A stretch of DNA of 41,157 nucleotides from Oscillospiraceae bacterium Zagget12 (GTDB lineage: Bacteria > Bacillota > Clostridia > UBA1381), in contig MSHM01000003.1 of the NCBI GenBank assembly GCA_001941225.1, forward strand, positions 1 through 41,157. Direction: 5' to 3'. The first letter of the stretch is position 1. Each line of letters opens with the position of its first letter. The position numbers and the translations under genes are program-made. The notes under the pieces were generated by a model. It ran no database searches. It was not told the DNA's origin and worked only from the letters and a program-made list of their open reading frames with translations. Of the stretch, positions 1 through 41,157 are shown piece by piece.

Positions 1-1048
1 GCCCCTCTGTAAAATAGCTTTCCTTCGCCTTTATGTGCTGCTCGAATGTCAATAGCTTATACCGTATTGCCACTCCCGAAAGATTGCCCGAAAAATTAAC
101 GTCCGTCATATCCGGCACCATTGCAAAACGGTGTATGTCCTCCTTCAAATCATCGCGCAGTATCTTCATATCCGATTCGGATAATACCTTTGACAGATAT
201 TTCGCGTCCGCGTCCGGATCCATCGCCATTAATATTTTTTCGTGTCGCAGTTTTTTCTGCTGTTCGCTGTCCACCTCTATATTATTTAAAAATAAAAAAG
301 AGTCCACAAACTGCTCCTTGTCGTTCACCCTGTCGCTCATCAGCAGGTTATACGCGTCCATAATCGGTATAAGCTGTTCAAAATCGCCCTGTCGTTCCGT
401 GTTGTTGATATACTCGACAAGCGGCACCGCGCCGAAATAATGTTCAAAATCCGCCGTCAGCTCCATATTGTAAAAACTGCCGTCGCGGCTCTCGTATGTA
501 TAGCAATTACAGTCCGTGTAAACATTGCACACTGCCCCCGTAACATTGCCGTCTATATCCCTTGTGACGTAATAATACACGCCGAACAGCGGTATATGTG
601 TACAGTCGTCGTTATAAACAACAAACGCCTGCTCCGGCGATATTATCGCGCTTTTCGGCGCGCTTGCATCATCGGTAAAAACCAGCTCATAGGCTCTGCC
701 GTAAATACACATAGTGCGGGCAATTTCAAAATCCAATCGCGACACGTCCTCAACCAAATACGCATTTTTTACCGCCTCGATGTCATATCCCTCCGCCGCT
801 GCGTAGGTTATAGGATTGCCCGCCAAATACGATGATGTCATATCAACGATATACTTCGCGTGATTACATACGATTCTGTTATTCGCCAATCCCTTGCTTG
901 TCTGCTTGCGCTGTAAAATATCGTGTGCGCCGTCATAATATCGGCGCAGTTTGGAAAAACGCTCATGCTCGTAGGCGTGACGCTCTATCAGCTTTGCAAT
1001 CAGCGTTACCGATATGCCGTCCTGTATTATTCTCTCGTCAATAATCAT
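1..1048 (-). CDS. Phage portal protein, SPP1 Gp6-like (3' end outside window)
   Basis: The reverse strand reads open from an ATG at 1048 to the window edge, giving the first 349 residues of a protein that continues to the left. It begins MIIDERIIQDGIS and contains GLANNRIVCNHAKYIVD followed by a stretch resembling the stem region of SPP1-type portals (DMTSSYLAGNPITY), later GAVPLVEYINN and SDRVNDKEQFVDSF, all typical of this family. Portals form the dodecameric ring at the capsid vertex through which DNA is packaged; the terminase docks on it. The gene starts about 20 bases after the terminase large subunit stop, in the usual terS-terL-portal order. An AGGAAG ribosome site lies about 9 bases upstream of the ATG. 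Identification is from recalled family motifs; the C-terminus cannot be assessed. Confidence 0.9.
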   Translation of the reverse strand, partial: MIIDERIIQDGISVTLIAKLIERHAYEHERFSKLRRYYDGAHDILQRKQTSKGLANNRIVCNHAKYIVDMTSSYLAGNPITYAAAEGYDIEAVKNAYLVEDVSRLDFEIARTMCIYGRAYELVFTDDASAPKSAIISPEQAFVVYNDDCTHIPLFGVYYYVTRDIDGNVTGAVCNVYTDCNCYTYESRDGSFYNMELTADFEHYFGAVPLVEYINNTERQGDFEQLIPIMDAYNLLMSDRVNDKEQFVDSFLFLNNIEVDSEQQKKLRHEKILMAMDPDADAKYLSKVLSESDMKILRDDLKEDIHRFAMVPDMTDVNFSGNLSGVAIRYKLLTFEQHIKAKESYFTEG

Positions 1049-1068
1049 ATATAAAAACTTCCTTTTCC

Positions 1069-2307
1069 CTAAATATAAAATTCTTTTCGTGACACAACCC
1101 TCGCGCGTCTGTCCTTGCGCCAAGCCTCAACGCCGTAGCGCAGCGCCGCCATCGCGTCGTCAAATTCGTTCACAGGCTCGTCCGTGTATGTGTTGCTTTT
1201 TTCGTCCAACCTCCAACGCCACTGCTGAATTTCACGTATTGTATTTTTGCACGAACAGTGAATATGAATTGTTCGTCCTTTTAACCAGTCAATCTGCGCC
1301 TGCACGCTGTTCGGGTTCTTAACTACCGGCTTTGCCCTGTAACCCGCCTTGCGCCACATTTTTATCCTGTCCGGCTCTGCGCTGTCACACCACATAATAT
1401 GATTTTTGCTGACCTTTCCCGCCGCCTCTTTTATAATTTCATCGGTGTCCTTTTCGTATAGGTAAATCTCGCTGCAAATATAAATCTCGCCGTCCTTGTA
1501 CCCCAGTGTCAATATCGCGTTGGCGTGATTATAGCCGAAATCCTGTCCTATCGCCATAGCGTCAAATCGTTCGGGGGTTACATCAAATTCTTCGATTTTG
1601 AAATTGCTGAAAATCAGTCCGCCCGTTTCGCCCCATTCGCCTAATCCGTATATCTTGTAACCCTCCGGGTCAACAGCCGCTCGCCGCCGCATACGTTCTT
1701 TATACGCGCTGTCGCAAAACCTGTTGTCCAGATATGTGCTGTGATGCGTCAAAACATTGTCGTCCCTATAATCGAAAAATGTTTTTTTGATCCAGTGACT
1801 TGATGATACCGGATTGAACGTCATTTTTATCTGATAAAACAGACCGTCCGGCAATTCACCTCTCAAACGGTCGTCTATTATCTCCAAATCCTGCTGTACC
1901 AGCTCCGTTGCCTCCTCTATCCATACATCGGTCAGCTTGCCTTGCGCGAATGTGATTGATTTCAGTTTTTCGCGCTGCTTGTTGTCATTTACGCCGCGGA
2001 AAATAATCTTGTTTCCGTTTATGCAGGTAAATGACAGCGGACTTTGCGTCACCTTCCAAGCCGCCGCGACACCCATACGATTTATCGCGCTTTCAAGCTC
2101 CGCGAATGTGCTGTCGCGGTTCGTTATATCGGATTTCCGCACACATACAAGATTACGTCCGCAGTCCTTCATTAACCGCAGAATGTACATCTGTGCCGTG
2201 TCAACGCTTTTTCCGCTGCCTGCGCTGCCTTTCATCACGACATATCTTTTTTCGCATTGATGCACCGGTTTAAATATCGGATTGCTGTTAATCGTTATCT
2301 TCCGCAT
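1069..2307 (-). CDS. terL: Terminase large subunit (ATPase/nuclease, PBSX/Terminase_3 type)
   Basis: This is the motor and nuclease that packages phage DNA, 412 residues with the chosen start. The Walker A motif GSAGSGKS is at residues 27-34, a Walker B-like TDVWIEEATEL lies near residue 130, and the C-terminal RNase H-like nuclease shows GQDFGYNHANA, WCDSAEPDRI and FDDAMAALRY, supplying the acidic residues expected. The start at 2307 is preferred over an upstream in-frame start at 2340 because GGAGGA lies 10 bases before it; it overlaps the end of the small-subunit frame by about 20 bases, suggesting translational coupling. An A7 run inside the gene is read in frame, unlike the runs in several other genes here. 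It appears intact. Confidence 0.95.
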   Translation of the reverse strand: MRKITINSNPIFKPVHQCEKRYVVMKGSAGSGKSVDTAQMYILRLMKDCGRNLVCVRKSDITNRDSTFAELESAINRMGVAAAWKVTQSPLSFTCINGNKIIFRGVNDNKQREKLKSITFAQGKLTDVWIEEATELVQQDLEIIDDRLRGELPDGLFYQIKMTFNPVSSSHWIKKTFFDYRDDNVLTHHSTYLDNRFCDSAYKERMRRRAAVDPEGYKIYGLGEWGETGGLIFSNFKIEEFDVTPERFDAMAIGQDFGYNHANAILTLGYKDGEIYICSEIYLYEKDTDEIIKEAAGKVSKNHIMWCDSAEPDRIKMWRKAGYRAKPVVKNPNSVQAQIDWLKGRTIHIHCSCKNTIREIQQWRWRLDEKSNTYTDEPVNEFDDAMAALRYGVEAWRKDRRARVVSRKEFYI

Positions 2308-2560
2308 CGCCGTCATCTCCTCCGTAGTCAATTTGCACACTGAAATTCATATCGCCGTCAACCTGCGTTTTATCCGTAAACAGCGTATAGTATTTGCCCA
2401 GTAATTCCGCCGCCTTAATTCTGTCCTTCGCCGGCGGAGGACTTTCTGTTATTTCCTGTGCGCCGTCATTTTTCAAACGTAATATATTGTCAACCTCTTC
2501 GCCGCGCATCACGGCTGTAAGAAACTCAATAACCTCGTCCGCTTTCGCGGTATTTTTTTT
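2288..2560 (-). CDS. terS: Terminase small subunit, C-terminal part (downstream of frameshift)
   Basis: This frame carries the second half of the small terminase, with ADEVIEFLTAVMRGEEVDN and KDRIKAAELLGKYY, the conserved C-terminal segment of Terminase_2-type small subunits, ending in an acidic tail. It is joined to the N-terminal half only if the A8 run (complement of 2553-2560) is read as A7, giving HEKNTAKADEV across the junction. A methionine in this frame at 2608 would give 106 residues, but the leading portion looks like out-of-frame N-terminal sequence. The protein recognises the packaging site and recruits the large subunit. Whether it is broken, a sequencing artefact or frameshift-expressed cannot be settled here. 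Confidence 0.8.
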   Translation of the reverse strand, partial: KKNTAKADEVIEFLTAVMRGEEVDNILRLKNDGAQEITESPPPAKDRIKAAELLGKYYTLFTDKTQVDGDMNFSVQIDYGGDDGDAEDND

Positions 2561-2741
2561 CGTGCAGCTCTTTTTCTCTCTCGGCGATTGCCGCCGCAAC
2601 ATCTTCATCTTTCATCAGTCGGCTTGCCGCCTGCGCGGCTGTCTTTTCACTGTACCCCGCCGCTATGGCAGCCGCCGTTTGATTTCTGTAAACATCGTTT
2701 ACATACGCCTCCACGAATAATTTTTTCTTTCCCTTTACCAA
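2526..2741 (-). CDS. terS: Terminase small subunit, N-terminal part (frameshifted)
   Basis: The reverse strand encodes KLFVEAYVNDVYRNQTAAA and AAGYSEKTAAQAASRLM, the classic DNA-binding helix-turn-helix of Terminase_2 small subunits. The reading then runs off frame after AEREKELHEKK and stops at 2526. A TTG start at 2741 is preferred because GGAGG lies 8 bases upstream and the protein then begins a few residues before KLFVEAY, as in relatives; in-frame ATG (2783) and GTG (2792) codons further upstream lack a good ribosome site. The remaining part of the protein is in another frame starting at the A8 tract 2553-2560. Directly upstream is a dispersed palindromic repeat. Confidence 0.8.
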   Translation of the reverse strand: MVKGKKKLFVEAYVNDVYRNQTAAAIAAGYSEKTAAQAASRLMKDEDVAAAIAEREKELHEKKYRESGRGY

Positions 2742-2800
2742 ATTTCTCACCTCCGCATTTTTTATTTTCCGCTCCCCTTTCATCGGTGCCACCGACGACC

Positions 2801-2850
2801 CTCAAGGCTCCCCTACGAGGAGAGCTGTCACGAAGTGACTGAGGGGTTTA
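2801..2850 (+). repeat. Dispersed palindromic repeat (GGCTCCCCT...GAGGGG family)
   Basis: The segment has the unit GGCTCCCCTACGAGGAGAGC followed by a second small hairpin TGTCACGAAGTGAC and the terminal GAGGGG. Related units occur at 11257-11350, 34968-35065 and 35125-35181. The family resembles dispersed repeats common in gut Clostridia; its mobility is unknown. It lies just upstream of terS. Confidence 0.75.
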
Positions 2851-2905
2851 ATTATATAAAATGTTAATGTTTTTCCGCCGAAAAATATAATTCTTTCAAT
2901 TATCG

Positions 2906-2923
2906 CGCGCGTGCGCACGCGCG
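2906..2923. other. Perfect 18-bp alternating CG-rich palindrome
   Basis: CGCGCGTGCGCACGCGCG is its own reverse complement and stands out in AT-rich surroundings. It is almost entirely alternating purine-pyrimidine and so could adopt Z-DNA or a cruciform. Its position upstream of terS makes a protein-binding or packaging role possible, but this is inference. Confidence 0.6.
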
Positions 2924-2956
2924 GCAACCTTAACAAAACTTAACATTTTTTTCACT

Positions 2957-2983
2957 AAAAAAACACACCCTGCGATGTGTTTT
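2957..2983 (-). terminator. Leftward intrinsic terminator
   Basis: On the reverse strand AAAACACA and TGTGTTTT form an 8-bp stem around TCGCAGGG, followed by a run of seven T. It would stop leftward transcripts arriving from the early region before terS, so late expression would need a promoter or antitermination downstream of it. Confidence 0.7.
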
Positions 2984-3300
2984 AATACCTCCGTCCCCGC
3001 CGACATTCGTGAGATATGTCCCGCCTATATAATAGACCCTACCAAAAATTTAAAGAGAAGGAGCCCGACCGAATGTCGGTTTCCGAAATTCCCTAAGGCA
3101 GCGAAACAGGGGGTATAGAGATTAGTATTTGGTTACCGTCAAATATTCCCTGTCCCGCGATTATCTATTATACATTATATCACAGGTATAGGGGGTACAT
3201 TCAGTAACATTTCGGAACATCTTTTCTGTCACATTGCACAAATCAACTTACTTTGTTTTGTATGTTTTGCACAAACTTAAAAGATTTTGAAATTATGGTA

Positions 3301-3329
3301 TTGACTTTAGTCTTAAAGTGTGGTATTAT
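3301..3329 (+). promoter_or_regulatory. Promoter of the rightward small-gene island
   Basis: TTGACT (3301-3306) and TATTAT (3324-3329) are separated by exactly 17 bp. It faces the three rightward genes at 3384-4379, opposite to the surrounding phage operon, and would allow their expression in the prophage state. Confidence 0.75.
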
Positions 3330-3383
3330 ATATACAACAAGAACAGAGGACGGAAAACCTCACAAACCGGAAAGGATAAGATT

Positions 3384-3641
3384 ATGAAAAGATATTTTTA
3401 CGAGACAAACGCAGGCGCAGGAGTTGTATATGTTGATGATAACAATCACGCATATGATTTTGACGAGTTCGATTTTCAAGACGAAATAAACGAACCCCTG
3501 ACGCTCGCCGTTGCAAAGAGATTAGACTACAGTGCTTGTGATGGTTGTGAAACTGCGGAAGAAATAAACTATTACATCGGTATTGACCGAGGTGTTTTCG
3601 AATTTGACGAAAACGATTACGAAACACTGATAGAATTTTAA
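3384..3641 (+). CDS. Small acidic protein of unknown function
   Basis: An 85-residue acidic protein beginning MKRYFYETNAGAGVVYVDDN and ending in NDYETLIEF. The ATG at 3384 follows GGAAAGGAT at suitable spacing; an upstream ATG at 3318 lies within the promoter/start region and is not preferred. The composition (many Asp and Glu, few Lys) and size recall small phage proteins that mimic DNA or bind host factors, but I do not recognise the family. It is the first gene after a strong promoter and is followed by two more rightward genes with their own ribosome sites, so the three likely form one unit. Confidence 0.7.
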   Translation: MKRYFYETNAGAGVVYVDDNNHAYDFDEFDFQDEINEPLTLAVAKRLDYSACDGCETAEEINYYIGIDRGVFEFDENDYETLIEF

Positions 3642-3687
3642 AAATCGTAACCCGCCCCGGAGGACACGAAGGCAGAAAGGAAACGAT

Positions 3688-3906
3688 ATGAAAATCAAAA
3701 TTCTTTACGAAACGCCCACGATGCCAAATCATATGGTTCTGGAAACACCGGACGGTCGGATAATGGGATTTTTCATTACACCTGCGCGCCACATCACAGA
3801 AAAGGACTTGCACCCATTTTCGGGGTATCAAGCGAAAGGGAAATGCGCGGTTGAGGCGCAGCCGTATTTTTACAAGATGTACGGGTTAGAAAAAACACAG
3901 AATTAA
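3688..3906 (+). CDS. Small protein of unknown function
   Basis: A 72-residue protein, MKIKILYETPTMPNHMVLET..., with a start at 3688 preceded by AGAAAGGAAACG. It has no membrane segment or recognisable motif; GRIMGFFITPARHITEKDL suggests a compact beta-alpha fold. It is the second gene of the rightward island driven by the promoter at 3301. Function unknown. Confidence 0.65.
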   Translation: MKIKILYETPTMPNHMVLETPDGRIMGFFITPARHITEKDLHPFSGYQAKGKCAVEAQPYFYKMYGLEKTQN

Positions 3907-3953
3907 TTACACCTCGTGTCCCCAAATATGACGAGGCAAGAAAGGAAATGAAA

Positions 3954-4379
3954 ATGGACAGAGTAATCAAGGGCAAGCGTTACAACACCGACACCGCCGA
4001 ATATGTCTGCCGTACCGCAAGCGGGTCCGACACCACGAAGTTTAATTACCGGTGTGAAACCCTGTACCGCAAACGCGGAGGTGAATATTTCCTGCACTGC
4101 GAGGGCGGACCGAACACCAAGTACGGTGTATGGCACGGAAACAGCGGCGGAGCCGGCGAGATGATAAAACCCCTCGACGAGGACGAGGCAAGGGAGTTTG
4201 TTTCAAAATACGCCGACGCCGAAACCTACGCCAAATATTTTGAAATTGACGAGAACGGCGATAAGGTCGGAACAACAATCTACCTTTCCCCCGCGGCGAA
4301 GAAAAAGCTCCAACAAAAATCAGTGGAAAGAAAAATAACAGCCTCGGAGCTGATTGAAAGACTGATTAAAAAAATGTGA
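3954..4379 (+). CDS. Phage-associated protein with C-terminal ribbon-helix-helix-like segment
   Basis: A 141-residue protein starting MDRVIKGKRYNTDTAEYVC at 3954; the ATG at 3948 is disfavoured because AAGGA would be too close. The N-terminal half, with KRYNTDTA..ETLYRKRGGEYFLHCEGG, is a segment I recall from many clostridial mobile elements. The C-terminal 35 residues, TTIYLSPAAKKKLQQKSVER.. followed by ASELIERLIKKM, look like a ribbon-helix-helix or related DNA-binding end. It may therefore bind DNA and control the island, but that is inference. It ends in a stem-loop terminator shared with the opposing DUF1492 gene. Confidence 0.75.
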   Translation: MDRVIKGKRYNTDTAEYVCRTASGSDTTKFNYRCETLYRKRGGEYFLHCEGGPNTKYGVWHGNSGGAGEMIKPLDEDEAREFVSKYADAETYAKYFEIDENGDKVGTTIYLSPAAKKKLQQKSVERKITASELIERLIKKM

Positions 4380-4388
4380 ACGCGAAAG

Positions 4389-4415
4389 AGAGCAGCTAAT
4401 TAAAACTGCTCTTTT
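4389..4415 (+). terminator. Terminator of the rightward island
   Basis: AGAGCAG (4389-4395) pairs with CTGCTCT (4406-4412) and is followed by TTTTCTCTTT. The stem overlaps the stop codon of the convergent gene ending at 4400; on the reverse strand the T-run is weaker. Confidence 0.65.
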
Positions 4416-4828
4416 CTCTTTCTCAAAATTTCCTCCACCGCCCTAAGCGCCTGAGAGTGCAGCCGCCGTTTTACGTGGTATTCGCTGTAGCACATATTCT
4501 CCGCGATTTTTTCCCACGTTTTGCCGTTTATATATTTGGCAATCAGCAGCGTCCTCAGCGCGGCATCGTCAACCTCGCTTATCACGGTCAGGATTTCCCG
4601 CTTGACGGCGTATAATTCATCTATTCTTTTGTCTATCGCCTCGGAATACGCGGCATAGTTTATAAACTTTTTTTCGGTCGTGTTCCCGTTCGATGTCTGT
4701 ACCCTTTCCCCGTCCGCATTCACCGCCGCGCTTGTAGCCTCCGTCAGCGCCCTTTCGCGCCCCTTTCTCAGCTCTCGAATTTCCGCGTCGATATTCCGCG
4801 CCCTAAGCAGCCATTCTTTCGCCGTCAT
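4400..4828 (-). CDS. DUF1492-type phage regulator (RinA/ArpU-like sigma-region-4 fold)
   Basis: A 142-residue protein, MTAKEWLLRARNIDAEIREL..., with the DUF1492 layout: an N-terminal helical coiled coil containing KRIDELYAVKREILTVI and a C-terminal helix-turn-helix, LIAKYINGKTWEKIAENMC followed by SEYHVKRRLHSQAL. Members of this group resemble sigma factor region 4 and usually sit just before the packaging genes, where they are thought to activate late transcription. Its position immediately before the terminase direction fits that role. GGGAGGT lies 5 bases upstream of the ATG at 4828. A predicted rightward small RNA begins in its 5' leader. Confidence 0.85.
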   Translation of the reverse strand: MTAKEWLLRARNIDAEIRELRKGRERALTEATSAAVNADGERVQTSNGNTTEKKFINYAAYSEAIDKRIDELYAVKREILTVISEVDDAALRTLLIAKYINGKTWEKIAENMCYSEYHVKRRLHSQALRAVEEILRKRKEQF

Positions 4829-4841
4829 ATGTACCTCCCGC

Positions 4842-4870
4842 TTGACAATTCCAAAAATTAGTGATATACT
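4842..4870 (+). promoter_or_regulatory. Consensus rightward promoter inside the leftward operon
   Basis: TTGACA (4842-4847), 17 bp, TATACT (4865-4870). No rightward gene follows; an intrinsic terminator ends at about 4945, so the unit would make an RNA of about 70 nt. No equally good leftward promoter is visible in the same stretch. Confidence 0.7.
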
Positions 4871-4876
4871 GCATAT

Positions 4877-4945
4877 ATCGTAATTATTAAATTTTGATTT
4901 CCGTCAAACGGGAACGCCGCCTATCGCCCAATAGGCGGTTTTTTT
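4877..4945 (+). ncRNA. Candidate small RNA, antisense to the DUF1492 leader
   Basis: Predicted transcript from the consensus promoter at 4842-4870 to the T-run at 4939-4945. It holds a small CCGT-CAA-ACGG hairpin and the terminator stem, no ribosome site and no open reading frame of note. It lies opposite the region between the zinc/HTH gene (4952-5296) and the DUF1492 gene, so it could act as an antisense RNA or by transcriptional interference. Start site inferred from promoter spacing only. Confidence 0.55.
4917..4945 (+). terminator. Intrinsic terminator of the small RNA
   Basis: CCGCCTAT (4917-4924) and ATAGGCGG (4931-4938) form a perfect 8-bp stem with loop CGCCCA, followed directly by seven T. 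It works only in the rightward direction. Confidence 0.8.
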
Positions 4946-4951
4946 ATTTCC

Positions 4952-5296
4952 TCAATATCCCCTGCGCACTACTTTCATGCACGTTACATTTGAAAATCCC
5001 GTTTCTTTCACAATATCCTTTATCGCTATGCCGTCCTTGTGCATCTTAATCATTTTTGCTCTGATTTCCGCTGTCGTATGCTTTCTACCATTTTGCGGCT
5101 CCGGCGGTAGCGGTTCAATCCTCGGCTTGCGTCCGCGTTTAATCGCCGCGCATACCACCTTCCAAGCCTCTTTGAAACATTCCACGTTTGAACATAGCTG
5201 TATCGCGTAAACCTCGCCGTTTTTGTCCTTGCTTGTCCGCGTCACAGCTCCGCACACCGCGCACCGCGTGTAATTAGATTTCTCTGTCATTCTCAT
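4952..5296 (-). CDS. Small protein with Cys4-type zinc motif and C-terminal HTH
   Basis: A 114-residue protein. The N-terminal third has CAVCG and CSNVEC, a likely zinc-binding knuckle; the middle is basic and proline-rich (KRGRKPRIEPLPPEPQ); the C-terminal 45 residues, AEIRAKMIKMHKDGIAIKDI and onward, form a resolvase-type helix-turn-helix. A DNA-binding role in phage early or replication functions is likely, but no precise family is recognised. AGAGAGG lies upstream of the ATG at 5296. It follows the Rep gene by 17 bases, so both are probably co-transcribed. Confidence 0.75.
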   Translation of the reverse strand: MRMTEKSNYTRCAVCGAVTRTSKDKNGEVYAIQLCSNVECFKEAWKVVCAAIKRGRKPRIEPLPPEPQNGRKHTTAEIRAKMIKMHKDGIAIKDIVKETGFSNVTCMKVVRRGY

Positions 5297-5313
5297 TTTT
5301 CATATTCCTCTCT

Positions 5314-6063
5314 TCATTCCTTATCTTTTACTTTGACCAGTTCATAAAATTGATAAATATGCCCGTCAATATCGGGATCGCTGTTTTTCAGATTTGCTAT
5401 CTCATAATGCCAGCCGTATTCCTCGCACTTCGGCGGACGCGGATTTTCGCGGAAACTGTCCGCGGGATAAATCCTCTTTTCTATCTCCGGCGAGACAAGG
5501 TTCCGTGAATGGTGATATTTTTCGTACGTCAGCATTTTATGATTTGCGGGGTTTTGAAAATATGTAATCAGCTTGCCGTCGCGGATATTATAAATTTCCT
5601 TGACGTCCTTGACATTTCCGTATGTGTTCCAATGTTTTAAAATCAATCCCACAATTTCGGGTGACGTGTTTTTTATAAACAGATGGTGATGCGGACGCAC
5701 ATTGCTTTTCCCGCAATCCTCCGCCGCCTCGGTCTTTGCATAATAGACAAACGGTATATTTTTTCGTTTCAGTGCCCGCTGAACCTTGCCTATAACATAC
5801 ATTAACTGCTTGTCCGCAGCCTCCGCACCTATGCTTTCGCGATGCGTCAGCGTAATCCAATAATCACCGGCTGAAAAATTATTTAATATATCGTACTTGC
5901 GCTTTATATCTGCGGTTCTCTTATTCCTTGCTTTTTTGCCCTCCGAGGTTTTGCATAACCTAACGGCTCTTTTCTTCTTGCTGTTAGCGGGGTTATAATA
6001 AAAACATTTTGTACGCTCGATGTATTCACCGTTAATTGTTATTATCCTCTTATACAAATACAT
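5314..6063 (-). CDS. HUH-type replication initiator (Rep ORF2/G2P-like)
   Basis: A 249-residue protein that probably nicks DNA to start rolling-circle-type replication. The segment YWITLTHRE is the first Rep strand, PFVYYAKTEAAED follows as motif region, and VRPHHHLFI is the HUH metal-binding motif. The likely catalytic tyrosine cannot be assigned with certainty; several Tyr occur after the motif. The ATG at 6063 has GGGGTG 9 bases upstream and is preferred over one at 6147, whose extra residues are low-complexity. The N-terminal region is very basic. Between this gene and DUF6906 lies a perfect 8-bp stem-loop that might be part of the replication origin. Family named from motif memory. Confidence 0.8.
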   Translation of the reverse strand: MYLYKRIITINGEYIERTKCFYYNPANSKKKRAVRLCKTSEGKKARNKRTADIKRKYDILNNFSAGDYWITLTHRESIGAEAADKQLMYVIGKVQRALKRKNIPFVYYAKTEAAEDCGKSNVRPHHHLFIKNTSPEIVGLILKHWNTYGNVKDVKEIYNIRDGKLITYFQNPANHKMLTYEKYHHSRNLVSPEIEKRIYPADSFRENPRPPKCEEYGWHYEIANLKNSDPDIDGHIYQFYELVKVKDKE

Positions 6064-6124
6064 TTTCTTTTCACCCCGCTTGGTTTTTAATATTGCGATA
6101 ACTTTAGCCTTTAAAACAAGGTTT

Positions 6125-6144
6125 AAAGCGGCTCCCGCCGCTTT
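6125..6144. other. Perfect stem-loop upstream of the Rep gene
   Basis: AAAGCGGC and GCCGCTTT pair around a 4-base loop TCCC (plus strand). It is not followed by a T-run on either strand, so it is not a terminator. HUH Rep proteins commonly recognise or nick at hairpins close to their own gene, hence an origin role is possible. Confidence 0.55.
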
Positions 6145-6192
6145 CAAAAAACCTCATATATTATATAGAAGAAACTCCGCCAAATCGCATTT

Positions 6193-6339
6193 TTATTTTT
6201 TTATCAATCTATGCTGACCGTTCTTGCTGACTACGTATAAATAATCCGGCGCCTCACTTTCAACGTACCAATTTTCCGGCTTTAGCCCGTGCGCCGCCAG
6301 TAATATTTTTTGCCGCCGCGTAGGATTTGTCTTTTGCAT
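6193..6339 (-). CDS. DUF6906 family small protein
   Basis: A 48-residue protein, MQKTNPTRRQKILLAAHGL followed by KPENWYVESEAPDYLYVV and a short basic tail. The pattern PTRRQKI..A.GL.P.NW with a C-terminal strand matches the small DUF6906 family common in clostridial prophages; its function is unknown. The start ATG at 6339 overlaps the stop of the YopX gene (TGATG), so the two are translationally coupled. Confidence 0.8.
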   Translation of the reverse strand: MQKTNPTRRQKILLAAHGLKPENWYVESEAPDYLYVVSKNGQHRLIKK

Positions 6340-6719
6340 CACTTCTCCACCTCCAACAGTTCCGGATTGTCGTGGATATTGCCGATAACCTCCACATCTT
6401 CGCAGTCTATATGGTCAAAATCCGTACACCACGTATCGGCTTTGAACATAAACATTGCCTCGCCGTCCGCCCATTTGATGACTCCGGTATCATCTTCGTT
6501 GTCTTTTAGCTTGACAATGTCGCCCTCATATATCGGCTTGCCGTTCTTGTCGTCCAAACCCGTGTACTGCCCGATCGTGTTGGGAATAATGCTATATTTA
6601 GCCATATAATCTGTTAAAATATACAGTAATACTCCATCTTCAAATTTCTTTGCTGTCAAATATCCGTATTTCCAATCGGGTCCAAAATCGCACTTCCCGC
6701 GGAATAATATTGTTCTCAT
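6339..6719 (-). CDS. YopX family protein
   Basis: A 126-residue protein with the YopX signature: an N-terminal MRTILFRGKCDFGPDWKYGY, then IIPNTIGQYTGLDDKNGKPI, YEGDIVKL and the final strand EVIGNIHDNPELLE. YopX proteins were first seen in Bacillus phage SPbeta and occur widely in phage early regions; their biochemical role is not established. The ATG at 6719 overlaps the stop of an upstream 15-codon open frame (ATGA), and its stop overlaps the start of DUF6906, so it is in a tightly coupled cluster. Confidence 0.92.
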   Translation of the reverse strand: MRTILFRGKCDFGPDWKYGYLTAKKFEDGVLLYILTDYMAKYSIIPNTIGQYTGLDDKNGKPIYEGDIVKLKDNEDDTGVIKWADGEAMFMFKADTWCTDFDHIDCEDVEVIGNIHDNPELLEVEK

Positions 6720-6763
6720 CTCTCCGGCACCTCCTGCATTTTAGCAACCTCCGCCATATTCAT
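6716..6763 (-). CDS. Possible 15-residue coupled leader peptide
   Basis: A short frame starting MNMAEVAKMQEV at 6763, preceded by GGAGGTTAAAAT, ends in an ATGA overlap with the YopX start. Its own 3' part (GCAGGAGGTGCC) provides the ribosome site for yopX. It may exist mainly to couple translation; no function is known and it may not be a true product. Confidence 0.35.
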   Translation of the reverse strand: MNMAEVAKMQEVPER

Positions 6764-6774
6764 ATTTTAACCTC

Positions 6775-6915
6775 CTAAAACGTAACCGCCGCGTTTAATA
6801 CCGCCGCCGCCAACCAATATATTGTTTTCCGCACATCGCCCTGCCAAGCGTACAAAATCCCCGCCCCGACATCAAGCGCCATAAGCAGCACCGGAAATAT
6901 TTTCGTCCTATCCAT
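6775..6915 (-). CDS. Small membrane protein, unknown
   Basis: A 46-residue protein, MDRTKIFPVLLMALDVGAGI then LYAWQGDVRKTIYWLAAAVL and a short end. It has two hydrophobic segments separated by a short charged loop, so a two-helix membrane hairpin is likely. GGAGGATTGAC upstream of the ATG at 6915 includes the stop of the DUF3102 gene. Small membrane proteins at this place are common in clostridial prophages; function unknown. Confidence 0.65.
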   Translation of the reverse strand: MDRTKIFPVLLMALDVGAGILYAWQGDVRKTIYWLAAAVLNAAVTF

Positions 6916-6916
6916 G

Positions 6917-7954
6917 TCAATCCTCCATTTCCTTTACCATATACGACAGTGTCGCGCAGACCGCATTTTTTAACGCGTCATATTTCTCCGTGCCTTTAAC
7001 CGCCGCAAGGGATTTTTTCATTGCTGACAAACTTTCCTGCGCCGCCTCAAAGCAAAAATTCAGTTTAACTATGCTTTCATTCGCGCCGAAAGAGGATTCC
7101 TTCCTCAGCCTGTCTATAGTTTTCTGCAATTCCGCTTTTTCCGCCGCCGCTGCGGAATTTTTGTCCATAAGCTCCTTAACCTCATCGGACCGCTTATCGT
7201 AATCGCCCTGCAACGCGTCAAGCCTTTTCTTTATCTTCGCCGTCTCGGATTCCGCTTTCTTTTTTTCCTTGGTAAGGCGGTCAATTTCATTTTGCAGTGC
7301 GGCTTTCGCCTTTTCATCAGCGTCCGCCATCATCTTTTCAAGCTCGTCCTGCGGAACGGTCGGTTCCTCGGCGTTGCGCCTGTCAAGCTCCGTCTGCAAG
7401 CGCCGTATTTCCTCATCTTTTTCCTCTATTTCTCTGTTGCCGCGCTCTATGCTGTCGGTCAGCTCCTTTTCCTTCTGCACGGCTTTATTTTCCGCCGCTG
7501 AAATTTCCTCTTTCTGCTTGCGCAATAGCTCCTGCAGCTCCTTCACGGTCGTGTCCTCGGTAACGCCGTTGTCCTCGACAAATTTTTCTCTCTCGTCCGG
7601 CGGAAGTGCCGTAAGCTCTATCAATTTGGTGATTCCCAAATTCCCAATCGATTGGGATTTTGACAAATCCCCGAAAATGCTGTACTGCTCACCGCCGTAC
7701 TCCTTGTAAACCTTGATATAATTTTCAGCCATACTCCGCTTGTAGCCGGTACATTCCTCGCACCATCTGCCCCACTCGCCGTGCTTGACAAGTGCCTTCG
7801 CCTTGTCAAATCTTTTGCCGATTTCTATTATTCCGCTAATCAGCGTTCTGTTCATCTGCTCCGATATGTACCTTATTTCCGCCGTAATTTCGCAAAGCGT
7901 TTCACCGTCCACGCTGATTTCTCTGTATTCCGCCTCGATAATTTCATTTTCCAT
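6917..7954 (-). CDS. DUF3102 family protein with long coiled coil
   Basis: A 345-residue protein. The first 120 residues carry the DUF3102 signature, ISEQMNRTLISGIIEIGKRF, followed by ALVKHGEWGRWCEECTGYKR and later GNLGITKLIELTALP. The middle (about residues 140-290) is highly charged and predicts a long coiled coil. Family members sit in phage and plasmid early regions and resemble ParB/KorB-like nucleoid or transfer regulators in their N-terminal layout, but no activity is established. The start overlaps the stop of the PcfJ C-terminal frame as TAATG. Confidence 0.85.
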   Translation of the reverse strand: MENEIIEAEYREISVDGETLCEITAEIRYISEQMNRTLISGIIEIGKRFDKAKALVKHGEWGRWCEECTGYKRSMAENYIKVYKEYGGEQYSIFGDLSKSQSIGNLGITKLIELTALPPDEREKFVEDNGVTEDTTVKELQELLRKQKEEISAAENKAVQKEKELTDSIERGNREIEEKDEEIRRLQTELDRRNAEEPTVPQDELEKMMADADEKAKAALQNEIDRLTKEKKKAESETAKIKKRLDALQGDYDKRSDEVKELMDKNSAAAAEKAELQKTIDRLRKESSFGANESIVKLNFCFEAAQESLSAMKKSLAAVKGTEKYDALKNAVCATLSYMVKEMED

Positions 7955-8457
7955 TATGCAGCCTTCCTTTCATTTTTTACTGTATTTTTTACAAATTCAA
8001 CCCATTGCTTTTCAAATTCCTCGACCTCTGCCGTTCTCGCGCAGTTACGCAATCCGCGATTTTGTATTACCCTCATATTTTCAAAATCAAATTCGAGCGT
8101 GAAATACGGTTCCTCCGGGGCGTCCGCGTGTCGGATAAAAAATATCGTTGTTTTGCCCTCCGCGTGACGGTCGGTATACGTTGCTACGCAGTGATTTAGC
8201 TTTTGCCCCTCGTTCCGCATTTCCGCGGCGCTTTTTGCGGGGTGTATCGTTAGACCGTTGTACTCAAAACAATATTTTTTTAGTGTCTTGTATCTCTCGG
8301 AAAATTCTTTTCGCTTTATGGCGCTCTTACGTTTATTCAGCCTGTCCGTTGCCAAATCGTGTGCCGTTTTTAAATTCTGCGGATATTTTATATCGATATT
8401 TCCTAAATCCTCGCCGAGCAGGTTCTCCGCGTTCCAATAGTCCGTTAATTCAATCAC
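7954..8457 (-). CDS. PcfJ-like protein, C-terminal part (after frameshift)
   Basis: This frame holds the conserved C-terminal segment of PcfJ-like proteins, LTIHPAKSAAEMRNEGQKLN followed by HCVATYTDRHAEGKTTIFFI and FTLEFDFENMRVIQNRG. A GTG start at 8457 with GG-rich upstream sequence would give 167 residues, but the frame stays open upstream through KYRNKVGVIELTDYWN to the A9 run, where it would join the preceding N-terminal frame if one A were absent. It is best read as the second half of one protein of about 540 residues. PcfJ is named from the pCF10 conjugative plasmid; in phages its role is unknown. Confidence 0.85.
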   Translation of the reverse strand: MIELTDYWNAENLLGEDLGNIDIKYPQNLKTAHDLATDRLNKRKSAIKRKEFSERYKTLKKYCFEYNGLTIHPAKSAAEMRNEGQKLNHCVATYTDRHAEGKTTIFFIRHADAPEEPYFTLEFDFENMRVIQNRGLRNCARTAEVEEFEKQWVEFVKNTVKNERKAA

Positions 8458-8467
8458 TCCGACCTTG

Positions 8468-9586
8468 TTACGGTATTTTTTTTTGCTGTTTTTTTAGATA
8501 CCGCACAGTGCGGGGTATGTTATTGTCATAATTAAGCAGCCGCTCATCGAGAAGTCCAAGCTCCTCGACGCACTCCCGAACGACCGCCGCCGTAACTCCC
8601 TTGTCCTTTGCCCGTAAATAAAATCTTAGCGTTCGAACGTCCCATTTTTCGCGCATCATAATCTTAAATTCATTTTTGTTTAGTCCAAGCATTTCGCACG
8701 GGCGGCGAGCTTTGTAATTTATATCCTCGATTTTGTTTACATTCGGCTTGTCATAGTATGTACCTGTTCCTTTGATAAGCTCGTTCACCAAATATTCGCC
8801 GCCCTGCATAATTATATTTTCGATGTTCCTATGCTTTTGCCATAGTCGTAGGTAGGAAAACGGATATATACTTTCGCCGGACGACATATAAATATCGAGC
8901 TTGCAATTTTCAAGCGGAGTGCCTATAAGGATTTCCGGATCCCACGGATAAACAGCGGCAGTGCCTATAGAACCGTAATTGTCCGACCAGCGTTTTAGCT
9001 GTTCCCAACCTTCAAAAAATACTGTATTGCCCAAATATCTTCGATACCCGCAAATCCTATACGCCCTTTTGTCCTCATAAACAGCGCCCTCACATTTTTT
9101 TATATCCCATTCCGTATTACCGTTCTTGTCGATAAATCTTTGCACAATCCATACCAATAACGCTATTTCTCCTCCTATGCGGTGCACAGTCATAACGTGG
9201 TGCGAAGATGTACGAAACCTATTTCCTTCATAATATGTCATTTTGCCTATATGCAGCGCCTCTACTTCCCTGCCGCAATTCGGGCATATGGTTTTGTTTC
9301 CGCTTGATATGACCTCATTCGTTTGGCTGTGACGGAATCCGAAAGGCGCGGTGCTGTATGCGGCATGACAGCAATCATTTTTGACGTATTCCTGATAAAA
9401 TGTCTCGCCGCAAGCAGTACAAATACACCGCACTGCTTTTTTGTCTCTGTCCTCAAGCGGATTGTATACCGAGCCTATACGGTAAATCAAATATTCCTCC
9501 TTGAATATTTCTCGATTTAATAGCCAATTTATTACTCCCTCCGGCGGCTTGTCCGGCAGATACTTTGTATAATCTGTATCGCTCAC
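8468..9586 (-). CDS. PcfJ-like protein, N-terminal part (frameshifted)
   Basis: 372 residues from a GTG start at 9586 with AAGGAGG 9 bases upstream. Two zinc-binding pairs, CICTACGETF and CPNCGREVEAL, lie in the first third, typical of PcfJ-like proteins, and the C-terminal part has ARRPCEMLGLNKNEFKIM and VKEL-type helices. Translation ends with YLKKQQKKIP just after an A9 run (complement of 8476-8484). With A8 the frame would continue into the PcfJ C-terminal half. It follows the PcfK-like gene, as PcfJ and PcfK usually do, and its ribosome site overlaps the end of that gene. Confidence 0.85.
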   Translation of the reverse strand: MSDTDYTKYLPDKPPEGVINWLLNREIFKEEYLIYRIGSVYNPLEDRDKKAVRCICTACGETFYQEYVKNDCCHAAYSTAPFGFRHSQTNEVISSGNKTICPNCGREVEALHIGKMTYYEGNRFRTSSHHVMTVHRIGGEIALLVWIVQRFIDKNGNTEWDIKKCEGAVYEDKRAYRICGYRRYLGNTVFFEGWEQLKRWSDNYGSIGTAAVYPWDPEILIGTPLENCKLDIYMSSGESIYPFSYLRLWQKHRNIENIIMQGGEYLVNELIKGTGTYYDKPNVNKIEDINYKARRPCEMLGLNKNEFKIMMREKWDVRTLRFYLRAKDKGVTAAVVRECVEELGLLDERLLNYDNNIPRTVRYLKKQQKKIP

Positions 9587-9599
9587 GTTCGCCGCCTCC

Positions 9600-9941
9600 T
9601 TAAATCAAATCAAATAAATTCTTCGGCTTTTCGGTCCTTTCGACGGAAAAACTCTCGGCTGTGATGCCGTAAAATTTGCGTATAATGTCCTCGGCGACGT
9701 TCGGCGGCACGCATACGCAGTTATTCTTTTTGACCTGCTTGTCCGCGTATTCCTTGATTTTCTTCTCGCATTCCACGATTGACATTTTTTCATTCGCCAA
9801 ATCCTGCAATACGATTTCCGCCGCCGCGGCGTTTCCTCTGCAAATGTCCTTCAGCTGCTCGCCGACTGTAAACGGCGCGGTGCCCTCCTTGCCCTTTTGC
9901 TGTGATTCTATCGCGTTTATTGCTTTCTCTATAATCTCCAT
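9600..9941 (-). CDS. PcfK-like protein
   Basis: A 113-residue protein starting MEIIEKAINAIESQQKGKEG at 9941, where AAGGAG lies upstream; an extension to 9989 adds residues without a good ribosome site. The segment ANEKMSIVECEKKIKEYADK and the following VAEDIIRKFYGI match the PcfK-like family, which is normally paired with PcfJ as here. PcfK is known only from conjugative plasmid pCF10 and phage relatives; molecular role unclear. Family assignment is moderately sure, being helped by the pairing. Confidence 0.7.
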   Translation of the reverse strand: MEIIEKAINAIESQQKGKEGTAPFTVGEQLKDICRGNAAAAEIVLQDLANEKMSIVECEKKIKEYADKQVKKNNCVCVPPNVAEDIIRKFYGITAESFSVERTEKPKNLFDLI

Positions 9942-9978
9942 AATTTTTATACTCCTTCTCTCAATTAATTGGGATTTT

Positions 9979-10542
9979 TCATATTTCAATGTCTATTTGT
10001 CCGCCGCTGTCAAAATATCCCTCGAATTTAGATGTCTTTATTCCCTTGTGCAGCTCCGATATGAATATTTCCATACTGCCTAAATTCAGCTCCTTCGGCA
10101 TTACTATGCCTATAACAAATCCGTTGCTTGCAATATACAGTTTTTCGGGTTGTTTCATATCGCATAAATACTGTTTTCCGCACTCTTTCTCGAAAACCGC
10201 AAGCAAATCCATATTTATAAACATAACCCTATCGTCCGGCAATATAAACGGCTGCAAGGACGTTCCGCAGACATTTAACGAATATTGCATACGCTGTATC
10301 TGCGTCAGCGCATCTCTGTCAAATGACTTGCCGTTATCCTTTTCCTCCTCGGTTATTAAATACTTTTCCTTCTCTTCTTCCGTGACGCCTATAGCTATAA
10401 TGCAATCGTCAACCGTCCATTTGGGCGCTGAATTTTCTATACACGCGGAAACAAATCCGTTCGACAGATATTTATATCCGCCTAAAAACTCTATTCTTAC
10501 TACTTTTGATTTTTTGCACCGCTTTAACATTTCTTGCAGCAT
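9979..10542 (-). CDS. Phage protein of unknown function
   Basis: A 187-residue protein, MLQEMLKRCKKSKVVRIEFL..., with a mix of strands and helices and no membrane segment. KWTVDDCIIAIGVTEEEKEK and LNVCGTSLQPFILPDDRVMF are the most distinctive parts. I do not recognise the family. The start overlaps the stop of the preceding gene as TAATG, so translation is coupled, and its stop is followed within 40 bases by the PcfK-like start. Confidence 0.7.
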   Translation of the reverse strand: MLQEMLKRCKKSKVVRIEFLGGYKYLSNGFVSACIENSAPKWTVDDCIIAIGVTEEEKEKYLITEEEKDNGKSFDRDALTQIQRMQYSLNVCGTSLQPFILPDDRVMFINMDLLAVFEKECGKQYLCDMKQPEKLYIASNGFVIGIVMPKELNLGSMEIFISELHKGIKTSKFEGYFDSGGQIDIEI

Positions 10543-10727
10543 TATATATCACAGCCTTCCTCCAGTATTTTTTTCAGTTCGTACTTTAAATCCTCGCATT
10601 CCGCGTCCAACGCGTCAAATGTGTCGTTTGCGCAGCATTTATCGCATTTTAGCATTATATTTTCCGATGCCTCGGCATAATATTTTTCTATTAACCTCTC
10701 AGCGAATTGTTCTATTCTCTCGTTCAT
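10542..10727 (-). CDS. Small acidic protein, unknown
   Basis: A 61-residue protein, MNERIEQFAERLIEKYYAEA and onward, with KCDKCCANDTFDALDAECED in the middle. It is mostly helical and acidic with four cysteines, of which CDKCC may bind metal. The ATG at 10727 has GGGGGAGG upstream. It is coupled by TAATG to the next gene. No family recognised. Confidence 0.65.
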   Translation of the reverse strand: MNERIEQFAERLIEKYYAEASENIMLKCDKCCANDTFDALDAECEDLKYELKKILEEGCDI

Positions 10728-10740
10728 AATGCCTCCCCCT

Positions 10741-11415
10741 TCAAATATCCTCGAATATATCGCGCTCAAATTCCAAAAATCTGACGGACCCGTCAAATAT
10801 GACCTCGTATTCCTTTATATCCTCCGGCATCAGAAATTTCTTCCCGTAGCATTCCTGCATATTATCCCACATCTTGAACGGGATACGGAAAAACCTCTCC
10901 TTTATGTTCACCGCGACAAACACCAGCGCGCCCATCTGCTCCTGCTCTGCGAGCCATTCAAACTGTGTCGGCGTGACGGCATTTCGCTGTATTCGGCTTT
11001 TCTGCGTCGACTTCGCCTCAAACGCCACCGCCCTGCCCGTTGCCAAAACTCCCTTAAAATCCGGCTCGGCTCTGTCTAAAAATCGTCCGATAAATTTACC
11101 CTCCGACAATATTTTTGTGCATATGTACGGCTCATACACCTTGTTGATTACCGCTATGCCCCTCTCCCTGTAATATTGGCAACCCTTCATCAGCAGATTT
11201 TCAAATATTTTGCCCCTGTCATTGCTCCGCCGATTCCTCCGCGCCGTTTCCTCCAATGCTCCCCCGGGGGAAGGTGTCGGCGCAGCCGACGAATGAGGGT
11301 CAGGCTCCCCTAATAGGGGAGCTGTCCGCCTTTGGCGGACTGAGGGGTCTAATTGCCCATTCTCAACATACCTCCTCCTAAATTCCTCAGCCGACATTCT
11401 TCTTGTCTTGTCCAT
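10741..11415 (-). CDS. recU: RecU-like Holliday junction resolvase with in-frame repeat insertion
   Basis: A 224-residue protein. The catalytic core follows RecU: GKIFENLLMKG, YRERGIAVINKVYEP, then AEPDFKGVLATGRAVAFEAK (the D and E-x-K of the nuclease), FEWLAEQEQMGALVFVAVNI and FRIPFKMWD. RecU cuts four-way junctions and biases recombination; a phage copy would serve replication and repair of phage DNA. Residues about 20-54 (QLDPSVRQRRTAPLLGEPDP onward) are encoded by a dispersed palindromic repeat (11257-11350) that adds roughly 32 residues in the same frame without stop codons. This segment is rich in Pro, Arg and Ser and likely disordered. The start at 11415 has GGAGAG upstream and overlaps the preceding gene. 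Confidence 0.85.
   Translation of the reverse strand: MDKTRRMSAEEFRRRYVENGQLDPSVRQRRTAPLLGEPDPHSSAAPTPSPGGALEETARRNRRSNDRGKIFENLLMKGCQYYRERGIAVINKVYEPYICTKILSEGKFIGRFLDRAEPDFKGVLATGRAVAFEAKSTQKSRIQRNAVTPTQFEWLAEQEQMGALVFVAVNIKERFFRIPFKMWDNMQECYGKKFLMPEDIKEYEVIFDGSVRFLEFERDIFEDI
11257..11350. repeat. Dispersed palindromic repeat inside recU
   Basis: Several perfect stems lie side by side: CTCCCCCGGGGGA, GTCGGCGCAGCCGAC, GGCTCCCCTAATAGGGGAGC and GTCCGCCTTTGGCGGAC, ending in TGAGGGG. The last two are related to the unit at 2801-2850 and to 34968-35181. The element is read through as coding sequence in recU on the reverse strand. Confidence 0.85.
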
Positions 11416-11572
11416 TTATCTTTTCTCTCCTTACTCTCAAATAGTTTAATAGGCTGCATTTTTCATACGCTATTCTGTCGCTTTCCGCCGCGGAAACGCT
11501 TTTCCCGCATATGCGTATGATGCAGGGCGTCTTGTCCTGTGGACACCCCTCGCAGCTGTTTCTCTCGTCCAT
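11387..11572 (-). CDS. Small cysteine-rich protein, unknown
   Basis: A 61-residue protein, MDERNSCEGCPQDKTPCIIR then ICGKSVSAAESDRIAYEKC and a basic end. Five cysteines in the first half (C-x2-C spaced) suggest metal binding. AAGGTG lies 7 bases before the ATG at 11572. Its 3' end overlaps the start of recU by about 30 bases. No family recognised. Confidence 0.65.
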   Translation of the reverse strand: MDERNSCEGCPQDKTPCIIRICGKSVSAAESDRIAYEKCSLLNYLRVRREKINGQDKKNVG

Positions 11573-11582
11573 TTTTATCACC

Positions 11583-11611
11583 TTGACTTTTCATCTGAAG
11601 TATGATATATT
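11583..11611 (+). promoter_or_regulatory. Rightward promoter in the leftward operon
   Basis: TTGACT (11583-11588), 17 bp, TATATT (11606-11611). It lies in the gap between two leftward genes and is followed by an intrinsic terminator about 110 bases downstream, with no rightward gene between. Confidence 0.6.
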
Positions 11612-11635
11612 GTGTATAATTAAAAATTATCCATT

Positions 11636-11685
11636 TGTAGGGGCGACCCTCGTGGTCGCCCGCAAGGCTGACGGAGGGATTCCCC
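11636..11685. repeat. Dispersed repeat, GTAGGGGCGACC family
   Basis: GTAGGGGCGACCCTCGTGGT followed by CGCCCGCAAGG and GACGGAGGGATTC. GGGCGACC pairs with GGTCGCCC. Related copies at 25153-25272, 30902-30961, 34920-34946 and 35300-35338. Confidence 0.75.
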
Positions 11686-11688
11686 AAA

Positions 11689-11720
11689 AATAACGGCTTT
11701 CGCACAGCCGTTATTTTTTT
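11689..11720. terminator. Bidirectional intrinsic terminator
   Basis: AATAACGGCT (11689-11698) pairs with AGCCGTTATT (11706-11715). T7 follows on the plus strand and TTATTTTT on the minus strand. The minus-strand stem includes the stop codon of the zinc-ribbon gene, so early leftward transcription is expected to drop here unless antitermination occurs. Confidence 0.85.
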
Positions 11721-11914
11721 GCAATCGTCTTCGCGCCGCATTGGGAACATGTAACGGTTATCTCATCTTCCGGAATATCCGTTCCCACCGTCCAAAAACG
11801 ACCGCATCTCGGGCAAACCGCGAATAAATATCTGTACTTCGGCTTGTTCTTCTCCGAAATACCGCGCTTTCTTTTTAACCTCCGCGTTACGCCGTAATCC
11901 TCCGCCGCACTCAT
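11711..11914 (-). CDS. Zinc-ribbon small protein
   Basis: A 67-residue protein starting MSAAEDYGVTRRLKRKRG at 11914, with GGAGGTAGG upstream; an upstream in-frame ATG at 11980 is rejected for lack of a ribosome site. The C-terminal half carries CPRCGRFWTV and CSQCG, a four-cysteine zinc ribbon, behind a basic N-terminal segment. A nucleic-acid-binding role is plausible. Its stop codon is part of the bidirectional terminator stem. Confidence 0.7.
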   Translation of the reverse strand: MSAAEDYGVTRRLKRKRGISEKNKPKYRYLFAVCPRCGRFWTVGTDIPEDEITVTCSQCGAKTIAKK

Positions 11915-11924
11915 ATTTTTACCT

Positions 11925-12460
11925 ACCTCCAAACCGCCGCGTATGCGGAATTTTACAAATGTGTTGCAACTCCGTCGCATTCATCGCAATTCTTTACACT
12001 GCCTTCGCAATACAATACTCGGCGTCGCCTTTGCAATGCGCAGCTCCGCCATTCCGTGCCCTGCAATACCTTTGCCGCTCTTCGCACGTCCTGACTTTGC
12101 CATTGCCCCGCAATATCACGCCTCACCTATGCTTAACCACTCTAATCCCTGCCTTTGCCTTACCCAACTCCGCAACGCTTTGCCGTTGCAAATCGTCACA
12201 GTATCATATATCTCCGTGTCCGATGATGCTGTACCCAACAGTCCCTCCGTAAATGTCAGTCTTGCTTTAATCGTTTTCATAATAGTTCTCTCTTTCTTCT
12301 TTTTTCTCTTTACATTTCTTTGCCATTCTTTCTCTACGCCGTTGCTTGACTCGACTTCTCTTTGCCCTTGCTCGGCTGTGCTGTACTTTGCACTGCCCTC
12401 GCAATACAGTGCTAATCTACGCCTTTACAGTGCCGTCGCGATACGCTTCGACGCTTTGCC
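11925..12460 (-). repeat. Purine-biased quasi-repeat tract (GCAAAG/GCAATG motif)
   Basis: Read on the reverse strand, two blocks (about 12340-12460 and 11960-12235) are made of irregularly spaced GGCAAAG, GCAATG, GCGAAGGC, GTGCAAAG and GCGTAGA words, strongly biased to G and A and poor in C runs. There is no conserved reading frame; open frames on either strand in this stretch have no protein-like composition. The tract surrounds the 5' stub of a phage gene (12116-12280). Similar irregular word tracts occur, from memory, in other clostridial prophages; no function is known. Confidence 0.6.
12116..12280 (-). pseudogene. 5' stub of a phage gene overrun by quasi-repeat
   Basis: The frame from an ATG at 12280 begins MKTIKARLTFTEGLLGTASS and continues a few residues (DTEIYD), matching the N-terminus of a phage early protein I recall as MKTIKA..TFTE..LGTAS. 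In that family the protein continues for well over 100 residues with a different sequence. Here, from about residue 27, the sequence passes into the purine-biased word tract and stops after 54 residues. The upstream ribosome site is weak (AAGAGAGAA). It is therefore a truncated or replaced gene, unlikely to keep its original function. Confidence 0.65.
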
Positions 12461-12465
12461 GTCGC

Positions 12466-12494
12466 TTGACTTTCCCGCCTATTTGCGGTATAAT
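12466..12494 (+). promoter_or_regulatory. Consensus rightward promoter in the leftward operon
   Basis: TTGACT (12466-12471), 17 bp, TATAAT (12489-12494). The -10 is perfect. No rightward gene follows; a stem-loop with T5 lies about 60 bases downstream. Confidence 0.7.
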
Positions 12495-12500
12495 ATAGGC

Positions 12501-12561
12501 ATAGTTGTTTAACTATGTATTACTCTTGACCGTTTCGAGTGCCACCTCGGACGGTCTTTTT
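12501..12561 (+). ncRNA. Candidate small RNA antisense to the 3' end of the 57-residue gene
   Basis: Predicted RNA of about 60 nt. It has a 5' hairpin CATAGT-TGTTTA-ACTATG and a terminator stem GACCGT...ACGGTC with inner pairing TCGAG/CTCGG, then T5 at 12557-12561. Its 3' 49 nt overlap, in antisense, the coding end of the gene at 12513-12686. Boundaries inferred from promoter and terminator. Confidence 0.5.
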
Positions 12562-12686
12562 ACTATGTTAAAAACAACGCCGTTGCCCTCGTCCGTGACA
12601 ACTACCGCAATGTCCCCGGCTCCCGTTACCCGAACTTCCGCATACGGAAATATGTTAAATAAATTCGCTAATCTTTCTGCTTTCAT
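12513..12686 (-). CDS. Small protein, unknown
   Basis: A 57-residue protein, MKAERLANLFNIFPYAEVRV then TGAGDIAVVVTDEGNGVVFN and a short end. AAAGGAGGTGATACAG before the ATG at 12686 is an excellent ribosome site and fixes the start. The sequence suggests one helix and a small beta sheet. No family recognised. The last third is covered in antisense by a predicted small RNA. Confidence 0.7.
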   Translation of the reverse strand: MKAERLANLFNIFPYAEVRVTGAGDIAVVVTDEGNGVVFNIVKRPSEVALETVKSNT

Positions 12687-12700
12687 CTGTATCACCTCCT

Positions 12701-12966
12701 TTATTTCCAAGCCGCCGCGTATGCGGGGTTTTTGCAAATAATATTCTGATGTTTTTCCGCCGCCGACTCGTGTTCCTCGCGCCAACGGTTTACCTCTGCC
12801 ATTTCCTCGGCAAACTTGCGCTTGTATGCCGCATTGAGCTTTTTTCAAGCTTTTCGCGGTAACGGTCGTTCCGGCGCATACGCCACTTGTGCCATAACCG
12901 CTTGATACCGCGTCCGCCGAATATCACCGCGCTTGTCAGCAATACCGCAAATGTTAATTTCATCAT
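12701..12966 (-). CDS. Small phage protein with N-terminal membrane segment (frameshifted)
   Basis: From the ATG at 12966 (GGAGGTGACGACGA upstream) the frame reads MMKLTFAVLLTSAVIFGGRG and then a basic helix WHKWRMRRNDRYREKLEK. At the A6 run (complement of 12840-12845) the original frame turns into non-protein-like sequence and stops soon, while the neighbouring frame continues as LNAAYKRKFAEEMAEVNRWR and ends NPAYAAAWK with a stop at 12701. With one more A the two parts join into an 89-residue protein with one membrane helix and a coiled coil. The clean amphipathic C-terminal half supports a true frameshift, either recent or a sequence error. Confidence 0.6.
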
Positions 12967-13040
12967 TCGTCGTCACCTCCCTTTGCCATCATCAACGTGA
13001 ATACGCCGAATAATATCAGCATAAGTCCTACGATTTCCAT
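12963..13040 (-). CDS. 25-residue membrane peptide
   Basis: The short frame MEIVGLMLILFGVFTLMMAK ends in GGDDE. It is almost one hydrophobic helix. GAGGAGGAAAATT precedes its ATG and its stop overlaps the next start (ATGATG), so it is coupled to the following membrane gene. A small membrane-anchored phage peptide is likely; function unknown. Confidence 0.55.
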   Translation of the reverse strand: MEIVGLMLILFGVFTLMMAKGGDDE

Positions 13041-13041
13041 T

Positions 13042-13197
13042 TTAATTTTCCTCCTCCTCGCCAAACAGCCTATCTGTTAGGTCTTTCACGACCACCGCGC
13101 ATTGTAGACCAAACTGCATATCTAAAACGGTATATAGGGTAACCGTTTCCGCCGCAGTTTTAGCAAATTCTTCTCTTGATATTGTTATTGTTTTCAT
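13042..13197 (-). CDS. Small protein, unknown
   Basis: A 51-residue protein, MKTITISREEFAKTAAETVT and onward, ending in GEEEEN. GAGGAG lies upstream of the ATG at 13197; a GTG start 9 codons upstream with AAGGAGG is also possible. Mostly helical; no family recognised. It lies directly before the 25-residue membrane peptide. Confidence 0.6.
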   Translation of the reverse strand: MKTITISREEFAKTAAETVTLYTVLDMQFGLQCAVVVKDLTDRLFGEEEEN

Positions 13198-13350
13198 TGT
13201 TACTCCTCTCTTCCCCGCGGACACGCATAAACCTCCTTGACGGCTACACATAGAAAAATCTTTAGGGGGATTGGTTTTAGTTGGATAAGAAAACACTGCC
13301 GCCGCCAAAGCGGCTTGTGCGTGCCCGCGAGCTTGTCCCACGTCCGGAGC
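13198..13350. other. Short gap with GC-rich hairpins
   Basis: No gene is supported. The stretch has a GGAGC-TTAC-GCTCC hairpin at about 13347-13360 and a GCCGCC/GGCGGC-rich part around 13300-13315. It separates the 51-residue and 70-residue genes. Confidence 0.4.
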
Positions 13351-13563
13351 TTACGCTCCGTTTTGTTCCTGCTCCGCTCTCAGCCTGCGCTGGTAACCCT
13401 TTAACAGAATTTTCGCCACGTTGTTTATACATTCCTGATGTTCTTTCGGCGGCGGATTGGGATTGCCAATCATTCTTATAACGCCCGTTTCACCGAAATG
13501 AAATTCCTGTACAATTCTGTCCTCCGTAAGCTCCACAAGCTCACAACCCTCTAATAATTCCAT
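13351..13563 (-). CDS. Small protein, unknown
   Basis: A 70-residue protein, MELLEGCELVELTEDRIVQE followed by FHFGETGVIRMIGNPNPPPK and a helical end. AAGGAGGTGTTT precedes the ATG at 13563. The second half, EHQECINNVAKILLKGYQRR, is probably helical. No family recognised; a typical early-region small gene. Confidence 0.65.
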   Translation of the reverse strand: MELLEGCELVELTEDRIVQEFHFGETGVIRMIGNPNPPPKEHQECINNVAKILLKGYQRRLRAEQEQNGA

Positions 13564-13632
13564 AATTAAACACCTCCTTCTTAACCTTATGTTCGCTTAA
13601 TTTTGTCCTATGACAACAGCTCCTTACGCTGC

Positions 13633-13722
13633 TTATCCTATCCCGCATTGTCTGAGTATAAATATTACCGCAGTTCCTACCAGTACGCCCAAAATGCACG
13701 ACCATAAGAAATCGTTATTCAC
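13633..13722 (-). CDS. 29-residue membrane peptide (GTG start)
   Basis: From the GTG at 13722, which has GGAGGAGGCAGGA directly upstream, the frame reads MNNDFLWSCILGVLVGTAVI and ends FILRQCGIG. It is a single hydrophobic helix with short polar ends. A longer frame from 13815 lacks a ribosome site and overlaps the opposing promoter. Function unknown. Confidence 0.5.
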   Translation of the reverse strand: MNNDFLWSCILGVLVGTAVIFILRQCGIG

Positions 13723-13753
13723 TCCTGCCTCCTCCTTTCCGCCGCCAATTTTC

Positions 13754-13782
13754 TTGCTTAATTTATCAATCCGTGCTATAAT
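13754..13782 (+). promoter_or_regulatory. Promoter of the rightward membrane-protein gene
   Basis: TTGCTT (13754-13759), 17 bp, TATAAT (13777-13782). GAGGAG follows at 13789-13794, ten bases before the ATG at 13805. It makes this gene an independent unit within the leftward operon. Confidence 0.75.
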
Positions 13783-13804
13783 CATCTTGAGGAGTTGATT
13801 ATAA

Positions 13805-14326
13805 ATGAATATCATTATTGATAATATAGCGCTTATAGGTTTAATATTTTCGCTTGTGAATATATGTGTTACTCTATATTCGTGGTATTTTAGCCGCCCA
13901 AGATTGGAATTTTATCCTAACGATAATATGTTTAATATTTATAAATCCTCCACTCGGACTGAATACGGCTACGAAAAATCGGTTTGCATTGCCTTTTATT
14001 ATATAAAAGTCTCCAATTTGTCTGATAAACCCTGCACAATAAGCACATTCACTCTTTCCGCTTGCGGCTATGATGACAGCGAAAGCAGCAAAAGAGTCCG
14101 GATTCGTAAAAAATATGCAATTTCTTCATCTGTAAATATCGCCGCTCGTATGTGTATCGAAATGCCGTTGACTCTTCCGCCTTTGGGCTATGCTGAAGGT
14201 TTTGTTGTCTTTCCTTTTGGTCCCGAATACAAAGAGGATTCCGTATCCTGCGAGCTTACCGCAAAAACTGCCAGAAAGAACTTTAAAACTTCCGGCTTTA
14301 TTGTTCGTTTTCCGAACAACTATTAA
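13805..14326 (+). CDS. Membrane-anchored protein, candidate lysogenic-conversion gene
   Basis: A 173-residue protein. Residues about 5-30 (IDNIALIGLIFSLVNICVTL) form one membrane helix; the rest is a soluble domain with strands such as VCIAFYYIKVSNLSDKPCTI, resembling an immunoglobulin-like beta sandwich around a disulphide-poor core. I do not recognise the family. It is transcribed opposite to the phage early operon from its own consensus promoter, and its 3' end overlaps the convergent gene at 14298. This layout is typical of genes added to prophages that are expressed during lysogeny; a role in host fitness or superinfection exclusion is only a guess. Confidence 0.65.
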   Translation: MNIIIDNIALIGLIFSLVNICVTLYSWYFSRPRLEFYPNDNMFNIYKSSTRTEYGYEKSVCIAFYYIKVSNLSDKPCTISTFTLSACGYDDSESSKRVRIRKKYAISSSVNIAARMCIEMPLTLPPLGYAEGFVVFPFGPEYKEDSVSCELTAKTARKNFKTSGFIVRFPNNY

Positions 14327-14567
14327 TATCTTCTTCTGAAAAATACGAAACTTCTCCGAGCATTCCATATGATTTATGGTATTCCCTGCCATCCTTGTCA
14401 TAAATAACCTCCGGCAATTCTCTGCTCGCCGCTATGTAAACATCACTGTGAAACTCTACGCTTTGCACCTGCGCCCAATAATGCCGACATTCTTTGATTT
14501 TGTTCCTCAATTTCAAAATCAAAGCAACGTCGACAGCAATCGCAAACACCAATAATAGTTCTTCCAT
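14298..14567 (-). CDS. Small membrane-anchored protein, unknown
   Basis: An 89-residue protein. MEELLLVFAIAVDVALILKL is an N-terminal membrane helix; the remainder, IKECRHYWAQVQSVEFHSDV onward, is soluble and acidic at the end. AGGAGGTGAGAG lies upstream of the ATG at 14567. It is the second gene of the leftward early transcript after the Cro-like gene. Its 3' 29 bases overlap the end of the opposing gene. Function unknown. Confidence 0.6.
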   Translation of the reverse strand: MEELLLVFAIAVDVALILKLRNKIKECRHYWAQVQSVEFHSDVYIAASRELPEVIYDKDGREYHKSYGMLGEVSYFSEEDINSCSENEQ

Positions 14568-14599
14568 TTTTCTCTCACCTCCTCCTACCCCGAGAGATT

Positions 14600-14827
14600 C
14601 TACGCCGTTTTCTTAAACAGATACTGGAAATCTGCGTAATCGAAAAATGTATTTCTAATTTTAATACCCTCCTCAATACTGAAAGCTGTAACTCCGTTTA
14701 TTTTATTGCTTACAGTATTTCGATGGACATCAAGACTTTTTGAAATATCATCAATCGTCACACCGTTGCGCTCCATTTCTTTTTTAAATTCAAGTACACT
14801 TTTATCACCTCTTTTACGCATTTGCAT
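14600..14827 (-). CDS. Cro-like XRE-family DNA-binding protein
   Basis: A 75-residue protein with a helix-turn-helix at about residues 25-50: VTIDDISKSLDVHRNTVSNK followed by INGVTAFSIEEG. It is first in the leftward early operon, opposite the repressor, so it fits a Cro or early-regulator role. Two in-frame ATG codons (14827 and 14821) lie only about 7-13 bases after the predicted transcription start, with no room for a normal ribosome site, so the message may be leaderless. An AGAGGTG lies just inside the gene without a usable start codon after it. An operator-like repeat covers the start codon. Confidence 0.8.
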   Translation of the reverse strand: MQMRKRGDKSVLEFKKEMERNGVTIDDISKSLDVHRNTVSNKINGVTAFSIEEGIKIRNTFFDYADFQYLFKKTA

Positions 14828-14893
14828 AACTTATATTGTTATTATATATTCGTTTGCATAGTTTGTCAATACTTTTTTTATGATTTTGCATAA
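14821..14893. promoter_or_regulatory. Operator region: three TTTGCATAR repeats at 32-bp spacing
   Basis: TTTGCATAA (14821-14829), TTTGCATAG (14853-14861) and TTTGCATAA (14885-14893) are direct repeats with starts exactly 32 bp apart, about three helical turns. One covers the Cro start, one lies between the -35 and -10 of the leftward promoter and one lies between the two divergent promoters. They are the probable binding sites of the repressor and/or the Cro-like protein. Confidence 0.75.
14841..14869 (-). promoter_or_regulatory. Leftward early promoter (consensus)
   Basis: On the reverse strand TTGACA (14869-14864), 17 bp, TATAAT (14846-14841): a perfect match. It drives the Cro-like gene and the early operon and contains an operator repeat in its spacer, so repressor binding would block it. 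Confidence 0.88.
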
Positions 14894-14900
14894 TTTTTTG

Positions 14901-14929
14901 TTGACGTCCACAAAAAAGCGTGTTAATAT
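14901..14929 (+). promoter_or_regulatory. Repressor promoter
   Basis: TTGACG (14901-14906), 17 bp, TAATAT (14924-14929). The predicted start is about 10 bases before the repressor ATG, leaving just the GGAGG ribosome site in the leader. An operator repeat ends 7 bp upstream of the -35. Confidence 0.75.
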
Positions 14930-14945
14930 AGAGTTGGAGGTGAAA

Positions 14946-15314
14946 ATGATGGGAATAGGAGATAAATTAAATCGCCTTTTAGATCTCAGAGGCAGAAATA
15001 TAAACGAGCTTGCCGCCACTATTAAAGTAAGTCCACAAACATTATATAGTATTTCAAAAAGGAACAATACAAAGGCCGACTTAGACGTATTACAAAAAAT
15101 TGCAGATGAACTTTCAGTGACTTTAGACTACTTCTGTACAGACAATGATGAAATACCAAGTCAACTGCGCCTAACAAAACAAGAACAAACACTAATAAAC
15201 GACTTTCGTAACCTATCTGAACAAGGTCAAAACTATATACTTCAAACTATGGATATGGTAAAGGATAAATATAAAAAAGATAATAGTTCTCCCGTATTGG
15301 AAAATGCGGGGTGA
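14946..15314 (+). CDS. Prophage repressor, XRE family
   Basis: A 122-residue protein. The N-terminal helix-turn-helix runs LLDLRGRNINELAATIKVSP then QTLYSISKRNNTKADLDVLQ and IADELSVTLDYF, the usual XRE layout; the C-terminal part is helical (LTKQEQTLINDFRNLSEQGQ) and probably dimerises. There is no LexA-type peptidase domain, so induction is not by simple RecA-stimulated self-cleavage. GGAGG lies 5 bases before the ATG at 14946 and 8 before a second ATG at 14949; either may be used. It is transcribed divergently from the Cro-like gene across three operator repeats. Confidence 0.9.
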   Translation: MMGIGDKLNRLLDLRGRNINELAATIKVSPQTLYSISKRNNTKADLDVLQKIADELSVTLDYFCTDNDEIPSQLRLTKQEQTLINDFRNLSEQGQNYILQTMDMVKDKYKKDNSSPVLENAG

Positions 15315-15343
15315 TAAATAATTAAATATACGGAGGCAAACCC

Positions 15344-16279
15344 ATGCAGGCAATTCTACCCACGCGGAACTCGACAGAGCTAACCGCACCGGAAATACTA
15401 ATGCTTAGTTATGCCACAAAATTTCATACAGGGAACAATGAGTTTCAGCAGTTTTGGAAATATAGGTATCAGGTATCACCCCAAGAAATACTTGATAATC
15501 TTTATAGCTTTGGATATATTCAAACATCGGACATAGAAACAAGCCTGAAAAATTTGCGCTTGCCGTTGCTAAAAGATATGGCACAACACTTTTCCTTATC
15601 TAAATCCGGAAAAAAGAGCGACATTATAGAAAGAATCGTAACAAGTCTTTCGGAAAGCGATATAAATTCGGTTTTTCCGGTTAGGTATTACGAACTTACA
15701 CAAAAAGGCGTTGATATGATAAATAAACACCCTAATGTTTTATTTATTCATCGTCACCAGATTTTTGAATTGAACCTTGAAATAGGTTTGCAACAAATTG
15801 ATATTTATACTTATATAGAGCAAATTTTGAAAAAGAGAATGCAATACTTTTCAAGCCACAATAATTGGGGTTTGTATAGAAATTGCATATATCAAATGAG
15901 CAAACTATATGATTTGCAGGAGGATTATATGAACTCTCTGCTCTGCTTGATAAATGTAGCCTATAACGATATAAGCGGATTAAGGAACGGAGTGGATCCG
16001 AAAAATCTTATCGGTATGGATAAATACACGGATTTTACAAATATAAATCAATGGATTCCCACAGGCATTATATCAAGCATTGCCGACAAATTAAAGCTCT
16101 TAAAAATGTCTTTAAGCGATTTTGAAAAAATTTGCCATGAACAAATTTTTAATAACATAAATTTGCCTTTTCATTTTTTGACTAAGACGGATACTTGCCA
16201 AATCATAACTAACGAAGTATCAGTTTATTTGGAGCTATCTACATATGACAGACACCTTGCAAATAGACCCACCCTATAA
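15344..16279 (+). CDS. SAP-domain protein between repressor and integrase
   Basis: A 311-residue protein. Residues about 66-102 (SLKNLRLPLLKDMAQHFSLS then KSGKKSDIIERIVTSL) look like a SAP domain, a small DNA-binding helix-turn-helix. The flanking parts are helical and contain no catalytic motif that I recognise. GGAGG lies upstream of the ATG at 15344, 30 bases after the repressor stop, so it is probably transcribed with the repressor in the lysogen. Genes in this position are often lysogenic-conversion or exclusion genes, but its role is unknown. Base composition is more AT-rich than the host genes. Confidence 0.75.
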   Translation: MQAILPTRNSTELTAPEILMLSYATKFHTGNNEFQQFWKYRYQVSPQEILDNLYSFGYIQTSDIETSLKNLRLPLLKDMAQHFSLSKSGKKSDIIERIVTSLSESDINSVFPVRYYELTQKGVDMINKHPNVLFIHRHQIFELNLEIGLQQIDIYTYIEQILKKRMQYFSSHNNWGLYRNCIYQMSKLYDLQEDYMNSLLCLINVAYNDISGLRNGVDPKNLIGMDKYTDFTNINQWIPTGIISSIADKLKLLKMSLSDFEKICHEQIFNNINLPFHFLTKTDTCQIITNEVSVYLELSTYDRHLANRPTL

Positions 16280-16334
16280 ATGGGTTTATATATAATTTTG
16301 TAATCTATACTTGAGGGAAAAGGAGTGTAATTTT

Positions 16335-17864
16335 ATGCAATTTTATTCTTACAAAGACAGTGTTGCTTTTTATTTGCGCAAATCGCGAATGGACCCTGAC
16401 AGCGAGAGCGTTGATGAAACACTGTCCCGCCACGCGGACACGCTTATGAAACTGGCTCAAAAATTGGAGCTGAATGTAGTGGAAATATACAAAGAGGTTG
16501 TTTCGGGTGACGGACTTTTCACTCGTCCCGAAATGGTGCGCCTTTTGCAGGATATTGAACACGATAAATACTCCGCTGTTGTCTGTATGGAAATTGACCG
16601 TTTAGGGCGTTCGTCGCAAAAGGACGGCGGAATTATTCTTGAAACATTTCAGGAGCATAATGTCTATATTATAACGCCAAACAAAACATATAACCTTAAT
16701 GATGAAATCGACGAACAATCCGTTGAAATGCAGTCGTTCATCGCGCGGCAGGAGCTAAAATCCATAAAGCGCCGATTGCGTAAAGGTGTTGAAAAGACCG
16801 TCGAATTCGGCTGCCACGTCGGCGAGCCGCCCTACGGCTACAGACGCGCGTATATTGATAAGCGCCCCACCCTTGAAATCTGTGAGGACGAGGCAAAGGT
16901 TATAAGAATGGTTTTTGATATGTACGTAAATCAAGGCTTGGGTTCTCAAATCATATCCGACACCCTTAATTCAATGGGATATAAGCCGCGCAAGAATGAC
17001 CGTTTCAGCCGCACAACCATAAGATTTTATTTGCAAAATCCCACCTATATAGGCAAAATAGTATGGAATAAGCGAAAGCATATAAAAAAGAAATTCCCCA
17101 CCGATAAGAATAGGTCAGTTCTAAATCCCGAAGATAAATGGATTGTATCGGACGGAATGCACAAGCCTATCATATCGCAGGAGCTTTTTGACGAGGCGCA
17201 AAGAATACGCCTGACGCGCTCTCACCCGCCGTCATTCACCGGAGAATTAAAAAATCCCTTTGCGGGTCTGATATACTGTAAAAACTGCGGCGGCGCGATG
17301 CAGCGGCAATTTTCCAAAATCAGCGGCAACCGTCTGTTATGCCCGCAAAAAGGCTGTAATCGCAGCATTAAAACCGAATACGTTGAAAATTATATACTAA
17401 GATTTTTAAAACAAATCCTGCAAAAATGCAATTCCGCTTTTGAAAATCATATGCAATCCGAAAATGATAAACGGTCGGAAATGATAAAAATTAATATAAA
17501 GGATATTCAGAATGAAATAAAGTCCCTTAATAAGCAAAAATCATCACTGCATGATTTGCTTGAAAAGGGCGTGTACGACATACCCACCTTTTTGGAACGA
17601 AGTAAAGTTCTCGCCGAAAAGCTAAACGGAGCCGAAAAGGCTCTTGCCGAAAAGCAAGAGCAGCTTAAAGATATTGAAACCGCTCCGCCGATTAAAGAGG
17701 CTGTACCGATATTGAAACACCTGCTGTATGAGTATGATAACCTGTCCGTCCCCGAAAAGAACGCACTGTATAAACAGCTTATCAAACGCATGACATACAC
17801 CCGCACCAAGGACCAATCCAATAACGATTTCACCCTCCAAATCGAGTGGAGATATGTTTTGTAA
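16335..17864 (+). CDS. int: Large serine recombinase (phage integrase)
   Basis: A 509-residue site-specific recombinase that integrates and excises the phage. The resolvase catalytic domain has the nucleophile Ser17 in FYLRKSR and the CMEIDRLGRSS motif; the recombinase domain follows (GEPPYGYRRAYID, NSMGYKPRKNDRFSRTTIRF); the zinc ribbon has CKNCGGAM and LLCPQKGC; a long coiled coil (about residues 385-450) precedes the C-terminus. The ATG at 16335 has AAGGAG 10 bases upstream; an upstream TTG at 16311 is not needed. It lies at the prophage edge, about 30 bases from the presumed attachment site. Serine integrases of this type need no host factor for integration. Confidence 0.96.
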   Translation: MQFYSYKDSVAFYLRKSRMDPDSESVDETLSRHADTLMKLAQKLELNVVEIYKEVVSGDGLFTRPEMVRLLQDIEHDKYSAVVCMEIDRLGRSSQKDGGIILETFQEHNVYIITPNKTYNLNDEIDEQSVEMQSFIARQELKSIKRRLRKGVEKTVEFGCHVGEPPYGYRRAYIDKRPTLEICEDEAKVIRMVFDMYVNQGLGSQIISDTLNSMGYKPRKNDRFSRTTIRFYLQNPTYIGKIVWNKRKHIKKKFPTDKNRSVLNPEDKWIVSDGMHKPIISQELFDEAQRIRLTRSHPPSFTGELKNPFAGLIYCKNCGGAMQRQFSKISGNRLLCPQKGCNRSIKTEYVENYILRFLKQILQKCNSAFENHMQSENDKRSEMIKINIKDIQNEIKSLNKQKSSLHDLLEKGVYDIPTFLERSKVLAEKLNGAEKALAEKQEQLKDIETAPPIKEAVPILKHLLYEYDNLSVPEKNALYKQLIKRMTYTRTKDQSNNDFTLQIEWRYVL

Positions 17865-17879
17865 TAAAAATATATAGCT

Positions 17880-17915
17880 TGCATAATGTGTTTCTCTGCA
17901 GCTGTCATATATTTT
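17880..17915. other. Presumed prophage attachment site (host-phage junction)
   Basis: The reading frame of a host gene fragment (17892-18008, reverse) stops matching its family at about 17892, right after the codons for YDSCRE. The DNA there is TTTCTCTGCAGCTGTCAT, containing CTGCAG. The crossover core is probably within this stretch. The partner site lies outside the window on the left. Confidence 0.6.
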
Positions 17916-18008
17916 ATCCGTATGTATGCAGACAGCCTCGCGGAAATTTGTATCGCAGCGGCAATCTCCGCAGCAGTTATCGGCGCAGTTTCTGTTACAA
18001 TCAGCCAT
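17892..18008 (-). pseudogene. N-terminal stub of a conserved cysteine-rich clostridial protein, interrupted by the prophage
   Basis: From an ATG at 18008 (AAAGGAATGATAATA upstream) the frame reads MADCNRNCADNCCGDCRCDT then NFREAVCIHTDKIYDSCRE. I recall this beginning, with NFREAVCI..YDSC followed by D-C-L-E-D-L, from a conserved protein of spore-forming Clostridia of unknown function. Here the family sequence ends after YDSCRE and the frame runs on into the 3' end of the integrase gene in antisense. The prophage therefore sits within the gene, which is separated from the rest of its coding part. A SigK-like promoter pattern upstream would fit a sporulation gene. Confidence 0.7.
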
Positions 18009-18049
18009 TATTATCATTCCTTTCTATAATTTGGGGTAATCCCTTGTTA

Positions 18050-18076
18050 TAGAATATGTCATTCATTCAAAAGTGT
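18050..18076 (-). promoter_or_regulatory. SigK-like promoter pattern upstream of the interrupted gene
   Basis: On the reverse strand AC (18076-18075), 16 bp, CATATTCTA (18058-18050) fits the AC-N16-CATANNNTA pattern of mother-cell sigma K. It is a weak pattern that will arise by chance often, and a SigA-like TATAAT lies just upstream, so confidence is low. Confidence 0.3.
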
Positions 18077-18192
18077 GATTATACTATGCCCTATTTTCGA
18101 CTGATAATTAAAAATTATAGTCTGAAAAATCAGTGCTTTTTTATTTTATATGTGTTATAATAACTCCAAAATCACAAGAAAGGAATCCGACA

Positions 18193-20517
18193 ATGAACAA
18201 AATAACTGTAACCGCAAACAAAAAAGCGTCTATGGACGATTTTTACGGAATATTTTTCGAGGATATAAACCACGCCGCGGACGGCGGACTTTACGGCGAG
18301 ATGATACGAAACAGAGCCTTTGAGTTTTCGCCCATTGACAATCCGTCCTATCAGGCGCTGACCGCTTGGAAAAAAATCGAGCAGGGCGGCGCGTCGGTTT
18401 CGGCATCGGTATCAAACAAAAATCCGTTCTCACTAAAAAATCCGAATTATCTCGTTCTTGAAATCACGAACACCGGCGAAAGGGCGGGCATTAAAAATCT
18501 CGGCTACAGCGGCGGCATCGCGGTAAGCGAGGGCAAGGACTATAATTTTTCCTGCTATGCGAAGTCGGAAAAGCCCTGCTCTGTAATTATTTCAATAGAC
18601 GACGCCTACGGCAGACCGATTGTGTCAGAGGAAATGAATATCACCTCCGCCGAATGGACGCGGTACTCCTTAACGCTTACACCGCCCGTCACGGACAGCA
18701 GCGCGGTGCTTGCGATAACGGCGCGCGAAAGCTGTAAATTCTGCATAGATTTTGTTTCCCTATTCCCTGCCGACACGTATAAAAGCAGAAAAAACGGTAT
18801 GAGGGCGGATATAGCGCAAATGCTTGCCGACCTCACTCCGAAATTTATGCGTTTCCCGGGAGGCTGTCTTATCCACGACGGCACTCTTAACGCGGACGAC
18901 CGCAATTCTATGTACCGCTGGAAAAACACGATAGGCGATATTACGGAGCGTCCGTCGCGGCGAAACAACTGGCGCTATAACCAATCGCTCGGACTGGGAT
19001 ATTACGAGTATTTCCTATTCTGCGAGGACATCGGAGCCAAGCCGCTGCCGGTTCTTCCGGCGGGATACAACCCGCATATGGAGCAGGCGGCTCCTCTTGA
19101 CGAGCTGCGCGAGTGGATAGACGACGCGCTCGATTTAATCGAGTTCGCCAACGGCTCAGCCGACACAAAATGGGGCAAAATCAGAGCCGATTTGGGACAC
19201 AGCGAGCCGTTTAATCTTGAATATCTCGCCATAGGAAACGAGGAGGTGGGACAGGGCTTTTGGGACAGATACGACCTATTCCACAAGGAGATAAAAGAAA
19301 AATATCCCGAAATAAAAATTATAAATTCGGCGGGTCCGTTCCCTGCCGGCGGCGAATTTGAGCGCGGCTGGAGCAACGCGCGCAAAAACGGCTCCGACAT
19401 AGTTGACGAGCATTATTACACCTCGCCCGAATGGCTGCTTGCAAATCATCACCGTTATGATAATTACCCCTCGGACGGTCCGAAGGTATTTTTGGGCGAA
19501 TACGCCTCCTGGGGCAACACATATTATAACGCGCTTATCGAGGCGGCGTATATGACATCGCTTGAAAACAACGCTCAAAGGGTGGCGCTCGCGTGCTACG
19601 CGCCGCTGCTCGCGAATGTTGACTATGTGGACTGGCAGCCGGATATGATATGGTTCGACAATCACAGGGTATACGGCAGCGCGAATTATTACGTGCAGAA
19701 AATGTTTATGAACAATACCGGAAATCTCTTGCTTGAGGCAACTCACACCGGTCTTGAGGACAGTGCAACTCTCGGCAGTCCGATAATTTCCGGCGGCGTC
19801 GAGATTGCAGCCGACCTATGCTGCGCGGATTTCTATGATATTTCAATAACCGATATTGCAAACGGAACAGTCAAAGCATTTGACGCGTTTTCCCTTTCGG
19901 CTGAGGAAAGCAAGTCTCTCTGCGCAATCGCCTCCAAGCATTACAAAATAGAGTTTACCGCAAGACGCCGCTCCGGCGACAAGTGCTTTCGTCTGCTTTT
20001 CGGCAAGTCCGACGAGCAAAATTTCATACAATGGTTCATAGGCGGCTGGCAAAACCAGGACACCGAAATTAACGCGCAGGTAAACGGCAGAGGCTCGTGC
20101 CTTAGCCACAACATTTTCTCGATAATGACCGGCAGGGAATACAGGCTTTGCCTTGAGGTAAACGGCAGAGAAATAACGGCGTACATAAACGGTGAAACGG
20201 CGAACACTGCCGTCGATAAGCAGCCCGTCACGGAGGAATTATACTACACGGCAAGCCGTGACGAAAGCAATATATACATAAAGGCGGTGAACGTGCGCGA
20301 TGCCGAGGTTTCATCGCAAATATGCGTCGAAGATGTGAAAGAGATAAACGCGGAAATTATCGAGCTTTCCGGAAACGGCTTGGACGATATGAATGATTTT
20401 GACAACCCGACAAGGGTCGCGCCGAAAACAAAAGCCTTTAATTGCGGTGAAAATACCTTTGAATACACATTTCCGCCGCAAAGCGTTACGGTGTTTGTGA
20501 TAAAAAACAATAAATAA
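18193..20517 (+). CDS. Intracellular GH51 alpha-L-arabinofuranosidase
   Basis: A 774-residue enzyme that removes terminal arabinofuranose from arabinan or arabinoxylan fragments. It starts with FYGIFFEDINHAADGGLYGE, the first GH51 strand; an inserted carbohydrate-binding-like domain spans about residues 60-195; then RFPGGCLIHDG and the catalytic barrel. The likely acid/base is Glu350 in AIGNEEVG and the nucleophile Glu436 in FLGEYASWG. A C-terminal LamG-like domain (about residues 560-690) and a beta sandwich end the protein. There is no signal peptide, so it acts in the cytoplasm. The ATG at 18193 has AAAGGAAT upstream; a TATAAT is at 18156. It is a single gene closed by a terminator, next to the prophage junction. 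A surface relative is at 30997-34875. Confidence 0.93.
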   Translation: MNKITVTANKKASMDDFYGIFFEDINHAADGGLYGEMIRNRAFEFSPIDNPSYQALTAWKKIEQGGASVSASVSNKNPFSLKNPNYLVLEITNTGERAGIKNLGYSGGIAVSEGKDYNFSCYAKSEKPCSVIISIDDAYGRPIVSEEMNITSAEWTRYSLTLTPPVTDSSAVLAITARESCKFCIDFVSLFPADTYKSRKNGMRADIAQMLADLTPKFMRFPGGCLIHDGTLNADDRNSMYRWKNTIGDITERPSRRNNWRYNQSLGLGYYEYFLFCEDIGAKPLPVLPAGYNPHMEQAAPLDELREWIDDALDLIEFANGSADTKWGKIRADLGHSEPFNLEYLAIGNEEVGQGFWDRYDLFHKEIKEKYPEIKIINSAGPFPAGGEFERGWSNARKNGSDIVDEHYYTSPEWLLANHHRYDNYPSDGPKVFLGEYASWGNTYYNALIEAAYMTSLENNAQRVALACYAPLLANVDYVDWQPDMIWFDNHRVYGSANYYVQKMFMNNTGNLLLEATHTGLEDSATLGSPIISGGVEIAADLCCADFYDISITDIANGTVKAFDAFSLSAEESKSLCAIASKHYKIEFTARRRSGDKCFRLLFGKSDEQNFIQWFIGGWQNQDTEINAQVNGRGSCLSHNIFSIMTGREYRLCLEVNGREITAYINGETANTAVDKQPVTEELYYTASRDESNIYIKAVNVRDAEVSSQICVEDVKEINAEIIELSGNGLDDMNDFDNPTRVAPKTKAFNCGENTFEYTFPPQSVTVFVIKNNK

Positions 20518-20525
20518 AAAACAAA

Positions 20526-20560
20526 GGCTGTTGATATGTATCAACAGCCCTTGCTTTTTT
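20526..20560. terminator. Bidirectional terminator between GH51 and HPr genes
   Basis: GGCTGTTGAT and ATCAACAGCC form a 10-bp stem around ATGT. T6 follows at 20555-20560 on the plus strand; on the minus strand TTTGTTTTTTATTT follows. It serves both convergent genes. Confidence 0.88.
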
Positions 20561-20816
20561 ACAAATTTTCTCTGAAATAGCTTTCCAGGGTTTTTACCGC
20601 CTCGGTTTCATCGTCGCCCTCAGCCTTGATTGTGACGAAATCACCCTGCTTTACGCCCAGGCAAGTAACCGTGAACAGTCTTTTTAAGTTCTCGATTCGC
20701 TGATTATATTCAATAGTTATATTCGACATAAAATTCTGCGCTTCCTTTACGAGCTTGCCTGCGCCTCTTGCGTGGAGTCCCTGTTCTCCTGTGATTGTGT
20801 AAGAAAATTGTTTCAT
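20559..20816 (-). CDS. HPr-family phosphocarrier protein lacking Ser46
   Basis: An 85-residue HPr-like protein. His15 is present in GLHARGAG, so phosphotransfer from enzyme I is possible, but the usual Pro18 is Gly. The regulatory Ser46 of Gram-positive HPr is replaced by Arg (NLKRLFTVTCLGVKQGD), so HPr kinase could not phosphorylate it in the usual way. The fold length is normal. No PTS enzyme is encoded nearby. AAGGAGG lies upstream of the ATG at 20816. It is a single gene with a consensus promoter and a structured leader of about 110 nt. It may be a specialised HPr or a regulatory paralogue. Confidence 0.9.
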   Translation of the reverse strand: MKQFSYTITGEQGLHARGAGKLVKEAQNFMSNITIEYNQRIENLKRLFTVTCLGVKQGDFVTIKAEGDDETEAVKTLESYFRENL

Positions 20817-20964
20817 GGTTAAAAACCTCCTTCTGTCGGGAAAATTATCCTTAGGATTATTCCCATTTTACCCGATTTCATACCGAATTTATCAAATCGG
20901 GCACAAAATTACATCAGTACCTTCGTACTGCGGACATTATAACCACGAACACAGAATTTGTCAA
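20817..20964 (-). promoter_or_regulatory. Promoter and structured leader of the HPr-like gene
   Basis: TTGACA (20964-20959), 17 bp, TATAAT (20941-20936) on the reverse strand is a perfect promoter. The leader of about 110 nt holds CAGTAC-GAAG-GTACTG, then CCCGATTT...AAATCGGG, then a third imperfect stem GGGAATAATCC/GGATAATTTTCCC just before the ribosome site. No T-run follows these stems, so RNA stability or translation control is more likely than attenuation. Confidence 0.7.
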
Positions 20965-21086
20965 CAAAAAAGCAAATAATACCATTATTTTGACAAATTT
21001 TAAACTGTCCGAGATGTAATTTTTATGAAATTTAGTAGAAGATTTTTCCATTTTATGTGATATTAACACAATAGATTATTCCGAAA

Positions 21087-22082
21087 TTACTTATTCTCCG
21101 CGTACTGCGCGGCTATTTCCGCTATGTAATCCGCGTATTTATCCGCCTCTTCGCGCGGCGCGAGTATCTTTACGCCCTTACCCAGACCCGAAAGCCAACC
21201 GTAAAACTGCGCGCTGACATTGACCTTTACATTCGCGGTAAAGCCGGAGCTGTCCCTTTTATGAATAATGACCTCCTTGCCGAACCTGTCGATAACAACG
21301 CCTATAAACCTGTTGTCAAAGCATATTTTCAGCTCCTTTTCGTTTCCGGCGAACATTCCGAAGGTCTTTTTTGAATAGTGCGCGATATTAAAATTCTTAA
21401 ACTCCTCCCTGCCCATACGTTTTTCGTCAATAAGCTCTATTTTAATCATTTTATCGACTCTGTAGTGACGTATCTGACCGTTTTCATCGTCATAGGCTAT
21501 AAGATAATAATTCTCATCGTCCCACGTCAGCACCCACGGACTTACAACATAATACGCGCCGTTTTTCTTAGGCTCGAGCTTTTTATCTATATTCCACTCG
21601 CAGTATTGACAGCGTATTTTTGAATCGGAGGATATTGCCGAATGAATTTTATCCACATTATAGTAAATGCTTTCATTCATAGTCTTTATGCGGTTGGAAA
21701 CCACGACCTGACTTTGCAGCTTGCTTGCCGCAAAGCGTCCCGCCAATCCCTCGATTTTCTTTATAAGCTCCTGAGATTTCTTTTCCGTTATAAACCTTGA
21801 CGACTGCACCGCGTCCACAAGCAGCTTAAGCTCCGGCAGCTCAAAATCCCTCGACGCTATATAATAGCCCTTGGGCGCGCTGCGGCTGCTTAAAATATCG
21901 AGTCCGAACAGCTTAAGTCTTTCTATATCGTCATATATGCTTTTTCTCTCGGAGGATATGCCCTGCCTTTCCAGCTCCTCTATTATATCGCCGGTGGACA
22001 TTGCGTGCTCCTCGTCCGTATTCTCCATAAGCATACGCATTATGTACAGTATTTTTAATTTCTGATTGTTTGACTTGCTCAT
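21087..22082 (-). CDS. WYL-domain transcriptional regulator
   Basis: A 331-residue regulator. The N-terminal winged helix (about residues 8-75) includes ILYIMRMLMENTDEEHAMST and SERKSIYDDIERLKLFGLDI. The WYL domain follows, with NGAYYVVSPWVLTWDDENYY and LIAYDDENGQIRHYRVDKM as its core, and a C-terminal WCX-like extension. WYL domains sense ligands such as nucleotides or single-stranded DNA in other bacteria; the ligand here is unknown. It follows the sugar-binding lipoprotein gene by 24 bases and is probably co-transcribed with it. Confidence 0.92.
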   Translation of the reverse strand: MSKSNNQKLKILYIMRMLMENTDEEHAMSTGDIIEELERQGISSERKSIYDDIERLKLFGLDILSSRSAPKGYYIASRDFELPELKLLVDAVQSSRFITEKKSQELIKKIEGLAGRFAASKLQSQVVVSNRIKTMNESIYYNVDKIHSAISSDSKIRCQYCEWNIDKKLEPKKNGAYYVVSPWVLTWDDENYYLIAYDDENGQIRHYRVDKMIKIELIDEKRMGREEFKNFNIAHYSKKTFGMFAGNEKELKICFDNRFIGVVIDRFGKEVIIHKRDSSGFTANVKVNVSAQFYGWLSGLGKGVKILAPREEADKYADYIAEIAAQYAENK

Positions 22083-22106
22083 CTGTTTTCCTCACAATGC
22101 GCGGCG

Positions 22107-23150
22107 TTAAAACGCGTCCTTCCACTCGCCGATATTGCCGCTGTCAAATTCAAGCAAATCGCCAAGCATAATCTCGGTTCCCTGCTCATCGTCCAACGTA
22201 ATGGTTCTTTCGCCGAGCGTTCCGGCTGTAAACACCTCGCCTTGGGCGCCCGTGATGGTGCCGTCCGAAAGAGCGTCAAGGGTATAGCCGGCAAGGTAGC
22301 CTATATCAACCGGATTCCACAAATACATCTTGGGACAAATTCCGCTTTCAATATACTCCGCCATCTGCGACGGCATACCGAGTCCCGTCACCTTAACATC
22401 GGAGCCTAATTCCTGTAAGGTCTGCGCGGCGGCTTTTATGCCTACCGATGTCGGCGCGATTATCACCTTTATATCGGGATTTTCCAAAAGGCTCTGCGTT
22501 TCCGAGATTGACTTTGTTGTATCGTCATCGCCGTAAGCAATCTGCACGATGGGCGTTGACGCGTATTTTTCGGGATTTTCCGCGATTTCCTGCTCCATAT
22601 AGCTTATCCACAGATTTTGATTTGTGGCTTGATTGGTCGTGCTTAAAACTCCTATTCCGCCGTTTCCGCCCACAATATCATAAGCGGCGCGGACAAGCGA
22701 GCGTCCTATTAGTTCCGGATCGGCTTGCTGAATATGCGTCTGCCGCGACTCCTTGTTTACGGCACTGTCAAGCGAGATAACCTTTACGCCCGACTCCATT
22801 GCCGCCTTGAGCGCGTCCTCAAGCTTATCCTCATCATTTGCGGCAACGGCAATGCCCTCTATTCCCTGCAATACAAGCTCGTTTATAATTTCCACCTGCT
22901 TTTCGGGAGTGTTTGCCTCGGGAGCCTTATAAATGGCGGACGAGCCGACCTCGCTGCACGCCGTTTGAAATCCCTCGTATACCTTTTGCATATACGGATT
23001 TTGTATATCCTTTGCTATAAACGCGTATGTATTAGATAAAACTGTTTCGCCTTCGGACGGAGTTTCCGAGGGCTCGGCGCAGCCCGCCAGCATAAATAGG
23101 CCGATTGCGGCAGCCGCAAAACGAATAATTATATTTTTATTGATTTTCAT
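22107..23150 (-). CDS. Sugar ABC transporter substrate-binding lipoprotein, RhaS/LsrB-like
   Basis: A 347-residue lipoprotein. The signal peptide ends with the lipobox LAGC at about residue 24, anchoring it to the outer face of the membrane. The periplasmic-binding-protein type 4 fold shows TYAFIAKDIQNPYMQKVYEG, KQVEIINELVLQGIEGIAVA and VKVISLDSAVNKESRQTHI. The order and motifs resemble RhaS-type rhamnose or LsrB-type autoinducer-2 binding proteins. No permease or ATPase gene is beside it, so its transporter must be elsewhere, or it may act as a sensor with the adjacent WYL regulator. GAGGTG lies upstream of the ATG at 23150. Confidence 0.87.
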   Translation of the reverse strand: MKINKNIIIRFAAAAIGLFMLAGCAEPSETPSEGETVLSNTYAFIAKDIQNPYMQKVYEGFQTACSEVGSSAIYKAPEANTPEKQVEIINELVLQGIEGIAVAANDEDKLEDALKAAMESGVKVISLDSAVNKESRQTHIQQADPELIGRSLVRAAYDIVGGNGGIGVLSTTNQATNQNLWISYMEQEIAENPEKYASTPIVQIAYGDDDTTKSISETQSLLENPDIKVIIAPTSVGIKAAAQTLQELGSDVKVTGLGMPSQMAEYIESGICPKMYLWNPVDIGYLAGYTLDALSDGTITGAQGEVFTAGTLGERTITLDDEQGTEIMLGDLLEFDSGNIGEWKDAF

Positions 23151-23254
23151 ATGATTATCACCTCAATTAAAATCTTACTTCTATTATACACCAAGTCCGA
23201 ATAAAAATAAATATAAAAAGCAATAAAAAATACAAAAAAATCGAAAAAAAAGTG

Positions 23255-23283
23255 TTGACAAATGCCGTCCCATCTGCTATAAT
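23255..23283 (+). promoter_or_regulatory. Promoter of the first tRNA cluster
   Basis: TTGACA (23255-23260), 17 bp, TATAAT (23278-23283) is a perfect match, about 25 bases before the first tRNA. It should drive tRNA-Val, Asp, Phe, Gly and Cys as one transcript. Confidence 0.88.
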
Positions 23284-23313
23284 AATTGATGTCGCTGATT
23301 GAGGCGACAAAAT

Positions 23314-23389
23314 GGGAGTTTAGCTCAGCTGGGAGAGCGTCTGCCTTACAAGCAGGATGTCACAGGTTCGAGCCCTGTAACTCCCACCA
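23314..23389 (+). tRNA. tRNA-Val (TAC)
   Basis: Cloverleaf with acceptor GGGAGTT/AACTCCC, anticodon loop CTTACAA giving TAC, T-loop GTTCGAG and encoded CCA. Confidence 0.97.
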
Positions 23390-23429
23390 GGTACATACAC
23401 ATCTTACAGAGTAAGGTGTGTATTAATAT

Positions 23430-23506
23430 GGCCCGGTAGTTCAGTTGGTTAGAACGCCAGCCTGTCACGCTGGAGGTCGTGAGTTCGAGCCTCATCCGGG
23501 TCGCCA
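23430..23506 (+). tRNA. tRNA-Asp (GTC)
   Basis: Acceptor GGCCCGG/CCGGGTC, anticodon stem CCAGC with loop CTGTCAC giving GTC, discriminator G, and encoded CCA. Confidence 0.97.
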
Positions 23507-23509
23507 TAT

Positions 23510-23585
23510 GCTTCTGTAGCTCAGTCGGTAGAGCATGGGACTGAAAATCCCAGTGTCGGCGGTTCGATTCCACCCGGAAGCACCA
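23510..23585 (+). tRNA. tRNA-Phe (GAA)
   Basis: Acceptor GCTTCTG/CGGAAGC, anticodon loop CTGAAAA giving GAA, discriminator A, and encoded CCA. Confidence 0.97.
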
Positions 23586-23622
23586 AATAATATCTGTCTT
23601 AAAATTCGGGCGGATATTATAC

Positions 23623-23697
23623 GCGGGAGTGGCTCAGTGGTAGAGCGTCACCTTGCCAAGGTGAACGTCGCGAGTTCGAATCTCGTCTTCCGCTCCA
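23623..23697 (+). tRNA. tRNA-Gly (GCC)
   Basis: Acceptor GCGGGAG/CTTCCGC, anticodon region CCTTGCCAAGG giving GCC, and encoded CCA after discriminator T. Confidence 0.97.
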
Positions 23698-23703
23698 TTT
23701 ACA

Positions 23704-23736
23704 AGACAAAAGGCGCAAAAACACTGCGTCTTTTGT
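23704..23736 (+). other. Stem-loop between tRNA-Gly and tRNA-Cys
   Basis: CAAAAGGCGCA and TGCGTCTTTTG pair with one bulge, followed by TTATTTG. It may be a partial terminator or a processing signal inside the tRNA transcript. Confidence 0.5.
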
Positions 23737-23762
23737 TATTTGTATCATACAAAATAAACCTC

Positions 23763-23837
<75 letters not shown>

Positions 23838-23846
23838 ATAAGAAAG

Positions 23847-23887
23847 ATGCTGCGGCTTAAGAATATACTTAGGTCGCAGCATTTTTT
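23847..23887 (+). terminator. Terminator of the first tRNA cluster
   Basis: ATGCTGCG (23847-23854) pairs with CGCAGCAT (23875-23882) with an inner TTAAG/CTTAG stem, followed by T6. Confidence 0.85.
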
Positions 23888-23931
23888 ACTACTGTAGATT
23901 TTATGTTAAACGTATAAACGGTGTATAGAAT

Positions 23932-25134
23932 ATGAAAGTTTTTAAAAGACTCATCGCCCTGCTGCTTGTGGCGGCGATTGCAATTTGCATAATAAACGCG
24001 GAAACAGATGTTTTCCTCAATTTCGGCAGCTACGCGCCCGCCGTTGAGGAAAAATTCCCTCAAATATCCTCGGCAATATCGAATATTTCGGAGCGTTTGT
24101 CGCGTCTTACCGATTACATACCGTCTCCCTCGGAAATAATCGCGATGATTAAAGACGAGGAGCTCCCCATTGACCCCGCCGACGTGGCAACCAATGCTTA
24201 CATAGAAAACAGTCCGCTTTTGACCTTTTATCCCGACGAAAATATAGGTATGATTGTTGATTTCAACACTATACAGATATTCGGAACGACAACGTCCAAA
24301 AACAAAGCGCACCTTATCGTGGAATTTACCGACGAAAACGGCGAAAGCGTCGAGCAGGTGTCCGTTTCCGTGGGTACGGATAATGAGTTCAATAAAACCA
24401 TAACCATACCCGATACCGACGGCTTATCGCTTGACGTTGCCGTATACGCGGGCAGCAAGCCCTACGGACAATTTGAAAGCTGGGTATATAATTACGTAAC
24501 CCTTTTCAAAACTCCGGACGGCGGCTGGGAAATGGAGAAATCCCCTGTTTTCGACAACAATAAAATTATGTACGAAAAGGATAAATCAACAAAGGACGCC
24601 CTGAAAAGCACCGCGTCAATACAGTCCGAAAGCAGCAGTATAATATCCATTGCGACGCAGCTTACCGAGGGCATAGAAAACGATTATGACAAGGTTCTCG
24701 CTCTGCACGACTGGATTTGCTCATATATGTATTATGATACCGACAGTCTTTCATCGCAGGAAACGCCTCCTTATTACGCGACCGAAATCGTGCAGACAAG
24801 AAAAGCGGTATGCCTCGGCTTTGCCACGCTGATGGCGGCTCTTTGCAGAAGTATAGAAATTCCCTGCAACGTGGTTTCCGGCTACGCGTTGGGCGTCGGA
24901 ACGGATACCGAATGGACGGACGAAACCATCGGCACCGAATACCAAAATCACGCTTGGAACGAGGTGTATGTGGACGGCAGATGGGTAATTGTGGACACCA
25001 CCTGGGACTGCACAAACAAAATAGAAAACGGTGAAATGATAAAAGGCTCGGGAGTGTCTCATATATACTTTGACGCTAATTTGCAGTATTTTTCAAATAA
25101 TCATAAAATTGTGGAATATTCAAAAAAGAGATGA
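23932..25134 (+). CDS. Secreted transglutaminase-like protein
   Basis: A 400-residue exported protein. An N-terminal signal (KRLIALLLVAAIAICIINA) is followed by a helical region, an immunoglobulin-like domain (about residues 95-190) and a C-terminal transglutaminase-like cysteine peptidase domain. The triad is visible as Cys294 in AVCLGFA, His340 in QNHAWNEV and Asp355 in VIVDTTWD. Such proteins in Clostridia probably cut or crosslink surface proteins or peptidoglycan; the substrate is unknown. No clear ribosome site precedes the ATG at 23932, so translation may be weak or the start may differ. It is flanked by the tRNA terminator and a repeat cluster. Confidence 0.85.
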   Translation: MKVFKRLIALLLVAAIAICIINAETDVFLNFGSYAPAVEEKFPQISSAISNISERLSRLTDYIPSPSEIIAMIKDEELPIDPADVATNAYIENSPLLTFYPDENIGMIVDFNTIQIFGTTTSKNKAHLIVEFTDENGESVEQVSVSVGTDNEFNKTITIPDTDGLSLDVAVYAGSKPYGQFESWVYNYVTLFKTPDGGWEMEKSPVFDNNKIMYEKDKSTKDALKSTASIQSESSSIISIATQLTEGIENDYDKVLALHDWICSYMYYDTDSLSSQETPPYYATEIVQTRKAVCLGFATLMAALCRSIEIPCNVVSGYALGVGTDTEWTDETIGTEYQNHAWNEVYVDGRWVIVDTTWDCTNKIENGEMIKGSGVSHIYFDANLQYFSNNHKIVEYSKKR

Positions 25135-25152
25135 TTTTGCGGTGTGATTATT

Positions 25153-25272
25153 GTAGGGGCAGGCATTGCCCGCCCACGGGCGCCCAATGGGCGCCCCCTA
25201 CGATGCGTGGCGAAGAATCCCTCCGTCATTTGGGCGACCCGTTTCGTAGGGGCGAGCCTTGCGGTTGCCCGA
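25153..25272. repeat. Cluster of dispersed GC-rich repeats
   Basis: Three palindromic units sit in a row: GTAGGGGCAGGCATTGCCCG, then GGGCGCCCAATGGGCGCCC, then CGTAGGGGCGAGCCTTGCGG followed by TTGCCCG. They belong to the same family as 11636-11685, 30902-30961 and 35300-35338. They fill the gap between the transglutaminase-like gene and dusB. Confidence 0.8.
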
Positions 25273-25277
25273 ATCTC

Positions 25278-25300
25278 GGCGGCGGTTTGCCGCCGTTTAT
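25278..25300 (+). other. GC-rich hairpin before dusB
   Basis: GGCGGC and GCCGCC pair around GGTTT, followed by GTTTATTTT. It may end transcripts of the upstream gene; the ribosome site of dusB follows closely. Confidence 0.45.
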
Positions 25301-25314
25301 TTTAAGGTGATATT

Positions 25315-26280
25315 GTGAAAATAGGAAATTTTGAAACAAAAAACAATGTGTTCCTTGCCCCGATGGCGGGCGTAACGGATTCGGCGTTTCGCAAAATATG
25401 CGTCGGGTACGGCGCAGGACTTGTATACTCGGAAATGGTAAGCGCCAAGGGACTTTATTATAACGATAAAAAAACCGCCGGTCTTATGCGCATAGACGGC
25501 GATGAGCGTCCCTGCGCCATACAGATTTTCGGCTCGGACGCGGATATTATGGCGGCGGTTATACCAAAGGTAATGGCAGCAAAACCCGACATAATCGACA
25601 TCAATATGGGGTGTCCTACGCCTAAAATCGTAAACAACGGCGACGGCAGCGCACTCCTTAAAAATCCTGCGCTGATAGGCAGGATAGTCCGCGCCGTTTC
25701 GGACGCGTCGCCGGTGCCGGTGACGGTCAAAATACGAAAGGGCTGGGACGATACCGACATAAACGCCGTGCGGGTCGCGAAAATAATCGAGGAAAACGGC
25801 GGCAGCGCTGTAGCGGTGCACGGAAGAACGCGCGCCGAATTTTACAGCGGCACCGCCGATTGGGATATTATAAAAGAGGTCAAAAACGCGGTGAAAATTC
25901 CGGTTATAGGCAACGGCGATATAAAATACGCCGAGGACGCCGAGCGTATGCTCTCCTACACCGGCTGCGACGCGGTTATGATAGGGCGCGGCGCGGAGGG
26001 TAATCCGTTCATTTTCAAGCAGATAAACGAATATCTTCAAAACGGCAAAATCGACTTTTTCCCCACTCCCAAGGACAGACTTACTCAAGCGCTGCGGCAT
26101 ATAGAGGCGCTCGTCGCGCAGAAGGGCGAGAGCAGAGGAATCAAAGAGGCGCGAAAGCACATAGCGTGGTATATAAAGGGACTTCCCGGCGCGTCGCGCC
26201 TTAAGGGAGAGGTTTTCAAAATTAGTGATTTTGCCACAATGCGGCTCTGTCTTGCGGAATATATTAATCATCTGCAATAA
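25315..26280 (+). CDS. dusB: tRNA-dihydrouridine synthase, DusB-like
   Basis: A 321-residue FMN enzyme that reduces uridines in the tRNA D-loop. It shows NVFLAPMAGVTDSAFRKIC at the start, IQIFGSDADIM, the catalytic Cys100 in DINMGCPTPKIVNNGDGSAL, VTVKIRKGWDD, AVAVHGRTRAEFYSGTADW and MIGRGAEGNPFIF. Length and motifs are those of a complete DusB-type enzyme. The start is GTG at 25315 with AAGGTG upstream. It lies behind a repeat cluster and before guaB, which has its own promoter. Confidence 0.96.
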   Translation: MKIGNFETKNNVFLAPMAGVTDSAFRKICVGYGAGLVYSEMVSAKGLYYNDKKTAGLMRIDGDERPCAIQIFGSDADIMAAVIPKVMAAKPDIIDINMGCPTPKIVNNGDGSALLKNPALIGRIVRAVSDASPVPVTVKIRKGWDDTDINAVRVAKIIEENGGSAVAVHGRTRAEFYSGTADWDIIKEVKNAVKIPVIGNGDIKYAEDAERMLSYTGCDAVMIGRGAEGNPFIFKQINEYLQNGKIDFFPTPKDRLTQALRHIEALVAQKGESRGIKEARKHIAWYIKGLPGASRLKGEVFKISDFATMRLCLAEYINHLQ

Positions 26281-26304
26281 AGATTTTTTTATTACAAAAA
26301 AGCC

Positions 26305-26333
26305 TTGAAAATAAAGGGGCAATTTGTTATAAT
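26305..26333 (+). promoter_or_regulatory. guaB promoter
   Basis: TTGAAA (26305-26310), 17 bp, TATAAT (26328-26333), about 37 bases before the guaB start. No purine riboswitch is visible in the short leader. Confidence 0.8.
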
Positions 26334-26366
26334 TATTAAAATAAATACTGATGAGAGGAGTTATAA

Positions 26367-27836
<1,470 letters not shown>

Positions 27837-27840
27837 AAAT

Positions 27841-27880
27841 GCTGTCGGCAAGTATCGGATATACCTGCCGGCAGCTTTTT
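27841..27880 (+). terminator. guaB terminator
   Basis: GCTGTCGGCA pairs with TGCCGGCAGC (one G-T pair) with an inner GTAT/ATAC stem, followed by T5 at 27876-27880. Confidence 0.88.
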
Positions 27881-27937
27881 ATTATTTCCCGTATGCGTAT
27901 TATCCTTTAATGTTTCGTCATAAATATGGCTTGACAA

Positions 27938-28370
27938 GAACGGTTGGGAATTTAAAAAAGCCTATATGCAGGACAAAAACGGCAATATATACGAAACTAC
28001 ACTGAATATAGCAAAAGCATATGACGGACGCAAGATATTATACTCTCTTTCAAACACAAAAAAGATAGATGTAGGCGAAGTGTCCTCAACCCGCAAAATG
28101 CAGGAGGGACTCGCACACAGCCATCTATCTTCTGATAACAGTATATCCAATTCCGAGGAAAATGTCAAGTATTCCGCAAAAGAAAATTCGGACGAGGGGA
28201 AAATAACCGCGGATATGTCGGACGAGGAGCGCGCGGAGATACTTAAAAATACGAGTATCAAATTAGCGGAATACACGGGAAACAGCGAGGATTTAAGCGA
28301 AAAAAAAGATTACGCAGCTGCAAAACACATACAGAAAGCAAGCGGGAAAGACTTTAAGAGAATTGGGTGA
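27938..28370 (+). pseudogene. Decayed polyvalent mobile-element protein, segment 1
   Basis: Just after a stop codon the frame reads DKNGWEFKKAYMQDKNGNIY then ETTLNIAKAYDGRKILYSL, the end of a nuclease-like domain (PBECR group) found in MuF-type and polyvalent proteins of clostridial phages and mobile elements. It continues through a 70-nt stem-loop element, the motif ENVKYSAKEN, an acidic stretch and a new domain that begins KKDYAAAKHIQKASGK. Near 28347 the frame changes: the sequence TLRELGDKFGAF continues in the next frame. There is no start region or N-terminal part here, so it is a remnant. Confidence 0.6.
28062..28131. repeat. Stem-loop element E1 (70 nt) in the decayed gene
   Basis: AAGATAGATG pairs with CATCTATCTT across 50 nt, with inner pairing GCGA/TCGC and GTCCTC/GGAGGGAC with small bulges. 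It ends 33 nt before GTCAAGTATT. E2 (29304-29373) is a close copy with the same terminal arms. Confidence 0.8.
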
Positions 28371-29277
28371 TAAGTTCGGAGCGTTTAAGGACTACAGCAA
28401 TGAGAACGTGGAGCTTGATTTTAACTATTCACATAATTCGCTGAATGAGAGCGTTCATAAGCAAGGTAATATATCAAACGATTATTCAGACTTTGCAAAA
28501 ATGCTGTATATATTTGACGATGTTGTAAACAATGCCGTGCCGATTGCAGTGAACACGGATAAATACACGGGTACAAAAAAAGAAAATCAAAATCTTAAAT
28601 ATGATTATGTGTTGCTTAGCGCGTTTGAGGACGGAAACAATATTGTTCCGGTAGAGTTTCATATAAAGGAATTTAACGAAAATTACAGCAAGGAAAACAA
28701 GCTCTATGTAAGCATTACATTGGGCAAAATAAAATCAGAAGGTACGGTCTTGGCACAGTCCACCGACCAAATGAATGGGCAACAGAGTAGTACTCGCGTA
28801 TCTTCTGATGAAATAAGTATACCAGATTTGTTAAAGGAAGTCAACCCCGAATACGGAAATTTTTACAAATATATTCCGTCGGAGCTACTGAGCGATAAAC
28901 AGAACGCGTCAAAAGGCGTCGCGGTTAAGGACGAGGACTACAGATTGAAGGTGCTGCGCGGCGAGGACGTTTCGGATATGCTCAAAGCGAAAGCCGCCGA
29001 AAACGGATACAGTGCGGACGGCGAGGACAATAGTAAAACGCTTGACGTTACGTATGACGATTACGGCAAGGTAGCATATGATGTAACAAAAATAGAAGAG
29101 GTTTCGTCTACGGGAAGTCGCCAAAGCGGCGAAGACACCCATATCAACTACGAAACCTCTTCTACAGATAATATATCCGATTCAGGCGAAAATGTCAAGT
29201 ATTCCGCAAAAGAAAATGCGGACACGAGCGTTCCGGCAACGGCGGGTAAAGCCGACCGGTACAAAGCAGTTTTATGA
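28363..29277 (+). pseudogene. Decayed polyvalent mobile-element protein, segment 2
   Basis: This frame begins within GDKFGAFKDYSNENVELDFN and continues with SHNSLNESVHKQGNISNDYS, DYVLLSAFEDGNNIVPVEFH and ISIPDLLKEVNPEYGNFYKY, then IPSELLSDKQ. I recall this order from C-terminal regions of polyvalent phage proteins in gut Clostridia. It then passes through stem-loop element E3 and the motif ENVKYSAKENAD and stops at 29277. The possible start at 28363 has no ribosome site and lies beyond a frameshift, so it is probably not independently expressed. Confidence 0.6.
29095..29162. repeat. Stem-loop element E3 (68 nt)
   Basis: GAAGAGGTTTCGT pairs perfectly with ACGAAACCTCTTC over 13 bp; an inner stem TCGCC/GGCGA forms a second tier. 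It lies 32 nt before GTCAAGTATT. The arms are unrelated in sequence to E1 and E2. Confidence 0.85.
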
Positions 29278-29627
29278 TATTATACGTTTTGTCAAACACA
29301 AAAAAGATAGATGTAGGCGACGTGTCCTCAACCTGCAAAACGCAGGAGGGACTCGCACACAACCATCTATCTTCTGATAACAGTGTATCAGATTCTGGCG
29401 AAAATGTCAAGTATTTCGCTTATAAAACAAAAGCGGCAAATCAGGAGCCGAATGGAAATCCCCCTCAGCACAACGTCCGAAACGTCACTGATACTGCCGC
29501 AGCGGCACAGCAGACGAGAGATGTACAAGCCCCTACTCGCAACGTCCGAAACGTTTCTGCCGGTACCGCTTATAGCGATAATATATCACAAAATAACGGC
29601 GGTGTCAATAGCGCATTAACCGGATAA
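29274..29627 (+). pseudogene. Decayed polyvalent mobile-element protein, segment 3
   Basis: A second copy of the SNTKKIDVG..SST..TQEGLAH segment, then ENVKYFAYKTKAANQ and a repetitive tail with HNVRNV and TRNVRNV. It begins by copying only the last few residues of the nuclease-like domain, so it is a partial duplication. The tail carries two copies of CAACGTCCGAAACGT exactly 69 bp apart (29471 and 29540), which keeps frame. No ribosome site. Confidence 0.5.
29304..29373. repeat. Stem-loop element E2 (70 nt)
   Basis: A near copy of E1 with the same AAGATAGATG/CATCTATCTT arms and a better inner hairpin CCTGC-AAAAC-GCAGG. It ends 33 nt before GTCAAGTATT. Confidence 0.8.
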
Positions 29628-29820
29628 AAACGGCAAAAGCACCGTAAAATATACAAAAAACAATGAGGATATACATCAGCCGGCACAGTCCGGGCTCCGA
29701 TCGCCCGGGGCACCGAGTGATGATACCCTCATTAACTATAATATACCAGATGATGCCGAAAAAGTCAAGTATTCTATGAAAGAAAATGCGGACACGGAAA
29801 ATGCAAGAGCCGCGCATAGG
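29628..29820 (+). pseudogene. Decayed polyvalent mobile-element protein, segment 4
   Basis: A short piece reading NGKSTVKYTKNNEDIHQPAQ, then after the stem-loop DTLINYNIPDDAEKVKYSMK and ENADTENARAAH, ending in a stop near 29820. It repeats the VKYSxKENAD motif a fourth time after another stem-loop element. It has no start and lies tail to tail with the nagZ-like gene. Confidence 0.45.
29662..29733. repeat. Stem-loop element E4 (72 nt)
   Basis: AATGAGG pairs with CCTCATT, then ATCA with TGAT, and an inner CCGGGC/GCCCGG stem. It ends 31 nt before GTCAAGTATT. Arms differ from E1-E3. Confidence 0.7.
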
Positions 29821-29822
29821 TA

Positions 29823-30216
29823 TCACATAAGTCCTTTTAAGCGTAATATATGCTCCACGGCGTTATTAAGCGTTTCCTCGCTTATTTCGCCGCTTTTTAC
29901 CGCGTCAAGAATCTGATTAAACGCCGTAATGTAGTCCGTGGTTATAAGCAAATCATTGCCGGCGTTCACCGCCTTCACGTAGACGTTTTCCACGTCGGCG
30001 ACGGCGCCCATCGCAATATCGTCCGTCATTATAACTCCGTCAAAACCAAGCTCGTTTCTGAGTATATCGTGAACCGCGGGCGAAAGCGACGCGGGATTTT
30101 CACTGTCAAGACCTTTTACGGTGTTATGCGACACAAGCACGCAGCTCGCGCCCGCGTCAATGCCCGCCTTGAACGGAACAAAATCGGTATTTCTTATATC
30201 CTCGGCGCTTTTTTTC
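29823..30216 (-). CDS. NagZ-like GH3 beta-N-acetylglucosaminidase, C-terminal part (after frameshift)
   Basis: This frame continues the GH3 enzyme with SAEDIRNTDFVPFKAGIDAG, ASCVLVSHNTVKGLDSENPA, LSPAVHDILRNELGFDGVIM and TDDIAMGAV, where the Asp in MTDD is the family nucleophile. It ends IEHILRLKG-like at 29823. It joins the N-terminal half only if the A7 run (complement of 30209-30215) is read as A6. An ATG at 30284 in this frame lies in out-of-frame sequence and is not a credible start. Family and motifs are clear; expression as one protein is uncertain. Confidence 0.85.
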
Positions 30217-30876
30217 GGTATACACAGCGCCCTCGTGGCTGTCGCCCTCCGTTTCTCCGTAGCCCGGGAAATGCTTAAGCACACTCCATATACCGGCGTT
30301 GTTCATCGCCGCCACGGTCTGCGCGACAAAATCCGCCGTTTCCTCGTAGCCCTTGCCAAAGCTGCGGTCATATATATAAGCGGAGGTGTCCGTGGCAACG
30401 TCGGCTACCGGCGCGAGATTCATATTGATGCCGAGGCTCAAAAGCAGCTCGGATTTCTCCGCCGCGTCAGCGACAACCGCCTCCATACCGCCCTCATTAT
30501 AGATTTCCTGCGGCGATTTGTATTTTTCCGGAGCAAGGTTGGGATTCGCGCTAACGCGCACGACCGTTCCGCCCTCCTCGTCAACTCCGATTATAAGAGG
30601 TATTTCGCTTTTCGATTGGAATCCCTCTATTTTGCTTATTGCCTCGTCCTTTGTCAAGCCGTCAAAATCGCGTTGGAACATAAGTATTCCGGCGGGATTT
30701 AAGGACATCAGTTCGTCCATGCTCTCCTCCTCGGGACAGCGCACAAATAGGATTTGTCCCACCTTTTCTTCGACGGACATCGTGTCTGTCAACGGTTTTT
30801 CGCTTGCGCCCAAGCCGCACCCCGCCGCGGATAATAATATAATTGCGGCGGCTGTAAGCGATAGTAATTTTTTCAT
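30157..30876 (-). CDS. NagZ-like GH3 beta-N-acetylglucosaminidase lipoprotein, N-terminal part (frameshifted)
   Basis: The reverse frame starts MKKLLSLTAAAIILLSAAGC, a signal peptide with lipobox SAAGC, so the enzyme would be anchored outside the cell. GH3 motifs follow: SVEEKVGQILFVRCPEE, NPAGILMFQRDFDGL, IPLIIGVDEEGGTVVRVS, SLGINMNLAPVADVATD, YIYDRSFGKGYEET and SVLKHFPGYGETEGDSHEGA. After VYTEK an A7 run shifts the frame and the protein would end in unrelated sequence. With A6 it would be a full enzyme of about 350 residues. Such enzymes recycle peptidoglycan or cut N-acetylglucosamine from glycans. Confidence 0.88.
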   Translation of the reverse strand: MKKLLSLTAAAIILLSAAGCGLGASEKPLTDTMSVEEKVGQILFVRCPEEESMDELMSLNPAGILMFQRDFDGLTKDEAISKIEGFQSKSEIPLIIGVDEEGGTVVRVSANPNLAPEKYKSPQEIYNEGGMEAVVADAAEKSELLLSLGINMNLAPVADVATDTSAYIYDRSFGKGYEETADFVAQTVAAMNNAGIWSVLKHFPGYGETEGDSHEGAVYTEKKRRGYKKYRFCSVQGGH

Positions 30877-30901
30877 TTGTGGTTTCCTTTCATATTAAAT
30901 T

Positions 30902-30961
30902 TCGGGCGACCACAAGGGTCGCCCCTACGAACGGGTCGTCGGGGGCGACGACCACTACGAA
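30902..30961. repeat. Dispersed GC-rich repeat pair
   Basis: GGGCGACCACAAGGGTCGCC followed by CCTACGAA, then GGGTCGTCGGGGGCGACGACC. Two palindromic units of the GTAGGGGCG family, between the nagZ-like and GH51-SLH genes. Confidence 0.75.
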
Positions 30962-30996
30962 TAACACGGTATTTATAGTATCGCTCCGCAAAGCTT

Positions 30997-33900
30997 TTAA
31001 TTTACCGCCTTAAGTATCTCCTCATATGCCCAGTGGCTCGGTAATACGTCGCTGAACGGGTTTTCCTCAACGCTGAAATCATCTCTTCCAAGTGCGCGGT
31101 TCAGCATCGTAACCGCCTCGGCACGCGTGATTGTGCCGTCGGGAACAAACGCTCCGGAAGTATATCCCGATACATAGCTCTTATCGCTCATCGCGTTTAT
31201 ATATCCCCTCGCCCAAAAGCTCTCGGAAACATCGGTAAATTTCGACTCTCCGTCAATCGGTTCAACACCGAGATAATTGCATAAAATGACGCAGAACTCC
31301 GCGCGCGTTATATTGTTTTCCGGCTTAAAGACTGTTCCGCCGTAGCCGGAAATATATTCGTTTTCCGCCATAAAATTAACATAATTCGCGTACCACGCGT
31401 TTTTCGAAACATCATCAAAGACATTCTCGTATTCCGCTGTTTCGTCAATGCCCGCTATTTTTGAAATTATCGTAGCCGCCTCGGCTCTTGTTATATTGCC
31501 GTCGGGTCTGAATGTGCCGTCCTCATAGCCTGAAATATACGGCGTGTGATTTGCCGGCTTATCCGCCGCCGACAAATGAATAATGCTAAGCGAATTTGCG
31601 GGCGCGTTATATGTAAAGCTGTCAGCCGCGTTCGTTATTTCCCCATCGACAGGCACAATCGCGTTCTTGTTTTCAAGGCTGTTTTCAAGGGCGGTATCGC
31701 CGGACATAACAGTAACTTTAGCCTCGGAGCTTGTTACGCTCATACCGTCTATATTTATGCCCGTATCAACGGCGCTGTCCATTGTGTTTACAAGCTTTAC
31801 AATAACCTCGCCCGATTCCTCGTCATAAACGCTTGACGCGTATACGGGGCCGTATTCCTTAGGCTTTACATATGAGCAAATAAACTCGCCGTTCATATAC
31901 GCCTTTATCTCATAATCCGTAACCTCAACCCTTATATCGTACCACTCGTTATCTTCGATGTGTACACTGCCCACATAGGACTGCTCCGCCACATTTCCGG
32001 TTTCCGCGCTCACGCCGTCAACAATATGCTGTACCTTTGCCGTTGTGTTGCTCCAACCGCCTATGTTTACACGGTAGTAATTCAGCGCGTCCTCCGCTGC
32101 GACGCCAATCTGGAATCCCTCGCCGCCGGCGGTCTTTTTCGCTTTAAGTGACAGCGTGTAATTATTCATATCGGGACTTGCGTAAAAGCACACGCAGCCG
32201 GTTTGATCGGAGGTTTGAACAATGGAGCCGTCCTCGTTTATCGACCATTCGCCGTTTGAGGTTTCAAAGCCTTGCTCATTCAGCGCGGCGGAGCTGTCAA
32301 GCTCGATTTCATATTCGCCGTCAGCCGTTTCAACAGTAATATCGCTAAATTCATTATGCGTTCCCCATGACGCTACGGCAATGCCGCCATGGAAGGCATT
32401 GTCCTTTTCAATGCCGTTCAATTCCACCTCGGTCGAAAGCGAGTAATCACCACGATTGTTTGAGAACAGAGACTGCACATAATAATTCGGCGTAAGCATA
32501 TAATCGTCGTTCGTGAACCAAATCATATTCGCCGCGGACCACTGCACATTGCCGTACTTCGCGAACATCGGCGCGTAGCTCGCCATACGCACTACGTCCG
32601 CGTTGCGCTCAAGTCCCGTCATATACGCCGCCTCGGAGAGCGCATTGTACCAGGTGTTGCCCTTTGACGCGTACTCGCCCAGGAACACCTTTGTATTCGT
32701 GTCGCGGCGATAGCTGTCGTAACGGTAAACGTGCTGTCTGAACCAGTCCGCCGTTTCATAATAATGCTCGTCCATAAGGTCGGCTAATTCCGTGTTTTCG
32801 TTCGCCCAGTTCCAAGCAAGGTCGTTTGAGGTTCCGCTTGACGCGGTGCCGGACGTTGTTATAATATTAATATCGGGATACTGCTCATGTATCTGCTTTG
32901 CAAATTCCGCGTAACGCTCAAAATAAATCTCGTCGTACTGCTCATTTCCGATACCGATATATTTTAAATCAAACGGCTCCTCGTGTCCCATTTCGATACG
33001 CTTTTGAACCCATTCGTTACTTGTGTCGGTGCCGTTCGCGAACGCGATTAAGTCAAGCGCGTCGTCTATATACGGCTGTAAATCGTCCATGGGAACAAGA
33101 TATTCCTCGTCTTGAGAGCTGCCGCTCCTTACCTGACACGCCATACCGCAGTTCAAAATGGGTACGGGCTCCATTCCCAAATCCTCGCACATTTGGAAAT
33201 ACTCGTAAAATCCGAGTCCGTAGGTCATCATATACGGCTCGGTCGCGGACGGGTTCCAAATGTTTATCATTTCCTTACGTTCGGAAACATCGCCGATTGT
33301 GTCCTTCCAATTCCATGCCGTTTCCATAGTCTGTCCCTCAACGGCACAGCCGCCCGGGAAACGCAGAAACGACGGGTGCATTTCCTCCAATGCCTCCATT
33401 AAATCCTTGCGAAGTCCGTGTCCCTTGTAGGTATCCTCGGGAATAAGCGAAATCATATCGACGTCCGCGCTGTCTGCGGTATTTTTCACAACCAATTCAG
33501 CCGCCGACGATGTTTCGGTCGGCGTGATTTCAGCCTCTGCCGTTTGCCAGCCGTCACCCTCGCTTTTAACGCTTACCTCCGCGCCGCCGACAGTAACGGT
33601 AAATTCGCCCGCGCCGTTTACATACATTGAGAAATTATACTTTTCTCCCGCGGTTACGCTCATTCCTTGAAAGCCGTCGTTTGTAACGGACGCGCCCGCG
33701 CCCAGCGTAATATATGTCGGATTGTTTTCGTGTATCGGGTTTTCGGTGTTCACGCTGACATCGCCATCCGTTTCCCACGAATATAAATGCTCGTTATCCT
33801 CAATCTCAAACGAGCGGTTCTGAACAAGCTCCGCGTACAATCCGCCGTCTGCGGCACTGTTGATGTCCTCAAAGAACAAGCCCCACATTATATCGGAAAT

Positions 33901-34875
33901 ATCCTTACTGCGGTCGGACGCGTCGATATTTACGGTATACGGAGTTTCATTTTTACCTGTGACATAGAGCGTGTATTCGCGCGACACATCACCGATATTC
34001 GCCGTAAGCGTAACGGTTTCGGCGGTTTCGTTATGCTTTACCTCGCCCGTTTCGGTGTCTATCAGACCGAGATTGTCCTTTTCCGCCCATATCAAAGCGT
34101 CATATTGGGGTAGGTCGATTTTATCGCCCGTAACAATTTGCTCATTTTCGATTGAATATGTGTCAAGAAGTATTTCGGGATTTATCTCCCCCTCCGACAT
34201 TACCGCGCAAACCTCGTCGCGGTCAAGCGCGCTGTCATATATGCGGAAGTCGTCCACCGCCGCCGCAAGGTACGCGTCGCCGTCATAATGGGATTTACCT
34301 ATGTAATTAAGCTCGTCCTTTACATCGGAAAGATTTTGAATCCCCGATTTCGACTGCACAAGCAAGCCGTTTCTGTAATATGACACCGTGCCGTTATCAA
34401 CGGTTACAGCGTAATGTACCCAGTCTCTGACGGTTTCCTGCGCGCAGTCCATAGTGTCGGTCGCGGACGGAGATTTTATTTCAACTCTTGCCGCGCCGCC
34501 GCTGTAGGGTGCAAAGAAAAAGTTGTTGTTTGAGTCGGTTCCCAAGTCAAATACTCTGCCCCAGGTTGTGAATTTGGTGATATTTACCCACGCGGTAATC
34601 GTCATACTGTCGGATATTATATCGGACGGCAGCAGCGCATAGCCGTCAACGCCGTCAAGCAAAAGCGCCTTGCCGATATTTCCGTCCTCCGTGACGCTTG
34701 CGCCGCCCGAAAGTATCAGCGCGTTTTCACCGCTCTCGTCCGCAAGCTCGGCATCGCCGTCAAATGTGTAGCGCAAAACAGGCTCCGGCATATCCTGCGC
34801 CGCATAGCCGATTGCGGGCAGCGACGCAAACGCTGTTACAGCCGCCGTTATCGCGGAAATTAATCTTTTTTTCAT
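30997..34875 (-). CDS. Surface-anchored GH51 arabinofuranosidase with LamG and SLH domains
   Basis: A 1292-residue exported enzyme. A signal peptide (about 1-25, ending GYAAQ) leads to a LamG-like domain (about 30-230, VLRYTFDGDAELADESGENA), a small Ig-like domain (about 235-310) and a GH51 catalytic region that starts SDIMWGLFFEDINSAADGGL. The likely acid/base is Glu645 in IGIGNEQYD and the nucleophile Glu734 in VFLGEYASKG. A second LamG-like domain (about 880-1010) follows. Three SLH repeats end the protein: TPYISGYEDGTFRPDGNITR, YISGYGGTVFKPENNITRAE and YVSGYTSGAFVPDGTITRAE, which bind secondary cell-wall polymer. It therefore works on polymer outside the cell, complementing the intracellular GH51 enzyme. 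GGAGAGG lies before the ATG at 34875. Confidence 0.95.
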   Translation of the reverse strand: MKKRLISAITAAVTAFASLPAIGYAAQDMPEPVLRYTFDGDAELADESGENALILSGGASVTEDGNIGKALLLDGVDGYALLPSDIISDSMTITAWVNITKFTTWGRVFDLGTDSNNNFFFAPYSGGAARVEIKSPSATDTMDCAQETVRDWVHYAVTVDNGTVSYYRNGLLVQSKSGIQNLSDVKDELNYIGKSHYDGDAYLAAAVDDFRIYDSALDRDEVCAVMSEGEINPEILLDTYSIENEQIVTGDKIDLPQYDALIWAEKDNLGLIDTETGEVKHNETAETVTLTANIGDVSREYTLYVTGKNETPYTVNIDASDRSKDISDIMWGLFFEDINSAADGGLYAELVQNRSFEIEDNEHLYSWETDGDVSVNTENPIHENNPTYITLGAGASVTNDGFQGMSVTAGEKYNFSMYVNGAGEFTVTVGGAEVSVKSEGDGWQTAEAEITPTETSSAAELVVKNTADSADVDMISLIPEDTYKGHGLRKDLMEALEEMHPSFLRFPGGCAVEGQTMETAWNWKDTIGDVSERKEMINIWNPSATEPYMMTYGLGFYEYFQMCEDLGMEPVPILNCGMACQVRSGSSQDEEYLVPMDDLQPYIDDALDLIAFANGTDTSNEWVQKRIEMGHEEPFDLKYIGIGNEQYDEIYFERYAEFAKQIHEQYPDINIITTSGTASSGTSNDLAWNWANENTELADLMDEHYYETADWFRQHVYRYDSYRRDTNTKVFLGEYASKGNTWYNALSEAAYMTGLERNADVVRMASYAPMFAKYGNVQWSAANMIWFTNDDYMLTPNYYVQSLFSNNRGDYSLSTEVELNGIEKDNAFHGGIAVASWGTHNEFSDITVETADGEYEIELDSSAALNEQGFETSNGEWSINEDGSIVQTSDQTGCVCFYASPDMNNYTLSLKAKKTAGGEGFQIGVAAEDALNYYRVNIGGWSNTTAKVQHIVDGVSAETGNVAEQSYVGSVHIEDNEWYDIRVEVTDYEIKAYMNGEFICSYVKPKEYGPVYASSVYDEESGEVIVKLVNTMDSAVDTGINIDGMSVTSSEAKVTVMSGDTALENSLENKNAIVPVDGEITNAADSFTYNAPANSLSIIHLSAADKPANHTPYISGYEDGTFRPDGNITRAEAATIISKIAGIDETAEYENVFDDVSKNAWYANYVNFMAENEYISGYGGTVFKPENNITRAEFCVILCNYLGVEPIDGESKFTDVSESFWARGYINAMSDKSYVSGYTSGAFVPDGTITRAEAVTMLNRALGRDDFSVEENPFSDVLPSHWAYEEILKAVN

Positions 34876-34967
34876 TGTTTTTCCTCTCCTTTATGGTAAG
34901 TTTTTTATATACATAGTTAATGGGCGAACACTGTTCGCCCCTACGAAACAAGAGAATTTTGTCGTCG

Positions 34968-35181
34968 GGTGTAAGGCTCCCTTGTTAAAGGGAGCCGGCG
35001 CTAATGGGAATGTTACGTAAGACCCCTCAGTCGCCTGTGGCGACAGCTCCCCTCGTAGGGGAGCCTTTCGGGTCGTCGGGGTGCCGACCCCTACGAAATC
35101 AAATCCACATTCGCGGCAACGCTCTGCAAGCCTCCACTACTAGGGGAGGTGGCGCGGCGTAAGCCGTGACGGAGGGGTTTA
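34968..35181. repeat. Array of dispersed palindromic repeats
   Basis: AGGCTCCCTTGTTAAAGGGA opens the array; GACCCCTCAGTCGCCTGTGG then CGACAGCTCCCCTCGTAGG GG-type stems follow, and a further unit with CGGCGTAAGCCGTGACGGAG ends near 35181. These are the same families as 2801-2850 and 11257-11350, in the opposite orientation for the GAGGGG end. Confidence 0.75.
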
Positions 35182-35198
35182 TTCAAACGCAATTCTCT

Positions 35199-35267
35199 GC
35201 AACGGCTACAAGCCTACAATTTGCAACGCAAATTGTAGGCTTAGAGCCATAGGCTCGTAGCCGTTGC
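35199..35267. other. Perfect three-way-junction palindrome (69 nt)
   Basis: Outer arms GCAACGGCTAC (35199-35209) and GTAGCCGTTGC (35257-35267) pair over 11 bp. Inside are two complete hairpins: AAGCCTACAATTTGC with GCAAATTGTAGGCTT (15 bp, loop AAC) and GAGCC with GGCTC (5 bp, loop ATA). Only one base (35243) is left unpaired at the junction. No T-run follows on either strand. Confidence 0.88.
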
Positions 35268-35331
35268 CAAAAAGGTGGCACACGCCATAGGCGGGTGACG
35301 GATGAGGGATTCGGGCGCCCAATGGGCGCCC

Positions 35332-36381
35332 CTACGATGCGTTCTTACGGGCGCGCCAAATACATTCCGTTACATACTGTTCCAGTGCCGCCCAATCCTC
35401 AATTCTGCCCTCTTTTATGGCGAGGTCAATTTCCGCGACGCGGCGCGTCATCCACGCAAGCGAATCAACGCCAAATCCCGCCGCGCTGTCTATATACTTC
35501 CTTGCAATATACGCCGAAACACCCAGTTTTGCGGCAATCTCTCCTTGAGTCGCTCCGCGCATAAGCTTTACGCGCAGCATTTTCTCAAATGTTGAGAACA
35601 TCAGATAAATCACCGGAAACGCATCTTTATCGGTATTTTTTAAATCCATCAAAGTCGCCGCCGCTGTGCGCGTATCTCCCGCCATAATCGCGTCCGTAAG
35701 TTTAAACACAATCACCTGAATTGACTTTGACACCACGCGGTCAATATCGCTCTTATATATTTCCTTATCGCAAAAATCAAACAGCTTTTGCAGCTCGTTA
35801 TTTATATTATTAAGTCCCGGGTCGCACAGTGTTATGAGATAATAGGCGTTTTGCTTGGACATTTTCTTTTTCGCGTCAAGGCACTGCTTAACCACCCATG
35901 TGACCAGCTCCGCCTCGCTCAAATAATTAAACTCGACTGCCGTTCCGGATTTTAAAAGCGCCTTATACAAGGAGCTGCGCTTATCCACGCTTGTTTCATC
36001 AAAAATCACCACGGTATCATCGGATATACGCTTAAACTTCTCCGTCCAAAACGCCTTTAATTCATCGGTTGAATATGCGTCCTCCTTAGCCCTTTTCGGC
36101 TTGAAAATGCCGCTGTCTTTAATGTGTATCAGCTTTTTATCCGTCATCATCGGAAAGCTTTCCCACGCGTCGTCATACTCGGAAAACGGCACGTCCGCGC
36201 CGTTAAGCTTTATATGATTAAACTCCGGAAAGCCTCCGTCCGGAATACGCTCAACAACCTTTTTCACGTAAAAATCCTTACGAAAATCCTCTTCTCCGTA
36301 AAACAAGTACAAGGGTGACAATTTACCGTCCTTAATCTGTTTTTTCAATTTTAACAAGCTGTCGTTTTTCTTTGCCGCCAT
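35332..36381 (-). CDS. holA: DNA polymerase III delta subunit
   Basis: A 349-residue clamp-loader subunit that opens the sliding clamp. It starts KKQIKDGKLSPLYLFYGEED, the usual HolA beginning, continues with VVERIPDGGFPEFNHIKLNG, SFPMMTDKKLIHIKDSGIF and VVIFDETSVDKRSSLYKALL, and has the C-terminal domain LTDAIMAGDTRTAAATLMDL and FSTFEKMLRVKLMRGATQGE. Length and order are normal. It follows comEC with a gap of 2 bases, an arrangement very common in Bacillota, so both are one operon. Confidence 0.95.
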   Translation of the reverse strand: MAAKKNDSLLKLKKQIKDGKLSPLYLFYGEEDFRKDFYVKKVVERIPDGGFPEFNHIKLNGADVPFSEYDDAWESFPMMTDKKLIHIKDSGIFKPKRAKEDAYSTDELKAFWTEKFKRISDDTVVIFDETSVDKRSSLYKALLKSGTAVEFNYLSEAELVTWVVKQCLDAKKKMSKQNAYYLITLCDPGLNNINNELQKLFDFCDKEIYKSDIDRVVSKSIQVIVFKLTDAIMAGDTRTAAATLMDLKNTDKDAFPVIYLMFSTFEKMLRVKLMRGATQGEIAAKLGVSAYIARKYIDSAAGFGVDSLAWMTRRVAEIDLAIKEGRIEDWAALEQYVTECIWRARKNAS

Positions 36382-36383
36382 AA

Positions 36384-38693
36384 CTATCTCCTATCAAATG
36401 TATCTATTCTTGCACTGCCGTCCTTTTCGACGGTAAATATTATATCTCCGTCATAATCCGTGCGGAACAGCTCGGTATCCTTAAGGGTTTCAAGCGTTTC
36501 ACTGCTCGGCAGCGCGTAAGTGTTATCCTCTCCGACGCTTATAACCGCGTATTTCGGGCTGACCGCCTCCACCCATTCCTCGCTTGCGGCGGATTTGGAG
36601 CCGTGATGAGCCACCTTTAACAAATCGGCGTGAGAAATCTTTCCCGCGTCAATCAGATTTTTCTCGGCAAACGCGGACATATCTCCGGTAAACACAGCCG
36701 AAAACTCGCCATATTCCACATAATACACATACGAGGTGTCATTTTCATCATCGCTTATCGCGGTCTTTTTCGCCGGCGGAATTATGCGGATTGTCATTCC
36801 GTTATTATATGTAAGCAGAGTTTCCTGCGATATATAATGCACTTTGGTTCCGTTTTCCGCCGCCACGCTCTCAAGCGCAGTTCTCCACTCACTGCCCTCC
36901 ATATTATCCGGAAGAAACAGATTTCTTACCTTTATATTCTCTATCGCGGCTATGATTCCCTGAACGTGGTCCTGATGATAATGGCTGACAAACGCGCTGT
37001 CCACGGTTGTTATATTCTCCGATTTGAGATATTCCAGATACACCTTTTCGCCGGGATTATAGTCCGAATAAGCATTTCCGCCGCCTCCGTCTATCAGAAT
37101 ATTAAAGCGGTACGGCGCACTGATAAGCGCTCCGTCGCCCTGTCCCACATTCACAAAGGTAATCTCCACGTCATCTATTCTCGATATTTCACAGAGCACT
37201 GTCGATGTCATAAGCGCCGCCGCGACGAATAACGCTATTTTCGCGTGTTTCTTCTTATTTTTGATATACTTAACCGCCGCGACAACAATAAGCATATATA
37301 TAAAAAGCTGCAATATGTCCGGTTTAGGCGGCGAAACATTTAAAAATTTCAATTTATCTATCAATATCGGTATGCGTTTTATCAAAAACAGCATAAGGCT
37401 GACCGCTTGATGTATAATCGGCGCGGTATGGAACAGCGCAAGCATACCGATAAGCAGCGGCGAAAACACCACCACCGCCGCTACGCACGGCAGCATCACA
37501 AATGAAACCAATATCGAGTAAAACGACACGTCGCTAAAGAAGTACGCCGTAACCGGAATAAGTCCCACCGTGCATATAAGTCCCAATGTCACGCTTTTAC
37601 GCAAATATCTGAATTTTAAAAATTTCAGCCTTTCATACACATAATCGAAAAAGTAATATATCAGCACGCTTGAAAGCATAGACATTACAAATCCCATATC
37701 GAAATATATAAGCGGATTTATCAAGCCCATAATAATCGCCGTCATACCGAGTACGTCCAAATAATACACCTTTCCGAAACGGCTTTTCAAAAACGTGAAC
37801 AAAATCAGCATTATGCTCAGCTTTACAAATACCGCGTTTGAAAAATTCACCGCCGCATATATAATAAGTAGAAACACGGTAAGCGCGTCGCGCGTTCTTT
37901 TTTTAAACGCGCTCAAAACAAGCGCTATCAGCGACATAAACAGCATAATATGCAAAAACGCGGGATAGAAAAATCTTTTTGTGCCCGTCCTTGTCAGAAT
38001 TTTATCAAAGTCCTCCGAAAATTCCTTTTTATTACCCGTCAGCACAGCTTTCAAAATCGCGTTGTAATCACCGCTGTAATTATTGTCTATCACGTTTGAA
38101 ACAAAATTCTTTACGCTCATTCCAAAGGCATAAGGAGAATAGTCCTTTATTTCCTCCGATGCCGGCTGTATATCGGCGGAATATATTTTAAAGAATATTC
38201 CTTTGCTTTTATAATATTTAATCAAGTCGAAGCTGTTTTCATTCAATTTCTGCGGAATACCCTCGACAATTCCCGAAAACACCACGGTATCTCCGTATTC
38301 AAATCCCGACACGGCGGTCAAAAGTATCTTTTCGCGAAGTTCCTTTTCCTCCCCGGACTGCTCCGCCTTTCGCACGTCAATCACATACTGCACGTTATCG
38401 TCGGATTTTTGCGGAATTTCCGCGACGCGTCCGGTAAGCGTTACATACCGCTCCTCATACTCCGACAAATCTCTAAGAGAATCGCTCATTCCGTAGTGAT
38501 ACAAAAGAATACCCAGCGTGAACGCGGATAAAAATATTAGTATTTTTATATCGAATTTATGTTTAAAACAAGCCTTAACTGTCAATACCATAATCAGGGA
38601 TATTAAGAATAATATTGCAAATCCCGCCGAAATACGCTCGCCGAGATAAATTCCCGATGCAAAGAATACTGCTATCTTGATATATTCAGCCAT
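36384..38693 (-). CDS. comEC: Competence protein ComEC/Rec2 (DNA uptake channel)
   Basis: A 769-residue membrane protein. The N-terminal part has three membrane helices and a DUF4131-type OB-like domain (about 80-170, RVAEIPQKSDDNVQYVIDVR). The competence domain (about 200-480) has many helices, with GNKKEFSEDFDKILTRTGTK and later LGLICTVGLIPVTAYFFSDV. The C-terminal metallo-beta-lactamase domain has VNVGQGDGALISAPYRFNIL, IDGGG, SHYHQDHVQGI, FTGDMS and LLKVAHHGSKSAASEEWVEA, so the putative nuclease site is complete. ComEC carries DNA across the membrane in transformation. A TTGCAA-17-TATAAT promoter lies just upstream. Confidence 0.95.
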   Translation of the reverse strand: MAEYIKIAVFFASGIYLGERISAGFAILFLISLIMVLTVKACFKHKFDIKILIFLSAFTLGILLYHYGMSDSLRDLSEYEERYVTLTGRVAEIPQKSDDNVQYVIDVRKAEQSGEEKELREKILLTAVSGFEYGDTVVFSGIVEGIPQKLNENSFDLIKYYKSKGIFFKIYSADIQPASEEIKDYSPYAFGMSVKNFVSNVIDNNYSGDYNAILKAVLTGNKKEFSEDFDKILTRTGTKRFFYPAFLHIMLFMSLIALVLSAFKKRTRDALTVFLLIIYAAVNFSNAVFVKLSIMLILFTFLKSRFGKVYYLDVLGMTAIIMGLINPLIYFDMGFVMSMLSSVLIYYFFDYVYERLKFLKFRYLRKSVTLGLICTVGLIPVTAYFFSDVSFYSILVSFVMLPCVAAVVVFSPLLIGMLALFHTAPIIHQAVSLMLFLIKRIPILIDKLKFLNVSPPKPDILQLFIYMLIVVAAVKYIKNKKKHAKIALFVAAALMTSTVLCEISRIDDVEITFVNVGQGDGALISAPYRFNILIDGGGGNAYSDYNPGEKVYLEYLKSENITTVDSAFVSHYHQDHVQGIIAAIENIKVRNLFLPDNMEGSEWRTALESVAAENGTKVHYISQETLLTYNNGMTIRIIPPAKKTAISDDENDTSYVYYVEYGEFSAVFTGDMSAFAEKNLIDAGKISHADLLKVAHHGSKSAASEEWVEAVSPKYAVISVGEDNTYALPSSETLETLKDTELFRTDYDGDIIFTVEKDGSARIDTFDRR

Positions 38694-38716
38694 AGTATAA
38701 ACTCCTTTATTAGTTT

Positions 38717-38745
38717 ATTATATCAAATTGGCGTTTTCATTGCAA
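38717..38745 (-). promoter_or_regulatory. comEC promoter
   Basis: On the reverse strand TTGCAA (38745-38740), 17 bp, TATAAT (38722-38717), with the ATG at 38693. Confidence 0.7.
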
Positions 38746-38750
38746 CGAAT

Positions 38751-38785
38751 TGTAACTTTTGTAATATATGTAATGTATTTGTAAC
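38751..38785 (+). promoter_or_regulatory. TGTAAY array including a WalR-type box
   Basis: TGTAAC, TGTAAT, TGTAAT and TGTAAC occur within 35 bases. The last two form TGTAAT-N5-TGTAAC (38769-38785), matching the WalR (YycF) pattern TGTWAH-N5-TGTWAH. WalR controls cell-wall hydrolases such as NlpC/P60 proteins in Bacillota. The box is 24 bp from the comEC -35 but about 240 bp from the hydrolase promoter, so the target is uncertain. Confidence 0.5.
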
Positions 38786-38929
38786 ATAGTTGTCTGTTAT
38801 TTTTCCGACACAGAGGAAGATGCTTGTAATTTTGCTGTAATATTAGCTTATTTTTTAGAATTTTTCAAAAAAATTAAGTTTTGTTAATTATTACACCATA
38901 ATCAAAGATTATAATATATTTATAGGTGA

Positions 38930-38996
38930 TTTTGCACAAAATATACCCTCATTTTTGTTGCAAAACGCGATTTTATATTACTGTTTTGTTGCAAAA
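38930..38996. repeat. Operator-like repeats TTTTGTTGCAAAA
   Basis: TTTTGCACAAAA (38930-38941) is an imperfect palindrome, and TTTTGTTGCAAAA occurs twice (38953-38965 and 38984-38996), starts 31 bp apart. They lie 26-90 bases upstream of the hydrolase promoter and may be regulator sites. Confidence 0.5.
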
Positions 38997-39021
38997 TAAC
39001 TACAAACAGATTAAAAAAGGG

Positions 39022-39050
39022 TTGACAAATGATTAAATAGGGTGTATAAT
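39022..39050 (+). promoter_or_regulatory. Promoter of the NlpC/P60 gene
   Basis: TTGACA (39022-39027), 17 bp, TATAAT (39045-39050): a perfect match, with a leader of about 90 bases. Confidence 0.88.
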
Positions 39051-39147
39051 CACCTTTGTAATGTTTTGGAAACATTTCAGCAATCAAATTGCAAACTTGG
39101 TAAATTTATTGAAATATATTTACCTGAAATATTGGAGGTTTTAATTT

Positions 39148-40410
39148 ATGCGGAACTTTAAGCATACGGTAATCGCCATTATAGCGGTTGCAATGATAAG
39201 TTCACTTGCGGCGGCCCAGGCTGCCACCTTAAAGGATTCACAGCTTGAAAGAGAAAACAGAATAAACTCCGCGGCGGCGCTGCAGAACATAACTATAGAA
39301 GAAAGCAATGCCGAGGACGCGGCGGATGTTGAATCTGAAATATCGGACGAGGAACCCGCAGCAGAGGCTCCCGCCGAAGAGGAAGTAGTTGACGAAAGCG
39401 AAATTGCAGCGAAAAGCGCGTATCCTATCGGATACGTCAACATAACAAGCGGCAGCCTTGACGTGAGAGAAACTCCGTCGGACGAATCCGCGGTTATTGA
39501 CCAAATAGAGGTCTGCACCGAGGTTGAGATTTTGGAAAGCAGCGAAGGCTGGTATAAGATTTCCTACAGCGGCGACAGCACCGGATATGTGCCGAACGAT
39601 GTCATCACTCAGGACATAACGCTGGCGGAGGACGCAAAGAAGAGCTATACCAATTATAAAATCGCTCAGGTAACGCTTGCCGGCAATTCGGTAAGGGTAA
39701 GAAAAGAGGCGTCCACAGATTCGGATATAATAACCGAGCTTACAGACGGTACTTATGTATATGTGCTATGGGGAGAGAATGACTTCATAAGAGTTTGCTA
39801 CGGCGACGATTATGAGGAGGGTTACGTTATAAACACCTCTCTTGAATTTACGGGCGAATGGATAGAGAAGGATACGATTTCCGCAAAGCAGCAGGAGATT
39901 GCCGACGCTAAAGCGGAGGCGGCAAGAGCTGAGGAAATCGCGCGTCAAAACGCGGCAGCGGCTCAGGCGGCAAAGTCGGCGCAGAAATCGAGCGACACAT
40001 CGTCATCACCTGCATCATCGCCATCTTCTACAGCGTCATCCTCATCTAAGGGACAAGCTATAGTTAATACGGCAATGAAGTATCTCGGCGTACCGTATGT
40101 ATGGGGCGGAACATCTCCCTCGGGCTTTGACTGCAGCGGTCTTGTGCAGTATGTGTGCAAGGTAAACGGCATAAGCGTGAGCCGTGTAGCGGCAGACCAG
40201 AGAAATAACGGCACATATGTAAGCCGCGAAAATCTACAGCCCGGCGATTTGGTATTCTTCTCAAACGGCAGCGGAATACATCACGTAGGAATTTATATCG
40301 GCAACGGAAATATGATTCACGCGCCGCAAACAGGCGATGTTGTAAAGATTTCGTCAATAAACACGGAATACCGCATTTCAACATACGCCGGAGCAGTAAG
40401 AGTTTATTAA
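39148..40410 (+). CDS. Secreted SH3-NlpC/P60 cell-wall hydrolase
   Basis: A 420-residue exported endopeptidase that cuts peptide stems in peptidoglycan. A signal peptide (about 1-26, ending AAAQA) is followed by an acidic linker, two bacterial SH3 domains (about 90-155, GYVNITSGSLDVRETPSDES, and 170-235, VTLAGNSVRVRKEASTDSDI), a helical segment and a Ser/Ala-rich linker (about 275-300). The NlpC/P60 domain has Cys329 in GFDCSGLVQY, His378/379 in IHHVGIYIGNG and His391 in MIHAPQTGDV. Length and layout match surface peptidases that separate daughter cells. GGAGG lies before the ATG at 39148. It has a perfect promoter and a terminator of its own. Confidence 0.95.
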   Translation: MRNFKHTVIAIIAVAMISSLAAAQAATLKDSQLERENRINSAAALQNITIEESNAEDAADVESEISDEEPAAEAPAEEEVVDESEIAAKSAYPIGYVNITSGSLDVRETPSDESAVIDQIEVCTEVEILESSEGWYKISYSGDSTGYVPNDVITQDITLAEDAKKSYTNYKIAQVTLAGNSVRVRKEASTDSDIITELTDGTYVYVLWGENDFIRVCYGDDYEEGYVINTSLEFTGEWIEKDTISAKQQEIADAKAEAARAEEIARQNAAAAQAAKSAQKSSDTSSSPASSPSSTASSSSKGQAIVNTAMKYLGVPYVWGGTSPSGFDCSGLVQYVCKVNGISVSRVAADQRNNGTYVSRENLQPGDLVFFSNGSGIHHVGIYIGNGNMIHAPQTGDVVKISSINTEYRISTYAGAVRVY

Positions 40411-40444
40411 TACGAACCTGCTTATTTGCTATATAGGATAAGGA

Positions 40445-40466
40445 AAAGGTCGGAAACGGCCTTTTT
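40445..40466 (+). terminator. Terminator of the NlpC/P60 gene
   Basis: AAAGGTCG and CGGCCTTT pair (one T-G pair) around the stable tetraloop GAAA, followed by T-rich sequence TTTTTCTTTTTC. Confidence 0.85.
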
Positions 40467-40632
40467 CTTTTTCTTCCGCTCAATTTTGCCCTTAACCGCC
40501 GAATTTCAAATTCTCAAGTATCAAATCCCTCCCTTGGGGGAGGCGGTATGCCGCGGACTTATAGAAACATTTCTAAACCACGCCTACCTGTCCGATGATA
40601 AGAGTATATATAACTACACAAACAAAAAAAGC
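40467..40632. other. Gap with a degenerate repeat, no gene
   Basis: CCCTCCCTTGGGGGAGG (40525-40541) and GGCGGTATGCCGCGGAC look like a degraded unit of the GAGGGG repeat family. Open frames here have no ribosome site or recognisable protein. Confidence 0.45.
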
Positions 40633-40683
40633 GGTATCAACGAGCAGGAGCTTGTAAACTTAATAAACTCCTGTTCGGATACC
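40633..40683 (-). terminator. Terminator of the second tRNA cluster
   Basis: On the reverse strand GGTATC, CGA and CAGGAG pair with CTCCTG, TCG and GATACC around a 17-nt loop, then GC and T7 (complement of 40624-40630). Confidence 0.82.
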
Positions 40684-40691
40684 GGTTTATC

Positions 40692-40767
40692 TGGTGAGCC
40701 ATCGGAGATTCGAACCCCGGACAACTTGATTAAAAGTCAAGTGCTCTGCCGACTGAGCTAATGGCCC
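40692..40767 (-). tRNA. tRNA-Lys (TTT)
   Basis: Reverse strand: acceptor GGGCCAT/ATGGCTC, anticodon loop CTTTTAA giving TTT, discriminator A and encoded CCA. Confidence 0.96.
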
Positions 40768-40773
40768 GTATAA

Positions 40774-40849
40774 TGGCAGGGATAGCAGGACTCGAACCTA
40801 CGAATGCCAGAATCAAAATCTGGTGCCTTACCGACTTGGCTATATCCCT
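40774..40849 (-). tRNA. tRNA-Gln (TTG)
   Basis: Reverse strand: acceptor AGGGATA/TATCCCT, anticodon loop TTTTGAT giving TTG, discriminator G and encoded CCA. Confidence 0.95.
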
Positions 40850-40894
40850 GTATGTATCCCTATATAGTGCGGAAACAGTCTCCGCAAAAAAAAA

Positions 40895-40971
40895 TGGGGT
40901 GGGTAGTGGGATTCGAACCCACGACATTCAGTGCCACAAACTGACGCTCTAACCAGCTGAACTATACCCAC
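40895..40971 (-). tRNA. tRNA-His (GTG)
   Basis: Reverse strand: acceptor GTGGGTA/TACCCAC with discriminator C and a G just upstream (40972) able to serve as the -1 G of tRNA-His; anticodon GTG; encoded CCA. Confidence 0.96.
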
Positions 40972-41039
40972 CATAACTTTGGCGGCAGCAATTTTTACTC
41001 CCACTAAGTATGTCCAAAAAAGCAATTAGAGAGTGCTTT

Positions 41040-41116
41040 TGGCGTGTCTGGAGGGATTCGAACCCCCGGCCCATTGCTTAGAAGGCAATTGCTCTATCCA
41101 ACTGAGCTACAGACAC
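41040..41116 (-). tRNA. tRNA-Arg (TCT)
   Basis: Reverse strand: acceptor GTGTCTG/CAGACAC, anticodon region TTGCCTTCTAAGCAA giving TCT, discriminator G and encoded CCA. Confidence 0.96.
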
Positions 41117-41122
41117 ATATAA

Positions 41123-41157
41123 TGGAGCGGGTGATGGGAATCGAACCCACGCGACCA
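41123..41157 (-). tRNA. tRNA, probably Gly (TCC), 5' part outside window
   Basis: Only the T arm (GGGTTCGATTCCCAT), acceptor strand CACCCGC, discriminator T and CCA are present. The sequence resembles bacterial tRNA-Gly(TCC), but the anticodon is outside the window. Confidence 0.7.

Follow-up and report, generated by a model that had tools for sequence, protein, structure and literature searches.

The window, the whole 41,157-nt stretch of DNA analysed here, carries between guaB- and nagZ-like genes a toxin-free array of six hairpins over a decayed gene for a polyvalent protein (Table 1).

Table 1. Features of the hairpin array. GWEF is a domain label coined in this analysis; covariance model R1 was built from a family alignment and model R2 from a model-fitted alignment.
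Feature	Position	Strand	Remarks
GWEF-type domain, remnant of C-terminus upstream of E1	27918..28070	+	one TAA within the match
T-rich tail after E1	about 28052-28061	-	
E1 hairpin, predicted sRNA, GWEF-domain type	28060..28133	-	R2 E 1.8e-12; in R2 training set
E1 promoter, TTGACA-17-TATACT	28140..28168	-	
Remaining 304-aa open frame in the decayed polyvalent gene	28363..29277	+	homologous to part of the 1202-aa frame of L014
Fifth hairpin, following the YVSITLGKIK segment in a second domain type	28734..28809	-	R2 E 6.5e-7; a homologue, not this copy, in R2 training set
Promoter of fifth hairpin, TTGACT-17-TATACT	28816..28844	-	
E3 hairpin, predicted sRNA, perfect 15-bp outer stem, then T-rich tail	29093..29164	-	in R2 training set
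E3 promoter, TTGACA-17-TATATT	29170..29198	-	
E2 hairpin, second of GWEF type	29302..29375	-	in R2 training set
E2 promoter, TTGACA-17-TACACT	29382..29410	-	
Sixth hairpin, imperfect, approximate limits, resembles CGTTTCGGACG-core group	29501..29570	-	R2 24 bits, E 0.05
Promoter of sixth element, TTGACA-17-TATATT	29580..29608	-	
E4 hairpin, MuF_C type, inner core GGGC-GATCGGA-GCCC	29661..29734	-	in R2 training set
E4 promoter, TTGACT-17-TATATT	29740..29768	-	

Hairpins and promoter boxes of the array

The four hairpins E1 to E4 described in an initial annotation are all present. None of 200 dinucleotide shuffles folded as well as the real sequence in any of the four cases, with z-scores of -3.7 (E1), -7.2 (E3), -5.4 (E2) and -5.4 (E4). 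The count rises to six with the fifth hairpin and a weaker sixth, the latter missed by the promoter-plus-hairpin finder. The arms that E1 and E2 were said to share belong to a 144-nt repeat that is 90% identical (28034-28177 and 29276-29419), and the copied stretch of E2 comprises little beyond its own transcription unit. The arms of E3 and E4 are indeed unrelated, and the outer stem of E3 (29093-29107 paired with 29150-29164) is slightly longer than earlier stated. An ART module found in the related locus L014 between VKYSAKEN and VRYSMKEG is absent from the window. No match to the window stretch was obtained by blastn.

The fixed distance from the hairpins to GTCAAG, also pointed out in the annotation, is real. 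The motif is the complement of minus-strand TTGACA, and the hairpins belong to the minus strand; the distance is constant because GTCAA is part of the -35 box on that strand. The arrangement is that of a sigma-A-type promoter (TTGACA/T, a 17-nt spacer, TATAcT), with the hexamers directly upstream of the predicted RNA and within a 16-18 nt spacing, followed by a hairpin that starts 3-11 nt later and ends in T-rich DNA. Across 23 elements, the -35 box reads TTGAC[AT] in 22, the best spacer is 17 nt in every case (with a score that mildly favoured 17), the gap between promoter and hairpin spans 3-11 nt, and at least five of the first eight tail bases are T in 22. The finder returned 66 matches from 47 polyvalent sources, 51 of them distinct and 47 of these 51 with a spacer of 17; on 60 unrelated loci (553,618 bases) it returned nine, with spacers of 16, 17 and 18 nt in four, one and four cases. 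A terminator scan demanding loops of 3-8 nt flagged none of the window hairpins. Judged from the sequence, each element looks like a separate sRNA gene, about 60-80 nt in length and equipped with a promoter and a terminator, and the hairpins are probably transcribed from the minus strand.

The evidence favours antisense sRNA genes over the suggested function as a mobile or in-frame palindromic element. Given the promoter boxes on the opposite strand and the T-rich tails, an in-frame mobile palindrome, a bypass element and an attC-like site were dropped. Placement before the codons for VKYSxKEN proved to be local: the landmarks that flank the hairpin in relatives are the end of a domain and, across from it, the TATA/TGTCAA boxes. 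VKYSxKEN was rejected as the key landmark, its codon pattern having given 49 loci in viral contigs, which are read as chance because their frames are short or unrelated, and 14 in genomes, the polyvalent genes L067, L072 (in Ruminococcus sp. FMBCY1) and L076 among them.

Conservation, partner domains and toxin-free copies

The fold is kept under changing sequence, as had been proposed; outer stems covary strongly and some families hold a fixed core. Covariation amounted to 0.611 in 40 elements, against 0.182 (sd 0.016) after shuffling, and to 0.791 in 75 elements, against 0.220 (sd 0.015); model-fitted alignments lean towards their model, and slid and shuffled controls were used. RNAalifold returned no pairs on the mixed alignment A9, a result that we ascribe to slipped outer stems. 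The long open genes of relatives keep the hairpins; intact homologues lacking conserved pairing, which the initial annotation had named as the observation that would speak against it, are therefore not what was found. Seven GWEF-type RNAs are 0.87-0.89 identical in the core versus 0.48-0.53 in the outer arms, and the loop AATTGGA occurs in 9 of 13 MuF_C-type RNAs; in both sets the core served in part to pick the members. Neither core is universal: GCGAG is present in five of the ten GWEF-type rows that have an element, and AATTGG in three of six MuF_C rows. In open genes the MuF_C core is also translated, as GLQLP, and may owe its conservation partly to the protein level; it is nevertheless kept in copies that have no long frame. 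The codons CAA TTG CCC are common to two E. coli phage genes and to the clostridial loci L113 and L015, with a domain protein identity of 36-42%. A comparison of the window stretch with the 4227 Rfam families (E up to 5) gave only two sub-threshold snoRNA models, nine loci at the gathering threshold gave RNase P only, and the literature searched held no match to these hairpin RNAs.

Antisense homologues of the hairpins follow LPD3-, MuF_C- and related polyvalent-protein domains in Clostridia-type genomes, and modules of polyvalent proteins end at these elements, as the annotation had it. Protein homology was the only criterion for choosing 42 domain matches, of which 26 are followed by an antisense element, always with a 17-nt spacer, and none by a sense-strand element; the shuffled control gave 15/840. 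This count includes elements near a segment edge, and skipping them yields 22/42, with 1/840 in shuffles. Contigs are shared by L085/L095, L092/L119, L094/L116 and L108/L111/L112. Sixteen rows are without an element. L120-L124, which are among them, look like false domain matches, and L115, likewise among them, gives a 47-bit covariance match. For the ART-PolyVal domain, none of 14 rows has an element, a contrast to the 42 rows with a Fisher p of 2.7e-5 when related rows are counted apart. These 14 rows come from 18 matches to PF18760, with L220, L221, L224 and L225 omitted as below the family cut-off; one domain is split between L213 and L223.

The partner domains match PF18819 or PF18798, not the ToxN/AbiQ type, and lie mostly inside long frames, the longest of which reach some 3,000 aa. 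No Pfam family matches the GWEF-type domain, whose structure was modelled poorly (mean pLDDT 58). MuF-C has been classed as an RNase fold, and RNase activity has been predicted for PBECR and MuF-C, in the part of PMC5512222 available to us. The relatives of LPD3 and MuF_C appear by eye to have an RNase fold, and the partner modules are putative RNases. Searches of named phages by tblastn with the LPD3-type, GWEF-type and second MuF_C type domains gave no match; scans of viral contigs for relatives gave two loci for the second MuF_C type, one for MuF_C and none for LPD3.

Tandem toxin-free copies of the hairpins adjoin chromosomal genes. The 104 collected elements include five places twice and reduce to 99 distinct ones; 35 of these (36/104 if uncorrected) have no antisense frame of 150 aa, a proportion that is no estimate of orphan frequency, because the loci were partly chosen for clusters. 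Among the 35, one of which is cut by a contig end and four of which are the window's own, 30 keep 10-11 of 12 promoter positions, and the median fold z-score is -3.78.

Exchange of a domain together with its hairpin was examined in one E. coli case. The genes of PhiR12_3 and PhiR5_2 (listed host, E. coli K-12 MG1655) are 0.80-1.00 identical per 60-nt window except over MuF_C and the hairpin, where identity falls to 0.40-0.58; it resumes between the hairpin and the -10 box. The promoter, weak by consensus, matches at 8/12 positions. The hairpin changes with the upstream domain while the downstream promoter stays, and so it looks like cargo rather than agent. Of the suggestion that the hairpin swaps C-terminal modules, exchange beside hairpins stands, whereas its role as the agent does not hold in this case. 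The E. coli island L229 contains five tandem hairpins with related CAA[CT]TG loops and one promoter, hairpins 2-5 each lacking a good one. At 0.91 identity, hairpin 1 resembles the PhiR5_2 allele; hairpin 2 is 0.89-0.92 identical to PhiR12_3-type alleles. Two orphan places lie in islands carrying a ProQ/FinO-family gene. Identity with Esr41 was rejected: Esr41 is located in SpLE1 near iha and ter (PMC5286369, as far as accessible), and the O157:H7 array adjoins PerC, ProQ/FinO, ssb and primase genes.

Candidate functions of the hairpin RNAs

Computation shows the anatomy of the elements, their antisense promoter, the covariation, the specificity for certain domains, the orphan arrays and a single cassette exchange, and several readings can be placed on these. 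The best explanation, to which we give close to an even chance, is that the hairpins are genes for antisense-encoded RNA antitoxins, conferring immunity to RNase-type modules and gathered in arrays. Opposite the polyvalent gene, an sRNA gene would consist of a promoter, a single two-tier hairpin RNA about 60-80 nt long and a T-rich end, by which the hairpin doubles as terminator. Each RNA would belong to the domain ending just before the hairpin (MuF_C, LPD3 and relatives). A resident element would make the RNA constitutively, and the RNA would neutralise its module by binding, presumably through a family-specific core such as the AAUUGGA loop in one MuF_C group, with the fast-changing outer stem setting allele specificity. 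Lying on the two strands of a single segment, toxin and antidote could be exchanged as one cassette, and chromosomes or islands would keep tandem toxin-free copies as an array of RNA immunity genes that guards against incoming modules. Transcription, RNase activity of the module, direct inhibition of the protein by the RNA, and immunity as its outcome, are the conjectural steps of this scheme.

The main rival, which we hold to be distinctly less probable, is antisense silencing: the sRNA would pair with the hairpin of the polyvalent mRNA, by a kissing loop and then a duplex, and lower the amount of toxin-bearing protein, while orphans would silence incoming mRNA in trans and fast stem divergence would provide an incompatibility-like specificity. 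The RNA is fully complementary to the mRNA hairpin by construction, the cores are not universal, and diverging-stem hairpin RNAs are characteristic of type I systems and of antisense copy control. Array hairpins 1 and 2, moreover, match toxin alleles at 0.89-0.92 over their full length, and pairing with mRNA would explain this near-identity too. Against silencing, the elements follow MuF_C/LPD3-type domains and not ART domains, which occur in the same type of protein, and pairing needs no fixed core with free outer stems, as seen in some families. If the protein is injected preformed, as proposed in the part of PMC5512222 available, silencing of mRNA would not protect the recipient.

It is improbable that the sRNA has other targets, whether mRNAs of host or phage, or serves as a decoy for host RNases, with the domain neighbourhood incidental to carriage on mobile elements. 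Island-borne trans-acting sRNAs do exist in E. coli (Esr41, in the accessible part of PMC5286369), and the ProQ/FinO-family gene near two orphan places would fit, but the position after one domain class across many genomes and the exchange of hairpin together with domain speak against it. A reading without a transcript, in which a DNA recombination hairpin or a pause or processing hairpin of the sense mRNA is accompanied by promoter-like boxes that are coincidental codons, is less probable again. Modules are lost or exchanged beside the elements, as with the missing ART module and the differing E. coli alleles; however, TTGACA-17-TATA boxes and T-rich tails occur at fixed places, with 0/42 on the sense strand, and persist in those copies that have no long frame. 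Ordinary coding sequence or chance palindromes can hardly be credited, although some core codons are conserved as protein (GLQLP) as well: fold z-scores, covariation, copies without a long reading frame and the CAA TTG CCC codons shared at low domain identity all oppose it.

Relation to known systems and implications

In type III toxin-antitoxin systems (ToxIN, CptIN, TenpIN), a structured RNA inhibits an endoribonuclease; tandem RNA units are read from one promoter, and the systems are associated with phages. The elements described here resemble them in the structured RNA, proposed as direct inhibitor of an endoribonuclease, in the phage association and, in the E. coli array L229, in tandem units from one promoter. 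They differ in that the RNA is antisense at the 3' end of the toxin domain instead of upstream on the same strand, is mostly a single hairpin with its own promoter, is paired with a MuF_C/LPD3-type domain of a giant polyvalent protein and not with a free ToxN-type protein, and forms orphan arrays without a toxin. The small hairpin RNAs of hok/sok, RNAI and CopA have their own promoters and diverging stems. The hairpins share both features and are, by position, complementary to the toxin-bearing mRNA; unlike in type I and copy-control systems, the target is neither a small membrane peptide nor a replication leader, a small hydrophobic peptide toxin being absent, and one domain class is followed, the core is kept in some families, and domain and RNA vary as a block. 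Integron attC sites are hairpins of conserved fold and variable sequence at module ends, as here, but are set apart by the promoter and terminator architecture of our elements.

Orphan immunity genes are known for polymorphic toxins, and the toxin-free copies resemble such orphan immunity copies. Immunity on the C-terminal side of the toxin module and cassette exchange are further points in common with polymorphic toxin immunity genes (PMC3482391 and PMC5576092, in the parts available), whereas the agent here would be an RNA antisense to the toxin gene itself. Protein context, domain shuffling and predicted RNase activity agree with polyvalent proteins bearing PBECR, MuF-C or LPD3 (PMC5512222, as far as available), and a term search of that part of the article found no mention of an antisense RNA or RNA hairpin gene.

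The toxin-free RNA collections in chromosomes suggest an undescribed RNA-based immunity to the modules. In the broader view, which we put somewhat below an even chance, phages and mobile elements injecting polyvalent proteins are themselves protected by RNA immunity genes on the reverse strand of each RNase-type module, toxin domain and antidote RNA being exchangeable as two-strand cassettes, and bacteria and satellite-like islands collect arrays of allele-specific antidotes, from Clostridia to E. coli. Owing to the occurrence in PhiR5_2, toxicity, rescue and specificity are testable in E. coli. If true, the elements would add a class of sRNA genes, one systematically linked to a particular class of toxin-like phage modules, and could explain how carriers tolerate such modules; RNA arrays matching circulating toxin alleles would be an RNA-based counterpart of orphan immunity genes.

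Hairpins and minus-strand promoters

The four hairpins E1, E3, E2 and E4 are all present where the initial annotation had placed them in the window, with fold z-scores of -3.7, -7.2, -5.4 and -5.4 against dinucleotide shuffles; for each hairpin separately, not one of 200 shuffles reaches an equally good fold. The arms that E1 and E2 had been said to share belong to two copies of a 144-nt repeat, which starts 28 nt ahead of the hairpin and ends just beyond the -35 box, and E3 and E4 indeed bear no relation to this pair. A comparison of 23 hairpins with their flanks, from 14 genomes or contigs, reveals that the constant GTCAA and a TATA[CT]C box lying 3' of the hairpin are TTGAC and TATA-type hexamers when read on the opposite strand. 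The -35 box reads TTGAC[AT] in 22 of the 23 elements (that of L088 is poor), a spacer of 17 nt fits best in all 23, a length mildly favoured by the scoring, and the promoter lies 3-11 nt from the hairpin. The first eight tail bases include at least five T in 22 elements; L015:401, the exception, has no such tail. Nine promoter-like sites occur in window 27900-29900 (shuffle mean 3.9, sd 1.8), and the best six, one per element, share minus-strand orientation and a 17-nt spacer. A terminator scan of this region, which requires loops of 3-8 nt, flags none of these hairpins.

Coordinates of additional elements and runs
Feature	Location	Strand	Remarks
Fifth hairpin	window 28734-28809	minus	stem scan, then element finder
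Sixth element, promoter	window 29608-29580	minus	promoter scan
Two elements	L198 (G000:C9:10000-18000) 4444-4549, 4621-4738	minus	in the window's genome; adjoin domain remnant of fifth-hairpin type (L004)
47-bit element	L197 (G000:C9:66500-73000) 3099-3213	plus	antisense frames of at most 54 aa
Tandem run, three elements	L188 103-550		contig start
Tandem run, eight elements	L191 3004-5174		
Tandem run, seven elements	L190 7659-8738		several still inside long frames
CGTTTCGG[AG]CG-like element	L189 3343-3464		by eye
CGTTTCGG[AG]CG-like element	L190 8368-8491		by eye
CGTTTCGG[AG]CG-like element	L191 3244-3337		by eye
CGTTTCGG[AG]CG-like element	window 29518-29608		by eye
CGTTTCGG[AG]CG-like element	L201 3397-3510		by eye

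The proposal that structure is kept while sequence changes was borne out by compensatory changes. Double changes are found at 13 of 16 predicted pairs in an alignment of eight MuF_C-type RNAs and at 3 of 9 in one of ten GWEF-type RNAs; a mixed alignment of 17 RNAs yields no predicted pairs. When 40 elements are fitted to covariance model R1, 89.6% of cells are paired and covariation is 0.611, compared with 0.182 (sd 0.016) for shuffled and at most 0.171 for slid alignments; 75 matches to model R2 give 0.791 against 0.220 (sd 0.015) and at most 0.196, both alignments being fitted to the structure and hence biased towards it. Some families (GWEF and similar labels are our own names) combine a fixed core with an unfixed outer stem, their members having been partly picked by their cores. 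In seven GWEF-type RNAs, core identity is 0.89 and 0.87 and that of the outer arms 0.48 and 0.53. Of 13 MuF_C-type RNAs, nine have AATTGGA as their 7-nt loop and the others GATCGGA, AATTGGT or, twice, AATTGCA, and the stem carrying the loop covaries. These cores are not universal, occurring in 5 of 10 GWEF-type and 3 of 6 MuF_C rows that have an element. A further group with a CGTTTCGG[AG]CG or similar core was recognised by eye.

Association with a class of domains

The element finder, which combines promoter, hairpin and T-rich tail, returned 9 hits in 60 unrelated loci (553,618 bases), with promoters of 9-10 of 12 and spacers of 16, 17 and 18 nt in four, one and four cases. In 47 polyvalent sources (261,548 bases, partly overlapping), 66 hits were obtained, 51 of them distinct, and the spacer is 17 nt in 47 of these. 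We then scored 42 domain rows selected by protein homology only, permitting spacers of 16-18 nt and counting hairpins whose start lies within -30 to +200 nt of where the domain ends. An antisense element follows the domain in 26 of 42 rows (GWEF-type 10/16, LPD3 8/11, MuF_C 6/13, second MuF_C type 2/2), always with a 17-nt spacer; read in the sense direction, these segments have none in 42 rows, and shuffled segments have 15 in 840. The 16 rows lacking an element include five weak, seemingly unrelated domain matches (L120-L124), and L115, missed in this count, scores 47 bits with the covariance model. ART-PolyVal domains, present in the same kind of protein, have an element in none of 14 rows (Fisher p 2.7e-5; 3.4e-6 without L120-L124; some rows lie on common contigs).

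The clostridial-type MuF_C domain of locus L113 has matches (36-42% identity) in 13 named E. coli phage records, of which two carry the annotation LPD5 protein. In the two records examined, PhiR12_3 and PhiR5_2, the match lies inside an 8.4-kb CDS; the domain is followed by an antisense hairpin whose core is GGGCAATTG, with a promoter weaker by consensus (TTGCGA-17-TATTTT, 8 of 12). Six phage-type copies score 39-50 bits with R1, whose eight MuF_C-type source RNAs include E4; with R2 the hairpins of the two phages score 24 and 16 bits. Between these two phages, the gene is 0.80-1.00 identical per 60-nt window outside the domain and hairpin block and 0.40-0.58 within it, and high identity returns between the hairpin and the -10. 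This pattern indicates that domain and RNA co-vary under a common promoter. Four prophage copies group with PhiR12_3, and the PhiR5_2 block is unlike all five.

Arrays and toxin-free copies

Among the 391 genomes in the class of the window's genome, which we take to be Clostridia, 177 have R2 matches with E up to 0.01, E-values being approximate and weak matches possibly due to chance; at E <1e-4 there are at least 105 places among the matches listed, some of them R2 training sequences. Named relatives of the window's genome are Bacillota. The best eight places in that genome are E1, E2, E3, E4, the fifth hairpin and three on contig C9. Of 99 distinct elements collected, 35 have no antisense reading frame that reaches 150 aa. 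Promoters of 30 of the 35 nevertheless retain 10-11 of 12 positions, and the median fold z is -3.78. The tandem run of L191 has a DUF819 gene on one side and, on the other, a PALP/ACT enzyme and then a Mur ligase; that of L188 adjoins HemN-type radical SAM and LepA genes, and a pair in L194 adjoins an F420 ligase. The window elements, between frames that, judging from their translations, we take to encode an IMP dehydrogenase (26370-27836) and a beta-N-acetylhexosaminidase (about 29823-30876), fit an array resembling these chromosomal runs. The open relative L014 has an ART module between VKYSAKEN and VRYSMKEG (1681-2260) that is absent from the window (28165-28230), so modules may be lost between KYSxKE repeats. 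At its contig start (36-512), L014 also carries a unit of about 66 nt, bounded by GGGGCGCG..CGCGCCCC, in seven copies in tandem.

L229, an unannotated E. coli place, combines a promoter (9 of 12) with five hairpins in tandem, whose CAA[CT]TG loops are related and whose outer stems differ; hairpins 2-5 each lack a good promoter of their own. Identity is 0.91 between hairpin 1 and the PhiR5_2 allele, 0.89-0.92 between hairpin 2 and PhiR12_3-type alleles, and at most 0.83 between hairpins 3-5 and the six copies compared. Phage records matching some part of the array are the same 13 found with the L113 domain. Of 5,426 E. coli genomes, 117 have a match to the PhiR5_2 hairpin by itself (60 matches listed: 5 in an LPD38-annotated gene, 55 without annotation at the site), and 131 have one to hairpin 4 by itself (40 listed: 35 unannotated, 5, over 38 nt only, in LPD38/LPD5 genes). 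The two orphan places examined in E. coli, L229 (1235-4265) and L228 (3125-4312), belong to islands that carry PerC-family, ProQ/FinO-family and ssb genes, with primase or DUF927 genes near. These islands look satellite-like, and the position of a ProQ/FinO RNA chaperone beside an RNA array may be no coincidence.

Predicted role of the hairpin RNAs

No Rfam family matches the hairpins, and among the open-licence PMC papers listed in literature searches, no title or abstract opening describes such RNA genes. PMC5512222 classes MuF-C as a PBECR domain with a predicted metal-independent RNase fold; we infer the same fold for LPD3- and GWEF-type domains from their layout. Transcription and function of the RNAs are predicted from sequence. 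They could act by antisense silencing of the domain's mRNA, a live alternative consistent with array hairpins being about 0.9 identical to alleles over their full length. Domain specificity, copies that lack a toxin, and cores held constant in some families argue instead for direct RNA-protein inhibition, which we rate above silencing. Since the RNA gene is found after this class of domain and not after ART domains, co-varies with the domain and is kept alone in arrays, it is best explained as a predicted RNA immunity partner of the preceding domain.
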